From positions 2,108,001-2,172,000 of the forward strand of contig NZ_LT629742.1 in the NCBI RefSeq assembly GCF_900104895.1: DNA of 64,000 bases. Reading direction: 5' to 3'. A program made the position numbers and the translations under genes. The stretch is from Microterricola viridarii (GTDB lineage Bacteria > Actinomycetota > Actinomycetes > Actinomycetales > Microbacteriaceae). This document shows, piece after piece, positions 1 through 64,000 of this stretch (positions are counted from its first letter, which is position 1; the number at the start of each line of letters is the position of its first letter). The notes beneath the pieces are model-generated. The model searched no databases, was not told where the DNA came from, and saw only the letters and a program-made list of their open reading frames with translations.

Positions 1-1674
1 ACCGCCACCAGCGTCGAGTGGACGGTCGTCGGCAGCGAGGTCGAGGCGCTGCAGCTCGAGTTCACCTGGATCAAGGAATTCGACCCGCCGTTCAACGTCA
101 TGTTCAAGGACGACAAGTCCTACCCCTACCTCGCCGTCACCCTGGCCGATGAGGCGCCGCGCGCCCTCGTCACCCGCACCACCGGCATCAAGGGCGCCCG
201 CTACTTCGGGCCATACCCGAAGGTGTGGGCCGTCTACGACACCATCGAGCTGATGCTCAAGGCGTTCCCGATCCGCACCTGCAAGGACTCCGACTACAAG
301 CGGGCCATGCTCTCCGGCAAGCCGTGCTTCGCCGGGCAGATCGGCCGCTGCTTCGGCCCCTGCTCCGGCCTCGTCACGATCGAGGAGCACCGCAAGATCG
401 TGATGCGCTTCGTGAGCTTCATGGGCAGCCAGGACCGCAAGCTCATCAACGAGCTCACCCAGGAGATGAAGGCGGCATCCGCCGAGCTCAACTTCGAGCT
501 GGCCGCGAAGCGCCGCGACCAGGTGCTCGCGCTCGAGGCGGTGCTGGAGAAAAGCGCCGTCGTGCTGCGCGACTCCGTCGACATCGACCTGTTCGGCATC
601 GTGCACGACGAGCTGGCCGCCGCCGTGCAGCAGTTCGTGGTGCGCGGCGGGCGCATCCGCGGTGTGCGCGGCTGGATGGTCGACAAGGGCCTGGACGCCT
701 CCATGGGCGAGCTCGTCGACTCCATCGTGCAGACCGTCTACAACGAGTCCAATCCGCCGCCCCGGGAGATCGTGGTGCCAGAGCTGCCGGAGGACGCAGA
801 GGCCCTCGAGGAGTGGCTGCGCGGCCTCGCCGGCGCCAAGGTGGGGGTGCGTGCCGCCCAGCGCGGCGAGAAGGCCGCGCTGCTGGCCACCGCCACCCAG
901 AACGCCGCCCACTCGCTGATGCTCTACAAGACCCGGCGCAGCTCCGACTTCACCGCCAGGTCGAAGGCCCTCGAAGACATCCAGGAGGCGCTCGGGATGA
1001 CGGAGGCGCCGCTGCGGATGGAGTGCTACGACGTCTCGCACCTCGGCGGCACCAACATCGTCGCCAGCATGGTCGTGTTCGAGGACGGCCTGCCGCGCAA
1101 GGACCAGTACCGGCGCTTCAACATCCCGGAGTCCACCGACGACACCGACTCCATCTACCGCACGCTGAGCAGGCGCCTGGCCTACCTGCGTGAGGAGCCG
1201 GAGCCGGAGGCAGCGGAGGGCGGCGAGAAGCGGCGCAAGTTCAGCTACCCGCCGAACCTGCTCATTGTCGACGGCGGCCAGCCGCAGGTCGAGGCCGCCG
1301 CCCGGGCGCTCCGGGAGTCCGGCGTGCAGGGAATCCAGCTCTGCGGCATCGCCAAGCGCCTCGAGGAGATCTGGCTGCCCGATTCCGAGTATCCCGTCAT
1401 CCTGCCGCGCAACAGCGACGCCCTGTTCCTGTTCCAGCGCATCCGCGACGAGGCGCACCGCTTCGCGATCACCGCCCAGCGGGCCAGCCGCAAACGCGAC
1501 ATCGGCTCCGTTCTGGGCGAGGTGCCCGGTCTCGGGCCGGCGAGGGTGAAGGTGCTGCTCAAGCATTTCGGTTCCGTCGCACAGCTCAAACAGGCCACAG
1601 AGGAGCAGATTGCCGAGGTCCGGGGGGTCGGCCCCACCCTCGCGCAGGCGATCTATCGGCACTTGCGCTCCTGA
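1..1674 (+). CDS. uvrC: UvrABC excision nuclease subunit C, 5'-truncated by window edge
   Basis: Nucleotide excision repair endonuclease that makes the dual incisions around a lesion marked by UvrA/UvrB. The frame is open from base 1 without a start, so the gene begins upstream and part of the N-terminal GIY-YIG nuclease domain is missing; 557 codons are visible. A UVR motif for UvrB contact lies near visible residues 162-180 ([17 protein letters not shown]). The RNase H-like 5'-incision domain contains ECYDVSH near residue 341. A helix-hairpin-helix pair closes the protein ([18 protein letters not shown]). The first in-frame ATG at 100 is internal, because conserved UvrC sequence ([11 protein letters not shown]) precedes it. 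It is followed by rapZ and whiA, the usual actinobacterial order. Confidence 0.97.
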
Positions 1675-1737
1675 ACGGCTCCGACGCTCGGTAGGCTATA
1701 AGCCCACCAGTTCTTCTAGCGAAGGTGAGAATCTGCC

Positions 1738-2610
1738 ATGGCGGATGCCCGGCAGCACGAGATGCTGATCGTCACGGGAATGTCCGGAGCCGGTCGTTCG
1801 ACCGTTGCGAACGCCCTCGAGGACCTCGGTTGGTATGTCGTTGACAACCTGCCGCCGCAGATGCTGCGGCCGTTCGTGGACCTTGCCGGGCGTGCGGGGG
1901 CGAGCCTGCCCAAGATCGCGGCCGTCATCGACATCCGCGGCGGCGAGTTCTTCTCCGAGCTGCAGGACGCCATCCAGGAGCTCCGCAAGGGCACGGCGCT
2001 GCGCGTCGTCTTCCTCGACGCCTCCGACGAGGTGCTGGTGCGCCGCTTCGAGTCCGTGCGCCGGCCGCACCCGCTGCAGGGCGACGGCACGCTGCTCGAC
2101 GGCATCTCCGCCGAGCGAAACCGCATCGCCACCATCCGGGGCGCCAGCGACCTGATCATCGACACCTCTGGTTTGAACATCCACCAGCTGGCGACCGTCA
2201 CCCGGGAGCACTTCTCCGAGGTGGATGCCGTCGGCGTCAGCGTCACGCTCCTCAGCTTCGGCTTCAAGTACGGGGTGCCGGCCGACGCCGACCATGTCGC
2301 CGACGCCCGCTTCCTGCCCAATCCCTTCTGGATCCCAGAGCTCCGCGCTCAGACGGGGCTCGACAGCGATGTCGCCGCCTTCGTTCTGGAGCAGGCCGGT
2401 GCCCGGGAATTCCTCGCGCGCTACGCAGCCGCACTCGAGCCCGTGCTCGACGGCTACCAGCGCGAGAACAAACGTCACGTCACGATCGCCGTCGGTTGCA
2501 CCGGCGGCAAGCACCGCTCCGTCGCCATGGTGAAGGAGCTGTCGACACTGATCGGCGCCCTTCCCCGGGTGGCCGTGAGTGTGCGGCATCGAGACCTCGG
2601 ACGCGAATAG
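1738..2610 (+). CDS. rapZ: RapZ/YvcJ-family nucleotide-binding protein
   Basis: P-loop protein of the RapZ (YvcJ) family, 290 aa, the usual length. The Walker A motif GMSGAGRS is at about residues 14-21. The conserved C-terminal segment [11 protein letters not shown] starts near residue 252. In E. coli RapZ is an adaptor that delivers the GlmZ sRNA to RNase E; the actinobacterial role is less clear. The ATG at 1738 follows a purine-rich site (GAAGGTGAG). A TANNNT -10 (TAGGCT, 1692-1697) sits upstream, so it may have its own promoter apart from uvrC. In many Gram-positives a yvcK (CofD-like) gene follows; here whiA follows after 58 bp. Confidence 0.95.
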
Positions 2611-2668
2611 GCGGTCGCACCCGGCCGCCTGTCCACGCCTTTTGGCACTGCAAAGAATGGAAACACGA

Positions 2669-3649
2669 TTGGCTCTCACCGCCGACGTAAAAGATGAACT
2701 CTCCGTGGTCGAGGTCCCCAAGACCACGGTCCGAGCCGCCGAGCTCGCCACGATCCTGCGCTTCTCCGGGGGTCTGCACATGATCTCCGGGCGCATCGCC
2801 GTCGAGTCCGAACTGGACTCCACCGTGCTCGCGCGCCGTGTGCGCAAAGACCTCGCCGAACTCTACGGTGTGCGCAGCAGCGTCTCCGTGATCCCGGCCT
2901 CCGGCCTCCGCCGCACCAACAACTACCTCGTCCGCGTGCTGGAAGGCGGCGAGACGCTCGCCCGCCAGACCGGCCTGCTCGACGCCCGGCGCCGCCCCAT
3001 CCGCGGCCTGCCGAACCGCCTCACCACGGGATCGCGCGAGGAGATCGCAGCCGTCTGGCGCGGAGCGTTCCTGGCCGCCGGCACGCTGACCGATCCCGGT
3101 CGCTCCGCCGCCCTGGAGATCACCTGCCCGGGCAACGAGGCCGCCATGGCCCTCGTCGGCGCGGCCGGCCGGCTCGGTGTCGCCGCCAAGGCGCGCGAGG
3201 TGCGCGGCGTGCACCGCGTGGTCATCCGTGACGGCGACGCCATCAGCGCGATGCTCGTGCAGATGGGCGCGGAGCAGACCGTGCGCAACTGGGAGGAGCT
3301 GCGCCAGCGCCGCGAGGTGCGGGCCACCGCCAACCGCCTGGTCAACTTCGACGACGCCAACCTGCGCCGCAGCGCGCAGGCCGCCGTCGCCGCCTGTGCC
3401 CGCGTGGAGCGCGCCATGGAGATCCTCGGCTCCGACATCCCGGAGCACCTCAAGTACGCGGGGGAGCTGCGCCTGCGCTTCCGCGACTCCAGCCTGGACG
3501 AGCTCGGCCACCACGCCGAGCCGCCGATGACCAAGGACGCCGTCGCCGGCCGCATCCGTCGCCTGCTCGCCATGGCCGACAAGAAGGCCGCAGACCAGGG
3601 CATCCCCGGCACCGACGCGAACCTGCCCGCCGACCTCGACGAGGCCTAG
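2669..3649 (+). CDS. whiA: WhiA, sporulation/cell-division regulator family
   Basis: WhiA combines an N-terminal LAGLIDADG homing-endonuclease-like fold without nuclease activity and a C-terminal helix-turn-helix. In Streptomyces it acts with WhiB on division genes; in non-sporulating actinobacteria the role is thought to be in division or growth. I place the start at TTG 2669 ([11 protein letters not shown], 326 aa), which matches the family N-terminus and has GGAA just upstream. An ATG at 2657 would add four residues. The longer frame reading back into rapZ is not supported. The C-terminal part includes [25 protein letters not shown], shown here only as the HTH region; the protein ends shortly after it. 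Last of uvrC-rapZ-whiA. Confidence 0.94.
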
Positions 3650-3696
3650 GGGTTGGCCCTGAGGAAGATACTCGGTGCCTCGGAGGGTGCCGTGAT

Positions 3697-3702
3697 TAGA
3701 CT
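3697..3702 (+). promoter_or_regulatory. Candidate -10 element for sodA
   Basis: TAGACT fits the TANNNT actinobacterial -10 and lies 53 nt before the sodA ATG. No convincing -35 is seen. Sequence impression only. Confidence 0.3.
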
Positions 3703-3755
3703 GAAACGGTCGAAACCGGTCGCGACTCTCGCGGTCATGAAAGAGGAGACAATCA

Positions 3756-4382
3756 ATGGCTGAATACACCCTGCCAGCACTTGCCTATGACTACTCGGCG
3801 CTTGAGCCGAGCATCAGCGGCGCCATCATGGAGCTGCACCACGGCAAGCACCACCAGGCCTACGTGACCGGGGCGAACACCGCGCTCGCCCAGCTCGCCG
3901 AGGCGCGCGAGACCGGCAACCTGGCCAACGTCAACAAGCTGCAGAAGGATCTCGCGTTCAACCTCGGCGGCCACGTGAACCACTCCATCTTCTGGACCAA
4001 CATGTCCCCGAACGGTGGAGACAAGCCGGTCGGCGAGCTGGCCGCGGCCATCGATGACTTCTTCGGCTCCTTCGAGAAGTTCCAGGCGCACTTCACCGCC
4101 ACCGCACTCGGCGTGCAGGGCTCCGGCTGGTCCGTCCTGGCCTGGGACGCGATCGGCCAGCAGCTGATCATCCAGCAGTTCTTCGACCAGCAGGCCAACT
4201 TCGCTGCCGGAACCGTCCCGCTGCTCATGCTCGACGTCTGGGAGCACGCGTACTACCTGGACTACCGCAACGTGCGTGCCGACTACGTCAAGGCGTTCTG
4301 GAACATCGTGGATTGGTCGAACGTGCAGTCACGCTTCGACACTGCGCGAGTGAAGACCGAAGGCCTGCTGCTACTCTCATAG
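3756..4382 (+). CDS. sodA: Superoxide dismutase, Mn/Fe type
   Basis: Converts superoxide to hydrogen peroxide and oxygen in the cytoplasm. It has 208 aa, typical for the family. All four metal ligands are visible: His28 (ELHHGKHH), His76 ([10 protein letters not shown]), Asp160 and His164 ([11 protein letters not shown]). Residues around QGSGW (121-125) favour a manganese enzyme, but Mn and Fe cannot be separated safely by eye. The RBS GAGGAGA precedes the ATG. It stands alone between whiA and gap, with a 9-bp-stem hairpin just after its stop. Confidence 0.96.
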
Positions 4383-5486
<1,104 letters not shown>

Positions 5487-5496
5487 GCGGTAGGGC

Positions 5497-6708
5497 GTGA
5501 CGCTTCGCACGATCGATTCCCTGGGCCCACTCGCCGGCAAGCACGTCATCGTGCGCTGCGACCTGAACGTCCCGCTGAAGGACGGTCAGATCACTGATGA
5601 CGGTCGTGTGCGAGCGTCACTGCCCACCCTCACCGCACTGCTCTCTCAGGGGGCCCGGGTGAGCGTTGTCTCGCACCTCGGGCGCCCTGACGGCGCACCG
5701 GACGAGCGCTACAGCCTCGCCCCCGTTGCGGCCCGCCTCGGCGAGCTGCTCGGCAAGGACGTCGCCTTCGCCAGCGACACCGTCGGCGCCTCGGCGCAGG
5801 CCGCTGTCGCCGGCCTCGGCGACGGCGACATCGCCGTGCTGGAGAACCTCCGCTTCAACCCGGGCGAGACCTCCAAGGTCGCCGAGGAGCGCGCCGCCTT
5901 CGCGGCACAGCTCGCCGCCTTCGGCGACGCCTTCGTCTCCGACGGCTTCGGCGTCGTCCACCGCAAGCAGGCCAGCGTCTACGAGCTCGCGGAACTGCTC
6001 CCGAGCGCTGCCGGCCTCCTCATCGTGGCCGAGCTCGAGGTGCTGGACCGCCTCACCGAGACCCCGGAGCGCCCCTACGCGGTCGTGCTCGGCGGCTCGA
6101 AGGTGTCCGACAAGCTCGGCGTGATCGGGCACCTGCTGCCCCGCGTCGACACCCTCCTCATCGGCGGCGGCATGCTCTTCACCTTCCTCGCGGCCCTCGG
6201 CCACAAGGTCGGCTCCAGCCTGCTCGAGGCCGACCAGATCGACACCGTCACGGGCTACCTGGCCGAGGCCGAGCGCCTCGGCGTGCAGATCATTCTGCCG
6301 ACGGATGTCGTCGTCGCCTCCAAGTTCGGTGCTGACGCCGAGGTGCTCGTGCGCCCGGCCGACGGCATCGAGGACACGCCGTTCGGCGCGTCCGGCCTGG
6401 GCCTGGACATCGGACCGGAGACGGCTGCGCGGTTCGCCGACGTCATCCGCTCGTCCAAGACCGTCTTCTGGAACGGCCCGATGGGCGTGTTCGAACTCGC
6501 ACCATTCGCGGCAGGCACCCGTGCCGTCGCGCAAGCACTGACCGAGGTCGACGGCCTCAGCGTTGTCGGCGGTGGCGATTCCGCCGCAGCCGTCCGCGCA
6601 CTCAATTTCAACGATGACCAGTTTGGTCACATTTCTACCGGCGGCGGCGCCAGCCTCGAGTTCCTCGAGGGCAAGCGCCTCCCCGGGCTGGAGGTACTCG
6701 GATGGTAG
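5497..6708 (+). CDS. pgk: Phosphoglycerate kinase
   Basis: Transfers phosphate from 1,3-bisphosphoglycerate to ADP. GTG start 10 bp after gap, preceded by GGCGGTAGGG. It has 403 aa. Substrate-binding segment [10 protein letters not shown] is near residue 20 and SHLGRP near residue 59. The nucleotide-binding C-terminal lobe ends with the typical GGGDSAAAV and [13 protein letters not shown] motifs. The 3' end overlaps tpiA by 7 bp, which implies translational coupling. Confidence 0.97.
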
Positions 6709-7490
6709 TGAACAGAACCCCGCTCATCGCGGGCAACTGGAAGATGAACCTGGATCACCTCCAGGCCATCGCGTTTGTGCAGAAGCTGGCCTGGAACCTG
6801 AGCGAGGCCAAGCACGACTTCGCCGCCGTCGAGGTGGCGGTGTTCCCGCCGTTCACCGACCTGCGCAGCGTGCAGACCCTGGTCTCCGCCGACAAGCTGC
6901 CGCTGGCCTTCGGCGCGCAGGATGTCTCCGAGCACGTCTCCGGTGCATACACCGGTGAGATCTCGGCCGCATTCCTCGCCCAGCTCGAGTGCCGCTACGT
7001 CATCATCGGCCACTCCGAGCGGCGCACGCTGCACGGTGAGACCGACGAACAGGTCGCCGCGAAGTCGGCTGCGGCGCTCGCCCACAACATCGTGCCGATC
7101 ATCTGCGTCGGCGAGACCGCAGAGGACCTCGAGAAGCACGGCCCGAGCGCCGTTCCCGTCGCCCAGCTGCGCGCGGCCCTCGCCGGTGTGACCGGTGCGG
7201 CCGACATCGTCGTCGCCTACGAGCCCGTCTGGGCGATCGGCTCCGGCCAGGCGGCAACGCCCGAGCAGGCCGAGCAGGTCGCGGCCGCGCTCCGCGGCGT
7301 GCTCGCCGAGGTTCTCGGCGAGGATGTCGCCGGCAAGACGCGCATCCTCTACGGCGGTTCCGTGAAGTCGGGCAACATCGCCGGTTTCATGCGCGAGCCG
7401 AACGTCGACGGCGCCCTCGTGGGCGGCGCGAGCCTCGACATCGCCGAGTTCGCGGCCATCAGCCGCTTCCAGCAGCACGTCGGTCTCTAA
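6702..7490 (+). CDS. tpiA: Triosephosphate isomerase
   Basis: Interconverts dihydroxyacetone phosphate and glyceraldehyde-3-phosphate. TIM barrel of 262 aa. Catalytic residues are visible: Lys14 (GNWKMN), His near 103 (IGHSERR) and Glu near 173 (AYEPVWAIG). The phosphate-gripping LYGGSVK and VGGASL loops are near the C-terminus. The ATG at 6702 lies inside the pgk end; GTG at 6708 is an alternative only two residues shorter. Third gene of the glycolytic operon. Confidence 0.97.
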
Positions 7491-7523
7491 CCGGGCGATT
7501 TCCCGCAACAGCACCCGCTCTGG

Positions 7524-7550
7524 CGCGGCATCCTCCCCGAGGATGCCGCG
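7524..7550 (+). terminator. Hairpin terminator after tpiA
   Basis: Perfect 12-bp stem (CGCGGCATCCTC / GAGGATGCCGCG) with a CCC loop, 33 nt after the tpiA stop. It lacks a strong T run and directly abuts the secG -10 box. Confidence 0.65.
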
Positions 7551-7556
7551 TCAGGC

Positions 7557-7562
7557 TATAAT
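7557..7562 (+). promoter_or_regulatory. Consensus -10 box for secG
   Basis: Perfect TATAAT, 51 nt before the secG GTG and 6 nt after the tpiA hairpin. The -35 position would fall in the hairpin's second half and shows no TTGACA match, so an activator or extended contacts may be used. Confidence 0.55.
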
Positions 7563-7613
7563 CGTCTGTGGTCTTGGCGCGGCGTTCCTGCTTCGCATTG
7601 TGAAAGGTTTCTT

Positions 7614-7865
7614 GTGGAAATTCTCCAGGTTGTAATGCAGGTTGTGCTCGGTTTGACGAGCCTGCTGCTGACCATGCTCATTCTGCTGCACAAGGGCCGC
7701 GGTGGCGGCCTCTCCGACATGTTCGGCGGCGGCATGACCAGCAACCTCGGGGCCTCTGGCGTCGCGGAGCGCAACCTCAACCGCATCACCGTCATCCTCG
7801 GCCTGGTCTGGGTCTCGAGCATCATCGTGCTCGGCCTCATCACCAAGTTCGACACCGGCTTGTAA
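7614..7865 (+). CDS. secG: Preprotein translocase subunit SecG
   Basis: Small subunit of the SecYEG channel. It has 83 aa with two hydrophobic segments (about residues 3-24 and 58-78) joined by a glycine-rich cytoplasmic loop (HKGRGGGLSDMFGGG), the family signature. The GTG at 7614 has GAAAGG upstream. Its position between tpiA and rbpA is a common actinobacterial neighbourhood. Confidence 0.95.
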   Translation: MEILQVVMQVVLGLTSLLLTMLILLHKGRGGGLSDMFGGGMTSNLGASGVAERNLNRITVILGLVWVSSIIVLGLITKFDTGL

Positions 7866-7869
7866 TTCC

Positions 7870-7920
7870 GTGGTGCCCGAACGGGCACCACACTCGCGCC
7901 CGCCCCGGCGGGCGCTTTCT
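7870..7920 (+). terminator. Double hairpin after secG
   Basis: Two stems: 7870-7878 with 7883-7891 (9 bp, loop GAAC) and 7896-7904 with 7907-7915 (up to 9 bp, very tight loop), the second followed by TTTCT. Probable intrinsic terminator. Confidence 0.65.
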
Positions 7921-7952
7921 CACAGCACCATCTTTTAGCAGCGGAGGCAGCC

Positions 7953-8318
7953 ATGGCATCAGGCGGCAGTGCAATTCGGGGATCGCGCGTTGGCGCCGGC
8001 CCCATGGGCGAACAGGACCGCGGCTACCACGCGGACCGTGTGGCCATTTCCTACTGGGACGCGCTCGGCAACGAGACGATCCGGTACTTCTCGGCCACCC
8101 TGCCGGACGAGGAGATCCCCGTCACCATCGACTCCCCGCAGTCGGGGCTGCCGGCCGGGCGCGACAAGGAGAACCCTCCGTCTGTCGCCAAGCTCGAGCC
8201 GTACAAGACGCACCTCGCCTACGTGAAGGAACGTCGCACGGAGGAGGAGGCAGAGCAGCTCCTCGAGGAGGCTCTCGAGCAGCTCCGCGTGCGCCGCGGC
8301 AAGGTCGTCGCGAGCTAG
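7953..8318 (+). CDS. rbpA: RNA polymerase-binding protein RbpA
   Basis: Actinobacterial RNA polymerase and sigma-A binding factor that stabilises the open promoter complex. It has 121 aa. The N-terminal tail contains AIRGSRVG, followed by a core domain and a charged sigma-interacting C-terminal helix (THLAYVKERRTEEEAEQL). The core has no cysteines, so the zinc site found in some RbpA proteins is absent. The RBS GCGGAGG precedes the ATG. Monocistronic between the secG and rbpA terminators. Confidence 0.93.
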   Translation: MASGGSAIRGSRVGAGPMGEQDRGYHADRVAISYWDALGNETIRYFSATLPDEEIPVTIDSPQSGLPAGRDKENPPSVAKLEPYKTHLAYVKERRTEEEAEQLLEEALEQLRVRRGKVVAS

Positions 8319-8330
8319 TCTCCACCCAGG

Positions 8331-8371
8331 CAACAGAAAAGCCCCAGCCATCGGCTGGGGCTTTTCTGTTG
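8331..8371. terminator. 19-bp-stem bidirectional terminator (copy 1)
   Basis: Perfect 19-bp stem with a 3-nt loop (ATC); left arm begins CAACAGAAAAGCCCC. A run of A on one side and T on the other makes it suitable for both strands. It ends rbpA and is identical to the copy at 9297-9337 that ends pgl. Confidence 0.9.
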
Positions 8372-8378
8372 CCCACTG

Positions 8379-8483
8379 TCAGTAAGACGGGGCGATGAGC
8401 GCTTCCGGCACTTCGGCGGCCGCGTCGCGGTCGACGAAGAAGACGGTGCGCTTGCGGCCCTTGATGCCGCCGGCGGGGACCTC
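8379..8483 (-). pseudogene. Duplicated 3' fragment of pgl
   Basis: Minus-strand remnant encoding the last 34 residues of 6-phosphogluconolactonase (ending EALIAPSY) and the stop. Nothing of pgl precedes it on the minus strand beyond 8483. The reading frame is intact, and the three substitutions against the complete pgl are silent. This suggests it came from a functional allele rather than from drift of a dead copy; with only three sites this is weak support. Confidence 0.85.
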
Positions 8484-8633
8484 CTCTCAACTCCGGTGGC
8501 ACACTCTCGACCGGATCAGGTACCGGAAGCCTTCGCCGCTGCACAGGCCATTGCCCTGGTCGCACGGATCGGCCGCGGCAACTTCCGCCTCGTCGACAAG
8601 CTGCGGACGGCATTACTAGGGTTCTGGGTATGA
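8484..8633 (+). pseudogene. C-terminal fragment of a transposition-helper-type AAA ATPase
   Basis: An open frame running into TGA 8631-8633 reads, near its end, EAFAAAQAIALVARIGRGNFRLVDKL. This resembles the C-terminal helical part of TniB/IstB-like or related helper ATPases (typically A-ARITGGNFRL). No Walker motifs and no start are present; the frame emerges directly from the repeat border. I read it as the truncated end of a mobile-element gene. The match is from memory of the family and rests on about 25 residues. Confidence 0.4.
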
Positions 8634-8959
8634 CGACAACCTTCGAAGGGGCCTTCCAGTCATGGCGCGATGCGCCGTTTCCACGGGGCAGTTCACGAGA
8701 CCCTGCGGATGAGGTCCACGCGAACCTTGCGCTTTATGACACATGGGTCGCCGAATCGGTCGTGCCATTCATGGACAGAGGAATCTGGCAGCCTGCTGTT
8801 CCCGACGTGCTCGGTGCGCTCGAGAACCTCGGCGGGCAGGTCCAAGAGCTGCGCCGCGCCGGAACAGAGGATCTGGAAGCACTCTCCGCCTACCTGGCTT
8901 ATGCGGACCTACTCAGAACGGTCTATCGAGCATTTCTTCGGAGAGGTGGGAGAGTGTGA
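8630..8959 (+). CDS. Hypothetical protein in pgl islet
   Basis: 109 aa, no recognised domain. The ATG overlaps the stop of the preceding ATPase remnant (ATGA), so it was once its translationally coupled partner. The sequence looks like a real globular, mostly helical protein: hydrophobic positions are regularly spaced, it is rich in Trp, Ala and Leu, and the N-terminus is FQSWRDAPFPRGSSRDPADE. No signal peptide or membrane segment. Base composition is visibly less GC-rich than the neighbours. It could be accessory cargo of a mobile element; the function is unknown. Confidence 0.6.
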   Translation: MTTTFEGAFQSWRDAPFPRGSSRDPADEVHANLALYDTWVAESVVPFMDRGIWQPAVPDVLGALENLGGQVQELRRAGTEDLEALSAYLAYADLLRTVYRAFLRRGGRV

Positions 8960-9296
8960 TCTCTAGGTTCAACCGGTCATGTCCCGCGGAGTGGTGGAGG
9001 TTCTCAACACCGTGCGCGGCAGCGGTCTGAGTATGCCGCGCCAAGTTCGCGGAGAGGAATCTCCTCCTCGACCGAGATGGCATTCTCGTGGCACCCAACT
9101 GGTCGGGCGTTCGCGCAACGGGTTGTGGCGTTCAACGATGCGAGGTCCGCGCTGAACGCGAGGCAAGCGAAGAGGGCCCCAACAGAGCTGTGTCGGGGCC
9201 CGGAATGGGATCTAATCCTTCGACTCCGAAACAGCCAAACCGCGCGGCCAGAAGTCCGCCACTCGAACACACCGTTACAACTGGTCTCACCATCCG
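8960..9296. other. Non-coding remainder of the islet
   Basis: No convincing gene. The short frames here have mixed composition and no RBS. The only structured element is an imperfect hairpin at 9174-9201 (GGGCCCCAACA / TGTCGGGGCCC, 10 of 11 pairs, 6-nt loop), possibly an old terminator. Confidence 0.5.
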
Positions 9297-9337
9297 CAAC
9301 AGAAAAGCCCCAGCCATCGGCTGGGGCTTTTCTGTTG
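9297..9337. terminator. 19-bp-stem terminator after pgl (copy 2)
   Basis: Same sequence as 8331-8371. It lies 8 nt beyond the pgl stop on the minus strand and ends the pentose phosphate operon. Confidence 0.9.
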
Positions 9338-9449
9338 CCCACTGTCAGTAGGACGGGGCGATGAGCGCCTCCGGCACTTCGGCGGCCGCGTCGCGGTCGA
9401 CGAAGAAAACGGTGCGCTTGCGGCCCTTGATGCCGCCGGCGGGGACCTC
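9297..9449. repeat. 153-bp direct repeat, proximal copy (within intact pgl end)
   Basis: Partner of 8331-8483, offset by 966 bp. It covers the terminator 9297-9337 and the last 35 codons (including stop) of the intact pgl. Confidence 0.95.
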
Positions 9450-10115
9450 GTCGCGGCTGGCCCCGGCCAGTGCCAGTCCGAGCGCTGGCGCCTTGTCGGA
9501 GCCGGCGAGCACCATCCACACCCGGTCGGAGTGGTTCAGCACCGGGCGGGTCAGGCTGAGCCGCTCCGCGGGGGGCTTCGGCGAGTTGCGCACAGCGATC
9601 ACCGTGCGGTCCTCGACCTGGATGCCGGAGCGGTGCGGGAACAGCGAGGCGATGTGCCCGTCGGGCCCGACGCCGAGGAAGGTGATGTCCAGGCGCGGCA
9701 GTTCCGCGCCGTCCTCCGCGTGCGCGGCAAGTTCGGCGGCGTAGTGCTCGGCGGCTTCGTCGAGCCCCAGCGGTCCGTCCGACGCCGGGAAGCGGTGGAT
9801 GTTGCCGGCCGGGATGTCGATGTGGCAGAGCAGTGCGTCGAAGGCCTGCTGGTCGTTGCGCTCGGCGTCGCCGGCCGGCAGCCAGCGCTCGTCGCCCCAC
9901 CAGAAGTGGATCCGCGACCAGTCCAGGGTGTCCCTGGCGGCCGACTCGTTGACGGCGGCGAGCACGCCGGAGCCCATCGATCCGCCGGTCAGCACGATGT
10001 TGGCGCTGCCCAGATCGTCGAGGATGTCGAGCGTCTTGGTGATGAAGCGGGCGGCGACGGAGCCGGCCAGCGCCTGCTTGTCTGGGTGCACCAGCACCCG
10101 GCGCTCGTTGGTCAT
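9345..10115 (-). CDS. pgl: 6-phosphogluconolactonase
   Basis: Hydrolyses 6-phosphogluconolactone to 6-phosphogluconate. 256 aa from ATG 10115, which overlaps the opcA stop by ATGA; the longer open frame upstream runs through opcA and is not used. Family motifs: LTGGSMG near residue 44, WGDERWLP near 74 and GVGPDGHIASLFP near 150. Last gene of tkt-tal-pgi-zwf-opcA-pgl. Its 3' end is duplicated at 8379-8483. Confidence 0.95.
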   Translation of the reverse strand: MTNERRVLVHPDKQALAGSVAARFITKTLDILDDLGSANIVLTGGSMGSGVLAAVNESAARDTLDWSRIHFWWGDERWLPAGDAERNDQQAFDALLCHIDIPAGNIHRFPASDGPLGLDEAAEHYAAELAAHAEDGAELPRLDITFLGVGPDGHIASLFPHRSGIQVEDRTVIAVRNSPKPPAERLSLTRPVLNHSDRVWMVLAGSDKAPALGLALAGASRDEVPAGGIKGRKRTVFFVDRDAAAEVPEALIAPSY

Positions 10116-11077
10116 GCTGCCGTTCCCGTCGTGATCGGTGTTGCCGGCCCGAGTGTTGCAAGGGCCCGGGTGATGACCTGGCCGTAGAGCTCGTCGGGGT
10201 CGAGCCTGCGCAGCTCGTCGGCCAGGCAGTCGCGGAGGTTGCGGCGGGGCAGCGCGAGCGAGTGGGTCGGCTGCTTCGGCTGGGTCAGCCGGGCCACGCC
10301 GCCGCCGGTGCGGCTCAGCTCGATCGCCCCGGTCGCGCGCTCCAGGCGCACGCTGTGGATGCCGTGCGAGGTGGCTCCGGGGGTGAGCACGAACTCGGTG
10401 TCCGCCTGCAGGGCGTCGTGCAGCCAGGCGCTCAGCAGGGTCGTCGAGGGGGAGTCGTCGCTGCCCTCGACCCGCACCGAGGTGACGGGGGAGTACGGCG
10501 GCTGGTCCAGCACGGCGGCCAGCTGGGCGCGCCAGAGCGTCAGGCGGGTCCAGGCGAAGTCGATGTCGCCCGGCCGGTAGCTCTCGGCGAGCTGCTGCAG
10601 CGCAGCCTGCGGCTCCGGCTGGGCGGAGGCGTCCGTGATGCGGCGGTGCGCGATGCGGCCGAGCGGGGCGAGCCCGGGCACTGCGGGCGCGATGCCGGGC
10701 CACCAGGTGACGACGGGGGCGTCCGGCAGCAGGAGGCCCATGACGAGGCTCTGCTCGTCGGATGCCGCCTCCCCGCTGGCCCGCAGGATGATGACCTCGC
10801 TGGCGCCGGCGTCGCCGCCGACGCGGATCTCGGCGTCCAGGCGCGACTCGGCCGCCTGGCCGTCCTCCGCCGGGTTGGTGCAGACGACGAGGACGCGCAT
10901 CGGGTGCTCGCGGGAGGCGTCGTTGGCGGCCTCGATGGCCTCCTCCTCGGAGCCCGTCGAAGCGGCGATGATGAGGGTCAGCACGCGGCCGAGGGCCACG
11001 ACGCCGTTCTCCTCGCGCATCTTGACCAGGGCCTTGGAGACCTGGCTGATGGTGGTGTTGGGCAGGTCGATGATCAT
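10112..11077 (-). CDS. opcA: OpcA, glucose-6-phosphate dehydrogenase assembly protein
   Basis: Allosteric or assembly partner of Zwf in cyanobacteria and actinobacteria. 321 aa. The N-terminus MIIDLPNTTISQVSKAL and the WWPG segment (VVTWWPGIAP, near residue 125) are typical. The start overlaps the zwf stop by 4 bp and the stop overlaps pgl by 4 bp, so zwf, opcA and pgl are translationally coupled, consistent with the three proteins acting at one step. Confidence 0.95.
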   Translation of the reverse strand: MIIDLPNTTISQVSKALVKMREENGVVALGRVLTLIIAASTGSEEEAIEAANDASREHPMRVLVVCTNPAEDGQAAESRLDAEIRVGGDAGASEVIILRASGEAASDEQSLVMGLLLPDAPVVTWWPGIAPAVPGLAPLGRIAHRRITDASAQPEPQAALQQLAESYRPGDIDFAWTRLTLWRAQLAAVLDQPPYSPVTSVRVEGSDDSPSTTLLSAWLHDALQADTEFVLTPGATSHGIHSVRLERATGAIELSRTGGGVARLTQPKQPTHSLALPRRNLRDCLADELRRLDPDELYGQVITRALATLGPATPITTGTAA

Positions 11078-12615
11078 GGACGCCTCCAGACGCGGCCGTC
11101 GCGGGCCAGAAGATCGTCGGCGGAGCTGGGACCCCAGCTGCCGGGGCTGTACTGTTCGGGCTGGCCCTGGGTCTCCCAGAACTCCTCGATCGGGTCGAGG
11201 ATCTTCCAGGACAGCTCGACCTCCTCGTGCCGGGGGAAGAGCGGCGGGTCGCCGAGCAGCACATCGAGGATGAGCCGCTCGTAGGCCTCGGGGCTCGCCT
11301 CGGTGAAGGCGTGGCCGTAGCCGAAGTCCATGGTGACGTCGCGCACCTGCATTCCGGCGCCGGGAACCTTGGAGCCGAAGCGGATCGTGACGCCCTCGTC
11401 GGGCTGCACCCGGATCACGAGGGCGTTCTGGCCGAGCTCGGAGGTCTGGCTGTCGGCGAAGAGCTGCTGCGGCGCCCGCTTGAACACCACGGCGATCTCG
11501 GTCACGCGGCGGCCGAGGCGCTTGCCCGCGCGCAGGTAGAACGGCACGCCGGCCCAGCGGCGGGTGCCGATGGTCAGCTTCATCGCCGCGTAGGTCTCGG
11601 TGAGCGACTCCGGGTCCATGCCGTCTTCCTCAAGGAAGCCGAGAACCTTCTCGCCGCCCTGCCAGCCGCCCGCGTACTGGCCGCGGGCCGTGCCGGTGCC
11701 GAGGTCCTCCGGCAGTCGCACGGCGGCGAGCACCTTCTCCTTCTCGGCGCGCAGCGCGGAGGCGTCGAACGAGATCGGCTCCTCCATCGCGGTCAGCGCG
11801 AGCAGCTGCAGCAGGTGGTTCTGGATGACGTCGCGGGCCGCTCCGATGCCGTCGTAGTAGCCGGCGCGGCCGCCGACGCCGATGTCCTCGGCCATCGTGA
11901 TCTGCACGTGGTCGACGTAGTTGGCGTTCCAGATCGGCTCATAGAGCTGGTTGGCGAAGCGCAGAGCGAGGATGTTCTGCACCGTCTCCTTGCCCAGGTA
12001 GTGGTCGATGCGGAACACCGAGTCGGCGGGGAACACCGACTCGACGACGGCGTTCAGCTCGCGCGCCGTCTTGAGGTCGCTGCCGAACGGCTTCTCGATC
12101 ACGACACGGCGCCAGGCGCCGTCCTCGCCGACGGCCAGGCCGGACTTGCTCAGCTGCTCGGTCACCTGCGGGAACGCCTTCGGCGGGATCGAGAGGTAGA
12201 ACGCATGGTTGCCCATGGTTCCACGCTCCCGATCCAGCTTCTCGATGGTGTCCTTGAGGCGCTCGAACGAGGACTCGTCGTCGAAGGTTCCCGAGACGAA
12301 TCGGATTCCCTGGGCCAACTGCGCCCACACTTCCTCACGGAACTCGGTGCGCGCATACTGCTTGACAGCGTCGTGCACGATCTCCATGAAGTCCTGGTCG
12401 GCCCAGTCCCGGCGGGCGAAGCCCACCAGTCCGAAGCCGGGCGGCAGGAGGCCGCGGTTTGCCAGGTCGTACACGGCCGGCATCAGCTTCTTGCGCGACA
12501 GGTCACCCGTCACGCCGAAGATGATGAGCCCGCTCGGACCGGCGATCCGGTTCAAGCGGTAGTCGGACGGTGACCGAAGTGGGTTGGAATCCGCGGTGAT
12601 GTTCACCGGTGGCAT
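11074..12615 (-). CDS. zwf: Glucose-6-phosphate 1-dehydrogenase
   Basis: First, NADP-dependent step of the oxidative pentose phosphate pathway. 513 aa, normal length. The Rossmann motif FGVTGDLSRKKL is near residue 33, the substrate lysine in VIEKPFG near 173, and the catalytic-site signature RIDHYLGKE near 200. An A/G-rich Shine-Dalgarno lies before the ATG. The gap to pgi (51 bp) is the largest inside this part of the operon. Confidence 0.97.
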   Translation of the reverse strand: MPPVNITADSNPLRSPSDYRLNRIAGPSGLIIFGVTGDLSRKKLMPAVYDLANRGLLPPGFGLVGFARRDWADQDFMEIVHDAVKQYARTEFREEVWAQLAQGIRFVSGTFDDESSFERLKDTIEKLDRERGTMGNHAFYLSIPPKAFPQVTEQLSKSGLAVGEDGAWRRVVIEKPFGSDLKTARELNAVVESVFPADSVFRIDHYLGKETVQNILALRFANQLYEPIWNANYVDHVQITMAEDIGVGGRAGYYDGIGAARDVIQNHLLQLLALTAMEEPISFDASALRAEKEKVLAAVRLPEDLGTGTARGQYAGGWQGGEKVLGFLEEDGMDPESLTETYAAMKLTIGTRRWAGVPFYLRAGKRLGRRVTEIAVVFKRAPQQLFADSQTSELGQNALVIRVQPDEGVTIRFGSKVPGAGMQVRDVTMDFGYGHAFTEASPEAYERLILDVLLGDPPLFPRHEEVELSWKILDPIEEFWETQGQPEQYSPGSWGPSSADDLLARDGRVWRRP

Positions 12616-12666
12616 GAAACTCCTCGAAAAAGTGGCAGCTGGGTTCAGGTGGAGCCGGGTTCGGCG

Positions 12667-14286
12667 CTAGGACGCGGCGTCGAACAGGGTGCTGACGTTT
12701 GCCGCGGCATCCGTCAGCGTGAGGGTGAGCACGGGGCGGCCGTGCGCGGCCAGCACGCTGGCGTCACCGCTGGCCTGGGCCTGGATGAGCTCGCCGAAGC
12801 TGAACGGGCTCTCCGGGATGTCCAGATCCTCGGCCGGGGTGGCCAGGATCTGCAGGAACGCCCCGACAGCCGGGCCGCCCTTGTGGAACTGACCGGTCGA
12901 GTGCAGGAAGCGCGGGCCCCAGCCGAAGGTGACCGGGCGGCCGGAGCGCTCGGCGAGGATCGCACGGAGCTCGGCCAGCTGCGGCAGCGCCAGGCGGTCG
13001 ACGTAGGCCTGGATCGAGATGTAGCCGTCCTCCGGCACCTCCTCGACCAGCACGTCGATGGCCGACTGCAGGTCGCTGGCGGCGCCGATGACCTCCGGCG
13101 TGCCGCGCACCTCGATGCCCTCTGAGACGAAGGCGGCGGGGGCGGGCTCCGGGCGTGCGTCGAGCAGGCCGCGAGTCGCGATCTTCGCCGACTCCACGTC
13201 GGGCTGGTCGAACGGGTTGATGCCGAGCAGGCGGCCGGCGACGACCGTGGCGTACTCCCAGACCAGGAACTGCGCGCCCAGGGTGCCGCTGACGCGGACC
13301 TCGTCGGCGTCGCCGTCCAGGAACAGGGCGTCCCCGGCCTCGTCGACGAGGCGGACGAGCAGGAAGTCGTCCAATCCGCCGGCGAGCTCTGGCGCGCCCT
13401 CCTCGAGAACGACGGGCAGCAGGCCGGTGCCGAGCTTGCCGGTGGACTCCGCGATCAGCTGCTCCACCCAGTCGGGCAGGCCGACGATGTGGGTGCCGTC
13501 GGCCAGCAGGCCGAGCTTGTTGCGCAGCGGCTGCGTGCCGGCGATGGCGGCGCCGAGGAGGAGGCCGGGGTTGGTCTCGTTGTCGACGGCGAGCGGCAGC
13601 GAGATCGCGTCCGCCTCGTCGAGCAGCTCGGCGATGTCCACGCCGGCCAGGCCGGACGGGACCAGGCCGAAGGCGGTGAGGGCCGAGTAGCGGCCGCCCA
13701 CGTTCGGGTCGGCGTTGAAGACGCGGTAGCCGGCGGCGCGCGCCGAGACGTCCAGCGGCGAGCCGGGGTCGGTGACCACGATGACGCGCTCGGTCGGGTT
13801 GATGCCGGCATCCGTGAACGCCTTCTCGAAGACGCGGCGCTGACTGGCGGTCTCGACCGTCGAGCCCGACTTCGACGACACCACGATGGCGGTCTCGGCG
13901 AGCCGGTCGTTCAGCGCGGCGAGCACCTGGCCGGGGTCGGTCGAGTCCAGCACGGTGAGCTCCACGCCCATGGTGCGGGTGATGACCTCGGGCGCCAGCG
14001 AGGAGCCGCCCATGCCGGCGAGGGCGATGTGGCGGACGCCGGCCGCGTGCAGCTCCTCGCGCAGGGCGAGGATCTCGGGCACGAGGGGGCGGGAGATGGC
14101 GACGGACTCGGTCCAGCCGAGGCGGACCGCGGACTCCGACTCGGCGTCAGGGCCCCACAGGCTTGGGTTCTGCGCGGTGATCGCCGAGGCGACCTCGTCG
14201 GCGACGAGGGCGGGAAGGTGGCGGCGGACAGCCTCAGCTGCCGCGCCGCCGACCGCGACGCCGAAGGCCCCGCTGCTGATCGTCAC
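12667..14286 (-). CDS. pgi: Glucose-6-phosphate isomerase
   Basis: Interconverts glucose-6-phosphate and fructose-6-phosphate, linking the pentose phosphate genes to glycolysis. 539 aa, SIS fold. The phosphate-binding segments [12 protein letters not shown] (near residue 94) and [11 protein letters not shown] (near 136) are clear. It belongs to the divergent actinobacterial PGI group found in tal-pgi-zwf clusters. The start overlaps the tal stop by 4 bp. Confidence 0.93.
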
Positions 14287-15395
14287 CGTGCTGCCTCGAG
14301 GGCGCCCGTGACCGTCTCCAGCAGCTCGCCCCAGGACACGATGAACTTGGACACGCCCTCGGACTCGAGCACGGCGGTGACGTCGTCGTAGGAGACGCCG
14401 ACGGCGGCGAGTGCGTCGAGAACGCCCTGTGCCTCGGCGTAGGAGCCGGTGACGGTGTCGCCGGTGATGACGCCGTGGTCGTAGGTGGCCTCCATCGTCT
14501 TCTCCGGCATGGTGTTGACCACGTCGGCCGCGACCAAGTTGGTCACGTAGAGGGTGTCGGGGAGGTTCGGGTCCTTGACGCCGGTCGAGGCCCAGAGCGG
14601 GCGCTGCTTGTTGGCGCCGGCGGCGAGCAGCGCCTGGGCGCGGTCGCTGGCGAAGGCCTTCTCGAACACCTGGTAGGCCAGCTGCGCGTTGGCGACGCCG
14701 GCCTTGCTCTTCAGCGCCAGCGCCTCCTCGGTGCCGATGGTGTTCAGGCGGGCGTCGATCTCGGTGTCGACGCGCGACACGAAGAACGAGGCGACCGAGT
14801 GGATGCCGGCGAGGTCGTGGCCGTTGGCCTGGGCCTTCTCGAGGCCGGCGATGTAGGCGTCGATGACCTGCTGGTGGCGGGCCAGGCTGAAGATCAGCGT
14901 CACGTTGACGCTGATGCCGGCGCCGATGGTCTCGGTGATGGCCTCGAGGCCCTCGATCGTCGCCGGGATCTTGATCATGGCGTTCGGGCGGTCGACCTTG
15001 GCCCAGAGCTGCTTGGCCTGGGCGATGGTGCCGGCTGCGTCGTGGGCGAGGCCGGGCTCGACCTCGATGGAGACGCGGCCGTCGACGCCGTTCGTGCGGT
15101 CGTAGACCGGGCGGAAGATGTCGCTGGCTGCGGCGACGTCATCCGTGGTGATCTCGAAGACGGCGTCGTGCACGCTCGTGCCGGCGGCGGCCAGCTGGGC
15201 GACCTGCTCGCTGTAGGAGGTGCCGTTGGCCAGCGCGTTGGCGAAGATCGTCGGGTTGGTGGTGACGCCGACGACGTTCTTCTCGGAGATGAGCTTCTGC
15301 AGGCCGCCGGAGACGATGCGGTCGCGGGAGAGGTCATCCAGCCAGATGCTGACGCCGGTGGCGGACAGCTCGGAGAGGGGAGTGGTTTCAGTCAT
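14283..15395 (-). CDS. tal: Transaldolase
   Basis: Transfers a dihydroxyacetone unit between sugar phosphates. 370 aa from ATG 15395, preceded by a strong AAAGGAG; the upstream extension of the frame is not used. The N-terminal signature GVTTNPTIF is near residue 43 and the Schiff-base lysine is in MIKIPAT near residue 140. The length is that of the long actinobacterial/cyanobacterial transaldolase. 25 bp separate it from tkt. Confidence 0.96.
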
Positions 15396-15420
15396 TGTGT
15401 TCAAAACTCCTTTGCGCGGC

Positions 15421-17514
15421 TCAGGCCGACGCGATCGATTCCTTGGCGGCGGCAACAACGGCGTCGGTGGTGATGCCGAACTCGTTGAAGAGGGTCTGGT
15501 AGTCGGCCGAGGCACCGAAGTGCTCGATCGAGACGCTGCGACCCTGGTCGCCGATGTAGCTCTTCCATGTCAACGCGAGACCGGCCTCAACCGATACCCG
15601 AGCCGTGACATTCTTCGGCAGAACCGATGCGCGGTACTCGGCGCTCTGCTCCTCGAACCACTCCAGGCTCGGTGCAGAGACGACGCGGGCGTGCACGCCG
15701 TCTGCCTTCAGCTCCTCGCGGGCGGCGAGGGCGAGCTGCACCTCGGATCCGGTGGCGATGATGATGACGTCGGGGGTGCCGTTGGCGGCATCCGCCAGCA
15801 CGTACGCGCCCTTCGCGGTGTTCTTCGCCGAGGCCAGCACGTCGCCGGAGGCCTCGCCCTCGCCGCGCTCGAACACCGGGATGTTCTGGCGGGTCAGTGC
15901 GATGCCGGCGGGACCGCCGCGGCGCTTGAGGATCTCGAGCCAGGCGTAGCTGACCTCGTTGGCGTCGCCGGGGCGGACGACGTCCAGGCCCGGAATGGCG
16001 CGCAGCGTGGCGAGCTGCTCGATCGGCTGGTGCGTCGGGCCGTCCTCGCCGAGGGCGACGGAGTCGTGCGTCCAGACGAAGATCGAGGGCACCTTCATGA
16101 GCGCGGCGAGGCGGACGGCCGGGCGCATGTAGTCGCTGAAGATGAGGAAGGTGCCACCGAAGGCGCGCGTGTTGCCGTGCAGCGCGATGCCGTTGATGAT
16201 GGCGGCCATCGCGTGCTCGCGGATGCCGAAGTGCAGCACGCGGCCGTACGGGTTGCCGCTCCACTCGTGGGTGGAGTGCTCGCTCGGAACGAACGAGGCG
16301 GAGCCGTTGATGGTGGTGAGGTTCGACTCGGCGAGGTCGGCGGAGCCGCCCCAGAGCTCGGGGATCACGCCGGCGAGGGCGTTGATGACCTTGCCGGATG
16401 CCGCACGGGTCGACACGGAGGTGCCGCCCTCGAAGACGGGCAGTGCCGCCTCGGCTTCCTCGGGCAGCTCGCCGCTCAGCACGCGCTGCAGCAGGGCGTT
16501 GCGCTCGGGGTTGGCTGCGGCCCAGGCGTCGAAGCCCTTCTGCCACTCGGCGTGCTGCTCTGCGCCACGCTCGACGGCCTGGCGGGTGTGCGCCAGGACG
16601 TCCTCTGCGACGGCGAAGCTCTCGGCCGGGTTGAAGCCGAGCACCTCCTTGACGGCGGCGAGCTCCTCCGCGCCGAGCGCGGAGCCGTGGATCTTGCCGG
16701 AGTTCTGCTTCTTCGGGCTCGGCCATCCGATGATGGTCTTCAGCACGATGAGGCTCGGCTTGTTGGTCTCGCCCTTCGCCGCCTCGATGGCGGCGTGCAG
16801 CTCGGCCATGTCCTCGACGTACTCGCCCGTCTTCTTCCAATCGACGGTGAGCACCTGCCAGCCGTAGGACTCGTAGCGCGCGGCGACGTCCTCGGTGAAG
16901 GCGATCTGGGTGTCGTCCTCGATCGAGATCTGGTTGCTGTCGTAGATCGCGATGAGGTTGCCGAGCTGCTGGTGGCCGGCGAGCGAGGAGGCCTCGCTGG
17001 TGACGCCCTCCTGCAGGTCGCCGTCACCGGCGATGACGTACACGAAGTGGTCGAAGGGGCTCGTGCCCGCTGCGGCATCCGGGTCGAACAGGCCGCGCTC
17101 GAAGCGGGCCGCGTAGGCGAAGCCGACGGCGGAGGCCAGGCCCTGGCCGAGCGGCCCGGTGGTGATCTCGACGTGGTCGGTGTGGCCGAACTCCGGGTGG
17201 CCGGGGGTCTTCGAGCCCCAGGTGCGCAGCGCCTTGAGGTCGTCGAGCTCGAGGCCGTAGCCACCGAGGTACAGCTGGACGTACTGCGTCAGCGAGCTGT
17301 GCCCGACGGAGAGCACGAAGCGGTCGCGCCCCAGCCAGTGCTGGTCGGACGGGTCACGGCGCATGACCTTCTGGAACAGCAGGTACGCGGCGGGTGCAAG
17401 GCTCATCGCCGTTCCCGGGTGCCCGTTGCCCACCTTCTCCACTGCGTCGGCCGCGAGGATGCGGGCGGTGTCAACTGCCTTGCTATCAATGGAATCCCAT
17501 TGCAGATCTGCCAC
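15421..17514 (-). CDS. tkt: Transketolase
   Basis: Thiamine-diphosphate enzyme transferring two-carbon units in the non-oxidative pentose phosphate pathway. 697 aa. The GTG start at 17514 reads [10 protein letters not shown], with AGAAGGG upstream. [15 protein letters not shown] is near residue 27, the ThDP/Mg motif GDGDLQEG near 161, and the pyrimidine-domain residues [11 protein letters not shown] near 480. First gene of the minus-strand pentose phosphate operon, divergent from ctaB. Confidence 0.97.
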
Positions 17515-17777
17515 TGGATCTAGACCCTTCTAAGCGTAGGGAGACAGAATCATGTCGTCTGCGCTCCCGATGAGGAATGCCGTACCGCAGTCGTCTTCGG
17601 CTGTTCCGGTGCGCACGTCGGAAGCAAGGGCAGCCGACAAGATCGTGCGCGCGCTGGAGACCGGCGGGCTTCTTCAGTATAGGGACAGCGCCCATCCGCA
17701 CGCATGGATATGACGACATCAAGCGAGTTCGCGAACGTAGCCTAGAATTGCCTGAGTACCCGGGTGTAAGAGGAGCA
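17515..17777. promoter_or_regulatory. Divergent tkt/ctaB intergenic region
   Basis: 263 bp with promoters expected for both genes. A TAGAAT box at 17742-17747 is a fair -10 for ctaB. A possible small ORF at 17552-17713 (53 codons, AGGGAGA upstream) is noted separately; it has no homology I can recognise. Confidence 0.45.
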
Positions 17778-18698
17778 ATGGACGTCGCACTAGAGAATCG
17801 CACACTGAGCCAGCGACCGGATTTGCGGCGCAAACTCCGCGCATACTGGGCTTTGACCAAGCCGCGTGTGATCGAACTGCTGCTCGTGGTCACAGCGCCG
17901 ACCATGATTCTGGCGCACAACGGCATCCCGAGCCTGTGGCTCGTGCTGGCCACCCTGATCGGCGGCGCGATGAGCGCGGGCTCCGCCGGCGCGTTCAACT
18001 GCTACATCGACCGCGACATCGACCGCGTGATGAAGCGCACCAAGAACCGCCCGCTGGTGACCGGGGAGCTGAGCGACCGGGAGGCCCTGGTCTTCGCCTA
18101 CGGGCTCGGCGTCGCGTCGATCCTCTGGCTCGGCCTGACCACCAACTGGCTGGCCGCGGCGCTCTCGCTCGGCGCCATCTTGCTCTACGTGGTCTTCTAC
18201 AGCCTGATCCTCAAGCGCCGCACCGCGCAGAACATCGTCTGGGGCGGTGTGGCGGGCTGCATGCCCGTGCTCATCGGCTGGGCCGCCGTCACCGGCGACA
18301 TCAGCTGGCCCCCGATCATCCTGTTCGCGATCATCTTCCTCTGGACGCCGCCGCACTACTGGCCGCTGTCGATGAAGTACCGCGACGACTACAAGGCCGC
18401 CGGCGTGCCGATGCTCGCCGTCGTGCGCGGTCGCGCACAGGTCGGCCTGCAGACCATCCTGTACGCGTGGGCCACCGTCGCCTGCTCGCTGCTGCTGGTC
18501 CCCGTCGCCGGAATGGGCGTCGTCTACACGGCGGTCGCCGTCGTGACCGGCGGCTGGTTCATCTACGAGACGCACCGCCTCTACAACCACGCCATCCGGC
18601 ACAACGAGGTCTCGCCGATGCGGGTCTTCCACGGCTCCATCGCCTACCTCACGCTGCTCTTCGTCGCCGTCGGCGTCGACCCGCTGCTGCCCTTCTAG
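17778..18698 (+). CDS. ctaB: Protoheme IX farnesyltransferase (heme O synthase)
   Basis: Membrane UbiA-family prenyltransferase that converts heme B to heme O for cytochrome oxidase. 306 aa from ATG 17778, with AGGAG 3 nt upstream of the start spacer; the longer frame upstream is intergenic. The prenyl-diphosphate motif [15 protein letters not shown] is near residue 73 and the second Asp motif [12 protein letters not shown] near 200. About eight to nine hydrophobic segments. It faces ctaA, which performs the next step. Confidence 0.96.
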
Positions 18699-18733
18699 GC
18701 GACGCCCCGACAACCTCGGTGTTGTCCGTCGCG

Positions 18734-18762
18734 AAAGGCCCTGCCGTATCGGCAGGGCCTTT
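18734..18762 (+). terminator. Terminator after ctaB
   Basis: Perfect 13-bp stem (AAAGGCCCTGCCG / CGGCAGGGCCTTT), loop TAT, then a further T and C. Classic intrinsic terminator 35 nt after the ctaB stop. Confidence 0.9.
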
Positions 18763-18804
18763 TCTCGTGCCTGCGGGTGCCCGCACGGCGGACGGTGGGC
18801 AGCG

Positions 18805-18828
18805 GCAGAGCAGCAGAGCAGCAGAGCG
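18805..18828. repeat. Short tandem repeat, three 8-nt units
   Basis: GCAGAGCA repeated three times (the last unit ends CG), in the ctaB/ctaA intergenic region. A looser repeat of AGCGGCACA follows at about 18833-18856. No gene is supported here. Confidence 0.8.
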
Positions 18829-18989
18829 TGGCAGCGGCACAGCGTGAAGCGGCACAGCGGGGCGCGGCTCGGGCGGGTGCGCGTCGGTCCGTGCTCGCCC
18901 GGCTGCTTGCGCCGCGCCGCGTCGAGCGCGAGCGGGGTGCCGCATGCCCGGATGCCCGCATCCCGCAGCCGTACCGCGGATGCGAAACG

Positions 18990-19028
18990 CGAAACGCCGC
19001 GAGAACGTGTCGTCCTCGCGGCGTTTCG
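18990..19028. terminator. Bidirectional-type terminator after ctaA
   Basis: 14-bp perfect stem (CGAAACGCCGCGAG / CTCGCGGCGTTTCG) with an 11-nt loop, 39 nt past the ctaA stop on the minus strand. The GTTTCG end gives a modest T tract on the plus strand and GAAAC on the other. Confidence 0.7.
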
Positions 19029-19067
19029 TTGCGCGCATCCGCAGGGTGGCTGCGATCCGGCCCTCGG

Positions 19068-20003
19068 CTAGGCGGAGGTCGCCGCCATCTCGCCGGCGGG
19101 GGAGACCGCGCCCGGGGCAACCGGCTTCTTGAGGTGCAGCACGACGACGGTCATCGCCGAGGCGAGCAGGGCGGCCAGCAGCATGTGCGCGGCGACGAGG
19201 GCCTCCGGCAGGCCGGTGTTGGCCTGGATCAGGCCGATCGCGATCTGCACGACCTCGACGCCGAGCAGCGCGAGGACCCACCTGTGCACCGTGGTGCCGG
19301 TGAACCCGATCGAGGCGATCGCCAGCGTGACGGTGAGCGCGAAGGTGGCGTAGGCCGGCCAGGCGTGCAGGTGCTCGAACAGCTCGGCGTTGAAGCCGGT
19401 GCGTGCCGCGTTCAGGTCGCCGGAGTGCGGGCCGGACGCCGTCGTGAGAACGCCCATCGCGATGGTGAGGGCCACGAAGAGGGTGGTGACGTGGGTGACG
19501 ATCATGAACCAGCGCGGCACGGCGAGCTCACGCGGCCCCGGCGTGGCGTACACGCGCACCAGCAGTGCCGCGGCGATCGCGCACATGACGAGGGACACGG
19601 TGTAGTGGAAGCCGACGATGAACGGGTTCAGGCCGGTGAGCACGCTGATGCCGCCGACGATGGCCTGCGCCACGACGCCGATCAGCAGGATGAGCGAGAG
19701 CGTCCAGAGCTCGCGGCGCTCCTTGCGCAGGCGCAGCACCAGGAGCAGCATGATGACGGCGATGATGCCGACGACGCCGGACATCATCCGGTTGCTGAAC
19801 TCGATGACGCCGTGGATGCCCATCTCGGGCGTCGGCACGAGCGACTCCGGCGTGCAGAGCGGCCAGGTCGGGCAGCCGAGGCCGGACCCGGTGAGCCGCA
19901 CGGCCCCGCCGGTCACGATGATCACCAACTCCGAGATGAAGGAGAGCCACGCGAAGAGGCGGATGCCCCCGTTGACCTGGGTGGGGATGGAGAAGCGGTT
20001 CAC
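19068..20003 (-). CDS. ctaA: Heme A synthase
   Basis: COX15/CtaA family membrane oxidoreductase converting heme O to heme A. I choose GTG 20003 (MNRFSIPTQVNGG, 311 aa); a TTG at 20045 would add 14 non-conserved residues. Eight transmembrane segments are expected. Heme-ligand histidines are in IHGVIEFSNRM, VGFHYTV, EHLHAWPAY and VAAHML. The extracytoplasmic cysteine pair is in GCPTWPLC. Convergent with ctaB and divergent from sufB. Confidence 0.94.
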   Translation of the reverse strand: MNRFSIPTQVNGGIRLFAWLSFISELVIIVTGGAVRLTGSGLGCPTWPLCTPESLVPTPEMGIHGVIEFSNRMMSGVVGIIAVIMLLLVLRLRKERRELWTLSLILLIGVVAQAIVGGISVLTGLNPFIVGFHYTVSLVMCAIAAALLVRVYATPGPRELAVPRWFMIVTHVTTLFVALTIAMGVLTTASGPHSGDLNAARTGFNAELFEHLHAWPAYATFALTVTLAIASIGFTGTTVHRWVLALLGVEVVQIAIGLIQANTGLPEALVAAHMLLAALLASAMTVVVLHLKKPVAPGAVSPAGEMAATSA

Positions 20004-20147
20004 CGTGTATTCGCCTTCGTGTCTTGTCTGTTTTGGCGACGCCAAGCTGCGCGCACGCCGATCCCCAGCTGTGTGGCTGTAGAATCAAATTTGGTTTGAG
20101 AACCGTGCTCACGCGCCGTCGCGTTACACGACGCAGTGACGCGCGCC

Positions 20148-20177
20148 TTGATAAGCGGTTCTTGAATATCTTATGTA
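20148..20177 (+). promoter_or_regulatory. Candidate suf promoter
   Basis: TTGATA, 18 bp, TATGTA, about 110 nt before sufB in the 284-bp ctaA/sufB divergent region. The stretch is noticeably AT-richer than its surroundings. No Fe-S regulator binding site can be identified by eye. Confidence 0.35.
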
Positions 20178-20287
20178 CGCAAAGCAGCCACCCGCACATT
20201 CATCCCCCATGCCAGACGCATTCGCGCTTGGATCGGGAATGAGCCGGACTGATAGCCGGTTAAAGCGGGCAGGAGAAGAGGTAGAGA

Positions 20288-21706
20288 ATGTCGGACGTGC
20301 TCATCGACCGCCCCGAGCTCGAGTCACTTGGTGTCTACGAGTTCGGATGGCATGACCCGGATGCCGCAGGTGCATCCGCCCGTCGAGGGATCTCGAAGGA
20401 GGTCGTCTCCGACATCTCGGCGCTGAAATCTGAACCGGCGTGGATGCTCGAGCGCCGCCTGAAGGGCTTCGAGCTCTTCGGTCGCAAGCCGATGCCGACG
20501 TGGGGCGCAGACCTCAGCGAGATCGACTTCGACAACATCAAGTACTTCGTGCGCTCGACCGAGAAGCAGGCCCAGACCTGGGAAGACCTGCCGGACGACA
20601 TCAAGAACACGTACGAGAAGCTCGGCATCCCCGAGGCCGAGCGCCAGCGCCTGGTCTCCGGCGTGGCCGCCCAGTACGAGTCCGAGGTGGTCTACCACCA
20701 GATCAACGAAGAGCTCGAGGCCCAGGGCGTCATCTTCATGGACACGGACACCGCCCTCAAGGAGCACCCGGAGTTCTTCGAGGAGTACTTCGGCACCGTC
20801 ATTCCGACGGGCGACAACAAGTTCGCCGCGCTGAACACGGCCGTCTGGTCCGGCGGCTCCTTCGTCTACGTGCCGCCCGGCGTGCACGTGGAGATCCCGC
20901 TTCAGGCCTACTTCCGCATCAACACGGAGAACATGGGCCAGTTCGAGCGCACCCTCATCATCGCCGACGAGGGCAGCTACGTTCACTACATCGAGGGCTG
21001 CACCGCCCCGATCTACAAGAGCGACTCGCTGCACTCCGCCGTCGTCGAGATCATCGTGAAGAAGAACGCCCGCGTGCGCTACACGACGATCCAGAACTGG
21101 TCGAACAACGTCTACAACCTCGTCACGAAGCGCGCGACGGCCGCAGAGGGCGCGACCATGGAATGGGTCGACGGCAACATCGGCTCCAAGGTCACCATGA
21201 AGTACCCGTCCATCTTCCTGATGGGCGAGCACGCCAAGGGTGAGACGCTCTCCGTCGCCTTCGCCGGCCCCGGCCAGCACCAGGACGCCGGCGCCAAGAT
21301 GGTGCACATGGCGCCGTACACGCAGTCGTCGATCGTCTCCAAGTCGATCGCCCGCGGCGGTGGCCGTGCCGGCTACCGCGGCGAGGTGCGCATCGACGCC
21401 AACGCCCACCACTCGGCGAACAGCGTCGTCTGCGACGCCCTGCTGGTCGACACCATCTCGCGCTCCGACACCTACCCGGCGATCGATATCCGCGTCGACG
21501 ACGTGCAGCTCGGCCACGAGGCCACCGTGTCGAAGGTCAGCGAGGAGCAGCTGTTCTACCTGATGAGCCGCGGAATGACCGAAACCGAAGCCATGTCCAT
21601 GATCGTGCGCGGCTTCATCGAGCCGATCGCGCGCGAGCTGCCCATGGAATACGCACTTGAACTCAACAAGCTCATTGAAATGGGCATGGAAGGATCCGTC
21701 GGCTAA
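20288..21706 (+). CDS. sufB: Fe-S cluster assembly scaffold SufB
   Basis: Core of the SufBC2D scaffold on which Fe-S clusters are built. 472 aa; the RBS GGAGAAGAGG precedes the ATG. The conserved region [12 protein letters not shown] and the cluster-related Cys in [10 protein letters not shown] (near residue 238) are present. The C-terminal beta-helix and helical end ([17 protein letters not shown]) match the family. No intein is present, unlike many mycobacterial SufB proteins. First gene of the cluster and separated from sufD by zero bases. Confidence 0.97.
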
Positions 21707-22933
21707 ATGTCCGCCGCCTCGACACCCAGTACAACCATGCCCAGTTCCGACGCGCCCGCGGCGAGCCTCGTCTCGCCCGAGCAGCACGGCCTCAAGAAGC
21801 ACAGCGACGGGGGCTGGGGCCTTGCCCCGGTGCAGACCCGCTCCGCCCGCTTCGCCTCCTTCGAGCACAGCGACTTCCCCGTGATCACGGGCCGTGAGGC
21901 CGTCTGGAAGCTCTCCCCGATCGCCAAGTTCGCCGACCTCCTGGACGGCGAGCTGGACGGCTCGGAGTTCCCCTACAGCGCGACGGACGCCGCAGGCGTC
22001 AGCGTCAGCTGGATCGACCGCACCGACCCCCGCATCGGTTCCGCCGGCAAGCCGGAGGAGCGCGCCTCGGCGAACGCCTGGACGAGCTTCGAGAAGGCCC
22101 TGCTCATCCGCATCACCGGTGAGGACGCCACGGAGGTGACCGTGCTGCGCGACGCGCTCGGCACCGCCGCCCGCGCCGCCCACATCGTGATCGAGGCCGC
22201 GCCGTTCAGCAACGCGCGCATCGTCCTCGACAACGCGGGCGACGCCCGTATCGTCGAGAACGTCGAGATCATCGTGGGCGAGTCCGCGAACCTCAGCGTG
22301 ATCACCGTGCAGCAGTGGAACGACGGTGCCGTGCACCTGGCCAACCACTTCTCCCGGGTCGGCCGCGACGCCAAGCTCAAGCACATCGTCGTCTCGCTCG
22401 GCGGCGAGGTCGTCCGGCTCAACCCGACGACCCACCTGGCCGAGTCCGGCGCCGACGTCGAGGCCTACGGCCTCTACTTCGCCGACGCCGGCCAGCACCT
22501 CGAGCAGCAGGTCTACGTGCACCACGAGGCGCCGCACACCCGCTCCCGCGTCAACTACAAGGGCGCACTGCAGGGCGAGGGTGCGCGCACCGTCTGGATC
22601 GGCGACGTGCTGATCGGCCAGCAGGCCACCGGCACCGACAGCTACGAGCAGAACCGCAACCTGGTCCTCAGCGAGGGCACCCGGGCCGACTCGATCCCGA
22701 ACCTCGAGATCGAGACGGGCGACATCGCCGGGGCCGGCCACGCCAGCGCCACGGGTCGTTTCGACGACGAGCAGCTGTTCTACCTGCAGTCCCGCGGAAT
22801 TCCGGAGGAGGAGGCGCGTCGCCTCGTCGTCCGCGGCTTCCTCAGCGAGATCGTGCAGCAGATCGGCTCCGCACCGCTCGAGGAGCGCCTGCAGGCCGTC
22901 CTCGAGGCCGAGCTCGTCGGAACGGCACTCTGA
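21707..22933 (+). CDS. sufD: Fe-S cluster assembly protein SufD
   Basis: SufB paralogue and partner in the SufBC2D complex. 408 aa. The ATG follows the sufB stop directly. The N-terminus is Pro/Ala-rich and variable. The C-terminal HASATGRFDDEQLFYLQSRGI and EARRLVVRGFL segments are diagnostic. The stop TGA shares one base with the ATG of the next gene. Confidence 0.95.
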   Translation: MSAASTPSTTMPSSDAPAASLVSPEQHGLKKHSDGGWGLAPVQTRSARFASFEHSDFPVITGREAVWKLSPIAKFADLLDGELDGSEFPYSATDAAGVSVSWIDRTDPRIGSAGKPEERASANAWTSFEKALLIRITGEDATEVTVLRDALGTAARAAHIVIEAAPFSNARIVLDNAGDARIVENVEIIVGESANLSVITVQQWNDGAVHLANHFSRVGRDAKLKHIVVSLGGEVVRLNPTTHLAESGADVEAYGLYFADAGQHLEQQVYVHHEAPHTRSRVNYKGALQGEGARTVWIGDVLIGQQATGTDSYEQNRNLVLSEGTRADSIPNLEIETGDIAGAGHASATGRFDDEQLFYLQSRGIPEEEARRLVVRGFLSEIVQQIGSAPLEERLQAVLEAELVGTAL

Positions 22934-23259
22934 TGGCGGCAAGCAGGATCTGCGGGCTCGACGAGCTCGAGGAGAACAAGGCCGTCAAGGTCGACATCGA
23001 CGGTGTCTCCATCGCCCTGGTGAAGGATTCCGCCGGCGAGGTCTTCGCCATCGGCGACACCTGCACGCACGGCGACATCTCCCTCTCCGAGGGCTTCGTC
23101 GAGGGCGACACGCTGGAATGCTGGGCTCACGGATCGCAGTTCTCGCTGCGCACCGGCAAGCCGCTGACGCTCCCGGCCTACGAGCCCGTGCCCGTCTACC
23201 AGGTCGACCTGGTCGACGGCGACATCTACATTGACCCGGCCGTCACCCTGGCCGTCTAG
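22933..23259 (+). CDS. Rieske-type [2Fe-2S] ferredoxin in suf cluster
   Basis: 108 aa, resembling the ferredoxin component of non-heme iron oxygenases. The Rieske ligands are complete: Cys44-x-His46 and Cys63-x2-His66 (CTHG and CWAHGS). The start is fixed by the TGATG overlap with sufD; the longer frame reaching back into sufD is not real. It probably carries electrons for, or is a client of, the Suf machinery. The partner enzyme is not in this window. Confidence 0.93.
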
Positions 23260-23324
23260 AACATTCCGGAACGGCACTTACCTGCCTGGCGCAAGCGCGC
23301 CGAACACGAAAGAGATTGAACACT

Positions 23325-24089
23325 ATGTCTGTTCTTGAGATCAAGGACCTGCACGTCAACGTCGAGACCGACCAGGGTGCCAAGAAGATCCTGCGCGGCG
23401 TCGACCTGACCATCAACGAGGGCGAGATCCACGCCGTCATGGGCCCCAACGGCTCCGGCAAGTCCACCCTCGCGTACACGATCGCCGGCCACCCGAAGTA
23501 CCACGTCGAGGGCGGCTCCATCCTGCTCGACGGCGTCGAGGTCCTCGACATGAGCGTCGACGAGCGCGCACGGGCCGGCCTGTTCCTGGCCATGCAGTAC
23601 CCGGTCGAGATCCCCGGTGTGACCAACACCAACTTCCTCCGCACCGCCAAGACCGCGATCGAGGGTGAGGCTCCCAGCATCCGCCACTGGATCAAGGATG
23701 TCCGCACCGCCATGGACGCCCTGCGCATGGACCCCTCCTTCGCCGAGCGCAACGTGAACGAGGGCTTCTCCGGTGGCGAGAAGAAGCGCAACGAGATCCT
23801 CCAGCTCGAGCTGCTCAAGCCGAAGTTCGCCGTCCTCGACGAGACCGACTCCGGCCTCGACGTCGACGCGCTGAAGATCGTCTCTGAGGGTGTCAACCGG
23901 GCCAAGGCCAACACCGGCCTCGGCATCGTGCTGATCACCCACTACACCCGGATCCTGCGCTACATCGAGCCCAACTTCGTGCACGTGTTCGTGAACGGCC
24001 GCATCGCGGAGCAGGGCGGCCGCGAGCTCGCCGACCGCCTTGAGGACGAGGGCTACGATCGCTTTCTCAGCGGCACGAACGTAGGCTAG
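23325..24089 (+). CDS. sufC: Fe-S assembly ATPase SufC
   Basis: ABC-type ATPase that drives the SufB-SufD scaffold; soluble. 254 aa from ATG 23325. Walker [10 protein letters not shown] is near residue 40, the signature [11 protein letters not shown] near 148 and Walker [13 protein letters not shown] near 168. The upstream gap of 65 bp could hold an internal RBS only; I see no promoter. Confidence 0.96.
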
Positions 24090-24093
24090 TCCT

Positions 24094-24423
24094 ATGACCA
24101 GCACGCTCGCCCCCGCACTCTACGACCAGGTCGAAGAGGCGCTCAAAGACGTCATGGACCCGGAGCTCGGCATCAACATCGTCGACCTCGGGCTCATCTA
24201 TGACCTCGGCTGGGACGACGAGAACAACGCGCTCGTCATCCACATGACCCTCACCAGCGCCGGCTGCCCGCTCACCGATGTCCTCGAGGAGCAGACCGCC
24301 GAGTCGCTGGACGGTGTCGTCGACGCCTTCCGCATCAACTGGGTGTGGATGCCGCCGTGGGGCCCGGAGAAGATCACGGACGACGGACGCGACATGATGC
24401 GCGCCCTCGGCTTCTCGATCTAG
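24094..24423 (+). CDS. sufT: SufT/DUF59 (MIP18-family) Fe-S maturation protein
   Basis: 109 aa. DUF59 proteins help mature or carry Fe-S clusters. DPELGINIVDLGLIYDL starts at residue 22 and the conserved Cys58 lies in TSAGCPLTD. Four bases after sufC, so it is in the same transcript. It lacks any fused Mrp ATPase domain. The usual intervening sufS and sufU are absent here. Confidence 0.92.
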   Translation: MTSTLAPALYDQVEEALKDVMDPELGINIVDLGLIYDLGWDDENNALVIHMTLTSAGCPLTDVLEEQTAESLDGVVDAFRINWVWMPPWGPEKITDDGRDMMRALGFSI

Positions 24424-24449
24424 GCCCTCGCCCGTCTGTTTCAGGTTCC

Positions 24450-24486
24450 GAAGCGGCCCGCACCTCCACGAGGTGCGGGCCGCTTC
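24450..24486 (+). terminator. Terminator of suf operon
   Basis: Perfect 17-bp stem (GAAGCGGCCCGCACCTC and its complement) with loop CAC, 26 nt after the sufT stop, followed by a short T-rich stretch. Confidence 0.88.
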
Positions 24487-24493
24487 TCTGTGT

Positions 24494-24526
24494 CTGCCCA
24501 CCCTCGGCGCCTGCCCACCCTCGGCG
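24494..24526. repeat. Tandem 17-bp repeat upstream of methyltransferase
   Basis: CTGCCCACCCTCGGCG occurs at 24494-24509 and again at 24511-24526, one base apart. It covers the -35 region of the next gene and could be an operator or a simple duplication. Confidence 0.85.
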
Positions 24527-24534
24527 GGCGGGGC

Positions 24535-24540
24535 TAGGCT
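24535..24540 (+). promoter_or_regulatory. -10 box, probable leaderless start
   Basis: TAGGCT ends 6 nt before the ATG at 24547 and no Shine-Dalgarno is visible. This geometry predicts transcription beginning at or near the start codon. Confidence 0.5.
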
Positions 24541-24546
24541 CGGCAC

Positions 24547-25410
24547 ATGAGCATTGGAAGCACGCCAGAGGACCCGTACCTGCCGGAGACCGATCGCAGC
24601 GAGACCGCGCCGCCCGAGCGCTACAGCCACGGCCACCACGAGAGCGTGCTGCGGACCCACTCCTGGCGCACCGTGCAGAACTCGGCCGGCTACCTGCTCC
24701 CGCACCTGGCCGCCGGGCAGCGGGTGCTCGACGTCGGCTGCGGCCCGGGCACCATCACCGTCGACCTGGCCCCGCGCGTCGCCCCCGGCGAGGTCGTCGG
24801 CATCGACTCCGCGGCCGACGTCATCGAGCAGGCCCAGGCCCTGGCGGCCGACAGCGGGCTGCGCAACGTGCGCTTCTCCGTCGGAGACGTCTACGCGCTG
24901 GACTTCCCGGACGACAGCTTCGACGTCGTGCACGCGCACCAGGTGATGCAGCACCTGGCCCGGCCGGTGGACGCGATGCGGGAGATGCGGCGCGTGCTGA
25001 AGCCCGGCGGCATCCTCGCGGTGCGCGACGTCATCTACGGCTCCACCTCGTGGTACCCGGCGCTGCCCGCGCTGGACCTCTGGTTGGCGAGCATGCGCGC
25101 CGTGATGCTCGGCAATGGCGCGTTCCCGGATGCCGGCCGCTCGCTCAAGGCGTGGGCCAGGCACGCGGGCTTCCACTCCATCGAGTGCTCGGCGACGATG
25201 TGGTGCTTCGCCACGGACGCCGAGCGCGACTGGTGGGGGAGCAGCTGGGCCGAACGCGCGCTCGAGTCGAGTTTCGCCGCGCAGGCCATCGAGACCGGCG
25301 TCGCCACCCTCTCCGACCTGCAGGAGATCTCCGAGGGCTGGCGCTACTGGGCGGCCGACGCCGACGGCTGGCTCGGCATGCCCCACGGCGAGATCATCGC
25401 GACCAAGTAG
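24547..25410 (+). CDS. Class I SAM-dependent methyltransferase
   Basis: 287 aa. Motif I VLDVGCGPGTI is near residue 61 and the acidic end of beta-2 is VVGIDSA near 85. Post-motif II is FDVVHAHQVMQHL and motif III RRVLKPGGILAVRD near 150-163. It belongs to the Methyltransf_11/25 (UbiE-like) group. The C-terminal half is Trp-rich and variable, so the substrate cannot be predicted. It stands alone with a terminator before it and probably makes a leaderless mRNA. Confidence 0.85.
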   Translation: MSIGSTPEDPYLPETDRSETAPPERYSHGHHESVLRTHSWRTVQNSAGYLLPHLAAGQRVLDVGCGPGTITVDLAPRVAPGEVVGIDSAADVIEQAQALAADSGLRNVRFSVGDVYALDFPDDSFDVVHAHQVMQHLARPVDAMREMRRVLKPGGILAVRDVIYGSTSWYPALPALDLWLASMRAVMLGNGAFPDAGRSLKAWARHAGFHSIECSATMWCFATDAERDWWGSSWAERALESSFAAQAIETGVATLSDLQEISEGWRYWAADADGWLGMPHGEIIATK

Positions 25411-25429
25411 CGCGACGCGAAGCGTCGCG
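25411..25429. terminator. Hairpin after methyltransferase
   Basis: 8-bp stem (CGCGACGC / GCGTCGCG) with loop GAA directly after the stop codon; no T run. Weak terminator candidate. Confidence 0.4.
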
Positions 25430-25483
25430 AAAGGCGGCAGCCCAACCTCAGGAAACCTCGGGAATGGTCACCGGTATCGGTGG

Positions 25484-25537
25484 GGTTTCGACAGGTTCGA
25501 CCAGCGGGCGGAGGAACCAGACCCGGTGGTCGACCGG
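25484..25537. repeat. REP-like imperfect palindrome
   Basis: Arms 25484-25507 (beginning GGTTTCGACAGG and ending GACCAGCGG) and 25523-25537 (CCGGTGGTCGACCGG) are inverted with one mismatch over nine core bases. From memory, intergenic elements of the form GGTTTCGACA-GCTCAACCA-CGG are common in Microbacteriaceae. This looks like a degenerate copy between two converging genes. Confidence 0.45.
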
Positions 25538-25569
25538 CGGGAGGGTTGCCCGTCCCGTCGATCGGAACG

Positions 25570-25851
25570 CTACCAGTCCTCGTCGTCGCTCTCGGCGAAC
25601 TCGCTGGTGCTGGCGGGCACGCGCTGCGTGATCGTGGCGCTGTCCGCCTCGGCGTCGTACCGGATGACGGTGCCGTCATCCAGCTCGAGCACCGGTTTGT
25701 TCTCCAGCCAGGTCAGCGTCCAGCGCCAGGTGGAGCGGTCGACGCCGGCCGGCGCCTCATCGCTCTCGACCGCCTCGACGGCGACGAGGACGACCTCGGG
25801 CAGGGTGTCCGGCGCGCTCGCGCCGAACGCCCACCGCTTGCCGAGCTGCAT
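25570..25851 (-). CDS. Hypothetical protein
   Basis: 93 aa. Its ATG shares one base with the stop of the GNAT gene (TGATG), so the pair is coupled. No known domain. The protein is acidic, ending SDDEDW, with a beta-strand-like middle (TWRWTLTWLENKPVLELDDGTVIRYD) given here only to mark the region. No signal peptide or membrane segment. Probably real, because it keeps the gene's GC-rich codon pattern and spacing. Confidence 0.7.
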   Translation of the reverse strand: MQLGKRWAFGASAPDTLPEVVLVAVEAVESDEAPAGVDRSTWRWTLTWLENKPVLELDDGTVIRYDAEADSATITQRVPASTSEFAESDDEDW

Positions 25852-26312
25852 CAGGCGCCGCCCTCTGCGTTCGGGTCCATGTCGTAGGTGACCCAGTCCG
25901 TGCGCTCCGCGACCTTGTCGTAGAGCAGCTGCGCCACCTCGTTGTCGCTGGCGGTGATCCAGCGCACGACGCTCAGTCGGTTTTCCCTGGCGTAGTCCTT
26001 GGCGGTCTCCAGCAGCGCGGCGCCGACGCCGTTGCCGCGGGCCGAGTCGGCCACGTAGAGGTCGTCGAGGAACAGGCCCCGGCTGGCGTCCAGCGGCCGG
26101 GCGAACTCCCGCAGGTGGGCGAGCCCAATGAGCTCGCCGTCCTCCTCGGCCACGTAGCCGAAGCTCTCGTGGTTCTTGTCGACCAGCCAGCTCCACAGGA
26201 TGAGCGCCTTCTGGTCGGTCAGCTGCTTGTTGTAGAAGCTGTTGTAACCCTCATAGAGGCCGATCCAATTGAAGAAGTCTCCATCGGCGATCGGGCGAAT
26301 CTGCACGGTCAT
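25851..26312 (-). CDS. GNAT-family N-acetyltransferase
   Basis: 153 aa acetyl-CoA-dependent acyltransferase. LFLDDLYVADSARGNGVGAALL (near residues 79-100) holds the R-G-x-G-x-G/A acetyl-CoA loop. The preceding strand (GELIGLAHLREF) and the C-terminal LYDKVAE helix fit the fold. The N-terminus IRPIADGDFFNW is typical. Substrate unknown. It lies 9 bp after the valS stop on the same strand, so it may be cotranscribed. Confidence 0.88.
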   Translation of the reverse strand: MTVQIRPIADGDFFNWIGLYEGYNSFYNKQLTDQKALILWSWLVDKNHESFGYVAEEDGELIGLAHLREFARPLDASRGLFLDDLYVADSARGNGVGAALLETAKDYARENRLSVVRWITASDNEVAQLLYDKVAERTDWVTYDMDPNAEGGA

Positions 26313-26321
26313 GCGGCTCTC

Positions 26322-28907
26322 CTAGCTCTCCTGCGCGGGGGCGAAAACAATATCGGTGACGGCGATCTCAGTGCCTTCGACGAAGCTCAGCTCCTGGATG
26401 CGTCCGACCGCCTTGAGGTCTTCTGCAGCCAGACGGAGCAGCTGAAGCTGCTCCGAAGTTGCCATGATAGTCGCCGAGGTCACGGCTGTCTTCTGTGACG
26501 CCTTTGCGTCGGTCTTGGCGCGTCGGATGCCGATGAGCGCCTGGCCGGCCAGGGCGAGCACCTGCGGCGCCGCATCGGGCAGTGGGACGGACACGGGCCA
26601 GCTGGCGGTGTGCACGCTGCCCTCGTTGGACCAGGACCACGCCTCCTCCGTCGCGAACGGCACGAAGGGGGCGAACATGCGCAGCAGAACGGACAGCGCG
26701 ATGCGCAGTGCGGTCGTCGCCGAGGCCTGTCCGGCGCCGTCGGCGTATGCGCGCTCCTTGACCAGCTCGAGGTAGTCGTCGCAGAACGTCCAGAAGAAGC
26801 TCTCGGTGAGCTCCAGCGCGCGGGCGTGGTCGTAGTTCTCGAACGCGGCGGTTGCCTGGTCGATCACGGTGTGCAGCGAGGCGAGCATGCTGAGGTCCAG
26901 CGGCTCCGTCACCGTCTCGAGCGTGCCGGCATCCGCGCCCTGCTCGAAGCTCAAGATGAACTTGGCCGCGTTCAGGATCTTGATGGAGAGGCGGCGTCCG
27001 ATCTTGATCTGGGTCGGGTTCTGCGGGTCGAAGGCCGCGTCCGTGCCGAGGCGCGAGGAGGCGGCCCAGTAGCGCACCGCGTCGGAGCCGTGCTGCTCGA
27101 GGATGTCGGCCGGGGTGACGACGTTGCCCTTGGACTTGGACATCTTCTTGCGGTCGGGGTCGACGATGAAGCCGGAGATGCTGGCGTGCTTCCACGGCGC
27201 GACGCCGTGCTCGAGCTCGGCGCGCAGCATGGAGGAGAACAGCCAGGTGCGGATGATGTCCTGGCCCTGCGGGCGCAGCGAATAGGGGAAGACCAGGTCG
27301 AACAGCTCCGGGTCGCGCTCCCAGCCGCCGGCCAGCTGCGGGGTGAGCGAGGAGGTCGCCCAGGTGTCCATGACGTCGAGCTCGCCGATGAAGCCGTTCG
27401 GGGCGCCGCGCTGGGCCTCCTCGTAGCCGGGGGCGGTGTCGCTGGACGGGTCGACGGGCAGCATCTCGCGGCCGGCGATGATCGGCGCGTCGAAGACGGG
27501 GTTGCCGTCGGCGTCCAGCGGGTACCAGACGGGGATCGGGATGCCGAAGAAGCGCTGGCGGGAGATCAGCCAGTCGCCGGTCAGGCCGCCGACCCAGTTC
27601 TCGTAGCGCACGCGCATGAAGTCGGGGTGCCACTCCAGCTCGGCGCCGTGCTCGAGCAGACGTGCGCGGAGCGCCTCGTCCTTCGCGCCGTTGCCGATGT
27701 ACCACTGGCGGGTGGAGACGATCTCGAGCGGCTTGTCGCCCTTCTCGAAGAACTTGACCGGGTGCTGGATGTTCTTCGGCTCGCCGATCATCTCGCCGCT
27801 CGCGCGGAGCAGCTCGACCATGGCGGCCTTGGCGGAGAACACGGTCTTGCCGGCGATCTGGGCGTAGGCGGCGAGGCCGGCCTCGCTCGTGATGGCCTCG
27901 GGCGCCTCGCCGATGATGCGGCCGTCGAAGCCCATGATGGCCCGGTTCGGCAGCTGCAGCTCGCGCCACCAGACCACGTCGGTGACGTCGCCGAAGGTGC
28001 AGATCATGGCGATGCCGGAGCCCTTGTCCGGCTGGGCGAGGTGGTGCGCGAGCACGGGCACCTCGACGCCGAACACCGGGGTGGTCACGGTGCTGCCGAA
28101 GAAGGGCTTGTAGCGCTCGTCATCCGGGTGCGCGACGAGGGCGACACAGGCCGCGAGCAGCTCGGGGCGGGTGGTCTCGATCTCGATCGTGCCGCCATCG
28201 GGCTTGTGGAAGCTGACCCGGTGGTAGGCGGCCGGCTGGTCGCGGTCCTCCAGCTCGGCCTGGGCGACGGCGGTGCGGAAGGTGACATCCCAGAGCGTCG
28301 GGGCCATGGCCTGGTAGGCCTCGCCGCGCTCGACGTTGCGGATGAAGGCCAGCTGCGAGGTGAACAGGGCCTCGTCGCCGATGGTGCGGTAGCTCTGCGT
28401 CCAGTCGACCGAGAGGCCGAGGGTGCGCCAGAGCGCCTCGAACTGCTTCTCGTCCTCGACGGTGAGGCGCTCGCACAGCTCGATGAAGTTGCGGCGGCTG
28501 ATCGGCTGCTGGTCGGCGGCCTTGGTGCTCTTGCCGTCGCCGCCCTCGAAGGGGGGAACGAAATCGGCCGTGTACGGCAGGGTCGGGTCGCAGCGGACGC
28601 CGTAGTAGTTCTGCACGCGGCGCTCGGTGGGCAGGCCGTTGTCGTCCCAGCCCATCGGGTAGAACACGCTCTTGCCGCGCATGCGCTGGAAGCGGGCGAC
28701 GACGTCGGTGTGCGTGTAGGAGAAGACGTGGCCGATGTGCAGCGAACCGGATGCCGTCGGCGGCGGCGTGTCGATCGAGTACATGCACTCGCGGGTGGCG
28801 CCCGCACGGTCGAAGCGGTAGGTGCCAGCGGTCTCCCAGACCTGGCCCCACTTGGCTTCCAGCCCTTCGAGTGCGGGCTTGTCTGGAACGCGATCGGGGG
28901 TAGTCAT
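26322..28907 (-). CDS. valS: Valine-tRNA ligase
   Basis: Class Ia synthetase charging tRNA-Val. 861 aa from ATG 28907 (MTTPDRVPDKP); the 34-residue upstream extension is not conserved-looking. The HIGH motif is in GSLHIGHVFSYTHTD near residue 58 and KMSKS in RKKMSKSKGN near 597. An editing (CP1) domain lies between them. The C-terminus ends after the anticodon-binding region (VGRIQELSFVEG) without the long coiled-coil arm seen in E. coli ValS. No T-box leader was seen. Confidence 0.95.
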   Translation of the reverse strand: MTTPDRVPDKPALEGLEAKWGQVWETAGTYRFDRAGATRECMYSIDTPPPTASGSLHIGHVFSYTHTDVVARFQRMRGKSVFYPMGWDDNGLPTERRVQNYYGVRCDPTLPYTADFVPPFEGGDGKSTKAADQQPISRRNFIELCERLTVEDEKQFEALWRTLGLSVDWTQSYRTIGDEALFTSQLAFIRNVERGEAYQAMAPTLWDVTFRTAVAQAELEDRDQPAAYHRVSFHKPDGGTIEIETTRPELLAACVALVAHPDDERYKPFFGSTVTTPVFGVEVPVLAHHLAQPDKGSGIAMICTFGDVTDVVWWRELQLPNRAIMGFDGRIIGEAPEAITSEAGLAAYAQIAGKTVFSAKAAMVELLRASGEMIGEPKNIQHPVKFFEKGDKPLEIVSTRQWYIGNGAKDEALRARLLEHGAELEWHPDFMRVRYENWVGGLTGDWLISRQRFFGIPIPVWYPLDADGNPVFDAPIIAGREMLPVDPSSDTAPGYEEAQRGAPNGFIGELDVMDTWATSSLTPQLAGGWERDPELFDLVFPYSLRPQGQDIIRTWLFSSMLRAELEHGVAPWKHASISGFIVDPDRKKMSKSKGNVVTPADILEQHGSDAVRYWAASSRLGTDAAFDPQNPTQIKIGRRLSIKILNAAKFILSFEQGADAGTLETVTEPLDLSMLASLHTVIDQATAAFENYDHARALELTESFFWTFCDDYLELVKERAYADGAGQASATTALRIALSVLLRMFAPFVPFATEEAWSWSNEGSVHTASWPVSVPLPDAAPQVLALAGQALIGIRRAKTDAKASQKTAVTSATIMATSEQLQLLRLAAEDLKAVGRIQELSFVEGTEIAVTDIVFAPAQES

Positions 28908-28974
28908 GAGGCTCCGGTTCGTTGTGGGCGGCACCGTGTCGGTGGTGAGGTGCCTGATAGTCAGCTCAACAAGG

Positions 28975-30555
28975 CTACCGGACGCGGCCGACCGAAAGGC
29001 GCGGCGCATCGGCGAGCAGCTGCGCCGTGTACGCGTGCCCCGGCCGGGCGAACAGCGCTGCGGCCTCGCCCTGCTCCACGACCCGCCCGGCCTGCATGAC
29101 GGCGACCCGGTCGCTCAGCTGCCTGATCACGCCGAGGTCGTGCGAGATGAACAGCATGCTCAGGCCGCGCTCGCGCTGCAGCCGCCCGAGCAGCTTGAGG
29201 ATCTGCGCCTGCACGGTGACGTCGAGGGCCGAGACGGGCTCGTCGCAGATCAGGATTTCGGGCTCTGCGGCCAGCGCCCTGGCGATCGAGACGCGTTGGC
29301 GCTGCCCGCCGGAGAGGGTGAGCGGATGCCGCGCCGCCAGCTCCGGCGCCAACCCGACCTGGCCGAGCAGCTCCGGCACTCCCGCGCCGCGGGAGGCGTC
29401 CCGGAGGATGCGCCCGACGCTCCAGCGCGGGTCGAAGGAGCTCAGGCTGTCCTGGTAGACGGCGCCGATCCGGTGCCGGCGCGCCCGGCGGGCCCGCTCG
29501 GGCAGCGGCGCCCAGGCCTCGCCGTCCAGGCGCACCGTGCCGGCATCCGGGGTCTCCAGCCCGAGCAGGATGCGGGCCAGCGTGCTCTTGCCGGAGCCGG
29601 ACTCGCCGACCAGGCCGAGCGTCTCGCCGCGGCCGAGCTCCAGCGAGACCCCGTCGACGGCCTGCACCCGGCCGCCGTCCCTGGCGAAGGAGCGGGAGAC
29701 GCCCTCGACCGCCAGCACGGCAGGCCGCGCCGGCTGCGTCGGGTGCGCCGGGTGCGCCGGCCGCACCGGCTGCGCCGCGCGGGGCGCGTGGTCGGGCACG
29801 GCGGCGATGAGGCGCTTCGTGTACTCCTCCCGCGGGGCGCCGAGCACCTCGGCGGTGCTGCCCTGCTCGATGACCCGCCCGCCCCGCATGACGAGCACGC
29901 GGTCGGCGAGGGCGCTGACGACGGCGAGGTCGTGGCTGATCAGGAGCAGCGCGGTGCCCTGGGCGGTGATCTCGGCCAGCAGCTCGAGGATGCGCGCCTG
30001 CACGCTGACGTCGAGCGCGGTGGTCGGCTCGTCGGCGATGACGATGGGCGGGTTCAGGGCGAGGGCGGCGGCGATGAGGGCCCGCTGGCGGAGTCCACCG
30101 CTCAGCTCGCCGGAGCGGCGGCGCATGGCGGCATCCGGGTCCGGCATGGCCACCCGCTCCAGCAGCGCGCGCACCCGGGCCTGCACCGCGCCGGCGCCGC
30201 CGCGCTCGTGCAGCCGGATGGCGTCGCCGATCTCGCGCCCGATCGGCCGCAGCGGGTCGAGCGAGACGAGGGCATCCTGCAGGACGAGCCCGACCTCGGT
30301 GCCGCGGATGGCGCGCCACTGGCGCTCCGTGGCCTTCCGGAGGTCCCGCCCGGCCACGACGAGGCGGTCCGCCCGCACCTCGGCGCGCGCGCCGGCCAGG
30401 CCGAGCAAGGCCCGCGCGGTGACGCTCTTGCCCGAGCCCGACTCGCCGACGATGGCCACGCACTCGCCGGGGCGCAGCACCAGGTCGACGCCCTGCACGA
30501 CGGTCTCGTCGCCGAAGCGCACGCTGAGCCCGGCCACATCGAGAAGCTCATTCAC
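28975..30555 (-). CDS. Peptide ABC transporter ATPase, fused DppD-DppF type
   Basis: 526 aa carrying two nucleotide-binding domains in one chain. NBD1 has GESGSGKSV near residue 38, signature LSGGLRQR and Walker B VIADEPTTALD. NBD2 has GESGSGKST near 311, LSGGQRQRVSIARAL and ILICDEPVSALD. A Pro/His/Ala-rich linker joins them (about residues 252-271). The GTG at 30555 overlaps the permease stop by 4 bp. It powers the two permeases upstream for import of di/oligopeptides or a related solute. Confidence 0.93.
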   Translation of the reverse strand: MNELLDVAGLSVRFGDETVVQGVDLVLRPGECVAIVGESGSGKSVTARALLGLAGARAEVRADRLVVAGRDLRKATERQWRAIRGTEVGLVLQDALVSLDPLRPIGREIGDAIRLHERGGAGAVQARVRALLERVAMPDPDAAMRRRSGELSGGLRQRALIAAALALNPPIVIADEPTTALDVSVQARILELLAEITAQGTALLLISHDLAVVSALADRVLVMRGGRVIEQGSTAEVLGAPREEYTKRLIAAVPDHAPRAAQPVRPAHPAHPTQPARPAVLAVEGVSRSFARDGGRVQAVDGVSLELGRGETLGLVGESGSGKSTLARILLGLETPDAGTVRLDGEAWAPLPERARRARRHRIGAVYQDSLSSFDPRWSVGRILRDASRGAGVPELLGQVGLAPELAARHPLTLSGGQRQRVSIARALAAEPEILICDEPVSALDVTVQAQILKLLGRLQRERGLSMLFISHDLGVIRQLSDRVAVMQAGRVVEQGEAAALFARPGHAYTAQLLADAPRLSVGRVR

Positions 30556-31430
30556 TGTGTGCCACCTTCCCTGGCGCGGACGCGGGTCAGCGCTCGGCCG
30601 AGCACGGTGCTGGCCACGGCGGTCAGCACGATCATCAGCCCGGGGAACACCGTCAGCCACCAGGCCGTGGCCAGGTAGGGGCGCCCGGCGGAGAGCATCG
30701 CGCCCCACTCCGCGGTCGGCGGCAGTGCGCCGAGCCCGAGGAAGCTCAGCGCGGACGCCCAGACGATGGCCTGGCCGATGCCGAGGGTGGCCAGCACGAG
30801 CAGCGGCGCGAGCGCGTTCGGCAGGATGTGCCTGCCGAGGATCCGGCGCGGCCGGTGGCCGAGCACCCTGGCCGCCTCGACGTAGCCGGAGCGCCGGACC
30901 GCGAGCAGTTGGCCGCGGAGGATCCGCGCGTAGCCGGGCGCCGTCGAGAGCCCGACCGCGAGGGTGGCGGTGACCGGCCCCGGCCCGGCGATGACGATCA
31001 CGAGCAGGGCGAGCAGCAGCCCGGGGAACGCGAACAGCACCTCGACCGTGCGGTTCACCGTGAAGTCGAACACGCGGCCGCCGAACGCGGCGAGCACGGC
31101 GAGGGCCAGGCCGAGCGTCAGTCCGATGGCGGTCGCCGCCACGCCGATCAGCAGCGAGTTGGCTGTGCCGAAGACGACGCGGCTGTACACGTCGCGCCCG
31201 GACTCGTCGGTGCCGAACCAGTGCGCGGGCGACGGCGGGGAGAATGCGTCGCGCGGGGCGATCTGGTTCGGGTCCAGCGGCGCGACGGCAGCCGGCACGA
31301 GACAGGCCAGCAGCAGGTACAGCGCGAACGCCGCCGCCAGCACTGTTCCGATGCGCACAGTTCCGATGCGCAGGGCGCCGGCGCGCGGCCGGACGCCAAC
31401 GGCGACCGTGCGGAGCTCGAGCTCGCTCAT
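30552..31430 (-). CDS. ABC transporter permease, DppC/OppC type
   Basis: 292 aa. One N-terminal membrane segment, the periplasmic HWFGTDESGRDVYSRVV signature near residue 70, then five further membrane segments with the EAA loop (YVEAARVLGHRPRRILGRHILPN region, near 183). The stop overlaps the ATPase start and the start overlaps the DppB-type permease stop by 4 bp. Confidence 0.93.
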   Translation of the reverse strand: MSELELRTVAVGVRPRAGALRIGTVRIGTVLAAAFALYLLLACLVPAAVAPLDPNQIAPRDAFSPPSPAHWFGTDESGRDVYSRVVFGTANSLLIGVAATAIGLTLGLALAVLAAFGGRVFDFTVNRTVEVLFAFPGLLLALLVIVIAGPGPVTATLAVGLSTAPGYARILRGQLLAVRRSGYVEAARVLGHRPRRILGRHILPNALAPLLVLATLGIGQAIVWASALSFLGLGALPPTAEWGAMLSAGRPYLATAWWLTVFPGLMIVLTAVASTVLGRALTRVRAREGGTQ

Positions 31431-32371
31431 GCCGTCACCGCCTCCCTGCGTGGGTCGACGAGGGCGGAGACGACGTCGCTGAGCAGCGTCATGAGCACGT
31501 AGATCAGCGCCACGACGAGGACGACGCCGGTGACGACGGGCACGTCGCGGGCGGTGACGGCCTGCAGCAGGGTGCGGCCGAGCCCGGGCCGGGCGAAGAT
31601 CGTCTCGACGACCACCGCGCCGGAGAGCAGGGTGCCGAGCGCCCAGCCGGAGAGGGCGACGGCGGGGATCGCGGCGTGCCGGATGGTGTGCCGCAGGCTG
31701 ACGCCGACGGCGCTCTCGCCGCGGGCGCGGGCCGAGAGCACGAACGGCTGGGCGAGGGCGTCCAGCATGCCCTCCCGCATCACGGCGGCCAGAAACCCGG
31801 CCAGCGGCACGGCGAGCGTGAGAACGGGCAGCACCAGGCCGCCGAGATCGCCGGTGGACACCGGCGGGAACCAGCCGAGGGCCGTGCTGAACAGCGCGAT
31901 CAGCGCCGTCGCCAGCCAGAAGTGCGGCAGGGCGGCGCTGGTGAGCTCGATGCCGCTGGCGACGGACGTCGCCACGCGGCCCGCCCCCGTCGAGACGAGC
32001 GCGAGCGCCAGGGCGAGCAGCCAGGCCACCGCGAGGGCCGCCACCGCCAGCAACACCGTTCCGGGCAGCTGCGCGCCGAGCAGGTCGGCGACGGGCACCT
32101 TGAGGGCGTACGACTGGCCGAGGTCGCCGGAGAGCAGTCGGCCGAGCATCGCCGCGTACTGCACGGCGAGCGGCTGGTCCAGGCCGTACTGCTGCCGCAC
32201 CTGCTCCAGCGCCTCCGGCGAGGCCTGCGAGCCCGGCCCGCCGAGCACCGCCAGCGCCGGGTCGCCGGGGATCAGCCGCAGCGCGAAGAAGGTGATCGTC
32301 GCGACGGCCCAGAGCACGAAGACGGCGCCGGCGACGCGGGCGGCGACCCTACTCGCTGAGCCAGGCGTCAT
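31427..32371 (-). CDS. ABC transporter permease, DppB/OppB type
   Basis: 314 aa, six predicted membrane segments. The N-terminal TITFFALRLIPGDP and the QYGLDQPLAVQY segment are family hallmarks. The EAA-type loop (FVLSARARGESAVGVSLRH region) is near residue 205. Its start lies within the 3' end of the binding-protein gene (23-bp overlap), which argues for tight coupling. Confidence 0.93.
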   Translation of the reverse strand: MTPGSASRVAARVAGAVFVLWAVATITFFALRLIPGDPALAVLGGPGSQASPEALEQVRQQYGLDQPLAVQYAAMLGRLLSGDLGQSYALKVPVADLLGAQLPGTVLLAVAALAVAWLLALALALVSTGAGRVATSVASGIELTSAALPHFWLATALIALFSTALGWFPPVSTGDLGGLVLPVLTLAVPLAGFLAAVMREGMLDALAQPFVLSARARGESAVGVSLRHTIRHAAIPAVALSGWALGTLLSGAVVVETIFARPGLGRTLLQAVTARDVPVVTGVVLVVALIYVLMTLLSDVVSALVDPRREAVTA

Positions 32372-34022
32372 AGAAGCTCGGGGTGGACACGGTGCCGATG
32401 GCGCGCGCGCCGTGCAGCGTGGGGGAGAGCAGGAAGTGGTTCTGCTGGTCGTAGAGCGGCAGCACGGTGAAGCTGCCGAGGATCCTCTTCTGCGCCGCGG
32501 TGTAGAGGGTCTGCCGCTCGTCGGCGTCCAGGCTGCTCGCCGCCTGGGCGAGGAGGCTGTCGAGCTCCGGGTCGCTCAGCTGGGCCAGGTTGGCGAAGTA
32601 GCCGCTCGGCGCCGGGGTGATGCTGTCCGAGTGGTAGAGGATCCGCAGCACGTCCGGGCCGACCTTCGTGTACGGGGCGCTGACCACGTCGTAGTCGTTC
32701 GTGAACAGGGCGCCGTACCAGCTGGAGAGGTCGAGCGGGGTGATGACGACCTCGAAGCCGGCCTCGGCCGCCGTCGCCTGCACCTGCTCGAACAGCGACT
32801 GCTCGGCCGGGATCGACTGGTTGGTGCTGACGGGGAACGCGAGGCTCAGGCGCTGGCCGTCCTTGACGCGGATGCCGTCGGCATCCTTCTCCGACCATCC
32901 GGCCTCGTCGAGCAGGGCGTTGGCCTTCTTGAGGTCGGTGCCGAACAGCGACTCGTCGGAGTAGCCGAGCGGCTCGACGCTGGAGAGCGCGGAGTAGGAG
33001 CGCGCGGCGGTGCCGAAGAAGAGGGAATCGATGCCGTCGTTGACGTCGACGGCGCGGATGAAGGCCTCGCGCACGAGGGGGTCGTCGAAGGGCGCCTGGC
33101 CGGAGTTCAGCTCGAGCCGGTTCGAGGCGCCCGGCCGGGGCGCGTCGATCTCGGTGAAGGTGCCGGCGGATGCGGCGGCGGCCAGCGTGTCCGGCTGGGC
33201 GTTGTCGATGACCTGCACCTGGCCGGCCTGCAGCGCCGCGTAGCGGGAGGCGGAGTCCGGCAGGAAGCGCCAGTCGATCGCCTCCAGGTAGGCGGGGCCC
33301 TCGTGGGCGGCGTCGGCGGGCGGCGAGCTGTAGTTGTCGTTCCGCACGAGCGCGACGTGGTCCTGCTTGACCCAGCCGTCGACGGCGAACGGGCCGGTGC
33401 CGATCGGCGCCTGGCAGTTCTCGTCGAGGCCGCGGGCGATGCCGGCGGCCGATTCGATGGCCAGCCACGGCTGGCTGAGCGACTCGAGCAGGGCGCTGTC
33501 CGGGGCGGTCATGGTGAAGCGCGCGACCGTGTCGCTCACCGCCTCGACGCCGGCCACCTTGCCGAGGGCGAGGTAGCCGGTGGAGGAGCCGGTGGCCGGG
33601 TCCTGGACGTGCTCGACGGTGGCCTTCACGTCGGCGGCGGTCAGCGGGGTGCCGTCGCTGAAGCGCACGTCGTCGCGCAGCGTGAACTCCCATGTGAGGC
33701 CGTCCTCTGCCATCTCCCAGCTGTCGGCGAGCCAGGGGATGATCCGGCCGTTGTCGTCGATCGACACGAGCGACTCCAGGTACTGCCCGGCGATGAGTGC
33801 CTGCGGGTAGTTGCCGCCGACGTGCGGGTCGAGGCAGTCGGGCTCGGCGTCGCCGCTGGCGTAGACGAGGGTGCCGCCGCTCACGGGGGTTCCGGATGCC
33901 GCGGTGCCGGTGGTGCCGGCGGCGTCCCCGGTGGGGGCGCTGCACGCGGCGAGCAGCAGGACGGCGGAGGCTGCCAGCGGCAGCAGTGCGCGCCGGGCGG
34001 CGCGGGAGGGCAGGGCAGGCAT
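32349..34022 (-). CDS. Peptide ABC transporter substrate-binding lipoprotein
   Basis: 557 aa, SBP family 5. The signal peptide ends in lipobox LAAC with Cys27, so the protein is a membrane-anchored lipoprotein. LADSWEMAEDGLTWEFTLRDDV and FSDGTPLTAADV are the family 5 signatures near residues 100-135, cited here only as markers. First gene of the minus-strand operon SBP-permease-permease-ATPase, with AAGGA before the ATG. The substrate (dipeptide, oligopeptide, nickel or other) cannot be told from the sequence. Confidence 0.93.
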   Translation of the reverse strand: MPALPSRAARRALLPLAASAVLLLAACSAPTGDAAGTTGTAASGTPVSGGTLVYASGDAEPDCLDPHVGGNYPQALIAGQYLESLVSIDDNGRIIPWLADSWEMAEDGLTWEFTLRDDVRFSDGTPLTAADVKATVEHVQDPATGSSTGYLALGKVAGVEAVSDTVARFTMTAPDSALLESLSQPWLAIESAAGIARGLDENCQAPIGTGPFAVDGWVKQDHVALVRNDNYSSPPADAAHEGPAYLEAIDWRFLPDSASRYAALQAGQVQVIDNAQPDTLAAAASAGTFTEIDAPRPGASNRLELNSGQAPFDDPLVREAFIRAVDVNDGIDSLFFGTAARSYSALSSVEPLGYSDESLFGTDLKKANALLDEAGWSEKDADGIRVKDGQRLSLAFPVSTNQSIPAEQSLFEQVQATAAEAGFEVVITPLDLSSWYGALFTNDYDVVSAPYTKVGPDVLRILYHSDSITPAPSGYFANLAQLSDPELDSLLAQAASSLDADERQTLYTAAQKRILGSFTVLPLYDQQNHFLLSPTLHGARAIGTVSTPSFYDAWLSE

Positions 34023-34145
34023 CGAGATCCTTGCTGGGGAGGGGAAGTGCGCCCGGCGTTGAGCGAGCGCGTCATAATCATGGCACCGGGAGAGGCGCTC
34101 GGCACGCCACTTGTTATAGTCCAGCTAGAACAATAGGATCGATGT
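34023..34145. promoter_or_regulatory. Divergent SBP/GntR regulatory region
   Basis: 123 bp. On the plus side TATAGT (34115-34120) is a plausible -10 for the regulator gene. On the minus side an AT-rich ATGATTATGACG stretch at about 34072-34083 may hold the SBP -10. Confidence 0.4.
34111..34133. promoter_or_regulatory. Candidate GntR operator palindrome
   Basis: TTGTTATAG-TCCAG-CTAGAACAA; the 9-bp arms match at eight positions. It overlaps the -10 of the gntR gene and sits 12 bp before its start, the classic place for autorepression. Confidence 0.55.
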
Positions 34146-34496
34146 GTGCTCATCCGCATCGATCCCACCCTCTCCACGCCGCTGTTCGAACAGTTGGCGG
34201 CCGGCATCCGTGCCTCGGTCATCGACGGGCGGCTCACCGTGGGGGAGCGGCTGCTGCCCGCCCGGGAGCTGGCCGGCGCCCTCGACATCAACGTGCACAC
34301 GGTGCTGCGCGCCTACCAGATCCTGCGCGAGGAGGGCCTGCTCGACATGCGGCCGGGCCGCGGCGCCATCGTCGCCGGGCGGATCGGTCAGCACGCCGCG
34401 CTGGCCGGCGCGATCCACGACCTAGTCGACGAGGCCAAGCTGCGCAACGTTTCGGAGAGCGCCCTGCTCTCGCTCATCAGAGAGGCCTACAAGTGA
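34146..34496 (+). CDS. GntR-family regulator, YtrA-like
   Basis: 116 aa: a GntR winged helix (residues about 1-70; LFEQLAAGIRASVIDGRL, then LPARELAGALDINVHTVLRAY) plus a short helical tail, the YtrA layout without a ligand domain. GTG start. YtrA proteins often repress their own operon and a linked transporter. The next gene overlaps by GTGA, and a palindrome lies over the likely promoter. Control of the divergent peptide ABC operon is possible but only inferred from position. Confidence 0.9.
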   Translation: MLIRIDPTLSTPLFEQLAAGIRASVIDGRLTVGERLLPARELAGALDINVHTVLRAYQILREEGLLDMRPGRGAIVAGRIGQHAALAGAIHDLVDEAKLRNVSESALLSLIREAYK

Positions 34497-35497
34497 ACGA
34501 CTCCACCCAGCACGCCAACCCGGAGCAGCGAGCGGTGACGCGCTCCCGACTCCTCCTGGTGGCCGTCGTGTTGCCGCTCGCGGTCGCCGTGGCATCCGCA
34601 CTCGTCATCATCAGCTGGATCCCGACCCTGCCGGCGGTGATCGGGATCCACTGGGGCTCGGAGGGGGTGAACGACTTCGGCAGCCCGTGGGAGCTCGTCG
34701 CCATCGTTCTCGGGACGGTCGGTCTTTTCAGTGGCGTGATGGCCTTCTCGTTCGCGCATCTCGCCGAGCGTGGCCGCCCCCGGCCCGCCCAGAAGGTGCT
34801 GGCCGTGACCTCGCTCTGGCTGTCCGTCCTGCTCAGTGTCGGCATCGCCGGCTCGGTTGCGACGCAACGCGGCTTGAGCGACGCCAGCACCGCACCAGAT
34901 CCCCTGCCCTGGCTGCTGCTCGGTGCCCTGCTCGGGCTCGTCGCGGCCGCGGCCGCCTGGTTCCTGCTTCCGCGCGCCGACCGCACGCCGCCGTACGCGT
35001 TCGACGTCGAGCCGCTGGACGTCGGCCCGTCGGAGCGCGTCTTCTGGACGGGAACCGTGTCCGCAGCCCGCGGCGTGCTGCTGCTCATCCTGGCGGTGTT
35101 CGCGCTGGGGATCGGGAGCACGCTCGCCGCGGCGCTCGGCGGCGAGGAGGTGCTGGTGCTCGTGCTGCTGCCGCTGTTCGTGGTGCTCGCCGTGGCGCTC
35201 ACGACCGTCCGTTGGAGGGTCAGCGTCGGGCAGCACGGGGTGAACGTCGTCTCCGTCGCCGGCTGGCCGGCGATCCGGATTCCGCTGAGTGAGGTGGCCG
35301 ATGTGCGGCTGATCGCGGTGAACCCGGTCGGCGACTTCGGCGGCTGGGGCTGGCGCTGGAACGGCGGGCGCACCGGAATCATCCTGCAGGCCGGCCCGGC
35401 GATCGAGGTCACCCGCAGCAACGGGAAGGTGCTCGTCGTGCCCGTCGACGACGCCGAGACGGCCGTCGCGGTGCTGCAGGGCGCCGGCGCCCGCTGA
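34493..35497 (+). CDS. DUF1648-type membrane protein with PH-like C-terminus
   Basis: 334 aa from the GTG overlapping the gntR stop. N-terminal DUF1648 region with LPAVIGIHWGSEG near residue 45, five hydrophobic segments up to about residue 235, then a soluble domain with WRVSVGQHGVNVVS and the end VVPVDDAETAVAVLQ, resembling a bacterial PH-like fold. GntR plus DUF1648 pairs recur in actinobacteria and are often linked to cell-envelope stress; the role here is unknown. Confidence 0.85.
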   Translation: MNDSTQHANPEQRAVTRSRLLLVAVVLPLAVAVASALVIISWIPTLPAVIGIHWGSEGVNDFGSPWELVAIVLGTVGLFSGVMAFSFAHLAERGRPRPAQKVLAVTSLWLSVLLSVGIAGSVATQRGLSDASTAPDPLPWLLLGALLGLVAAAAAWFLLPRADRTPPYAFDVEPLDVGPSERVFWTGTVSAARGVLLLILAVFALGIGSTLAAALGGEEVLVLVLLPLFVVLAVALTTVRWRVSVGQHGVNVVSVAGWPAIRIPLSEVADVRLIAVNPVGDFGGWGWRWNGGRTGIILQAGPAIEVTRSNGKVLVVPVDDAETAVAVLQGAGAR

Positions 35498-35500
35498 ACG

Positions 35501-35533
35501 CCGCCGGCCCGCTGAACGAGCGCGGGCCGGCGG
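35501..35533 (+). terminator. Hairpin after DUF1648 gene
   Basis: 12-bp stem (CCGCCGGCCCGC / GCGGGCCGGCGG) with a 9-nt loop, 3 nt after the stop; no clear T run. Confidence 0.6.
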
Positions 35534-35577
35534 AGTTGGGCGAAGCGGCTCGGGTCCGGGCTCCGACCCGCTATTCT

Positions 35578-35818
35578 TAGAGGCACAGACTGCGAACCGG
35601 CCATCACCGGGGAGTCCTCGGAAGAGAACAGGCGGGCGCCACGGCATCCGACTGAGGTAGAACCGAGCGGGGCTGGCCCGTCATCGCCAAGGAACAAGCG
35701 GCTTCCCGGCTGCCGAAGGCGGCATCGGGGAGCAAGCGAGGTGGTACCGCGGCAGGCAGAGGCCCGCCGTCCTCGTGGAAGTGGCCAACAGCATCCGTCA
35801 GCCGTCCAGGAGACACAC
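35578..35818 (+). promoter_or_regulatory. T-box riboswitch leader of ileS
   Basis: The conserved T-box core AGGTGGTACCGCGG is at 35739-35752. Upstream, CATCACCGGGGAGTCCTCGG followed by GAAGAGAACAGG (35602-35632) matches the ultrashort Stem I form known for actinobacterial ileS leaders; the likely isoleucine specifier is ATC at 35603-35605. A -10 like TATTCT is at 35572-35577. CGTCCTC at 35768-35774 and the SD AGGAG at 35809-35813 can pair in part, and no terminator with a T run is visible, so control is probably at translation. Confidence 0.88.
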
Positions 35819-38800
35819 GTGTACCCCAAAGACTCGAACACCCCCGATTCCTCCTCCACCGCGGGCTCCGGCGCCGCATTCGGCGTGACGCCGTCGCCGA
35901 ACTTCCCCGCGATCGAGGAGGAGGTGCTCGCGTTCTGGAAGCAGGACGGCACCTTCCAGGCCTCCATCGACCAGCGCGAGGGCGAGGACGAGTGGGTCTT
36001 CTATGACGGCCCGCCCTTCGCCAACGGCCTGCCGCACTACGGCCACCTCCTCACCGGCTACGCCAAGGACGTCTTCCCGCGCTATCAGACCATGCGCGGC
36101 AAGCAGGTGCACCGCCGCTTCGGCTGGGACACCCACGGCCTGCCCGCCGAGCTCGAGGCGGAGCGCCAGCTCGGCATCACCGACAAGAGCCAGATCGAGG
36201 AGATGGGCATCGCCGCGTTCAACAGCGCGGCCAAGGAGTCGGTGCTGCGCTACACCAAGGAGTGGCAGGAGTACGTCACCCGGCAGGCCCGCTGGGTCGA
36301 CTTCGACAACGACTACAAGACGCTCGACACCAGCTACATGGAGAGTGTCATCTGGGCATTCAAGACCCTGCACGACAAGGGCCTCGCCTACGAGGGCTAC
36401 CGGGTGCTGCCCTACTGCTGGCGCGACCAGACCCCGCTCTCCAACCACGAGCTGCGCATGGACGACGACGTCTACAAGATGCGCCAGGACCAGACGGTCA
36501 CCGTCACCTTCCCGCTGACCGGCCCGAAGGCGGAGTCGCTCGGCCTCACCGCCGTGCGCGCCCTCGCCTGGACGACGACGCCGTGGACCCTGCCCACCAA
36601 CCTCGCCCTCGCCGTCGGCCCCGACATCGAGTACGCGGTCGTCCCGGCCGGCCCCAACGGCACCCCGGATGCCACCGTGCTCCGCGAGGAGGCCGAGGGC
36701 ACCGCCGCGCACACCGAGGTGCTCGGCGGCGAGTACCTGATCGCGATCGACCTGGTCGCCGGTTACGCCAAGGACCTCGGCTACGACAGCGCAGAGGAGG
36801 CCACCGCCGCGATCTCGCGCACCGTCCGCGGCCGCGAGCTCGAGGGCGTCAGCTACGACCGCCTGTTCGACTACTACGCCGACACCGAGGAGTGGGGCAC
36901 CGAGAACGCCTGGCGCATCCTCACCGCCGACTACGTCACCACCTCCGACGGAACCGGCATCGTGCACCAGGCCCCCGCCTACGGCGAGGAGGACCAGAAG
37001 GTCTGCGAGGCGGCGGGCATCCCCGTCATCCTCTCGCTCGACGACGGTGGCAAGTTCCTGCCCGCGGTGACGGATGTCGCCGGCCAGCTCTGGATGGACG
37101 CCAACAAGCCGCTCACGCAGCTGCTGAAGGCCGAGGGCCGCCTGCTCCGCCAGGCCAGCTACGAGCACAGCTACCCGCACTGCTGGCGCTGCCGCAACCC
37201 CCTGATCTACAAGGCCGTCTCCAGCTGGTTCGTCCGCGTCACCGAGTTCCGCGACCGCATGGTCGAGCTGAACGAGGACATCAACTGGGTGCCGGACAAC
37301 GTCAAGGACGGCCAGTTCGGCAAATGGGTGGCGGGTGCCCGCGACTGGTCGATCAGCCGCAACCGCTACTTCGGCTCGCCGATCCCGGTCTGGAAGAGCG
37401 ACAACCCCGAGTTCCCGCGCGTCGACGTGTACGGCTCGCTGGACGAGCTCAAGCGCGACTTCGGCACGCTGCCGCTGAACGCGGCGGGGGAGCCGGACCT
37501 GCACCGCCCCTACATCGACGACCTCACCCGGCCGAACCCGGACGACCCCAGCGGTCAGTCCACGATGCGCCGCATCTCCGACGTGCTCGACGTCTGGTTC
37601 GACTCCGGCTCGATGCCGTTCGCCCAGGTGCACTACCCGTTCGAGAACCAGGAGTTCTTCGGCGAGCACCACCCCTCCGACTTCATCGTCGAGTACATCG
37701 GGCAGACCCGCGGCTGGTTCTACGTCATGCACGTGCTCTCCACCGCGCTGTTCGACCGACCCGCGTACAAGAACGTCGTCAGCCACGGCATCGTGCTCGG
37801 CTCCGACGGCCAGAAGATGTCCAAGTCGCTCCGCAACTACCCGGACGTCTCCGAGGTCTTCGACCGCGACGGCTCCGACGCCATGCGCTGGTTCCTGATG
37901 TCCAGCTCCGTGCTGCGCGGCGGCAACCTCGTCGTGACGGAGGAGGGCATCCGCGAGGGCGTCCGCCAGGTCATGCTGCCGCTCTGGAGCACCTGGTACT
38001 TCTTCAGCCTGTACGCCAACGCGTCTGCCGGTTCGAATGAAGCAGCCGGCGGCTACGAGGCCACCCTGCGCACCGACTCCGGCGACGTGCTCGACCGCTA
38101 CCTGCTGGCCAAGACCCGCACGCTCATCGAGGATGTCACCACCGACCTCGACGCGCTGGACAGCACCCTGGCCGCCGCCAAGCTGCGCGACTTCGCCGAC
38201 GTGCTCACCAACTGGTACGTGCGCCGCTCGCGCGACCGCTTCTGGGCCGGCGTCGGCGCCGACGGCAGCAACAGCGAGGCCTTCGACACGCTCGCCACCG
38301 TGCTCGAGGCGTTCACCCGGGTCGCCGCCCCGCTGCTGCCGCTCGTCAGCGAGCGCGTCTGGCAGGGGCTGACCGGCGGGCGCAGCGTGCACCTGACCGA
38401 CTGGCCGGAGGCCGACGCCTTCCCCGCCGATGACGCCCTCGTCGCCGCCATGGACCAGGTGCGCTCCATCACCGGTGCCGCCCTCTCCCTCCGCAAGCAG
38501 GCCGCGCTGCGCGTGCGCCTGCCGCTGGCTGCGCTCACCGTCGTCGCCGCCGACACCGCCGCGCTCGCCCCGTTCGAGTCGATCGTGCGCGACGAGCTCA
38601 ACGTCAAGTCGGTTGAGTTCGTCGAGCTGGCCGAGGACAGCGCCGCCCGCTACGGCATCACCAGCAAGCTCACCGTCAACGCCCGCGCGGCCGGGCCGCG
38701 CCTCGGCAAGGGCGTGCAGCAGGTCATCCAGGCCGCCCGCAGCGGCGACTGGAGCGAGACCGACGGCGTCGTCACCGCCGGCGGCGTCGAGCTCGCCGCC

Positions 38801-39169
38801 GGCGAGTACGAGCTCGTGCTCGAGACGGCCTCCGGCGGCGAGGGCCAGGCCCTGGCCCTGCTGCCCGGCGGCGGCTTCGTGCTGCTCGACACGGCGACCA
38901 CCCCGGAACTCGAGGCAGAGGGCCTCGCCCGCGACGTCATCCGCGCCGTGCAGGACGCCCGCAAGGCGGCCGGCCTCGAGGTCAGCGACCGCATCAGCCT
39001 GAGCCTCGTCGTGTCGGAGGACGGCCTCGCGGCCGTGCAGCAGCACGCCGAGCTCATCGCCGCCGAGACCCTCGCCACCCAGGTGAGCGTCGCCGCGGCA
39101 TCCGGCACAGAAGAACTCGCCCCGCTCGCAGGCGGCGCACACGTGCACATTGGAGTAGTGAAGGCATGA
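35819..39169 (+). CDS. ileS: Isoleucine-tRNA ligase
   Basis: Charges tRNA-Ile. 1116 aa from GTG 35819 ([10 protein letters not shown]), 5-6 nt after AGGAG. The HIGH motif is the HYGH variant ([10 protein letters not shown], near residue 75) and KMSKS is in [10 protein letters not shown] near 664. This pattern and the length fit the eukaryote-like type II IleS, which is often mupirocin tolerant. CWRC near 461 may bind zinc. Its stop overlaps folC by ATGA. Expression is controlled by the T-box upstream. Confidence 0.96.
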
Positions 39170-40552
39170 CCGACGACAACAGCGCATACACACCCGACGA
39201 CGAGTTCGCGGACGCCGCGGCCGCCGTCTACGCCGAGCTGCTCGCCCGCGTCGGCGAGGTGAACCCGCAGCCCCGGCTCGAGCCGACCCGCCGCGCCGTC
39301 GAGCTGCTCGGCGACCCGCAGCGCTCGTACCCGATGATCCACGTCACCGGGACCAACGGCAAGACCAGCACCAGCCGGATGATCGAGAGCCTGCTGCGCG
39401 CCCACGGGCTGCGCACCGGCCTGCTCACCAGCCCGCACCTGGTCAGCTTCAACGAGCGCATCGTCATCGACGGCGAGCCGATCAGCAACGAGGCGCTCGC
39501 CCACAACTGGGCCGACATCGCCCCCTACATCGCCATGGTCGACACCGAGCTGATCGCGGCCGACGAGCTGCCGCTGACGTTCTTCGAGGCGCTGACGGTG
39601 CTGGCCTTCGCCAGCTTCGCCGACGCGCCCATCGACGTCGCCGTCGTCGAGGTCGGCATGGGCGGCGAGTGGGACTCCACCAACGTCGCCGACGGCCAGG
39701 TCGCCGTGTTCGCCCCGATCGCGCTGGACCACCTCGGCAAGCTGGGCGACACGATCGGAGAGATTGCGCGCACCAAGTCCGGCATCATCAAGCCCGCCGC
39801 GGCCGTCGTGTCCGCGACGCAGGCGCCGGAGGCCGAGGCCGAGCTGGCCCGCGCCGCCGAGCTCACCGAGTCGACGTTGGCCGTGCAGGGCGCGGCGCCC
39901 GGCTTCGAGCTGCTGAGCAGCACCGTCGCCGTCGGCGGCCAGCTCATCACGGTGCGCGGCCTCGCCGGCACCTACAGCGAGCACTTCCTGCCGCTCTACG
40001 GCAGCCACCAGGCGCAGAACGCCGCGCTGGCCATCGCGGCCGTCGAGTCCTTCCTCGGCGGCGGCACCCAGGCCATCGCCGAGGACATCCTCACGGAGGC
40101 GCTCGGGGAGTCACCTCGCCCGGCCGCCTGCAGCTGGTCGGCATCGAGCCCACCGTCATCGTGGATGCCGCCCACAACCCGCACGGCGCGTCCTCCCTGG
40201 TCGCGGCGCTCGGCGCCTACTTCGACTTCGACGAGATCGCGGTCGTGCTCGGCGTGCTCTCCGACAAGGACGCCCGCGGCATCATCCAGGCGCTCACCCC
40301 CGTCGCGACCCGCTTCCACGTGACGCAGTCCGGCTCGGAGCGGGCGATCGACGCCTACGAGCTCGGCGAGCTCGTCGCCGACGCGGTCGGCGAGGAGGCC
40401 GTGTTCGTCTCCAACGACCCCGCCGAGGCGCTGCAGAGCGCCCGTGAGTGGGCCGACGCGGCCCCCGCCGGGCCGTCGTCGTGACCGGTTCGATCACCCT
40501 CGTCGCCGAGGCGATCGTGATCGCCGACGCCGAGAACTGGATGCAGTCGTGA
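39166..40552 (+). pseudogene. folC: folC, folylpolyglutamate/dihydrofolate synthase, two -1 frameshifts
   Basis: Mur-ligase fold enzyme adding glutamate to folates. The first frame reads normally through ATP motif VTGTNGKTSTSRM (near residue 59) to about 40110. There GGGGAG-TCACC lacks one base compared with an expected GGGGAG-GTCACC, and the correct protein (GRLQLVGIEPTVIVDAAHNPHGA) continues one frame back. A second single-base loss at about 40470-40475 moves the end (VVVTGSITLVAEA) to the third frame, which stops at 40550-40552 and overlaps the next gene by GTGA. folC is usually single-copy and essential, so sequencing error is as likely as a true pseudogene. Confidence 0.85.
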
Positions 40553-40911
40553 CCGCCGCCCCCGCGCCCCGGCAGAGCTCGGTGCAGCGCTCGCTCGCCT
40601 CGATCGTGCTCGGCTTCGAGCTCGTCGTGATCTTCCTGGCGACCCTCGTCATCGCCTTCGGCCCCGGCGCCGTGCTGCCGCCCTGGGTGATGCTCACGGT
40701 CGGCGGCATCGTCTGCCTCCTGGCCATCGCCACGATGGGACTGCTGCGCCACCGCTGGGCCTACGCCCTCGGCTGGGGCGTGCAGGCGGTCGTCGTGCTG
40801 AGCGGCTTCTTCAACCCGGCCATGTTCTTCATCGGCGCGCTGTTCGTCGCGATGTGGGCGTACTGCATGATCACCGGCGCGCGCCTGGACCGCCAGAAAA
40901 CACTTTCTTAA
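40549..40911 (+). CDS. DUF4233 membrane protein
   Basis: 120 aa from GTG 40549, which overlaps the restored folC stop. Three to four hydrophobic segments (VLGFELVVIFLATLVIAFG, WVMLTVGGIVCLLAIAT and the region to residue 112). DUF4233 genes lie after folC in many actinobacteria; the function is unknown. Soluble N-terminal tail of about 20 residues. Confidence 0.88.
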   Translation: MTAAPAPRQSSVQRSLASIVLGFELVVIFLATLVIAFGPGAVLPPWVMLTVGGIVCLLAIATMGLLRHRWAYALGWGVQAVVVLSGFFNPAMFFIGALFVAMWAYCMITGARLDRQKTLS

Positions 40912-40949
40912 GCCGACAACCCACGGCCAACCTCTAAGGAGAAAACACT

Positions 40950-41372
40950 ATGAGCACCGCAATCGAAGAGACGCTGGTCCTGGTCAAGCCCGACGGCGTC
41001 GCCCGCAGCCTGACCGGTGAGATCCTGCGCCGCATCGAGGCCAAGGGCTACTCGCTGGTCGACATCCGCCTGGTGCAGGCCGAGCGCTCCCTGCTCGCCG
41101 AGCACTACGCCGAGCACGAGGGCAAGCCCTTCTACGAGCCGCTGGTCGAGTTCATGGAGTCCGGCCCCATCGTCGCCATCCGCGTCGCGGGCAACCGCGT
41201 CATCGAGGGCTTCCGCGTGCTGGCCGGCACGACCGACCCCACCACGGCGGCCCCCGGCACCATCCGCGGCGACTTCGGCCGCGACTGGGGCCTGCGCGTG
41301 CAGCAGAACCTCGTGCACGGCTCCGACTCGCCCGAGTCGGCCGAGCGCGAGCTGAAGCTCTGGTTCAGCTAG
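40950..41372 (+). CDS. ndk: Nucleoside diphosphate kinase
   Basis: Balances nucleoside triphosphate pools through a phosphohistidine intermediate. 140 aa. The catalytic His123 is in NLVHGSDS; the N-terminal ETLVLVKPDGVAR is typical. A strong AAGGAG precedes the ATG. Last gene of the ileS-folC-DUF4233-ndk group. Confidence 0.97.
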   Translation: MSTAIEETLVLVKPDGVARSLTGEILRRIEAKGYSLVDIRLVQAERSLLAEHYAEHEGKPFYEPLVEFMESGPIVAIRVAGNRVIEGFRVLAGTTDPTTAAPGTIRGDFGRDWGLRVQQNLVHGSDSPESAERELKLWFS

Positions 41373-41390
41373 CAGCACCAGCACCACAAC

Positions 41391-41422
41391 GAATGCCGCC
41401 CGGCTCCAGCCGGGCGGCATTC
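41391..41422. terminator. Terminator between ndk and VKOR gene
   Basis: 15-bp perfect stem (GAATGCCGCCCGGCT and complement) with a 2-nt loop, between converging genes; suits both strands although T runs are short. Confidence 0.8.
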
Positions 41423-41459
41423 GTCATCTCCGCGTTCAGGGGTCTGGCGGCGGATGACG

Positions 41460-42062
41460 CTAGAAGACGTGGCTGATCACGTCCAGGCGCAGCTGGGCGA
41501 TGACGGCGACGACCAGGTAGCTGAGCAGCGTGATCAACGGGATCCAGCCGTACGCGGCATCCGAGAGGCGGCGGACGGCGGCGCCGAGCGGGAGGCGCCC
41601 GGTGCGCAGGTTCTCCAGGGTGACCATCCAGAACAGGGGGATGACGACGGCCCAGGTGACCATGCACCACGGGCACAGCGTCGCCAGGGCGAAGATGCTC
41701 GTGCCGATCAGCCAGACCACGAAGGCGAGGGCGAGCACGACGCCGGCGTTGTAGCCGAGCCAGAACCAGCGCGGGAAGCGCACGCCGCCGAGCAACGCCA
41801 CCCCGATCGTGATCACGACGGGCCAGGCCATCAACCCGATCACCGGGTTGGGGAAGCCGAAGATCGCGCCCTGCGGCGAGTTCAGGTTCGCCCCGCACTG
41901 CACCAGGAGGCTGAAATCGCAGCTCGGAACGGAGCCGGGAACCTGCAGCAGGTGGAACTTCTCCAGCGTCAGTGCGAACGCCGCGAGCAGGCCGATCGCA
42001 CCCAGAATGACGGTCAGCACGCCGTGCGGAATGGACGAACGCGTAGATGCAGTTTCGGGCAT
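41460..42062 (-). CDS. Vitamin K epoxide reductase family membrane protein
   Basis: 200 aa with about five membrane segments. It has the VKOR redox cysteines: the Cys48/Cys56 pair (PSCDF, VQCGA) and the CPWC active site at Cys130-Cys133. In actinobacteria VKOR reoxidises DsbA-like proteins using quinone, supporting disulfide formation outside the membrane. No DsbA partner is in the window. Divergent from the RNase E/G gene. Confidence 0.92.
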   Translation of the reverse strand: MPETASTRSSIPHGVLTVILGAIGLLAAFALTLEKFHLLQVPGSVPSCDFSLLVQCGANLNSPQGAIFGFPNPVIGLMAWPVVITIGVALLGGVRFPRWFWLGYNAGVVLALAFVVWLIGTSIFALATLCPWCMVTWAVVIPLFWMVTLENLRTGRLPLGAAVRRLSDAAYGWIPLITLLSYLVVAVIAQLRLDVISHVF

Positions 42063-42363
42063 AGACGGATTATCCCACGCGTTGCGCGCGTGAAAACGCG
42101 ATAGCGTGCGATAATTGACGCAGTCGTTTGAGCCCTGCTCGAACAGGCGACAAGAAGGCTTACCGGGTGCCCAGCACCCACAGATGCATCAGAAGTATTC
42201 GCACAGAGGATTCGGTCCGCGCACCGAGAGAAGTAGCAATCAGAGCCACGAGCCGGTTGCACACAACTAGATTTGCGGGGGTTCGCTCAACGGAGCCCCG
42301 CTCGAGAGAGTACCCGGAGCGGGTGGCGCGGTTGCCCGCACCGGTCAAGGAGTTATCCCGGTA
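42063..42363 (+). promoter_or_regulatory. Long leader/promoter region of RNase E/G gene
   Basis: 301 bp without a gene. GATAAT at 42110-42115 is a likely -10 for the RNase gene, giving a 5' UTR of about 240 nt. A CCCGCTC/GAGCGGG stem (arms near 42297 and 42318) and AAGGAG about 12 nt before the ATG are visible. Long UTRs are common for rne because the enzyme often controls its own mRNA; that role here is inference. Confidence 0.45.
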
Positions 42364-44970
42364 ATGGTGGACAAGACCAACAATGAGACAGGCAGCAACG
42401 ACGCGGCATCAGATTCGACGAAGAGTCAGGTGAAGAAGCGCCCCCGCATCTTCGGAGCGCGCAAGAAGCGCGCGGACGAGGCCCCGGCTGTAGAGAGCAC
42501 CGTAGAGAGCGCCGCGGTCGCAGCGCCGATCATCGCCGAGCCCGCCGCCCCGGCCGTCGCCGAGGTGCAGGCTGAGGCGCAGGCGGAGGCAGAGGCCGTC
42601 GCCCCGGAGGCGGAGCAGGCCGAGGCCGCCCCCGCCGCGGATGCGGCAGCGGCAGAGGCGCCCGCTGCGCCGGTCATCCCGACCCAGCTCAGCACCACCT
42701 CGCTGATCTTCCATGCGCCCGTCATCGCGCCGCTGCCGGCCCGCTCGGGCTCCGAGCGCGGTTACGAGCGCGGCTACGAGCACGACTACGACCGCGACGC
42801 CGACGACGCCTCCACGGTGCGCCGCCGCGCCCGCCGCCGTTCCGGCGAGGAGGGCCGCTCCGGCTCCGACGACCCGGCGAACACGGTCGTCAAGGTACGC
42901 ACGCCGCGCGAGCCAGAGCTCATCACTGAGCCGCAGCGGATCAAGGGCTCCACCCGCCTCGAGGCCAAGAAGCAGCGCCGCCGCGACGGCCGCGACGCCG
43001 GCCGCCGCCGCACCGTCATCACCGAGGCCGAGTTCCTCGCCCGCCGCGAGTCCGTCGACCGCAGCATGGTGGTGCGCGCCAAGAACAACAAGATCCAGAT
43101 CGGCGTCCTCGAGGACGGCGTGCTGGTCGAGCACTACGTGGCCAAGAACCAGGAGGCGAGCCTGATCGGCAACGTCTACCTCGGCCGCGTGCAGAACGTG
43201 CTGCCCAGCATGGAGGCCGCCTTCATCGACATCGGCCGCGGCCGCAACGCCGTGCTGTACTCCGGCGAGGTCGACTGGGACGCCGCCGCGGCGGAGAACC
43301 CCGGCGCCAACCAGCCGCGCCGCATCGAGCTGGCGCTGAAGCCCGGCGACAAGGTGCTCGTCCAGGTCACCAAGGACCCGGTCGGCCACAAGGGCGCCCG
43401 CCTGACCAGCCAGGTGTCGCTGCCCGGCCGCTACCTCGTGTACGTGCCGAACGGCTCGATGAACGGCATCAGCCGCAAGCTCCCGGACACCGAGCGCTCG
43501 CGCCTGAAGAAGATCCTCAAGGAGGTCCTCCCCGACAACGTCGGCGTCATCGTGCGCACGGCGGCCGAGGGCGCGACGGAGGAGCAGCTCACCCTCGACG
43601 TGCAGCGCCTGATCAGCCAGTGGGCCAGCATCAGCTCGCAGCTGCAGACCGTGCAGGCCCCCGCGCTGCTGCACTCCGAGCCCGACCTGCTCATCAAGAT
43701 CGTCCGCGACGTCTTCAACGAGGACTTCCAGAAGATGATCATCTCCGGCGATGACGCCCAGGAGGTCATCGAGAGCTACCTGCGCGGCGTCGCCCCCGAC
43801 CTGCTCGAGCGCGTCGAGCGCTACGAGGGCGAGAAGGACGCGTTCGACGAGTTCCGCATCTCGGAGCAGATCGAGAAGGCCCTGGACCGCAAGGTCTGGC
43901 TGCCCTCCGGCGGTTCGCTCGTGATCGACCGCACCGAGGCGATGACCGTCGTCGACGTCAACACCGGCAAGTTCGTCGGCTCCGGCGGCAACCTCGAGGA
44001 GACCGTCACCAAGAACAACCTCGAGGCCGCGGAGGAGATCGTCCGCCAGCTGCGCCTGCGCGACATCGGCGGCATCATCGTCGTCGACTTCATCGACATG
44101 GTGCTCGAGTCCAACCGCGACCTCGTCTCGCGCCGACTGATCGAGTGCCTGAGCCGGGACCGCACCAAGCACCAGGTGGCCGAGGTCACCTCGCTCGGTC
44201 TCGTGCAGATGACGCGCAAGAAGCTCGGCCTCGGCCTGCTGGAATCGTTCAGCGAGAACTGCGAGGTCTGCGCCGGCCGCGGGATCATCGTGCACCACGA
44301 CCCCGTGGTCAAGCACCGTCAGACGCCGCAGCAGGCCCCGCAGCAGGAGCGTCGCCGCTCCAAGGGTGCACAGCAGCAGCAGCAGCCCGCCCCCGCCGCC
44401 GAGAAGGTGAACGGCACCCACGGGATCACCGCGGACGCCAAGAACGCCCTCGCCCAGATCGCCGCCAGCACGCTGGCGCACCCGGCCGAGGCCGCGAAGG
44501 CCGACGAGCCCGCCGCGCAGAACGCCGCGCAGAACGCCGCGCAGAACGCCCAGCAGGGCGGCCAGCAGAACGGCCAGCAGAACGGTTCGGGCGAGCCGCG
44601 CAGCCCGCGCTCCCGCAACCGGAAGAGCCGCAGCGGCCGCAGCCAGCAGCCCGCAGAGCAGGCTGTCGCAGTAGAGCGTGCCGCCACGGCCGAGGTGCAG
44701 AGCGAGCCGAAGGCCGAGGCGCCGGCAGTGACCGTGCCCGAGCCGATCGCGATCCTCGACATCCCCGTCGCCGCCGCCCCGCGCCAGGCGCGCACCGTCA
44801 CCAGCAAGGCGGCCGAGGAACTCCTCGGCTCCGTGCTCGAGGCGCTGCCTGAGCCCAAGCAGCCCGGCCAGGGCCGCAGCCGCAGCCGCCGCGTGTCCAC
44901 GGCCGCGCTGTCGACCACGCCGGTCGTGCCGATCGTCACGGGAACCCCGACGGGCGCGTCGGAGCAGTAG
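42364..44970 (+). CDS. rne: Ribonuclease E/G family endoribonuclease
   Basis: 868 aa. A disordered Ala/Glu-rich N-terminal extension (1-180) and basic region precede the catalytic core. The S1 domain spans roughly 230-310 (GNVYLGRVQNVLPSMEAAF), the Mg-binding aspartates are in VVDVNTGKF (about 527) and VVDFIDM (about 572), and the zinc link CEVC is near 633. The disordered C-terminal tail is Gln/Asn/Ala and Arg rich, probably the degradosome scaffold. This long two-armed layout is typical of actinobacterial RNase E. A tandem DNA repeat lies in the tail. Confidence 0.95.
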   Translation: MVDKTNNETGSNDAASDSTKSQVKKRPRIFGARKKRADEAPAVESTVESAAVAAPIIAEPAAPAVAEVQAEAQAEAEAVAPEAEQAEAAPAADAAAAEAPAAPVIPTQLSTTSLIFHAPVIAPLPARSGSERGYERGYEHDYDRDADDASTVRRRARRRSGEEGRSGSDDPANTVVKVRTPREPELITEPQRIKGSTRLEAKKQRRRDGRDAGRRRTVITEAEFLARRESVDRSMVVRAKNNKIQIGVLEDGVLVEHYVAKNQEASLIGNVYLGRVQNVLPSMEAAFIDIGRGRNAVLYSGEVDWDAAAAENPGANQPRRIELALKPGDKVLVQVTKDPVGHKGARLTSQVSLPGRYLVYVPNGSMNGISRKLPDTERSRLKKILKEVLPDNVGVIVRTAAEGATEEQLTLDVQRLISQWASISSQLQTVQAPALLHSEPDLLIKIVRDVFNEDFQKMIISGDDAQEVIESYLRGVAPDLLERVERYEGEKDAFDEFRISEQIEKALDRKVWLPSGGSLVIDRTEAMTVVDVNTGKFVGSGGNLEETVTKNNLEAAEEIVRQLRLRDIGGIIVVDFIDMVLESNRDLVSRRLIECLSRDRTKHQVAEVTSLGLVQMTRKKLGLGLLESFSENCEVCAGRGIIVHHDPVVKHRQTPQQAPQQERRRSKGAQQQQQPAPAAEKVNGTHGITADAKNALAQIAASTLAHPAEAAKADEPAAQNAAQNAAQNAQQGGQQNGQQNGSGEPRSPRSRNRKSRSGRSQQPAEQAVAVERAATAEVQSEPKAEAPAVTVPEPIAILDIPVAAAPRQARTVTSKAAEELLGSVLEALPEPKQPGQGRSRSRRVSTAALSTTPVVPIVTGTPTGASEQ
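44512..44547. repeat. In-frame 12-bp tandem repeat in rne tail
   Basis: GCCGCGCAGAAC occurs three times head to tail, encoding AAQN units, then continues with Gln/Asn-rich QQGGQQNG. Likely to vary in copy number between strains. Confidence 0.85.
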
Positions 44971-44987
44971 CCCGCGCGAGAACGCCA

Positions 44988-45028
44988 CACGAGAGCGCCG
45001 CAGCCCTAGAGGCCGCGGCGCTCTCGTG
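44988..45028. terminator. Shared terminator of rne and DUF4031 gene
   Basis: 14-bp stem (CACGAGAGCGCCGC / GCGGCGCTCTCGTG), 13-nt loop. The minus-strand stop of the DUF4031 gene (45006-45008) lies in the loop, so the distal arm is coding sequence. Confidence 0.7.
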
Positions 45029-45278
45029 CGCTCACCCGCAGGCCGCTCGCGCGCAGCCGGGTGACGAGCTCGCGCCCGCTGACCGGGGTCGCGCCGGCAT
45101 CCACCAGCGCCTGCCAGCGCTCGGCCGGCACGTCGTAGTGGTCGAGGTCGAAGCTGCGCGGGGGGAGGGCCTGGCTGCGGGCGAACGCGTGCAGCTCGTC
45201 GAGGCTGGAGTCGCTGACCAGGTGCGCCCACACCGTCCCGTGGGCGGGCCACATGGCGGTATCGATGAGCACTGTCAT
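45006..45278 (-). CDS. DUF4031 domain protein
   Basis: 90 aa from ATG 45278 (MTVLIDTAMWPAHGTVWAHL); an ATG at 45299 would add seven residues. The N-terminal strand and W-x-HL-SD segment are the DUF4031 signature, followed by DLDHYDVP and a basic C-terminus. Function unknown; often found as a single gene in actinobacteria. Convergent with rne. Confidence 0.88.
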   Translation of the reverse strand: MTVLIDTAMWPAHGTVWAHLVSDSSLDELHAFARSQALPPRSFDLDHYDVPAERWQALVDAGATPVSGRELVTRLRASGLRVSARERRGL

Positions 45279-45330
45279 GGAATTGAGTCTAAGCATCATC
45301 GATTTCTTGGGCGTTTTGCGCGCGTCGTGG

Positions 45331-45360
45331 TTTAACCGGCCCGCCGAATCCGGCTAAACT
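45331..45360 (+). promoter_or_regulatory. rplU upstream promoter P1 (candidate)
   Basis: TTTAAC, 18 bp, TAAACT, about 235 nt before rplU. Confidence 0.45.
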
Positions 45361-45426
45361 AGTACACGCACCGTGAGCCGGCTTGTGTGAAATGAGTCGG
45401 TTGTGGATCGTGCCAGGTGAGCCCGT

Positions 45427-45455
45427 TTGACCGCACGCATCCGATCAGCTAAACT
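45427..45455 (+). promoter_or_regulatory. rplU promoter P2
   Basis: TTGACC, exactly 17 bp, TAAACT: a good sigma-A type promoter giving a leader of about 130 nt. It shares the GCTAAACT core with P1. Confidence 0.7.
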
Positions 45456-45595
45456 TGATCGTTGGTGTGTGTCGGAATCATCCGCACGTTTGCCAAGGTT
45501 TTCTGATTGAGACCGGCTGTCTGGCCGCGTCAATCCAGTGACTTCCGAGTATTAGGAATTGGGGCTAGGTAGCCCCCCAGAGTGAGGTACGTAAA
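45456..45595 (+). promoter_or_regulatory. rplU-rpmA leader
   Basis: Untranslated leader with a GGGGCTA-GGTAGCCCC hairpin (45562-45577) shortly before the gene. Ribosomal protein leaders of L21 operons are often regulatory; whether this one binds L21 is not shown. Confidence 0.35.
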
Positions 45596-45904
45596 GTGGT
45601 TTACGCAGTTGTGCGCGCCGGTGGCCGGCAGGAAAAGGTCGAGGTCGGCACCATCGTGACGATGGACCGGATCAAGGCCGTTAAGGGCGGCACCGTCGAG
45701 CTGGCCGCTGTGCTGCTTGTTGACGGAGACAAGATCACCTCGGACGCCAAGTCCCTCGAGAAGGTCACTGTCACCGCCGAGGTTCTTGAGGACCTCCGCG
45801 GCCCGAAGATCGTCATCCAGCACTACAAGAACAAGACCGGTTACAAGAAGCGTCAGGGGCACCGTCAGGAGCTCACGCGCGTCAAGGTCACCGGCATCAA
45901 GTAA
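45596..45904 (+). CDS. rplU: 50S ribosomal protein L21
   Basis: 102 aa, GTG start ([15 protein letters not shown]). The L21 signature [20 protein letters not shown] is at residues 72-91. GTGAGG upstream. First gene of rplU-rpmA-obg; 20 bp to rpmA. Confidence 0.98.
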
Positions 45905-45924
45905 CGGCCTGAGGAGAGAAGCTA

Positions 45925-46182
45925 ATGGCACACAAAAAGGGAGCTAGCTCCACTCGTAACGGTCGCGACTCCAACGCACAGCGCCTCGGCGTGAAGCGCT
46001 TCGGCGGCCAGGTTGTCAGCGCGGGCGAGATCATCGTCCGTCAGCGCGGCACCCACTTCCACCCCGGCGTGAACGTGGGTCGCGGTGGCGACGACACGCT
46101 CTTCGCCCTCGAGGCCGGCGCTGTCCAGTTCGGCAACAAGGGTGGCCGCAAGGTCGTCAACATTCTGGTGGCTGCCGAATAG
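45925..46182 (+). CDS. rpmA: 50S ribosomal protein L27
   Basis: 85 aa. The N-terminus [16 protein letters not shown] is the mature actinobacterial form, without the cleavable extension of Firmicutes. [19 protein letters not shown] is the family core. GAGGAG upstream. Confidence 0.98.
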
Positions 46183-46200
46183 GCACCCACATGTAACACA

Positions 46201-46230
46201 CGTCAGGGCGAGCTTCGGCTCGCCCTGACG
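46201..46230 (+). terminator. Terminator after rpmA
   Basis: 13-bp stem (CGTCAGGGCGAGC and complement) with a UUCG tetraloop, followed by TATTTT. Strong intrinsic terminator, so obg needs partial read-through or its own promoter. Confidence 0.92.
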
Positions 46231-46252
46231 TATTTTCGCCCGCGTCGGATGA

Positions 46253-47860
<1,608 letters not shown>

Positions 47861-47863
47861 TAG

Positions 47864-48670
47864 ATGAGTGTGCGTGATCGGGCCGGCATCGCCACGGCGA
47901 AGCGAATCGTCGTCAAGGTGGGCTCCTCGTCCATCAGCGGAGACAATGCCGGTCAGATTGCGCCACTCGTCGACGCCCTCGCCGCGGCGCACGGGCGCGG
48001 CTGCGAGATCGTGCTGGTGTCCTCCGGCGCCATCGCCACCGGGCTGCCCTACCTGCGGCTCAGCGAGCGGCCGAACGACCTGGCGACACAGCAGGCCGCG
48101 GCATCCGTCGGGCAGAACCTGCTGATCTTCCGCTACCAGGACAGCCTCGACCGCTACGGCATCGTCGCCGGCCAGGTGCTGCTGACCGCCGGTGACCTGG
48201 AGAACGCCACCCCGCGCAGCAACGCGCAGCGCGCCATGGAGCGCCTGCTCGACCTGCGGATCCTGCCGATCGTCAACGAGAACGACACCGTCGCCACCCA
48301 CGAGATCCGCTTCGGCGACAACGACAGGCTCGCCTCGCTCGTGGCTAGCCTCATCAACGCGGACCTGCTGATCCTGCTCAGTGACGTCGACGCCCTGTAC
48401 ACCCGCCCGCCGCACGAGCCCGGCGCGGAGCGCATCGCGCATGTGCCCTTCGGTGACGCGCTGGCCGGCGTCGAGCTCAGCTCGAGCGGCCGCGCCGGGG
48501 TCGGCACCGGGGGAGCCGTCACCAAGGCCTCCGCCGCCCGGCACGCGGCAGAGTCCGGCACCGCGGTGCTGGTCACCGCCACCGGCCTCGTCGACGAGGC
48601 CTTCCGCGGTGCAGACATCGGTACCTGGTTCGCCGCCAAACCGCGTCACACGGCTGCGTCCCTGTCCTAA
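47864..48670 (+). CDS. proB: Glutamate 5-kinase, PUA-less
   Basis: First step of proline synthesis. 268 aa, only the amino acid kinase domain: IVVKVGSSS near residue 15, VSSGAIA near 52, NENDTVAT and FGDNDRLASLVA near 140-163, GVGTGGAVTKASAA near 213. The C-terminal PUA domain of the E. coli-type enzyme (367 aa) is missing. The ATG overlaps no gene but is 3 bp after obg. Confidence 0.95.
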   Translation: MSVRDRAGIATAKRIVVKVGSSSISGDNAGQIAPLVDALAAAHGRGCEIVLVSSGAIATGLPYLRLSERPNDLATQQAAASVGQNLLIFRYQDSLDRYGIVAGQVLLTAGDLENATPRSNAQRAMERLLDLRILPIVNENDTVATHEIRFGDNDRLASLVASLINADLLILLSDVDALYTRPPHEPGAERIAHVPFGDALAGVELSSSGRAGVGTGGAVTKASAARHAAESGTAVLVTATGLVDEAFRGADIGTWFAAKPRHTAASLS

Positions 48671-48673
48671 GCT
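48668..48673 (+). promoter_or_regulatory. Possible internal -10 for leaderless proA
   Basis: TAAGCT includes the proB stop codon and ends 6 nt before the proA ATG. No Shine-Dalgarno is seen. Same geometry as the methyltransferase gene at 24547. Confidence 0.35.
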
Positions 48674-48679
48674 GGGCTC

Positions 48680-49957
48680 ATGTCTGAGCCGCTCCGCACC
48701 GAACCCGATCTGGCACCCTTCTTCGCGAAGCTGGATGCCGCCCGCGCCGCGTCCCTCGAGCTCGCTGCCGCGACAACGCAGCAGAAGAACGAGGCCCTCG
48801 TCGAGGTTGCCGCGACGCTGCGCGCCCACGTGAGCGAGATCATCGCCGCGAACCAACGCGACATCGACGCCGGCCGCGCCAACGGGCTGAGCGACGCCCT
48901 GCTCGACCGGCTCGCGCTCACCGCGCCGCGCATCGAGTCGCTGGCCACCGCCGTGCTCGAGATCGTCGGCCTGCCCGACCCCGTCGGCGACGTCGTGCGC
49001 GGCAGCACCCTCCCGAACGGCGTGCAGATCGCCCAGCTGCGCGTGCCGTTCGGCGTCGTCGGCGCCATCTACGAGGCCCGGCCGAACGTCACCGTCGACA
49101 TCGCCGCGCTCGCGCTGAAGAGCGGCAACGCCGCCGTGCTCCGCGGCGGCAGCGCCGCTCAGAACTCCAACCAGACGCTCGTCGCCCTGATCCAGCAGGC
49201 GATCGCCGTGCATGGCATCCCCGCGGCGGCCGTGCAGTCGATCGACGAGTTCGGCCGCGCCGGCGCGCGCGCACTCATGCAGGCCCGCGGCCAGGTCGAC
49301 GTGCTCATCCCGCGCGGCAGTGCCGACCTGATCAACACCGTCGTCACCGAGTCCAAGGTGCCCGTCATCGAGACCGGTGCCGGCGTCGTGCACATCGTGC
49401 TCGACGAGACCGCGCCCGTGCAGTGGTCTGTGGACATCGTGCACAACGCGAAGACCCAGCGACCGAGCGTCTGCAACACCGTCGAGACGGTGCTCGTGTT
49501 GGCTGGCGCGGCCCACCGCGTGCTGCCGGCCGTCGGCGCCAAGCTCGCCGAGTCCGGGGTCACCATCCACGCCGACGAGCGCGCGCTCGCCCTGCTCCCC
49601 GACGCCGTGCCGGCGACGGAGGAGGACTGGTCCACCGAGTACCTGAGCCTCGACCTCGCCGTCCGCGTTGTCGACACCCTCGACGAGGCGATCGAGCACA
49701 TCCGCAGGTACTCCACCAAGCACACCGAGTCGATCATCACGAACGACCTCGGCAACGCCGAGTACTTCCTCAACCGGGTCGACTCCGCCACCGTGATGGT
49801 GAACACCTCCACCCGGTTCAGCGATGGGGGAGAGTTCGGCTTCGGCGCCGAGGTGGGGATCTCGACCCAGAAACTGCACGCCCGCGGCCCGATGGGACTG
49901 CAGGAACTCACCAGCACAAAGTGGATTGTGCGTGGCAACGGACAGTCGCGCGCCTGA
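48680..49957 (+). CDS. proA: Gamma-glutamyl phosphate reductase
   Basis: Second step of proline synthesis, NADPH-dependent reduction of glutamyl phosphate. 425 aa, aldehyde dehydrogenase fold. VPFGVVGAIYEARPNVTVD is near residue 117, and the catalytic Cys is in QRPSVCNTVET near 271. The C-terminal GPMGLQELTSTKW is diagnostic. It forms the proB-proA pair. Confidence 0.97.
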   Translation: MSEPLRTEPDLAPFFAKLDAARAASLELAAATTQQKNEALVEVAATLRAHVSEIIAANQRDIDAGRANGLSDALLDRLALTAPRIESLATAVLEIVGLPDPVGDVVRGSTLPNGVQIAQLRVPFGVVGAIYEARPNVTVDIAALALKSGNAAVLRGGSAAQNSNQTLVALIQQAIAVHGIPAAAVQSIDEFGRAGARALMQARGQVDVLIPRGSADLINTVVTESKVPVIETGAGVVHIVLDETAPVQWSVDIVHNAKTQRPSVCNTVETVLVLAGAAHRVLPAVGAKLAESGVTIHADERALALLPDAVPATEEDWSTEYLSLDLAVRVVDTLDEAIEHIRRYSTKHTESIITNDLGNAEYFLNRVDSATVMVNTSTRFSDGGEFGFGAEVGISTQKLHARGPMGLQELTSTKWIVRGNGQSRA

Positions 49958-50015
49958 GGCCCGCTAGACTCGTTTCGGCGGATGCACCTCCCGCCACCCC
50001 TGAATGGAGAATGTG

Positions 50016-50225
50016 ATGTCGTTCCTGACCGCCGTGTCCGCACAAACCGTGCACGCCGTTGACCTGCCGATCCCCCCGATCATGTACGGCGTGATCGCGC
50101 TCGTGGTCTTCGCCGCCTGCGGCTTCGTCACCTGGAGCTTCCGCGACGTCGCCAACCGCCACAAGGCCAAGGGTGACGCCTACGCGGCAGCCCACGGTGG
50201 AGCGCACGGCACCTCCAGCCACTGA
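50016..50225 (+). CDS. Small single-pass membrane protein
   Basis: 69 aa from ATG 50016 (GGAGA 5 nt upstream; the ATG at 50004 overlaps that RBS). One hydrophobic segment (about residues 24-44: [17 protein letters not shown]), then a charged, His/Gly-rich tail ending GAHGTSSH. The same small gene between proA and nadD seems to recur in related genomes (recollection). Function unknown. Confidence 0.75.
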
Positions 50226-50242
50226 GCGTTGTAGAACTGAGC

Positions 50243-50845
50243 GTGACGACTGTCTCGAAGAGCCGCCCCCGCATTGGCGTGATGGGCGGCACTTTCGACC
50301 CCATCCACCACGGCCACCTCGTGGCCGCCAGCGAGGTGGCGCAGTCGTTCAACCTGGACGAGGTCGTGTTCGTGCCGACCGGCGTCCCGTGGCAGAAGGC
50401 GGCCGTCAGCCCGGGGGAGCACCGCTACCTCATGACGGTCATCGCGACGGCATCCAACCCGCGCTTCACCGTGAGCCGGGTCGACATCGACCGCATCGGC
50501 CCCACCTACACGATCGACACGCTTCGTGACATCCACGCGGAACGCCCGGACGCGGAGCTGTTCTTCATCACCGGCGCCGACGCCATCGCGCAGATCCTCA
50601 CCTGGAAGGACGTCTCCGAACTCTGGGAGCTCGCCCACTTCGTAGCTGTGAGTCGCCCCGGGCATGACCTGAGCATTTCAGGATTGCCGGAGCGGGACGT
50701 AAGCTTGTTGGAGGTTCCGGCTCTGGCGATCTCGTCGACCGACTGTCGAGCCCGCGTGGAGCGAGGCGATCCCGTCTGGTATTTGGTACCGGATGGCGTC
50801 GTTCAGTACATCTCCAAACATCACCTGTATCGGAGTGTGGCATGA
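50243..50845 (+). CDS. nadD: Nicotinate-nucleotide adenylyltransferase
   Basis: Converts nicotinate mononucleotide to deamido-NAD. 200 aa, GTG start. The nucleotidyltransferase motif [12 protein letters not shown] (HxGH) is near residue 15 and [10 protein letters not shown] (SSTxxR) near 163. The stop overlaps the next gene (ATGA). nadD followed by rsfS with one gene between is a common actinobacterial arrangement. Confidence 0.96.
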
Positions 50846-51810
50846 GTGCGTTGCCCGATGGCCAACCGCTGACGCGTCGTCAAGCGCGCGCCAGCGAACG
50901 AGCGCGCCTGCCCGAATCCGACGGCCAGGACGGCTCGAGCGAGGCGAAGGCCGCGGAAGCCGCCGAGCGCGCCGCAGAGTCAGCCGAGCGGGCCGCGGCA
51001 GCCGAACAGGCCGCTCGTGCCGCCGCGGAGGCGGAAGCCGTGGCCGACGAGGCCGCCTGGGCCCCGCCCGCGCCCGTCGACGCCGCTGCTGCAGCCGAGG
51101 CCGAGGCCGAAGCCGAGGCTGAGGCTGAGGAAGCAGCGGAGCACGAGACCGAGCTGCTCGAGGGCATCCCGGAGCGCACGCTGACCCGCCGGGAGCTGCG
51201 CGCCCTGCTCGCCGCCCAGGCGGCGGCCCGTGCCGCGGCCGAGGAGGCCGCTGGCGCATCCGGCGCAGCGCCGGCATCCGACATCGACGAGGACGCGCCA
51301 ACGCCCGCCCCCGTCGCCCCCCAACCCCCGATCGGCCACTGGTCGCTCGATATCGACGTCGAAGACGACGCGGACGATCACGGCTTCGACCAGGTGCTCT
51401 CCCGCGGAGTCGGCGCCGGCGGAGTGCCGACCACCACGAACGCGCTGATCCTCCCGCTGATCCCGCAGCAGGGCGGGGACGTTCAGGCGCCGCTCGCGGG
51501 CGGCGAGATGCTCGTCACCGGATCCATCGACCTGCCCAGCCTCGGCGACACCGGAGCCCACCCGCACCGGATCGACTCGCCAGAGGTCGACCGCCTGCTC
51601 GACCAGGTCGACGACGCGTCGCCCGCGACGAGCGCCCAGCCCGTCCGCGCCAGCAAGGCCGTCAGCACGCACACCTCCACCCGCGACACCCTCACCCCGC
51701 CCAAGCAGGGCGGCCTCAACATGCCGACCGTTCTCGCCATCACGGCGGCGGTGCTCGCCCTCGGCGTCATCGGGCTCTTCATCGGCGGGTACATCTTCAA
51801 GATCTTCTAG
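50842..51810 (+). CDS. Tail-anchored, Ala/Glu-rich hypothetical protein
   Basis: 322 aa. A basic motif [13 protein letters not shown] (residues 10-22) recurs as [11 protein letters not shown] (about 114-124), separated by an Ala/Glu-rich probable coiled coil (about 30-105). A Pro/Asp-rich linker follows. One hydrophobic segment closes the protein (about 298-318), with the end YIFKIF. This predicts a cytoplasmic protein anchored by its C-terminus. No catalytic domain. It sits between nadD and rsfS and overlaps nadD by 4 bp. Confidence 0.85.
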
Positions 51811-51863
51811 TGCCGCGCCCACCGGACGGCACCCATGCTTCTCAGATACAGGACACACTCCAG

Positions 51864-52241
51864 ATGACTGCAACCTCCCATGCCATTGACCTGCTCCAGG
51901 TCGCTGCCCGCGCCGCCGACTCCAAGGGCGGAACCGACCTCGTCGCGCTCGACGTCACGCAGCCGCTGCCGCTGACGGACATCTTCTTCCTCGTCACCGG
52001 CAACTCCGAGCGCAACGTCGTCGCGATCGCCGGCGAGATCGAAGACGAGCTGATCCGCGCCGGCGCCAAGCCGCTGCGCCGCGAGGGCCGGGCAGAGGGT
52101 CGCTGGGCACTGCTGGACTTCGGCGACCTGGTCGTGCACGTGTTCCACGAGGAGGAGCGCGGCTACTACCAGCTGGAGCGCCTCTGGAAGGACTGCCCCG
52201 TCGTGGCGATCGAGCTCCCGGAGCGCGACACGCGCGAGTGA
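51864..52241 (+). CDS. rsfS: Ribosome silencing factor RsfS
   Basis: Binds L14 and blocks subunit joining under starvation. 125 aa from ATG 51864 (AGGA upstream); in-frame codons before it are not conserved. KGGTDLVALDVTQPLPLTDIF and the EGRAEGRWALLDFGDLVVHVF segment are the family core, cited here in part. The end contains YYQLERLW. It follows the tail-anchored protein by 53 bp. Confidence 0.94.
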   Translation: MTATSHAIDLLQVAARAADSKGGTDLVALDVTQPLPLTDIFFLVTGNSERNVVAIAGEIEDELIRAGAKPLRREGRAEGRWALLDFGDLVVHVFHEEERGYYQLERLWKDCPVVAIELPERDTRE

Positions 52242-52317
52242 GTGGCTCGTTTTGGTTCTCGCGATAATCGCGTAGTAATCTAATCAAGTTGCTTCCGAGG
52301 AATCGGGAACAACGAGA

Positions 52318-52393
52318 GGGTCTGTGGCGCAGCTGGTAGCGCACCTGCATGGCATGCAGGGGGTCGGGAGTTCGAGTCTCCCCAGATCCACCA
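52318..52393 (+). tRNA. tRNA-Ala (GGC), copy 1
   Basis: 76 nt with encoded CCA. Acceptor GGGTCTG pairs with CAGATCC and includes the G3-U70 pair that marks alanine tRNAs. The anticodon arm CCTGC-ATGGCAT-GCAGG gives anticodon GGC. T arm with TTCGAGT. It has its own promoter-like leader and terminator. Confidence 0.97.
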
Positions 52394-52396
52394 TCA

Positions 52397-52425
52397 CTCC
52401 CCGGGAACCAACGGTTCCCGGGGAG
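52397..52425 (+). terminator. Terminator of tRNA-Ala copy 1
   Basis: 13-bp stem CTCCCCGGGAACC and complement, loop AAC, then TTTCTCG; starts 4 nt after the tRNA CCA. Confidence 0.9.
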
Positions 52426-52511
52426 TTTCTCGTTCCCGGCCGCATTCGCGAGGCCGCCCGATCACGTAGTAGGCTGGTCGGGTTGCCTCCGAAAGTTCGG
52501 GAACAACGCAC

Positions 52512-52587
52512 GGGTCTGTGGCGCAGCTGGTAGCGCACCTGCATGGCATGCAGGGGGTCGGGAGTTCGAGTCTCCCCAGATCCACCA
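52512..52587 (+). tRNA. tRNA-Ala (GGC), copy 2
   Basis: Identical in sequence to copy 1, 194 bp downstream. Upstream it has the same GTAGTA and TCGGGAAC leader elements; anticodon GGC. Confidence 0.97.
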
Positions 52588-52590
52588 TCA

Positions 52591-52620
52591 CCCCCGGGAA
52601 CCAGCGGTTCCCGGGGGTTT
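52591..52620 (+). terminator. Terminator of tRNA-Ala copy 2
   Basis: 12-bp stem CCCCCGGGAACC and complement, loop AGC, followed by TTTTCTCG. Confidence 0.9.
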
Positions 52621-52721
52621 TCTCGTTCCCAGGCTGTCCGGCGCTCTAGACCCGTTCCCGGCTGATCTGCTAGACAGTGCATGCGCGCTGTCGAGCCAAC
52701 CAGTCGAGGACGGGAGGGACC

Positions 52722-54383
52722 ATGCCAGGCCTTCCCGCCCAACGCCCGCTCGTCGGGCTCACCCGCGGCAACTGGCTGCGCGAGGTCACGGCCGGGGTCA
52801 CGCTGCTGGCGATCGCCATTCCGCTCAACATCGGCTACGCCCAGATCGCCGGGTTGCCGCCGACGGCCGGGTTGTACGCGCTCGTCGTGCCCACCATCGT
52901 CTACGCGCTGGCCGTGTCCTCCCGGCAGCTGGTGGTCTCGCCGGATGCCGCGGCCGCCGCGCTCGTCGCCTCCTCGCTCGGCGGCCTCGCGGCGGCGGGC
53001 AGCGCCGACTACGGCACCCTCGCCCTCGCGCAGGCCATCCTCTGCGGCGTGATGTTCCTCGCGATGGCGTACTTCAAACTCGGATTCCTCGCGAACTTCC
53101 TCTCCAAGCCGATCCTCGTCGGCTTCGTCGGCGGCCTCGCCCTCGACATCCTGGTCAGCCAGATCGCGAAGATGCTCGGCGTGAAGATCGACTCCGGCGG
53201 CGAGTTCACCGAGAAGGTCGTCGACCTCGTGAGCGGGCTCGGGACGACGAACCTCTGGTCGCTGGCGATCGCGGCCGTCGCCGTCCTCATCCTGAGCGTC
53301 GGCAGGCGGCTGGCCAGGGCGGTGCCGTGGGCCCTCATCGTGCTCATCCTCGCGACGGTGCTCGTCGTCGCCGCCAACCTCGTCGACACGGGCGTCGACG
53401 TCCTCGGCGAGGTGCCGGCCGGCCCGCCCGCGCTCACCTGGCCGGTGATCTCCTGGTCCAGCTGGCTGCTGCTCGTGCCCTCCGCGCTCGCCCTCACCCT
53501 CGTGACCACGGCCGAGGGCCTGCTCGTGTCCCGTTCCTACGCCGAGCGCAACGGCTACCGGACCAGCCCCAACCGCGACCTCTTCGCCTTCGGCCTCGGC
53601 AACATCGCCGCCGGCGCGAGCGGGAGCTTCGCGATGGGCTCCTCCACCTCCCGCACGGCGGCGATGGACCAGGTCGGCTCGCGCACCCAGCTGCCGTCCC
53701 TCATCCTCGCCGCCGGCACCCTGCTGCTCCTGCTCTTCGGCACCGCGCTGCTGGCCGACATCCCCTCGCCGGCCATCGGGGCGATCGTCGGGGTCGCGAT
53801 CCTGCCGCTGCTCGGCATCCGCGAGTTCGCCGCCATCTGGCGGGCCGACCGTTTCGAGTTCGCGATCGCCGCCGTCTGCTTCCTGGTCACGCTGCTCGTC
53901 GGGTCGATCCCGGGGATCGTCGTCGCGTTCGTGCTGGCCCTCATCAACCTCGCCAAGCGCGCCGCCAACCCGGCGATCGACGTGCTCGAACGGGGGGACA
54001 CGCCGGGGGAGTCGCTGCTGGCCGAGGCGCCGGAGGGCAGCGTCACCGCACCCGGCGTCATCGTCATCCGGCTGGCCGCGCCCCTGTTCTTCGCGAACGG
54101 CGCGGTGTTCAGCCAGGCCGTGCAGCGGGCCGTGCGCGCCGCGCCCGACGTGCGCCACCTCGTCGTCGACATGGAGGCGGTGACCGACATCGACGTCACC
54201 GGCGCGGAGTCCTTCGCCGCCCTGAAGGGCTGGCTCGACGCGCAACACGTCGAGCTCGGCTTCAGCCGGGTGCGCTCCGATGCCCGGGCGCGGCTGGTCG
54301 AGCTCGGGATCCTCGGCGAGGAGCGGGTGTTCCCGACGAACCGCGCGGCGCTCGAGGCCCTGGCCCCAGACAGGACCCGGTGA
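52722..54383 (+). CDS. SulP-family anion transporter with STAS domain
   Basis: 553 aa from ATG 52722 with GGGAGGGA upstream; a GTG at 52677 would add 15 weak residues. About 10-14 membrane segments, SulP signature region IPLNIGYAQIAGLPPTAGLYA near residue 35 (cited as a marker), then a cytosolic STAS domain (about 440-550; DMEAVTDIDVTGAESF). Exchanges sulfate, bicarbonate or similar anions; the ion is not predictable. Likely cotranscribed with the next gene (6 bp). Confidence 0.93.
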   Translation: MPGLPAQRPLVGLTRGNWLREVTAGVTLLAIAIPLNIGYAQIAGLPPTAGLYALVVPTIVYALAVSSRQLVVSPDAAAAALVASSLGGLAAAGSADYGTLALAQAILCGVMFLAMAYFKLGFLANFLSKPILVGFVGGLALDILVSQIAKMLGVKIDSGGEFTEKVVDLVSGLGTTNLWSLAIAAVAVLILSVGRRLARAVPWALIVLILATVLVVAANLVDTGVDVLGEVPAGPPALTWPVISWSSWLLLVPSALALTLVTTAEGLLVSRSYAERNGYRTSPNRDLFAFGLGNIAAGASGSFAMGSSTSRTAAMDQVGSRTQLPSLILAAGTLLLLLFGTALLADIPSPAIGAIVGVAILPLLGIREFAAIWRADRFEFAIAAVCFLVTLLVGSIPGIVVAFVLALINLAKRAANPAIDVLERGDTPGESLLAEAPEGSVTAPGVIVIRLAAPLFFANGAVFSQAVQRAVRAAPDVRHLVVDMEAVTDIDVTGAESFAALKGWLDAQHVELGFSRVRSDARARLVELGILGEERVFPTNRAALEALAPDRTR

Positions 54384-54389
54384 GCCGGC

Positions 54390-55436
54390 ATGGCGGATGA
54401 CGTCGCCCGCCCGCTGGCGCCCGGCACGCGCACGCTGCTCACGCTCGGGGCCGCGGTGGTCGTGCTGGCCGGCGTGTCCGTCGCCCGCGACATCCTCTCG
54501 CCGCTCGCCATCGCGGTCGTGCTCGTCATCATCGTGCACCCGATCCGGCGCCCGCTGGAGCGCCGCGGCTTGCCCGCCTGGCTGGCGACGACGGCGGTGA
54601 TCGTCGTCGCCTACCTCATCCTGGCTGTGATGAGCGCGCTCATCGTGCTCGCCGCCGTGCAGCTCAGCGCGATCCTGTCCGAACAGGACGAGGCCATCAG
54701 CGCCCTCGCCGCCCAACTCGGCGAGCTCGCCGCGCGGCTCGGGCTCGACGAGCAGGCGGTGGCCTCCGCGGCATCCGTGTTCGACCCGGCCACCCTGCTG
54801 GCCCTCGCCGGGACGATCGTCAGCACCGTGTTCGACTGGGCGACGGCGTTCTTCTTCGTGCTCGGCTACGTGCTCTTCATGGCCGCGGACGGTTCCCGCT
54901 ACGCCCGGGCCGGGCAGGTGTTCGGCCGGGAGCGCGCCGACAGCATCGAGCGGGTGACCAGGTTCAACGCCGGCACCCGCCGTTTCTTCGTCGTCGGCGC
55001 CATCTTCGGCCTGATCGTCGCCGTGCTCGACGGACTGTTGCTCTGGTGGCTGGGGCTGCCCGGCCCGCTGGTCTGGGCGATCCTCGCCTTCGTGACGAAC
55101 TTCGTGCCCAACATCGGCTTCGTGCTCGGGCTCATCCCCCCGGCGATCCTGGCGCTCGTCGTCGGCGGCCCCGGCCTGTTCCTCGTCGTCGTCATCGCCT
55201 ACATCGTCATCAACGTCACGCTCCAGGTGCTCGTGCAGCCGCGGTTCGTGGCCGACACCGTGAGCCTCAGCTACTCGCTGACCTTCTTCTCCGTCGTGTT
55301 CTGGACGTTCGTCATCGGCCCCGTCGGCGCCATTCTCGCTGTGCCGCTGACGCTGCTCGTGCGGGCACTGCTGCTGGAGGGCGACGAGCGCTCGACCTGG
55401 CTGCGCTGGCTCTCCGGCGATCCCGAGGCAGTCTGA
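54390..55436 (+). CDS. AI-2E/PerM-family permease
   Basis: 348 aa with seven to eight membrane segments and a central extracytoplasmic or cytoplasmic loop (QLSAILSEQDEAISAL). The C-terminal half contains FVTNFVPNIGFVLGLIPPAIL and NVTLQVLVQPRFV, the signature of this family, cited here in part. Members export autoinducer-2, act as Na+/H+ antiporters, or are uncharacterised; the substrate is open. Confidence 0.92.
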   Translation: MADDVARPLAPGTRTLLTLGAAVVVLAGVSVARDILSPLAIAVVLVIIVHPIRRPLERRGLPAWLATTAVIVVAYLILAVMSALIVLAAVQLSAILSEQDEAISALAAQLGELAARLGLDEQAVASAASVFDPATLLALAGTIVSTVFDWATAFFFVLGYVLFMAADGSRYARAGQVFGRERADSIERVTRFNAGTRRFFVVGAIFGLIVAVLDGLLLWWLGLPGPLVWAILAFVTNFVPNIGFVLGLIPPAILALVVGGPGLFLVVVIAYIVINVTLQVLVQPRFVADTVSLSYSLTFFSVVFWTFVIGPVGAILAVPLTLLVRALLLEGDERSTWLRWLSGDPEAV

Positions 55437-55540
55437 GCACTCGCCGACGGCTCGGCGTGGCTGTGCGCGGCACTCACGGCCACCGCATACGGTGGAATGC
55501 TTCCGGCCGTTGCAGTGTCGGGCCGAGGGGGAGCAGCACA

Positions 55541-56677
55541 ATGACACCATCCACCGACCGGACGGTGGCGCGCCCGCGCGCCCTGCGGAACACCCTCCTC
55601 GTCCTGGGCTCCGCCCTCGGGGTGCTCGTGCTCGCGGCCGCCGCGACGCTGGTGTCCTTCCTCCTGCTGGGCTGGCAGAGCAGCGCAGACCAGATCGCGC
55701 GGTTCGAGGCCCACCAGGCGGATGTCGCGGCACTGCCGCAGTCGGAGCGGGACGCCTGGGTCGACACGGCGGGCGACCCCACGGTGACCGAGACGCTGCC
55801 GTTCAATGAGCTGCAGACCATCGCGACCCACAACAGCTACGTGCAGGAACCCACCTGGCTGCAGCTGCAGGTCCTCGACCTCTTCGACCCGGGCCAGGCC
55901 GTCGCCCTGCAGTACGGCCATGCACCGCTCTGGGACCAGCTCGAGGCCGGCATCCGCAGCCTCGAGATCGATGTGCGGTGGAACGGTGAGAGCTTCGAAG
56001 CGAGCCACGTGCCGCTGGTGGCGAACCGCTCCACGATGCCCGACTTCGCGCTCGGACTGCGCGAGATCGCGCTGTGGTCGGAGGCGCACCCTGCGCACCT
56101 GCCGATCAGCATCATGCTCGAGCCGAAGGCCGACTACCTCTTCCTCGACCCGGCATTGAAGCCCTTCGATACGGCCGCCTGTGCGGCGCTCGACGCCACC
56201 GTCACCGACGCGCTCGGCGATCGGCTGTTCACCCCCGGAGACCTGCAGGGGGAGGGCCCCAGCCTGCGCGAAGCGGTCGCGGCCACCGGCTGGCCGAGCG
56301 TCGCGGAGATGCGCGGATCCGTGCTCTTCTTCTACGCAGAGAACAAGCGCGCACGCGAGCTGTGCTTCGACGGCGACGCCAACAACCCGGAGCGGGCCAT
56401 CTTCGCCTCCTCGCACAGCGCGGCCGATGACGCCGTGTTCGCGGTGCGCGACGACCCGTGGGATCCCGCCGTTGCCGCCGACCTCACGGACGGGATCCTG
56501 GTCAGGCTGCGGGCGGACGCCGACCTCAAGCCGAGCGAGGAGGGCCGCAACCTCGCCTTCGCGACGGGGGCCCAAATCGTCTCCACCGACTTCCCGCCCG
56601 GCGCGCCGGAGGAGGGAACGGGCTACTCCGCCGTCTTCCCCGGCGGCTATCTCGCCCGCGCGGCGGGCGGTCACTGA
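55541..56677 (+). CDS. Ca2+-dependent PI-PLC-like protein, membrane-anchored
   Basis: 378 aa from ATG 55541 with GAGGGGGAGC upstream; the frame continuing back into the previous gene is not used. An uncleaved-looking N-terminal membrane segment (about residues 17-42) is followed by an exported TIM-barrel-type domain with ATHNSYVQ near residue 95, SLEIDVRW near 139 and ASHVPL near 153, matching the Ca-dependent phosphoinositide phospholipase C1-like family. The end is TDFPPGAPEEGTGYS. A secreted phosphodiesterase is inferred; the substrate is unknown. Confidence 0.85.
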   Translation: MTPSTDRTVARPRALRNTLLVLGSALGVLVLAAAATLVSFLLLGWQSSADQIARFEAHQADVAALPQSERDAWVDTAGDPTVTETLPFNELQTIATHNSYVQEPTWLQLQVLDLFDPGQAVALQYGHAPLWDQLEAGIRSLEIDVRWNGESFEASHVPLVANRSTMPDFALGLREIALWSEAHPAHLPISIMLEPKADYLFLDPALKPFDTAACAALDATVTDALGDRLFTPGDLQGEGPSLREAVAATGWPSVAEMRGSVLFFYAENKRARELCFDGDANNPERAIFASSHSAADDAVFAVRDDPWDPAVAADLTDGILVRLRADADLKPSEEGRNLAFATGAQIVSTDFPPGAPEEGTGYSAVFPGGYLARAAGGH

Positions 56678-56736
56678 CGGGGGCAAAGTCGTAGTAGTGT
56701 ATTCACGTTGCTTCCGAGAGATCGGGAACGGCGTAA

Positions 56737-56812
56737 GGGTCTGTGGCGCAGCTGGTAGCGCACCTGCATGGCATGCAGGGGGTCGGGAGTTCGAGTCTCC
56801 CCAGATCCACCA
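56737..56812 (+). tRNA. tRNA-Ala (GGC), copy 3
   Basis: Same 76-nt tRNA sequence as copies 1 and 2, 4.15 kb downstream and 59 bp after the PI-PLC-like gene. The leader has GTAGTA, GTTGCTTCCGA and ATCGGGAAC elements. Confidence 0.97.
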
Positions 56813-56815
56813 TCA

Positions 56816-56846
56816 CCCCCGGGAACCATCGGCTCCCGGGGGTTTT
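56816..56846 (+). terminator. Terminator of tRNA-Ala copy 3
   Basis: 12-bp stem with one A-C mismatch (CCCCCGGGAACC / GGCTCCCGGGGG), loop ATC, then TTTTCTC. Confidence 0.85.
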
Positions 56847-56927
56847 CTCGTCCCCGCCCGGGGCTGGCCGGCACACGCCCAGGACGCCCCCGCCTAGGCT
56901 GGGGGGAGACCAAGGGGGACGCTGCAC

Positions 56928-57497
56928 ATGGCGACACGCTTCATCAACACATCGATTGCCGGCGGGGCGCTGGTGGCGCTCCTCGCACTCACCGGCTGCA
57001 CGGCAGGGGCCCAGCCCGAGGGAGCAAACGCGGCGCCGGCATCTGTCAACGACACCGACCTGCACTTCCTGGCCATGATGACGCCGCATCACGAGCAGGC
57101 GGTGCAGATGAGCGACATCGTTCTCGCGGCCGGGGGAGTCAGCGAGCAGACCCGCGACATCGCCCTGCGCATCCGCAGCGGGCAGCAGGAGGAGATCGAC
57201 ATCATGCTCGGCTGGGTGGGCGAGTGGCAGCAGGAGCCGCTGCTCGCGCAGCACGCTGGCCACATCGCGAACGGCATGGTCACCCCCGAGGCGATGGCCG
57301 CCCTCGCCGCGCTGGACGGGCCGGAGGTCGAGCAGACCTTCCTCGAGGAGATGATCTTCCACCACGAGGGCGCCATCGCGATGACGCAGGACCAGATCGA
57401 CAACGGCGGCCACCCCGAGCTGCGGGCGCTCGCCCAACAGATGATCGACGTGCAGGGCGCCGAGGTCGTGGAGATGAACGGGCTGCTCGCCCGCTGA
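56928..57497 (+). CDS. DUF305 lipoprotein
   Basis: 189 aa. Signal peptide with lipobox LTGC, Cys24, so it is an exported lipoprotein. The four-helix DUF305 domain has the two His-His motifs TPHHEQAVQM (near residue 52) and FHHEGAIAM (near 145), likely metal ligands. Related proteins are linked to copper handling, which is not shown here. GGGGGAC lies upstream of the ATG. Converges on the MFS gene with 7 bp between. Confidence 0.92.
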   Translation: MATRFINTSIAGGALVALLALTGCTAGAQPEGANAAPASVNDTDLHFLAMMTPHHEQAVQMSDIVLAAGGVSEQTRDIALRIRSGQQEEIDIMLGWVGEWQQEPLLAQHAGHIANGMVTPEAMAALAALDGPEVEQTFLEEMIFHHEGAIAMTQDQIDNGGHPELRALAQQMIDVQGAEVVEMNGLLAR

Positions 57498-57504
57498 GTC
57501 GTGC

Positions 57505-59091
57505 TCAACCGAGCAGTGACCCCTCCGCCGACCCGCTCGGCTTCGGATCGGGCAGTCGCCGCATCCGAAAGCCGTTGAGCAGCCCGAGCACCCCGGCGAG
57601 CAGCGGAATCAGGAGTGCGAGCTGCAGCGCGAGGGGGCGCGCCTCCGTGTTGATGCGGACGATCTCCGCCTGAATCTCCTCCGGCTGGCCGACGAGGAGC
57701 TCCTCCAGCGCGGTGTTGGACATGATCTCGGCGTCCTCCTCGAGCACCTGCGCGACCTGGGCCTGCTCCTCGGCGGGGAGCACCGTGCTGTCCATCGCCA
57801 TGCTGGTGAAGATGAGCGAGAGCGCCGCGAGCATGATCGCGCCGGCGAAGGCGAGGCCGAACGACAGGCCGAACGAGCCGGCCGCCGAGTTCACGCCGGC
57901 CGCCTCACTCACGCGCTCATCGGAGATGGGCGACAGGGTGTAGTTGTTCAACTGCGAGACCAGCAGCCCGAGCCCGGAGCCCGCGACCAGGAGCGGGCCG
58001 AGCAGCCACCAGCCCGAGTCGGCGCGGGGGACAAGGGGGAGCAGCGCGACGATGCCGATGCTCAGCAGGGCGAAGCCCCACAGGATCCGGTTCGCGGGGC
58101 GGCGTGCGCCCACCCGTCGGCCGACGAGCAGCGCGACGGCGAACATGCTGAGTGAGAGGGGCGCGATGGAGAGGCCGGCCTGCAGGGCGTTGTAGCCGAG
58201 AACCATCTGCAGGTAGATGGGCAACACGATCATGGTCCCGCCGAGTGCGATCTGCTGCAGCATCTGCCCGGTCACCCCCAGCCGGAACAGCTTGGAGGCG
58301 AACAGCCCGGGGTCGATCAGGGTGGCCTTGCCCTGCCGCTTGCGTCGGACGAGCCAGAATCCGAGCCCGCCCAGCCCGACGATCCCGACGGCGAGCAGAG
58401 CGGCGACGGGGCCGCCGCCCTCCTGCCAGACGAGGATGCCGATCACGATGCCGCCCATGCCGAGCACGGAGAGGGCCGCGCCGACCGCATCCACCTTGCG
58501 GGATCCGGTGAACGGCACATCACGCACGAGCTTGATCCCGCTGAGGACGACGGCGATGATCAACGCCTCCAGCGCGAACGCGACCCGCCAGGAGAGGAAC
58601 GTGGTGATGAAGCCGCCGATCAGCGGCCCCACGGCCGCCGCGATGGCCGCAGAACCGCCGACCGTCGCATACACCCGGGCCTGGGCGGCCCCCTCGAAGT
58701 TGCCGTGGATGAGCGACTGCATCGCCGGCAGGAGCAACGAGGCGCCGAGCCCACCGATGACGGCCCAGAACACGATGATCGGGAGCAGCGACTGGGTGAG
58801 CGTCATGGCGACGGCCCCGGCCGCGTAACAGAGCAGGCCGATGACATAGGCGCGCTTGCGGCCGATCAGGTCGCCGACCTTGCTGCCGATCAGGATGAAC
58901 GCGGCCGAGACGAGCGCTTCGAGGGCGATGGCCGACTGGATGCCGCTCACCGTCGAATCGATGTCGTGGACGACCGCGGAGATCGAGACGTTCATGATCG
59001 ACGTGTCGACGACGAGCACGAACATGGCCATGGCCAGCAGCAGGGCGAGCCGGCCGCTGAACGGAGCCGGCGCGGCATCGGATGAGCTCAT
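57505..59091 (-). CDS. MFS exporter, DHA2 (14-TMS) type
   Basis: 528 aa with about 14 membrane segments. The N-terminal ALLLAMAMFVLVVDTSIMNVS (marker) contains the D-T motif, and GSKVGDLIGRKRAYVIG carries motif A (G-x3-D-x2-GRK). The family exports drugs, dyes or other small molecules by proton antiport. GTCAGGAGAGG precedes the ATG. A large extracytoplasmic loop (about 420-490) precedes the last segment. Divergent from the ABC exporter pair. Confidence 0.92.
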   Translation of the reverse strand: MSSSDAAPAPFSGRLALLLAMAMFVLVVDTSIMNVSISAVVHDIDSTVSGIQSAIALEALVSAAFILIGSKVGDLIGRKRAYVIGLLCYAAGAVAMTLTQSLLPIIVFWAVIGGLGASLLLPAMQSLIHGNFEGAAQARVYATVGGSAAIAAAVGPLIGGFITTFLSWRVAFALEALIIAVVLSGIKLVRDVPFTGSRKVDAVGAALSVLGMGGIVIGILVWQEGGGPVAALLAVGIVGLGGLGFWLVRRKRQGKATLIDPGLFASKLFRLGVTGQMLQQIALGGTMIVLPIYLQMVLGYNALQAGLSIAPLSLSMFAVALLVGRRVGARRPANRILWGFALLSIGIVALLPLVPRADSGWWLLGPLLVAGSGLGLLVSQLNNYTLSPISDERVSEAAGVNSAAGSFGLSFGLAFAGAIMLAALSLIFTSMAMDSTVLPAEEQAQVAQVLEEDAEIMSNTALEELLVGQPEEIQAEIVRINTEARPLALQLALLIPLLAGVLGLLNGFRMRRLPDPKPSGSAEGSLLG

Positions 59092-59142
59092 GGGCGTGCA
59101 CCTCTCCTGACGGGCTCAGTTCACGATGCGACGAAATCTGAG

Positions 59143-59162
59143 CTGCCCTCATCACTGGGCAG
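59143..59162. promoter_or_regulatory. Candidate palindrome between MFS and ABC exporter genes
   Basis: CTGCCC, 8 nt, GGGCAG in the 212-bp divergent region, 52 bp from the MFS start. Possible operator; six-base arms occur by chance in GC-rich DNA. Confidence 0.25.
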
Positions 59163-59303
59163 AGTCTGGCACTCGACCGGGCCGCTGACAATGGTCCGGC
59201 GGGCGATGGCGGTGTGTCGGAGGTGCGTTATAGGGTGAAAACCGCCCACCCAGCAGCACCCCAACAGCCAGCACCCCAACCACCAGCACATCGAGGTTCG
59301 TCC

Positions 59304-61040
59304 GTGGCATTGCTCTCTCTCGCGCTGCAACACGCGAAACCCTACAAGGCGTGGATTCTCGCCGTCGTCGTCCTGCAACTCATCTCGACGATGGCGGCCC
59401 TCTACCTGCCGAGCCTCAACGCCCAGATCATCGACACCGGAATCGCGACCGGTGACACCGACTTCATCTGGTCAACCGGCATGACCATGCTCCTGGTCTG
59501 CCTCGTGCAGGTCGTCACCGCCATCGGCGGCATCTACTTCGGGGCGCGCACGGCGATGGCGATCGGTCGCGACCTCCGCCGCGACGTGTACCGCAAGGTC
59601 GACTCCCTCGGTGCGCTCGAACTGGCCCGTTTCGGCAGCGGAACGCTGATCACCCGCGGCACGAACGACGTGCAGCAGGTGCAGATGCTCGTGCTGATGA
59701 CCCTCAACTTCATGGTGGCGACGCCGATCATGTGCATCGGCGGCATCGTCATGGCGTTGCGCGAGGACGTCGGCCTGTCCTGGCTGCTCTGGGTGTCCGT
59801 CCCCGTGCTCTTCGTCATCGTCGGCACGCTCGTCTACCTGCTGATGCCGCTGTTCCGGCAGATGCAGGACCGCATCGACGGCATCAACAGCGTGTTGCGC
59901 GAGCAGATCATCGGCATCCGCGTGGTGCGCGCCTTCGTGCGGGAGCCGTTCGAGTCCGAGCGCTACCGCATCGCCAACGAGCAGCTCACCCGGGTCTCGG
60001 TCAAGGTGGGCAACCTGTTCGTGCTGATGTTCCCGATCATCATGATGATCCTGCACCTGGCCACCGCCGCCGTGCTCTGGTTCGGCGGCCAGCGGGTCGA
60101 CACCGGGCAGATGCAGGTGGGCTCGCTGACCGCGTTCCTGCAGTACCTGCTGCAGATCCTCATGGCCGTCATGATGGGCGTCTTCATGATGATGATGATT
60201 CCGCGCGCCGTCGTCTGTGCCGAGCGCATCCGGGAGGTGCTGGGAACCGAGTCCAGCCAGAAGCAGCCGAGCGGTCCGGAGCTGCCCACGCCGCGCGCTG
60301 GGGCCGTCGAGTTCCGCAACGTGAGCTTCGGCTACCCGGGGGCCGAGCGCCCCGTGCTGGACGACGTCAGCTTCACCGCCGCCCCCGGAACCACGACGGC
60401 CATCGTCGGCTCGACCGGCGCCGGCAAGACCTCGCTGATCAACCTCATCCCGCGGCTGTACGACCCGCAGCAGGGCGAGGTGCTCATCGACGGGGTCTCG
60501 GTCGATGACTTGACCCGGGCGCAGCTCTCCAGCGTCGTCGGGCTGGTCTCCCAGAAGCCCTACCTGTTCTCGGGCACCATCGGCTCCAACCTGCGCTTCG
60601 GCCGCGTCGATGCGACGAACGGAGAGCTCTGGGAGGCACTGCGGGTGGCGCAGGGCGACGACTTCGTCCGTGCCAAGGAGCTGGGCCTGGAATCGGCCGT
60701 CTCCCAAGGCGGCACCAACGTCTCCGGCGGCCAGCGGCAGCGGCTCTGCATCGCCCGGGCGCTCGTCGCCCGGCCCCGCGTGTACCTCTTCGACGACTCC
60801 TTCTCCGCCCTGGACGTCGCGACCGACGCGCGGCTGCGCGCCGGGCTCGCCGACGCCACCGGCGATGCCACCGTGATCATCGTCGCGCAGCGGGTGTCGA
60901 CGATCACCGATGCCGACCAGATCCTGGTCATGGACGACGGCAGCATCGTCGGCCGCGGCACCCACGAACAACTGTTGGAGAGCAGCGAGACCTATCGCGA
61001 GATCGTGCACTCTCAGCTCAGCGTCGAGGAGGTGGCCTGA
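59304..61040 (+). CDS. ABC exporter half-transporter 1 (degenerate ATP site)
   Basis: 578 aa from GTG 59304 (MALLSLALQHAKPYK), with GAGG 7 nt upstream; starting at GTG 59214 would add a Pro/Gln-rich stretch that overlaps a TATAGG -10-like box, so I reject it. Six membrane segments, then an NBD with GSTGAGKTS near residue 368, intact signature VSGGQRQR near 475 and Walker B VYLFDDSF, where Asp replaces the catalytic Glu. Pairs with the next gene in a heterodimeric exporter. Confidence 0.93.
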   Translation: MALLSLALQHAKPYKAWILAVVVLQLISTMAALYLPSLNAQIIDTGIATGDTDFIWSTGMTMLLVCLVQVVTAIGGIYFGARTAMAIGRDLRRDVYRKVDSLGALELARFGSGTLITRGTNDVQQVQMLVLMTLNFMVATPIMCIGGIVMALREDVGLSWLLWVSVPVLFVIVGTLVYLLMPLFRQMQDRIDGINSVLREQIIGIRVVRAFVREPFESERYRIANEQLTRVSVKVGNLFVLMFPIIMMILHLATAAVLWFGGQRVDTGQMQVGSLTAFLQYLLQILMAVMMGVFMMMMIPRAVVCAERIREVLGTESSQKQPSGPELPTPRAGAVEFRNVSFGYPGAERPVLDDVSFTAAPGTTTAIVGSTGAGKTSLINLIPRLYDPQQGEVLIDGVSVDDLTRAQLSSVVGLVSQKPYLFSGTIGSNLRFGRVDATNGELWEALRVAQGDDFVRAKELGLESAVSQGGTNVSGGQRQRLCIARALVARPRVYLFDDSFSALDVATDARLRAGLADATGDATVIIVAQRVSTITDADQILVMDDGSIVGRGTHEQLLESSETYREIVHSQLSVEEVA

Positions 61041-63037
61041 TGGCCGAGGAAGAACTCCCCACAGACGAGCTCGAGGCCGAGTACGCGCCCACCGAGGCCG
61101 ACGGCGACATGTTCGGCGGCGCACCGGCAAAGAAGGCCCAGCATTTCTGGCCCTCCGCGAAGCGCCTGCTGGGGCTGTTGCGGCCCGAGCGCCTGAAGAT
61201 GAGCTTCGTCGTGCTGCTCGTGATCATCTCGGTGGTCTTCACGGTCATCGCGCCGAAGGTGCTCGGCGAGGCGATGGACGTCATCTTCAACGGCGTCCTC
61301 GGCAAGCAGCTGCCGGCCGGCGTCCCGCTGGAACAGGTCATCACCGATCTCCGCGCGGAGGGCAACACCCAGTTTGCCGACATGCTGGCCGGCACGTCCG
61401 TCGTGCCCGGCGAGGGCATTGACTTCGTCCGCCTCTCTCAGCTGATCTTCATCGTGCTCGGGCTCTACCTCGTCGCGTCCTTCCTGATGTGGGCGCAGGG
61501 CTTCATCCTGAACGGCCTCGTCATGCGCATCGTCTACACGCTGCGCCAGGACATCGAGGACAAACTGAACAAGCTGCCGCTTCGCTACTTCGACACCCGG
61601 CAGCGCGGCGACCTGATGTCGCGCGTCACCAACGACGTCGACAACGTGCAGGCGGCGCTGCAGCAGGCCTTCTCACAACTCGTGCAGTCGTTGCTCACCG
61701 TCATCGGCATCGCCGCGATGATGTTCATCGTCTCCTGGCAGCTCGCGCTCATCGCCCTGATCGCGCTGCCGCTCTCCGCCGTCATCGCCGGCGTCATCGG
61801 CGTGCGCTCCCAGAAGCTGTTCGCCGCACAGTGGAAGAACACGGGCTCGCTCAACGGCCACATCGAGGAGACCTTCTCCGGCCAGGAGATCGTGCGCTCC
61901 TTCGGCCGCGACAAGGAGATGCTCGAGGAGTTCGACGCCCGCAACGACAAGCTGTTCGCGGCGTCCTTCGGCGCCCAGTTCGTCTCCGGCATGATCATGC
62001 CGGCGATGACCTTCGTCTCCTACCTGTCGTACGTGATGATCGCCGTCGTGGGCGGGCTGCGCGTGGCATCCGGCCAGATGACGCTCGGCGACGCGACCGC
62101 GTTCATCCAGTACTCGCGGGAGTTCACACAGCCGATCAGCGAGATGGCCAGCCTGGCGAACATGCTGCAGTCCGGCGTCGCCTCCGCCGAGCGCACCTTC
62201 GAACTGCTCGACGCCGAGGAGCAGGAGCCGGACGAGGTGAGCGCCACCCTGCCGGAGCCGACCGACGGCCATGTCGAGTTCCAGGGCGTCTCCTTCAGCT
62301 ACAGCCCGGAGGTGCCGCTGATCGAGAGCCTCTCCTTCTCGGCCGAGCCCGGCCACACCGTGGCCATCGTCGGCCCCACCGGGGCGGGCAAGACCACCCT
62401 GGTGAACCTGGTGATGCGCTTCTACGAGCTCACCTCCGGTCGGATCCTGCTCGACGGCGTCGACGTGCACAGCCTGAGCCGCGACGAGCTGCGCTCCCAG
62501 ATCGGCATGGTGCTGCAGGACGCCTGGCTGTTCGGCGGCACCATCCGCGAGAACATCCGCTACGGCCGGCTCGACGCGAGCGACGAGGAGGTCGTGGCGG
62601 CAGCCCAGGCCACCATGGTCGACCGTTTCGTGCGCCAGCTGCCGCAGGGCTACGACACGGTGCTGGATGCCGACGGCGGCAGCGTCTCGGCCGGCGAGCG
62701 GCAGCTCATCACCATCGCCCGGGCGTTCATCGCGAACCCGTCGCTGCTGATCCTGGACGAGGCGACGTCCTCCGTCGACACACGCACCGAGCTGCTCGTG
62801 CAACAGGCCATGGCGGCGCTCCGCACCGACCGGACCTCCTTCGTGATCGCCCACCGGCTCTCCACGATCCGCGACGCCGACACCATCCTCGTGATGGAGG
62901 CCGGCCGCATCGTCGAGCAGGGCAACCACGAGGAGCTGCTGGCACGGCGCGGGGCGTACTTCGAGCTGTACCGCGCCCAGTTCCAGGGCGGCACGGTGGC
63001 GAGCGACGACGCGCTCGAGGTGAGCGAGGCCGGCTAG
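61040..63037 (+). CDS. ABC exporter half-transporter 2 (catalytic ATP site)
   Basis: 665 aa; the ATG shares a base with the preceding stop (TGATG). An acidic N-terminal tail of about 40 residues precedes six membrane segments. An extended loop between TM1 and TM2 (about 88-130) is unusual in length. NBD: GPTGAGKTT near 448, signature VSAGERQL (degenerate), Walker B LLILDEATSSVD with catalytic Glu. The two halves thus give one working and one degenerate ATP site, as in other heterodimeric exporters. Confidence 0.94.
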   Translation: MAEEELPTDELEAEYAPTEADGDMFGGAPAKKAQHFWPSAKRLLGLLRPERLKMSFVVLLVIISVVFTVIAPKVLGEAMDVIFNGVLGKQLPAGVPLEQVITDLRAEGNTQFADMLAGTSVVPGEGIDFVRLSQLIFIVLGLYLVASFLMWAQGFILNGLVMRIVYTLRQDIEDKLNKLPLRYFDTRQRGDLMSRVTNDVDNVQAALQQAFSQLVQSLLTVIGIAAMMFIVSWQLALIALIALPLSAVIAGVIGVRSQKLFAAQWKNTGSLNGHIEETFSGQEIVRSFGRDKEMLEEFDARNDKLFAASFGAQFVSGMIMPAMTFVSYLSYVMIAVVGGLRVASGQMTLGDATAFIQYSREFTQPISEMASLANMLQSGVASAERTFELLDAEEQEPDEVSATLPEPTDGHVEFQGVSFSYSPEVPLIESLSFSAEPGHTVAIVGPTGAGKTTLVNLVMRFYELTSGRILLDGVDVHSLSRDELRSQIGMVLQDAWLFGGTIRENIRYGRLDASDEEVVAAAQATMVDRFVRQLPQGYDTVLDADGGSVSAGERQLITIARAFIANPSLLILDEATSSVDTRTELLVQQAMAALRTDRTSFVIAHRLSTIRDADTILVMEAGRIVEQGNHEELLARRGAYFELYRAQFQGGTVASDDALEVSEAG

Positions 63038-63789
63038 GCGAGGACGGCGTCGACGGCCGCGTCGCCGCGGATCTCCCGCATCCGCTCGACCGCGCGGTCG
63101 ACGGCGGCGATGGTGAGCGAGGCGCAGACGATGCTGTTGGCGCCGAGCGACTCCAAGCCGCCCGCACGGATGCGGATCACCTCCCAGCCGACCTCGGCCA
63201 GGGCGTCGTCCTTCTCTCGGTCGGACGCCTGCTTGAGCCCGCGGTGCGCGCGCCGGCTGCGGCCGGGGTCGTCGTACTCGACGGCGATGCGGAGCGCGGG
63301 GATCACGATGTCGGGCCACGCCTCCTGCCGGCCGTAGAACATGCGGGCCAGGCGGATCGTGTTGACGCCCTGCGGCAGCCGGATGCGCTCGGCCAGTAGC
63401 ATCCGCAGGCGCTGCTCCGTCATCGAGGTGCGGGTGCGCAGGCCCGCGTTCATCGATGGGACTCCCGCGTCCCGGGCGGCGGACGTGCCGCTGGCATTGC
63501 GGATGCACTTGGCGCAGCTCGGCCCGCTCAACACGGCGAGCACGGTGGCCCGGTAGCGGTCGTGCCCGCGCGGGCAGACCCAGCTGTACTCGGCGCCGAC
63601 CCGGGTCTCGTTCGCCAGCAGCGCCCGCTCGGGCGGGGCGACCTTGCGCAGCAGCTCGGCCCGGGAGCGCTGGGTCTCCGCGATCAGCATGCAGAGCGGG
63701 CACCCCCGCTGCAGGGTGAGCACGCGCTCCGTGCCCGCCGCGGCATCCGGGCTCGCACCGTGCCCACAGCGGAAGCGCACCGCAACCAT
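63034..63789 (-). CDS. Zinc-ribbon protein with DUF559/Vsr-like endonuclease domain
   Basis: 251 aa from ATG 63789; ATG 63798 or the open frame up to 63945 are alternatives, the latter crossing the next gene's promoter. Two zinc-ribbon-like clusters: RCGHG with GCPLC (about 7-34) and CPRGH with CAKC (about 73-95). The C-terminal domain (about 155-215) has PDIVIPALRIAVEYD, then HRGLKQASDREKDDAL and GWEVIRIRAG, the strand-D-x-EYD pattern of PD-(D/E)xK nucleases of the DUF559 type. Overlaps the ABC gene stop by 4 bp, converging. Target unknown. Confidence 0.75.
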   Translation of the reverse strand: MVAVRFRCGHGASPDAAAGTERVLTLQRGCPLCMLIAETQRSRAELLRKVAPPERALLANETRVGAEYSWVCPRGHDRYRATVLAVLSGPSCAKCIRNASGTSAARDAGVPSMNAGLRTRTSMTEQRLRMLLAERIRLPQGVNTIRLARMFYGRQEAWPDIVIPALRIAVEYDDPGRSRRAHRGLKQASDREKDDALAEVGWEVIRIRAGGLESLGANSIVCASLTIAAVDRAVERMREIRGDAAVDAVLA

Positions 63790-63842
63790 TCCACCCATCC
63801 TCTCGACTGCAAGCAGGGTAACCCGCTGCGCTGACACCGGCG

Positions 63843-63878
63843 TGTGCGCTTGACCCCAAACGGGGGTCAACGCACAAT
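63843..63878. promoter_or_regulatory. Palindromic promoter/operator
   Basis: Nested inverted repeat: TGTGCG, then TTGACCCC-AAACG-GGGGTCAA, then CGCACA. The left arm TTGACC with CACAAT 17 bp on is a sigma-A-like promoter for the gene at 63919, so the palindrome would lie across -35 and spacer. Confidence 0.55.
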
Positions 63879-63918
63879 GGGCACGTAGAGGAGCGACGTC
63901 TCCCGCGAAAGGCAAACA

Positions 63919-64000
63919 ATGAGCGACCCGAACGATCTTCCGCACGACTTCGACGAGCCGGTTGCGGAGCCCGAGTCGGAGTCGAGCGAGGCGCCCGCGG
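63919..64000 (+). CDS. N-terminus of unidentified acidic protein, cut by window end
   Basis: ATG 63919 with AAAGG upstream; 27 codons are visible (start MSDPNDLPHDFDEP, then Glu/Ser-rich). Very acidic and probably disordered. The frame is open to the window edge. Too short to identify. Confidence 0.7.
   Translation, partial: MSDPNDLPHDFDEPVAEPESESSEAPA

Follow-up and report, generated by a model that had tools for sequence, protein, structure and literature searches.

The closest described counterpart of the locus analysed here is prophage e14 of Escherichia coli K-12 which, in the available part of PMC6379469, separates 163 bp of icd and supplies a new 3' end. Mobile arrays of orphan immunity genes are described for Bacteroidales, and the position directly downstream of an Rhs effector is given as the place of its immunity gene (accessible text of PMC10539506). 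For the orphan immunity genes of Vibrio, homology-facilitated illegitimate recombination is discussed, and called rare, in the accessible sections of PMC5361080.

A stretch of 64,000 nucleotides from Microterricola viridarii (contig NZ_LT629742.1, positions 2,108,001 to 2,172,000; "the window") was analysed, in which the convergent genes rbpA (plus strand) and pgl (minus strand) are separated by an islet bounded by direct repeats. In its form, with the 3' end and terminator of a gene duplicated, the gene kept and the left edge at a hairpin, the islet resembles the target-rebuilding elements, e14 being the best match. As at icd, insofar as the available account describes it, the putative element lies at the 3' end of a core metabolic gene, the end of which is directly repeated while the gene is intact. 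The differences are that no integrase or phage genes were found in the islet, that the target is pgl, that approximately 0.8 kb is left and that the mechanism is one which we infer. The islet also contains an intact small gene with no partner, a relative of which follows an Rhs-core ORF, and in this it is like the orphan immunity genes of Rhs and type VI loci in the portions of PMC10539506 and PMC5361080 at hand. Unlike those, it lies in a gap between housekeeping genes and does not follow an effector cluster, it occurs in an actinobacterium, and the genome gave no match to the RHS_repeat family at E <= 0.001 (2 of 14 control genomes were positive). With the Bacteroidales arrays, as far as the accessible description goes, it shares mobile DNA with an immunity gene and no toxin; it differs in having a single gene, no recombinase that could be found, and no array. 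These arrays go by the name rAID and possess a tyrosine recombinase. The features of the islet and its flanks are as follows, the two repeat copies being named L and R.

7953 to 8318, plus strand: rbpA, the intact left flank (ORF; Pfam RbpA PF13397, E 1.1e-29)
8329 to 8373, no strand: terminator hairpin at copy L, 21-bp perfect stem and 3-nt loop (fold)
8330 to 8483, pgl end on minus strand: repeat copy L, terminator hairpin and displaced pgl end (3 mismatches to R)
8523 to 8598, plus strand: 3' remnant of a transposon-type AAA ATPase gene (plasmid and family-genome matches)
8630 to 8959, plus strand: intact 109-aa ORF, probable orphan immunity gene (one relative behind an Rhs-core ORF)
8975 to 9073, minus strand: IS256-family terminal ~100 bp, transposase C-terminus and end (family genomes, plasmid)
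9074 to 9295, no strand: unassigned DNA of ~220 bp with a short hairpin at 9174-9201 (fold)
9296 to 9449, no strand: repeat copy R, terminator and the present 3' end of pgl (3 mismatches to L)
9345 to 10115, minus strand: pgl, 6-phosphogluconolactonase, intact, 256 aa (Pfam PF01182, E 1.8e-66)

The direct repeat had been described, in a reading made from the letters alone (the sequence-only reading), as two copies 966 bp apart with three mismatches, all silent in the pgl frame. Alignment and translation bore this out, the length of 153 being corrected to an exact block of 154 bp. Each copy comprises the final 34 codons of pgl with the stop codon, together with the terminator hairpin between rbpA and pgl; the 34 residues are identical in translation. 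The terminator, which that reading had placed in the repeat, does lie inside it except for the left base of the outermost stem pair of copy L, which at 8329 is one base outside. Beyond the 154-bp block, similarity is at chance level on either side, as judged by comparing anchored scores with those of random segments from the window (p about 0.14 and 0.78). A 172-nt repeat family was rejected as an over-extension, its flanking similarity being no better than chance. The edges of the repeat are functional: the left edge is at most one base from the base of the hairpin, and stop, terminator and reading frame are preserved, so that the direct repeats restore the target gene in the manner of a genomic island. 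Left of copy L the DNA is continuous with rbpA as in Microterricola pindariensis. Between the copies lie 812 bp with a GC content of 61.9% against 69.4% for the window, in line with the lower GC noted earlier, and this interior occurs once in the genome, which is one contig of 3.84 Mb.

Elsewhere in the window, three tRNA-Ala (GGC) genes were identified, two in tandem (52318-52393 and 52512-52587) and the third 4.2 kb on (56737-56812). Each sits in one of three similar 166-nt stretches, the outer two matching the middle one at 80 and 90%, and the stretch between the copies has long ORFs and 71% GC.

Empty sites with a single copy of the repeat, which had been proposed as support for an insertion at the pgl 3' end followed by decay, were found without the islet in all four congeners searched (4/4) and give the support expected of them; such a site in relatives is a further mark of an island. 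In the closest congener, Microterricola pindariensis PON 10 (G004), the single copy measures 154 bp from end to end, with the flanks joined and no extra base. The pgl protein of this organism is 100% identical, and two stretches of flanking DNA aligned with it show 98.7% and 97.6% identity. The comparison indicates that the islet is an insertion in the lineage of the window, with a gain of 966 bp; loss in the four congeners is the less parsimonious alternative.

The origin of the second pgl end was approached by comparing both copies with the congeners. Relative to G004, copy L differs at 7 sites and copy R at 6 (counted by eye), and L and R differ from each other at 3 (alignment). One substitution common to L and R occurs in none of the four congeners. 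Two more shared changes, next to the stop codon, are missing in G001 and G004, and no other congener sequence extends to those alignment columns. At the three sites where the copies differ, the private state is in L twice and in R once. The copies appear closest to each other, which points to the lineage's own pgl or that of a conspecific strain as the source and hardly to another species. The earlier proposal of a replacement end from another strain is tenable in this narrower sense, with a conspecific donor; a donor of another species is unlikely and was rejected because of the changes shared by L and R. The silence of the three mismatches, also put forward earlier, is correct for all three and is a weak argument, since the chance that two random changes in L, the displaced copy, are each silent or non-coding is 0.24-0.28, about one in four.

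Judged by similarity, the islet is a mosaic of an ATPase 3' end, an intact 109-aa ORF and approximately 100 bp of an IS256-family end. Positions 8523-8598 match the C-terminal end of AAA ATPases in 35 of 72,556 plasmid records (E <= 0.01), 20 of them from Clavibacter, with 23 annotated as AAA family ATPase and 12 without an annotated gene. Short matches were present in family genomes and a full-length relative at locus L065, and the truncated transposon-type ATPase of the sequence-only reading is thereby upheld. The IS256 end (~8975-9073) is absent from that reading. Most of its family-genome matches begin at 8974-8976, some a few bases either side; in most loci read they coincide with the 3' end of a transposase ORF, and one match on a plasmid carries the annotation IS256 family transposase. 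What is present is ~100 bp of one end, not a complete transposase with both ends, and Transposase_mut gave no match in the genome at E <= 0.001 (6 of 14 control genomes positive). No convincing relatives of 9074-9295 were found in phages, plasmids or family genomes, and searches of the islet DNA against phages, and a near search of plasmids, gave nothing useful. A search for integrase families among islet ORFs (3 against Pfam, 4 against PHROGs) gave no match; such a gene may have been lost from the islet.

The 109-aa ORF had been called an orphan; the ORF itself was confirmed, but one clear relative exists, with 51% identity over 102 residues (E 1.3e-29), in a single genome of another actinobacterial family (G485, locus L154). 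At E <= 0.001, the ORF found only itself in 398 family genomes and this one relative in 394 class genomes, while a two-sequence profile found only the genome of the window among 326 phylum genomes, a sample which may or may not include G485. No relative was found in plasmids, phages or viral contigs. Three weak matches in family genomes (E 0.005-0.009, 44-48% over 34-46 residues) were set aside.

The relative in G485, taken from the only in-frame start found nearby, starts two bases downstream of the stop codon of an ORF with Rhs_assc_core (TIGR03696, E 2.4e-9). The C-terminus of the latter had no Pfam match and no toxin family was found; we infer from the Rhs core that it may end in a toxin. 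A tyrosine recombinase (PF00589, E 7.5e-32) is encoded 4.6 kb from this locus on the same 8.6-kb contig, and the one pgl match of G485 is on another contig. Homology to a toxin-paired gene, by which orphan immunity genes are recognised, is thus provided by one relative at 51% identity, and on this relative the 109-aa ORF is probably an orphan immunity gene. Its being the single relative counts against this assignment, as do the lack of any matching family model (Pfam, PHROGs, NCBIfam) and of a PDB fold at E 0.001 (81 at E 10; the model was a low-confidence four-helix one, mean pLDDT 68). Identity between the ORF and its relative by codon position is 62, 69 and 25% (100 aligned codons), as for a protein under constraint; the pattern is silent on selection since insertion because synonymous change is saturated. 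A possible trace of the last codons of a neighbouring toxin-like ORF before the window ORF was inspected by eye and dropped.

The survey of pgl covered the best 80 of 296 named loci. In all 80, rbpA adjoins pgl within the fetched stretch, and in 19 the gap exceeds 200 bp. The sequence-only reading had proposed a search for the repeat unit at pgl elsewhere and for larger, integrase-bearing elements at the same spot. A second pgl C-terminus was found in 0 of these 80 loci (tblastn, 50 residues, E <= 1e-3, without a positive control), and inspection by eye of the 20 longest gaps (199 to 2368 bp) revealed no integrase; these gaps contain unrelated DNA including small unknown ORFs (names by reading). 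Short weak self-matches were present in 5 of these 20, the longest being 40 nt at 80% (E 0.005) at L088, where the gap holds a FAD-monooxygenase-like gene (named by reading). Searches with a 51-aa pgl C-terminus gave no relative among viral contigs, by a method that finds close relatives only, and none in 50,697 phage records; among 72,556 plasmid records they matched one, in an annotated pgl. The rbpA-pgl gap accepts insertions, and an integrase-type element at pgl, or another element of the present kind at the same site, was not seen in the loci surveyed. Among the papers listed for pgl as an integration site, none contains the word 6-phosphogluconolactonase, which is not proof of absence, and among those listed for Microterricola viridarii none is on its genome, judged by titles.

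At L129 (5765-7302), in Naasia sp. SYSU D00057, an IS110-like transposase gene lies between rbpA and pgl (family by reading). Three Leifsonia genomes (L098, L102, L104) have similar small ORFs of no known function between pgl and rbpA (by eye), and at L098 there are short tandem-like repeats around a stretch reading as N. In another genus (L151, genome G021, about 1341-7256), ~6 kb of ABC-transporter-like and other genes separate pgl and rbpA (by reading), with no copy of the pgl end found in this gap.

The explanation leading at present, at somewhat less than an even chance, is that the islet is the decayed remnant of a mobile segment which entered the pgl 3' end by e14-like site-specific exchange. 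By supplying or duplicating the final 34 codons, the stop codon and the terminator, the segment would have kept pgl whole while the old end was pushed to the rbpA side. The exchange would have been of the kind made by e14 in icd, with an attachment site carrying a same-species pgl end. Recombination genes and most of the cargo would then have been lost, leaving the ATPase stub, the IS256 end and one intact gene. The latter would probably be an orphan immunity gene guarding against an Rhs-type toxin from competing bacteria, and the protection it may afford could be why the ORF has stayed open. A mobile segment is favoured by the empty sites in 4/4 congeners, the functional repeat edges, the mobile origin of the interior, the proximity of the cargo's relative to an Rhs_assc_core ORF and a tyrosine recombinase, and the e14 precedent. 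Against site-specific exchange count the lack of an integrase in the tested islet ORFs, of a second pgl C-terminus in the loci surveyed and of a phage with a pgl end, and the single annotated pgl among the plasmid records. Against an element-borne end counts the fact that the changes shared by L and R are also expected from simple in-place duplication.

Since neither a recombinase nor sister elements were found, recombination without an integrase stays close behind and is a distinct possibility. Incoming DNA with a conspecific pgl end would have added foreign DNA and a second end in one step, either as a circle through one homologous crossover of the Campbell type or through homology-facilitated illegitimate recombination. 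Such a mechanism is described, in the available portions of PMC3240628 and PMC5361080, the latter calling it rare. It would account for the changes in L and R not seen in congeners and for an interior made up of unrelated fragments, and the gap in relatives takes unrelated inserts without a long repeat (L088, L129, G021; by reading); it does not predict a repeat ending at the base of a hairpin. Improbable by comparison is a duplication in tandem of a longer piece of chromosome with mobile DNA at its end, the first copy then mostly deleted and a pgl stub fused to mobile DNA. The copies are of the same lineage and the stub breaks off at 8483, with about 40 bases between it and the ATPase similarity, both as this would require; the mobile DNA occurs once in the genome, however, so that loss of its source copy is needed as well. 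An assembly error or collapsed repeat, with nothing in its favour besides the repeat itself, is very improbable given the one-contig genome, the three differences between the copies, the distinct junctions and the interior found once.

To return to site-specific exchange, its furthest-reaching form is that the pgl 3' end and terminator are the true attachment site of an undescribed actinobacterial integrative element, which would carry replacement pgl ends and move immunity genes between strains; this is unlikely. The islet is real, lineage-specific and within the known kinds of genomic scar. Beyond the sequence-only reading, the analysis gives the ORF a probable identity, recognises the IS256 end, documents the empty sites and traces both repeat copies to the same lineage. 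For now this is one decayed case in one genome, and its value is mainly that of good annotation. If confirmed, pgl would join the protein-coding genes which serve as insertion targets and are rebuilt by incoming DNA, and the islet would represent a captured actinobacterial immunity gene placed outside any toxin locus.
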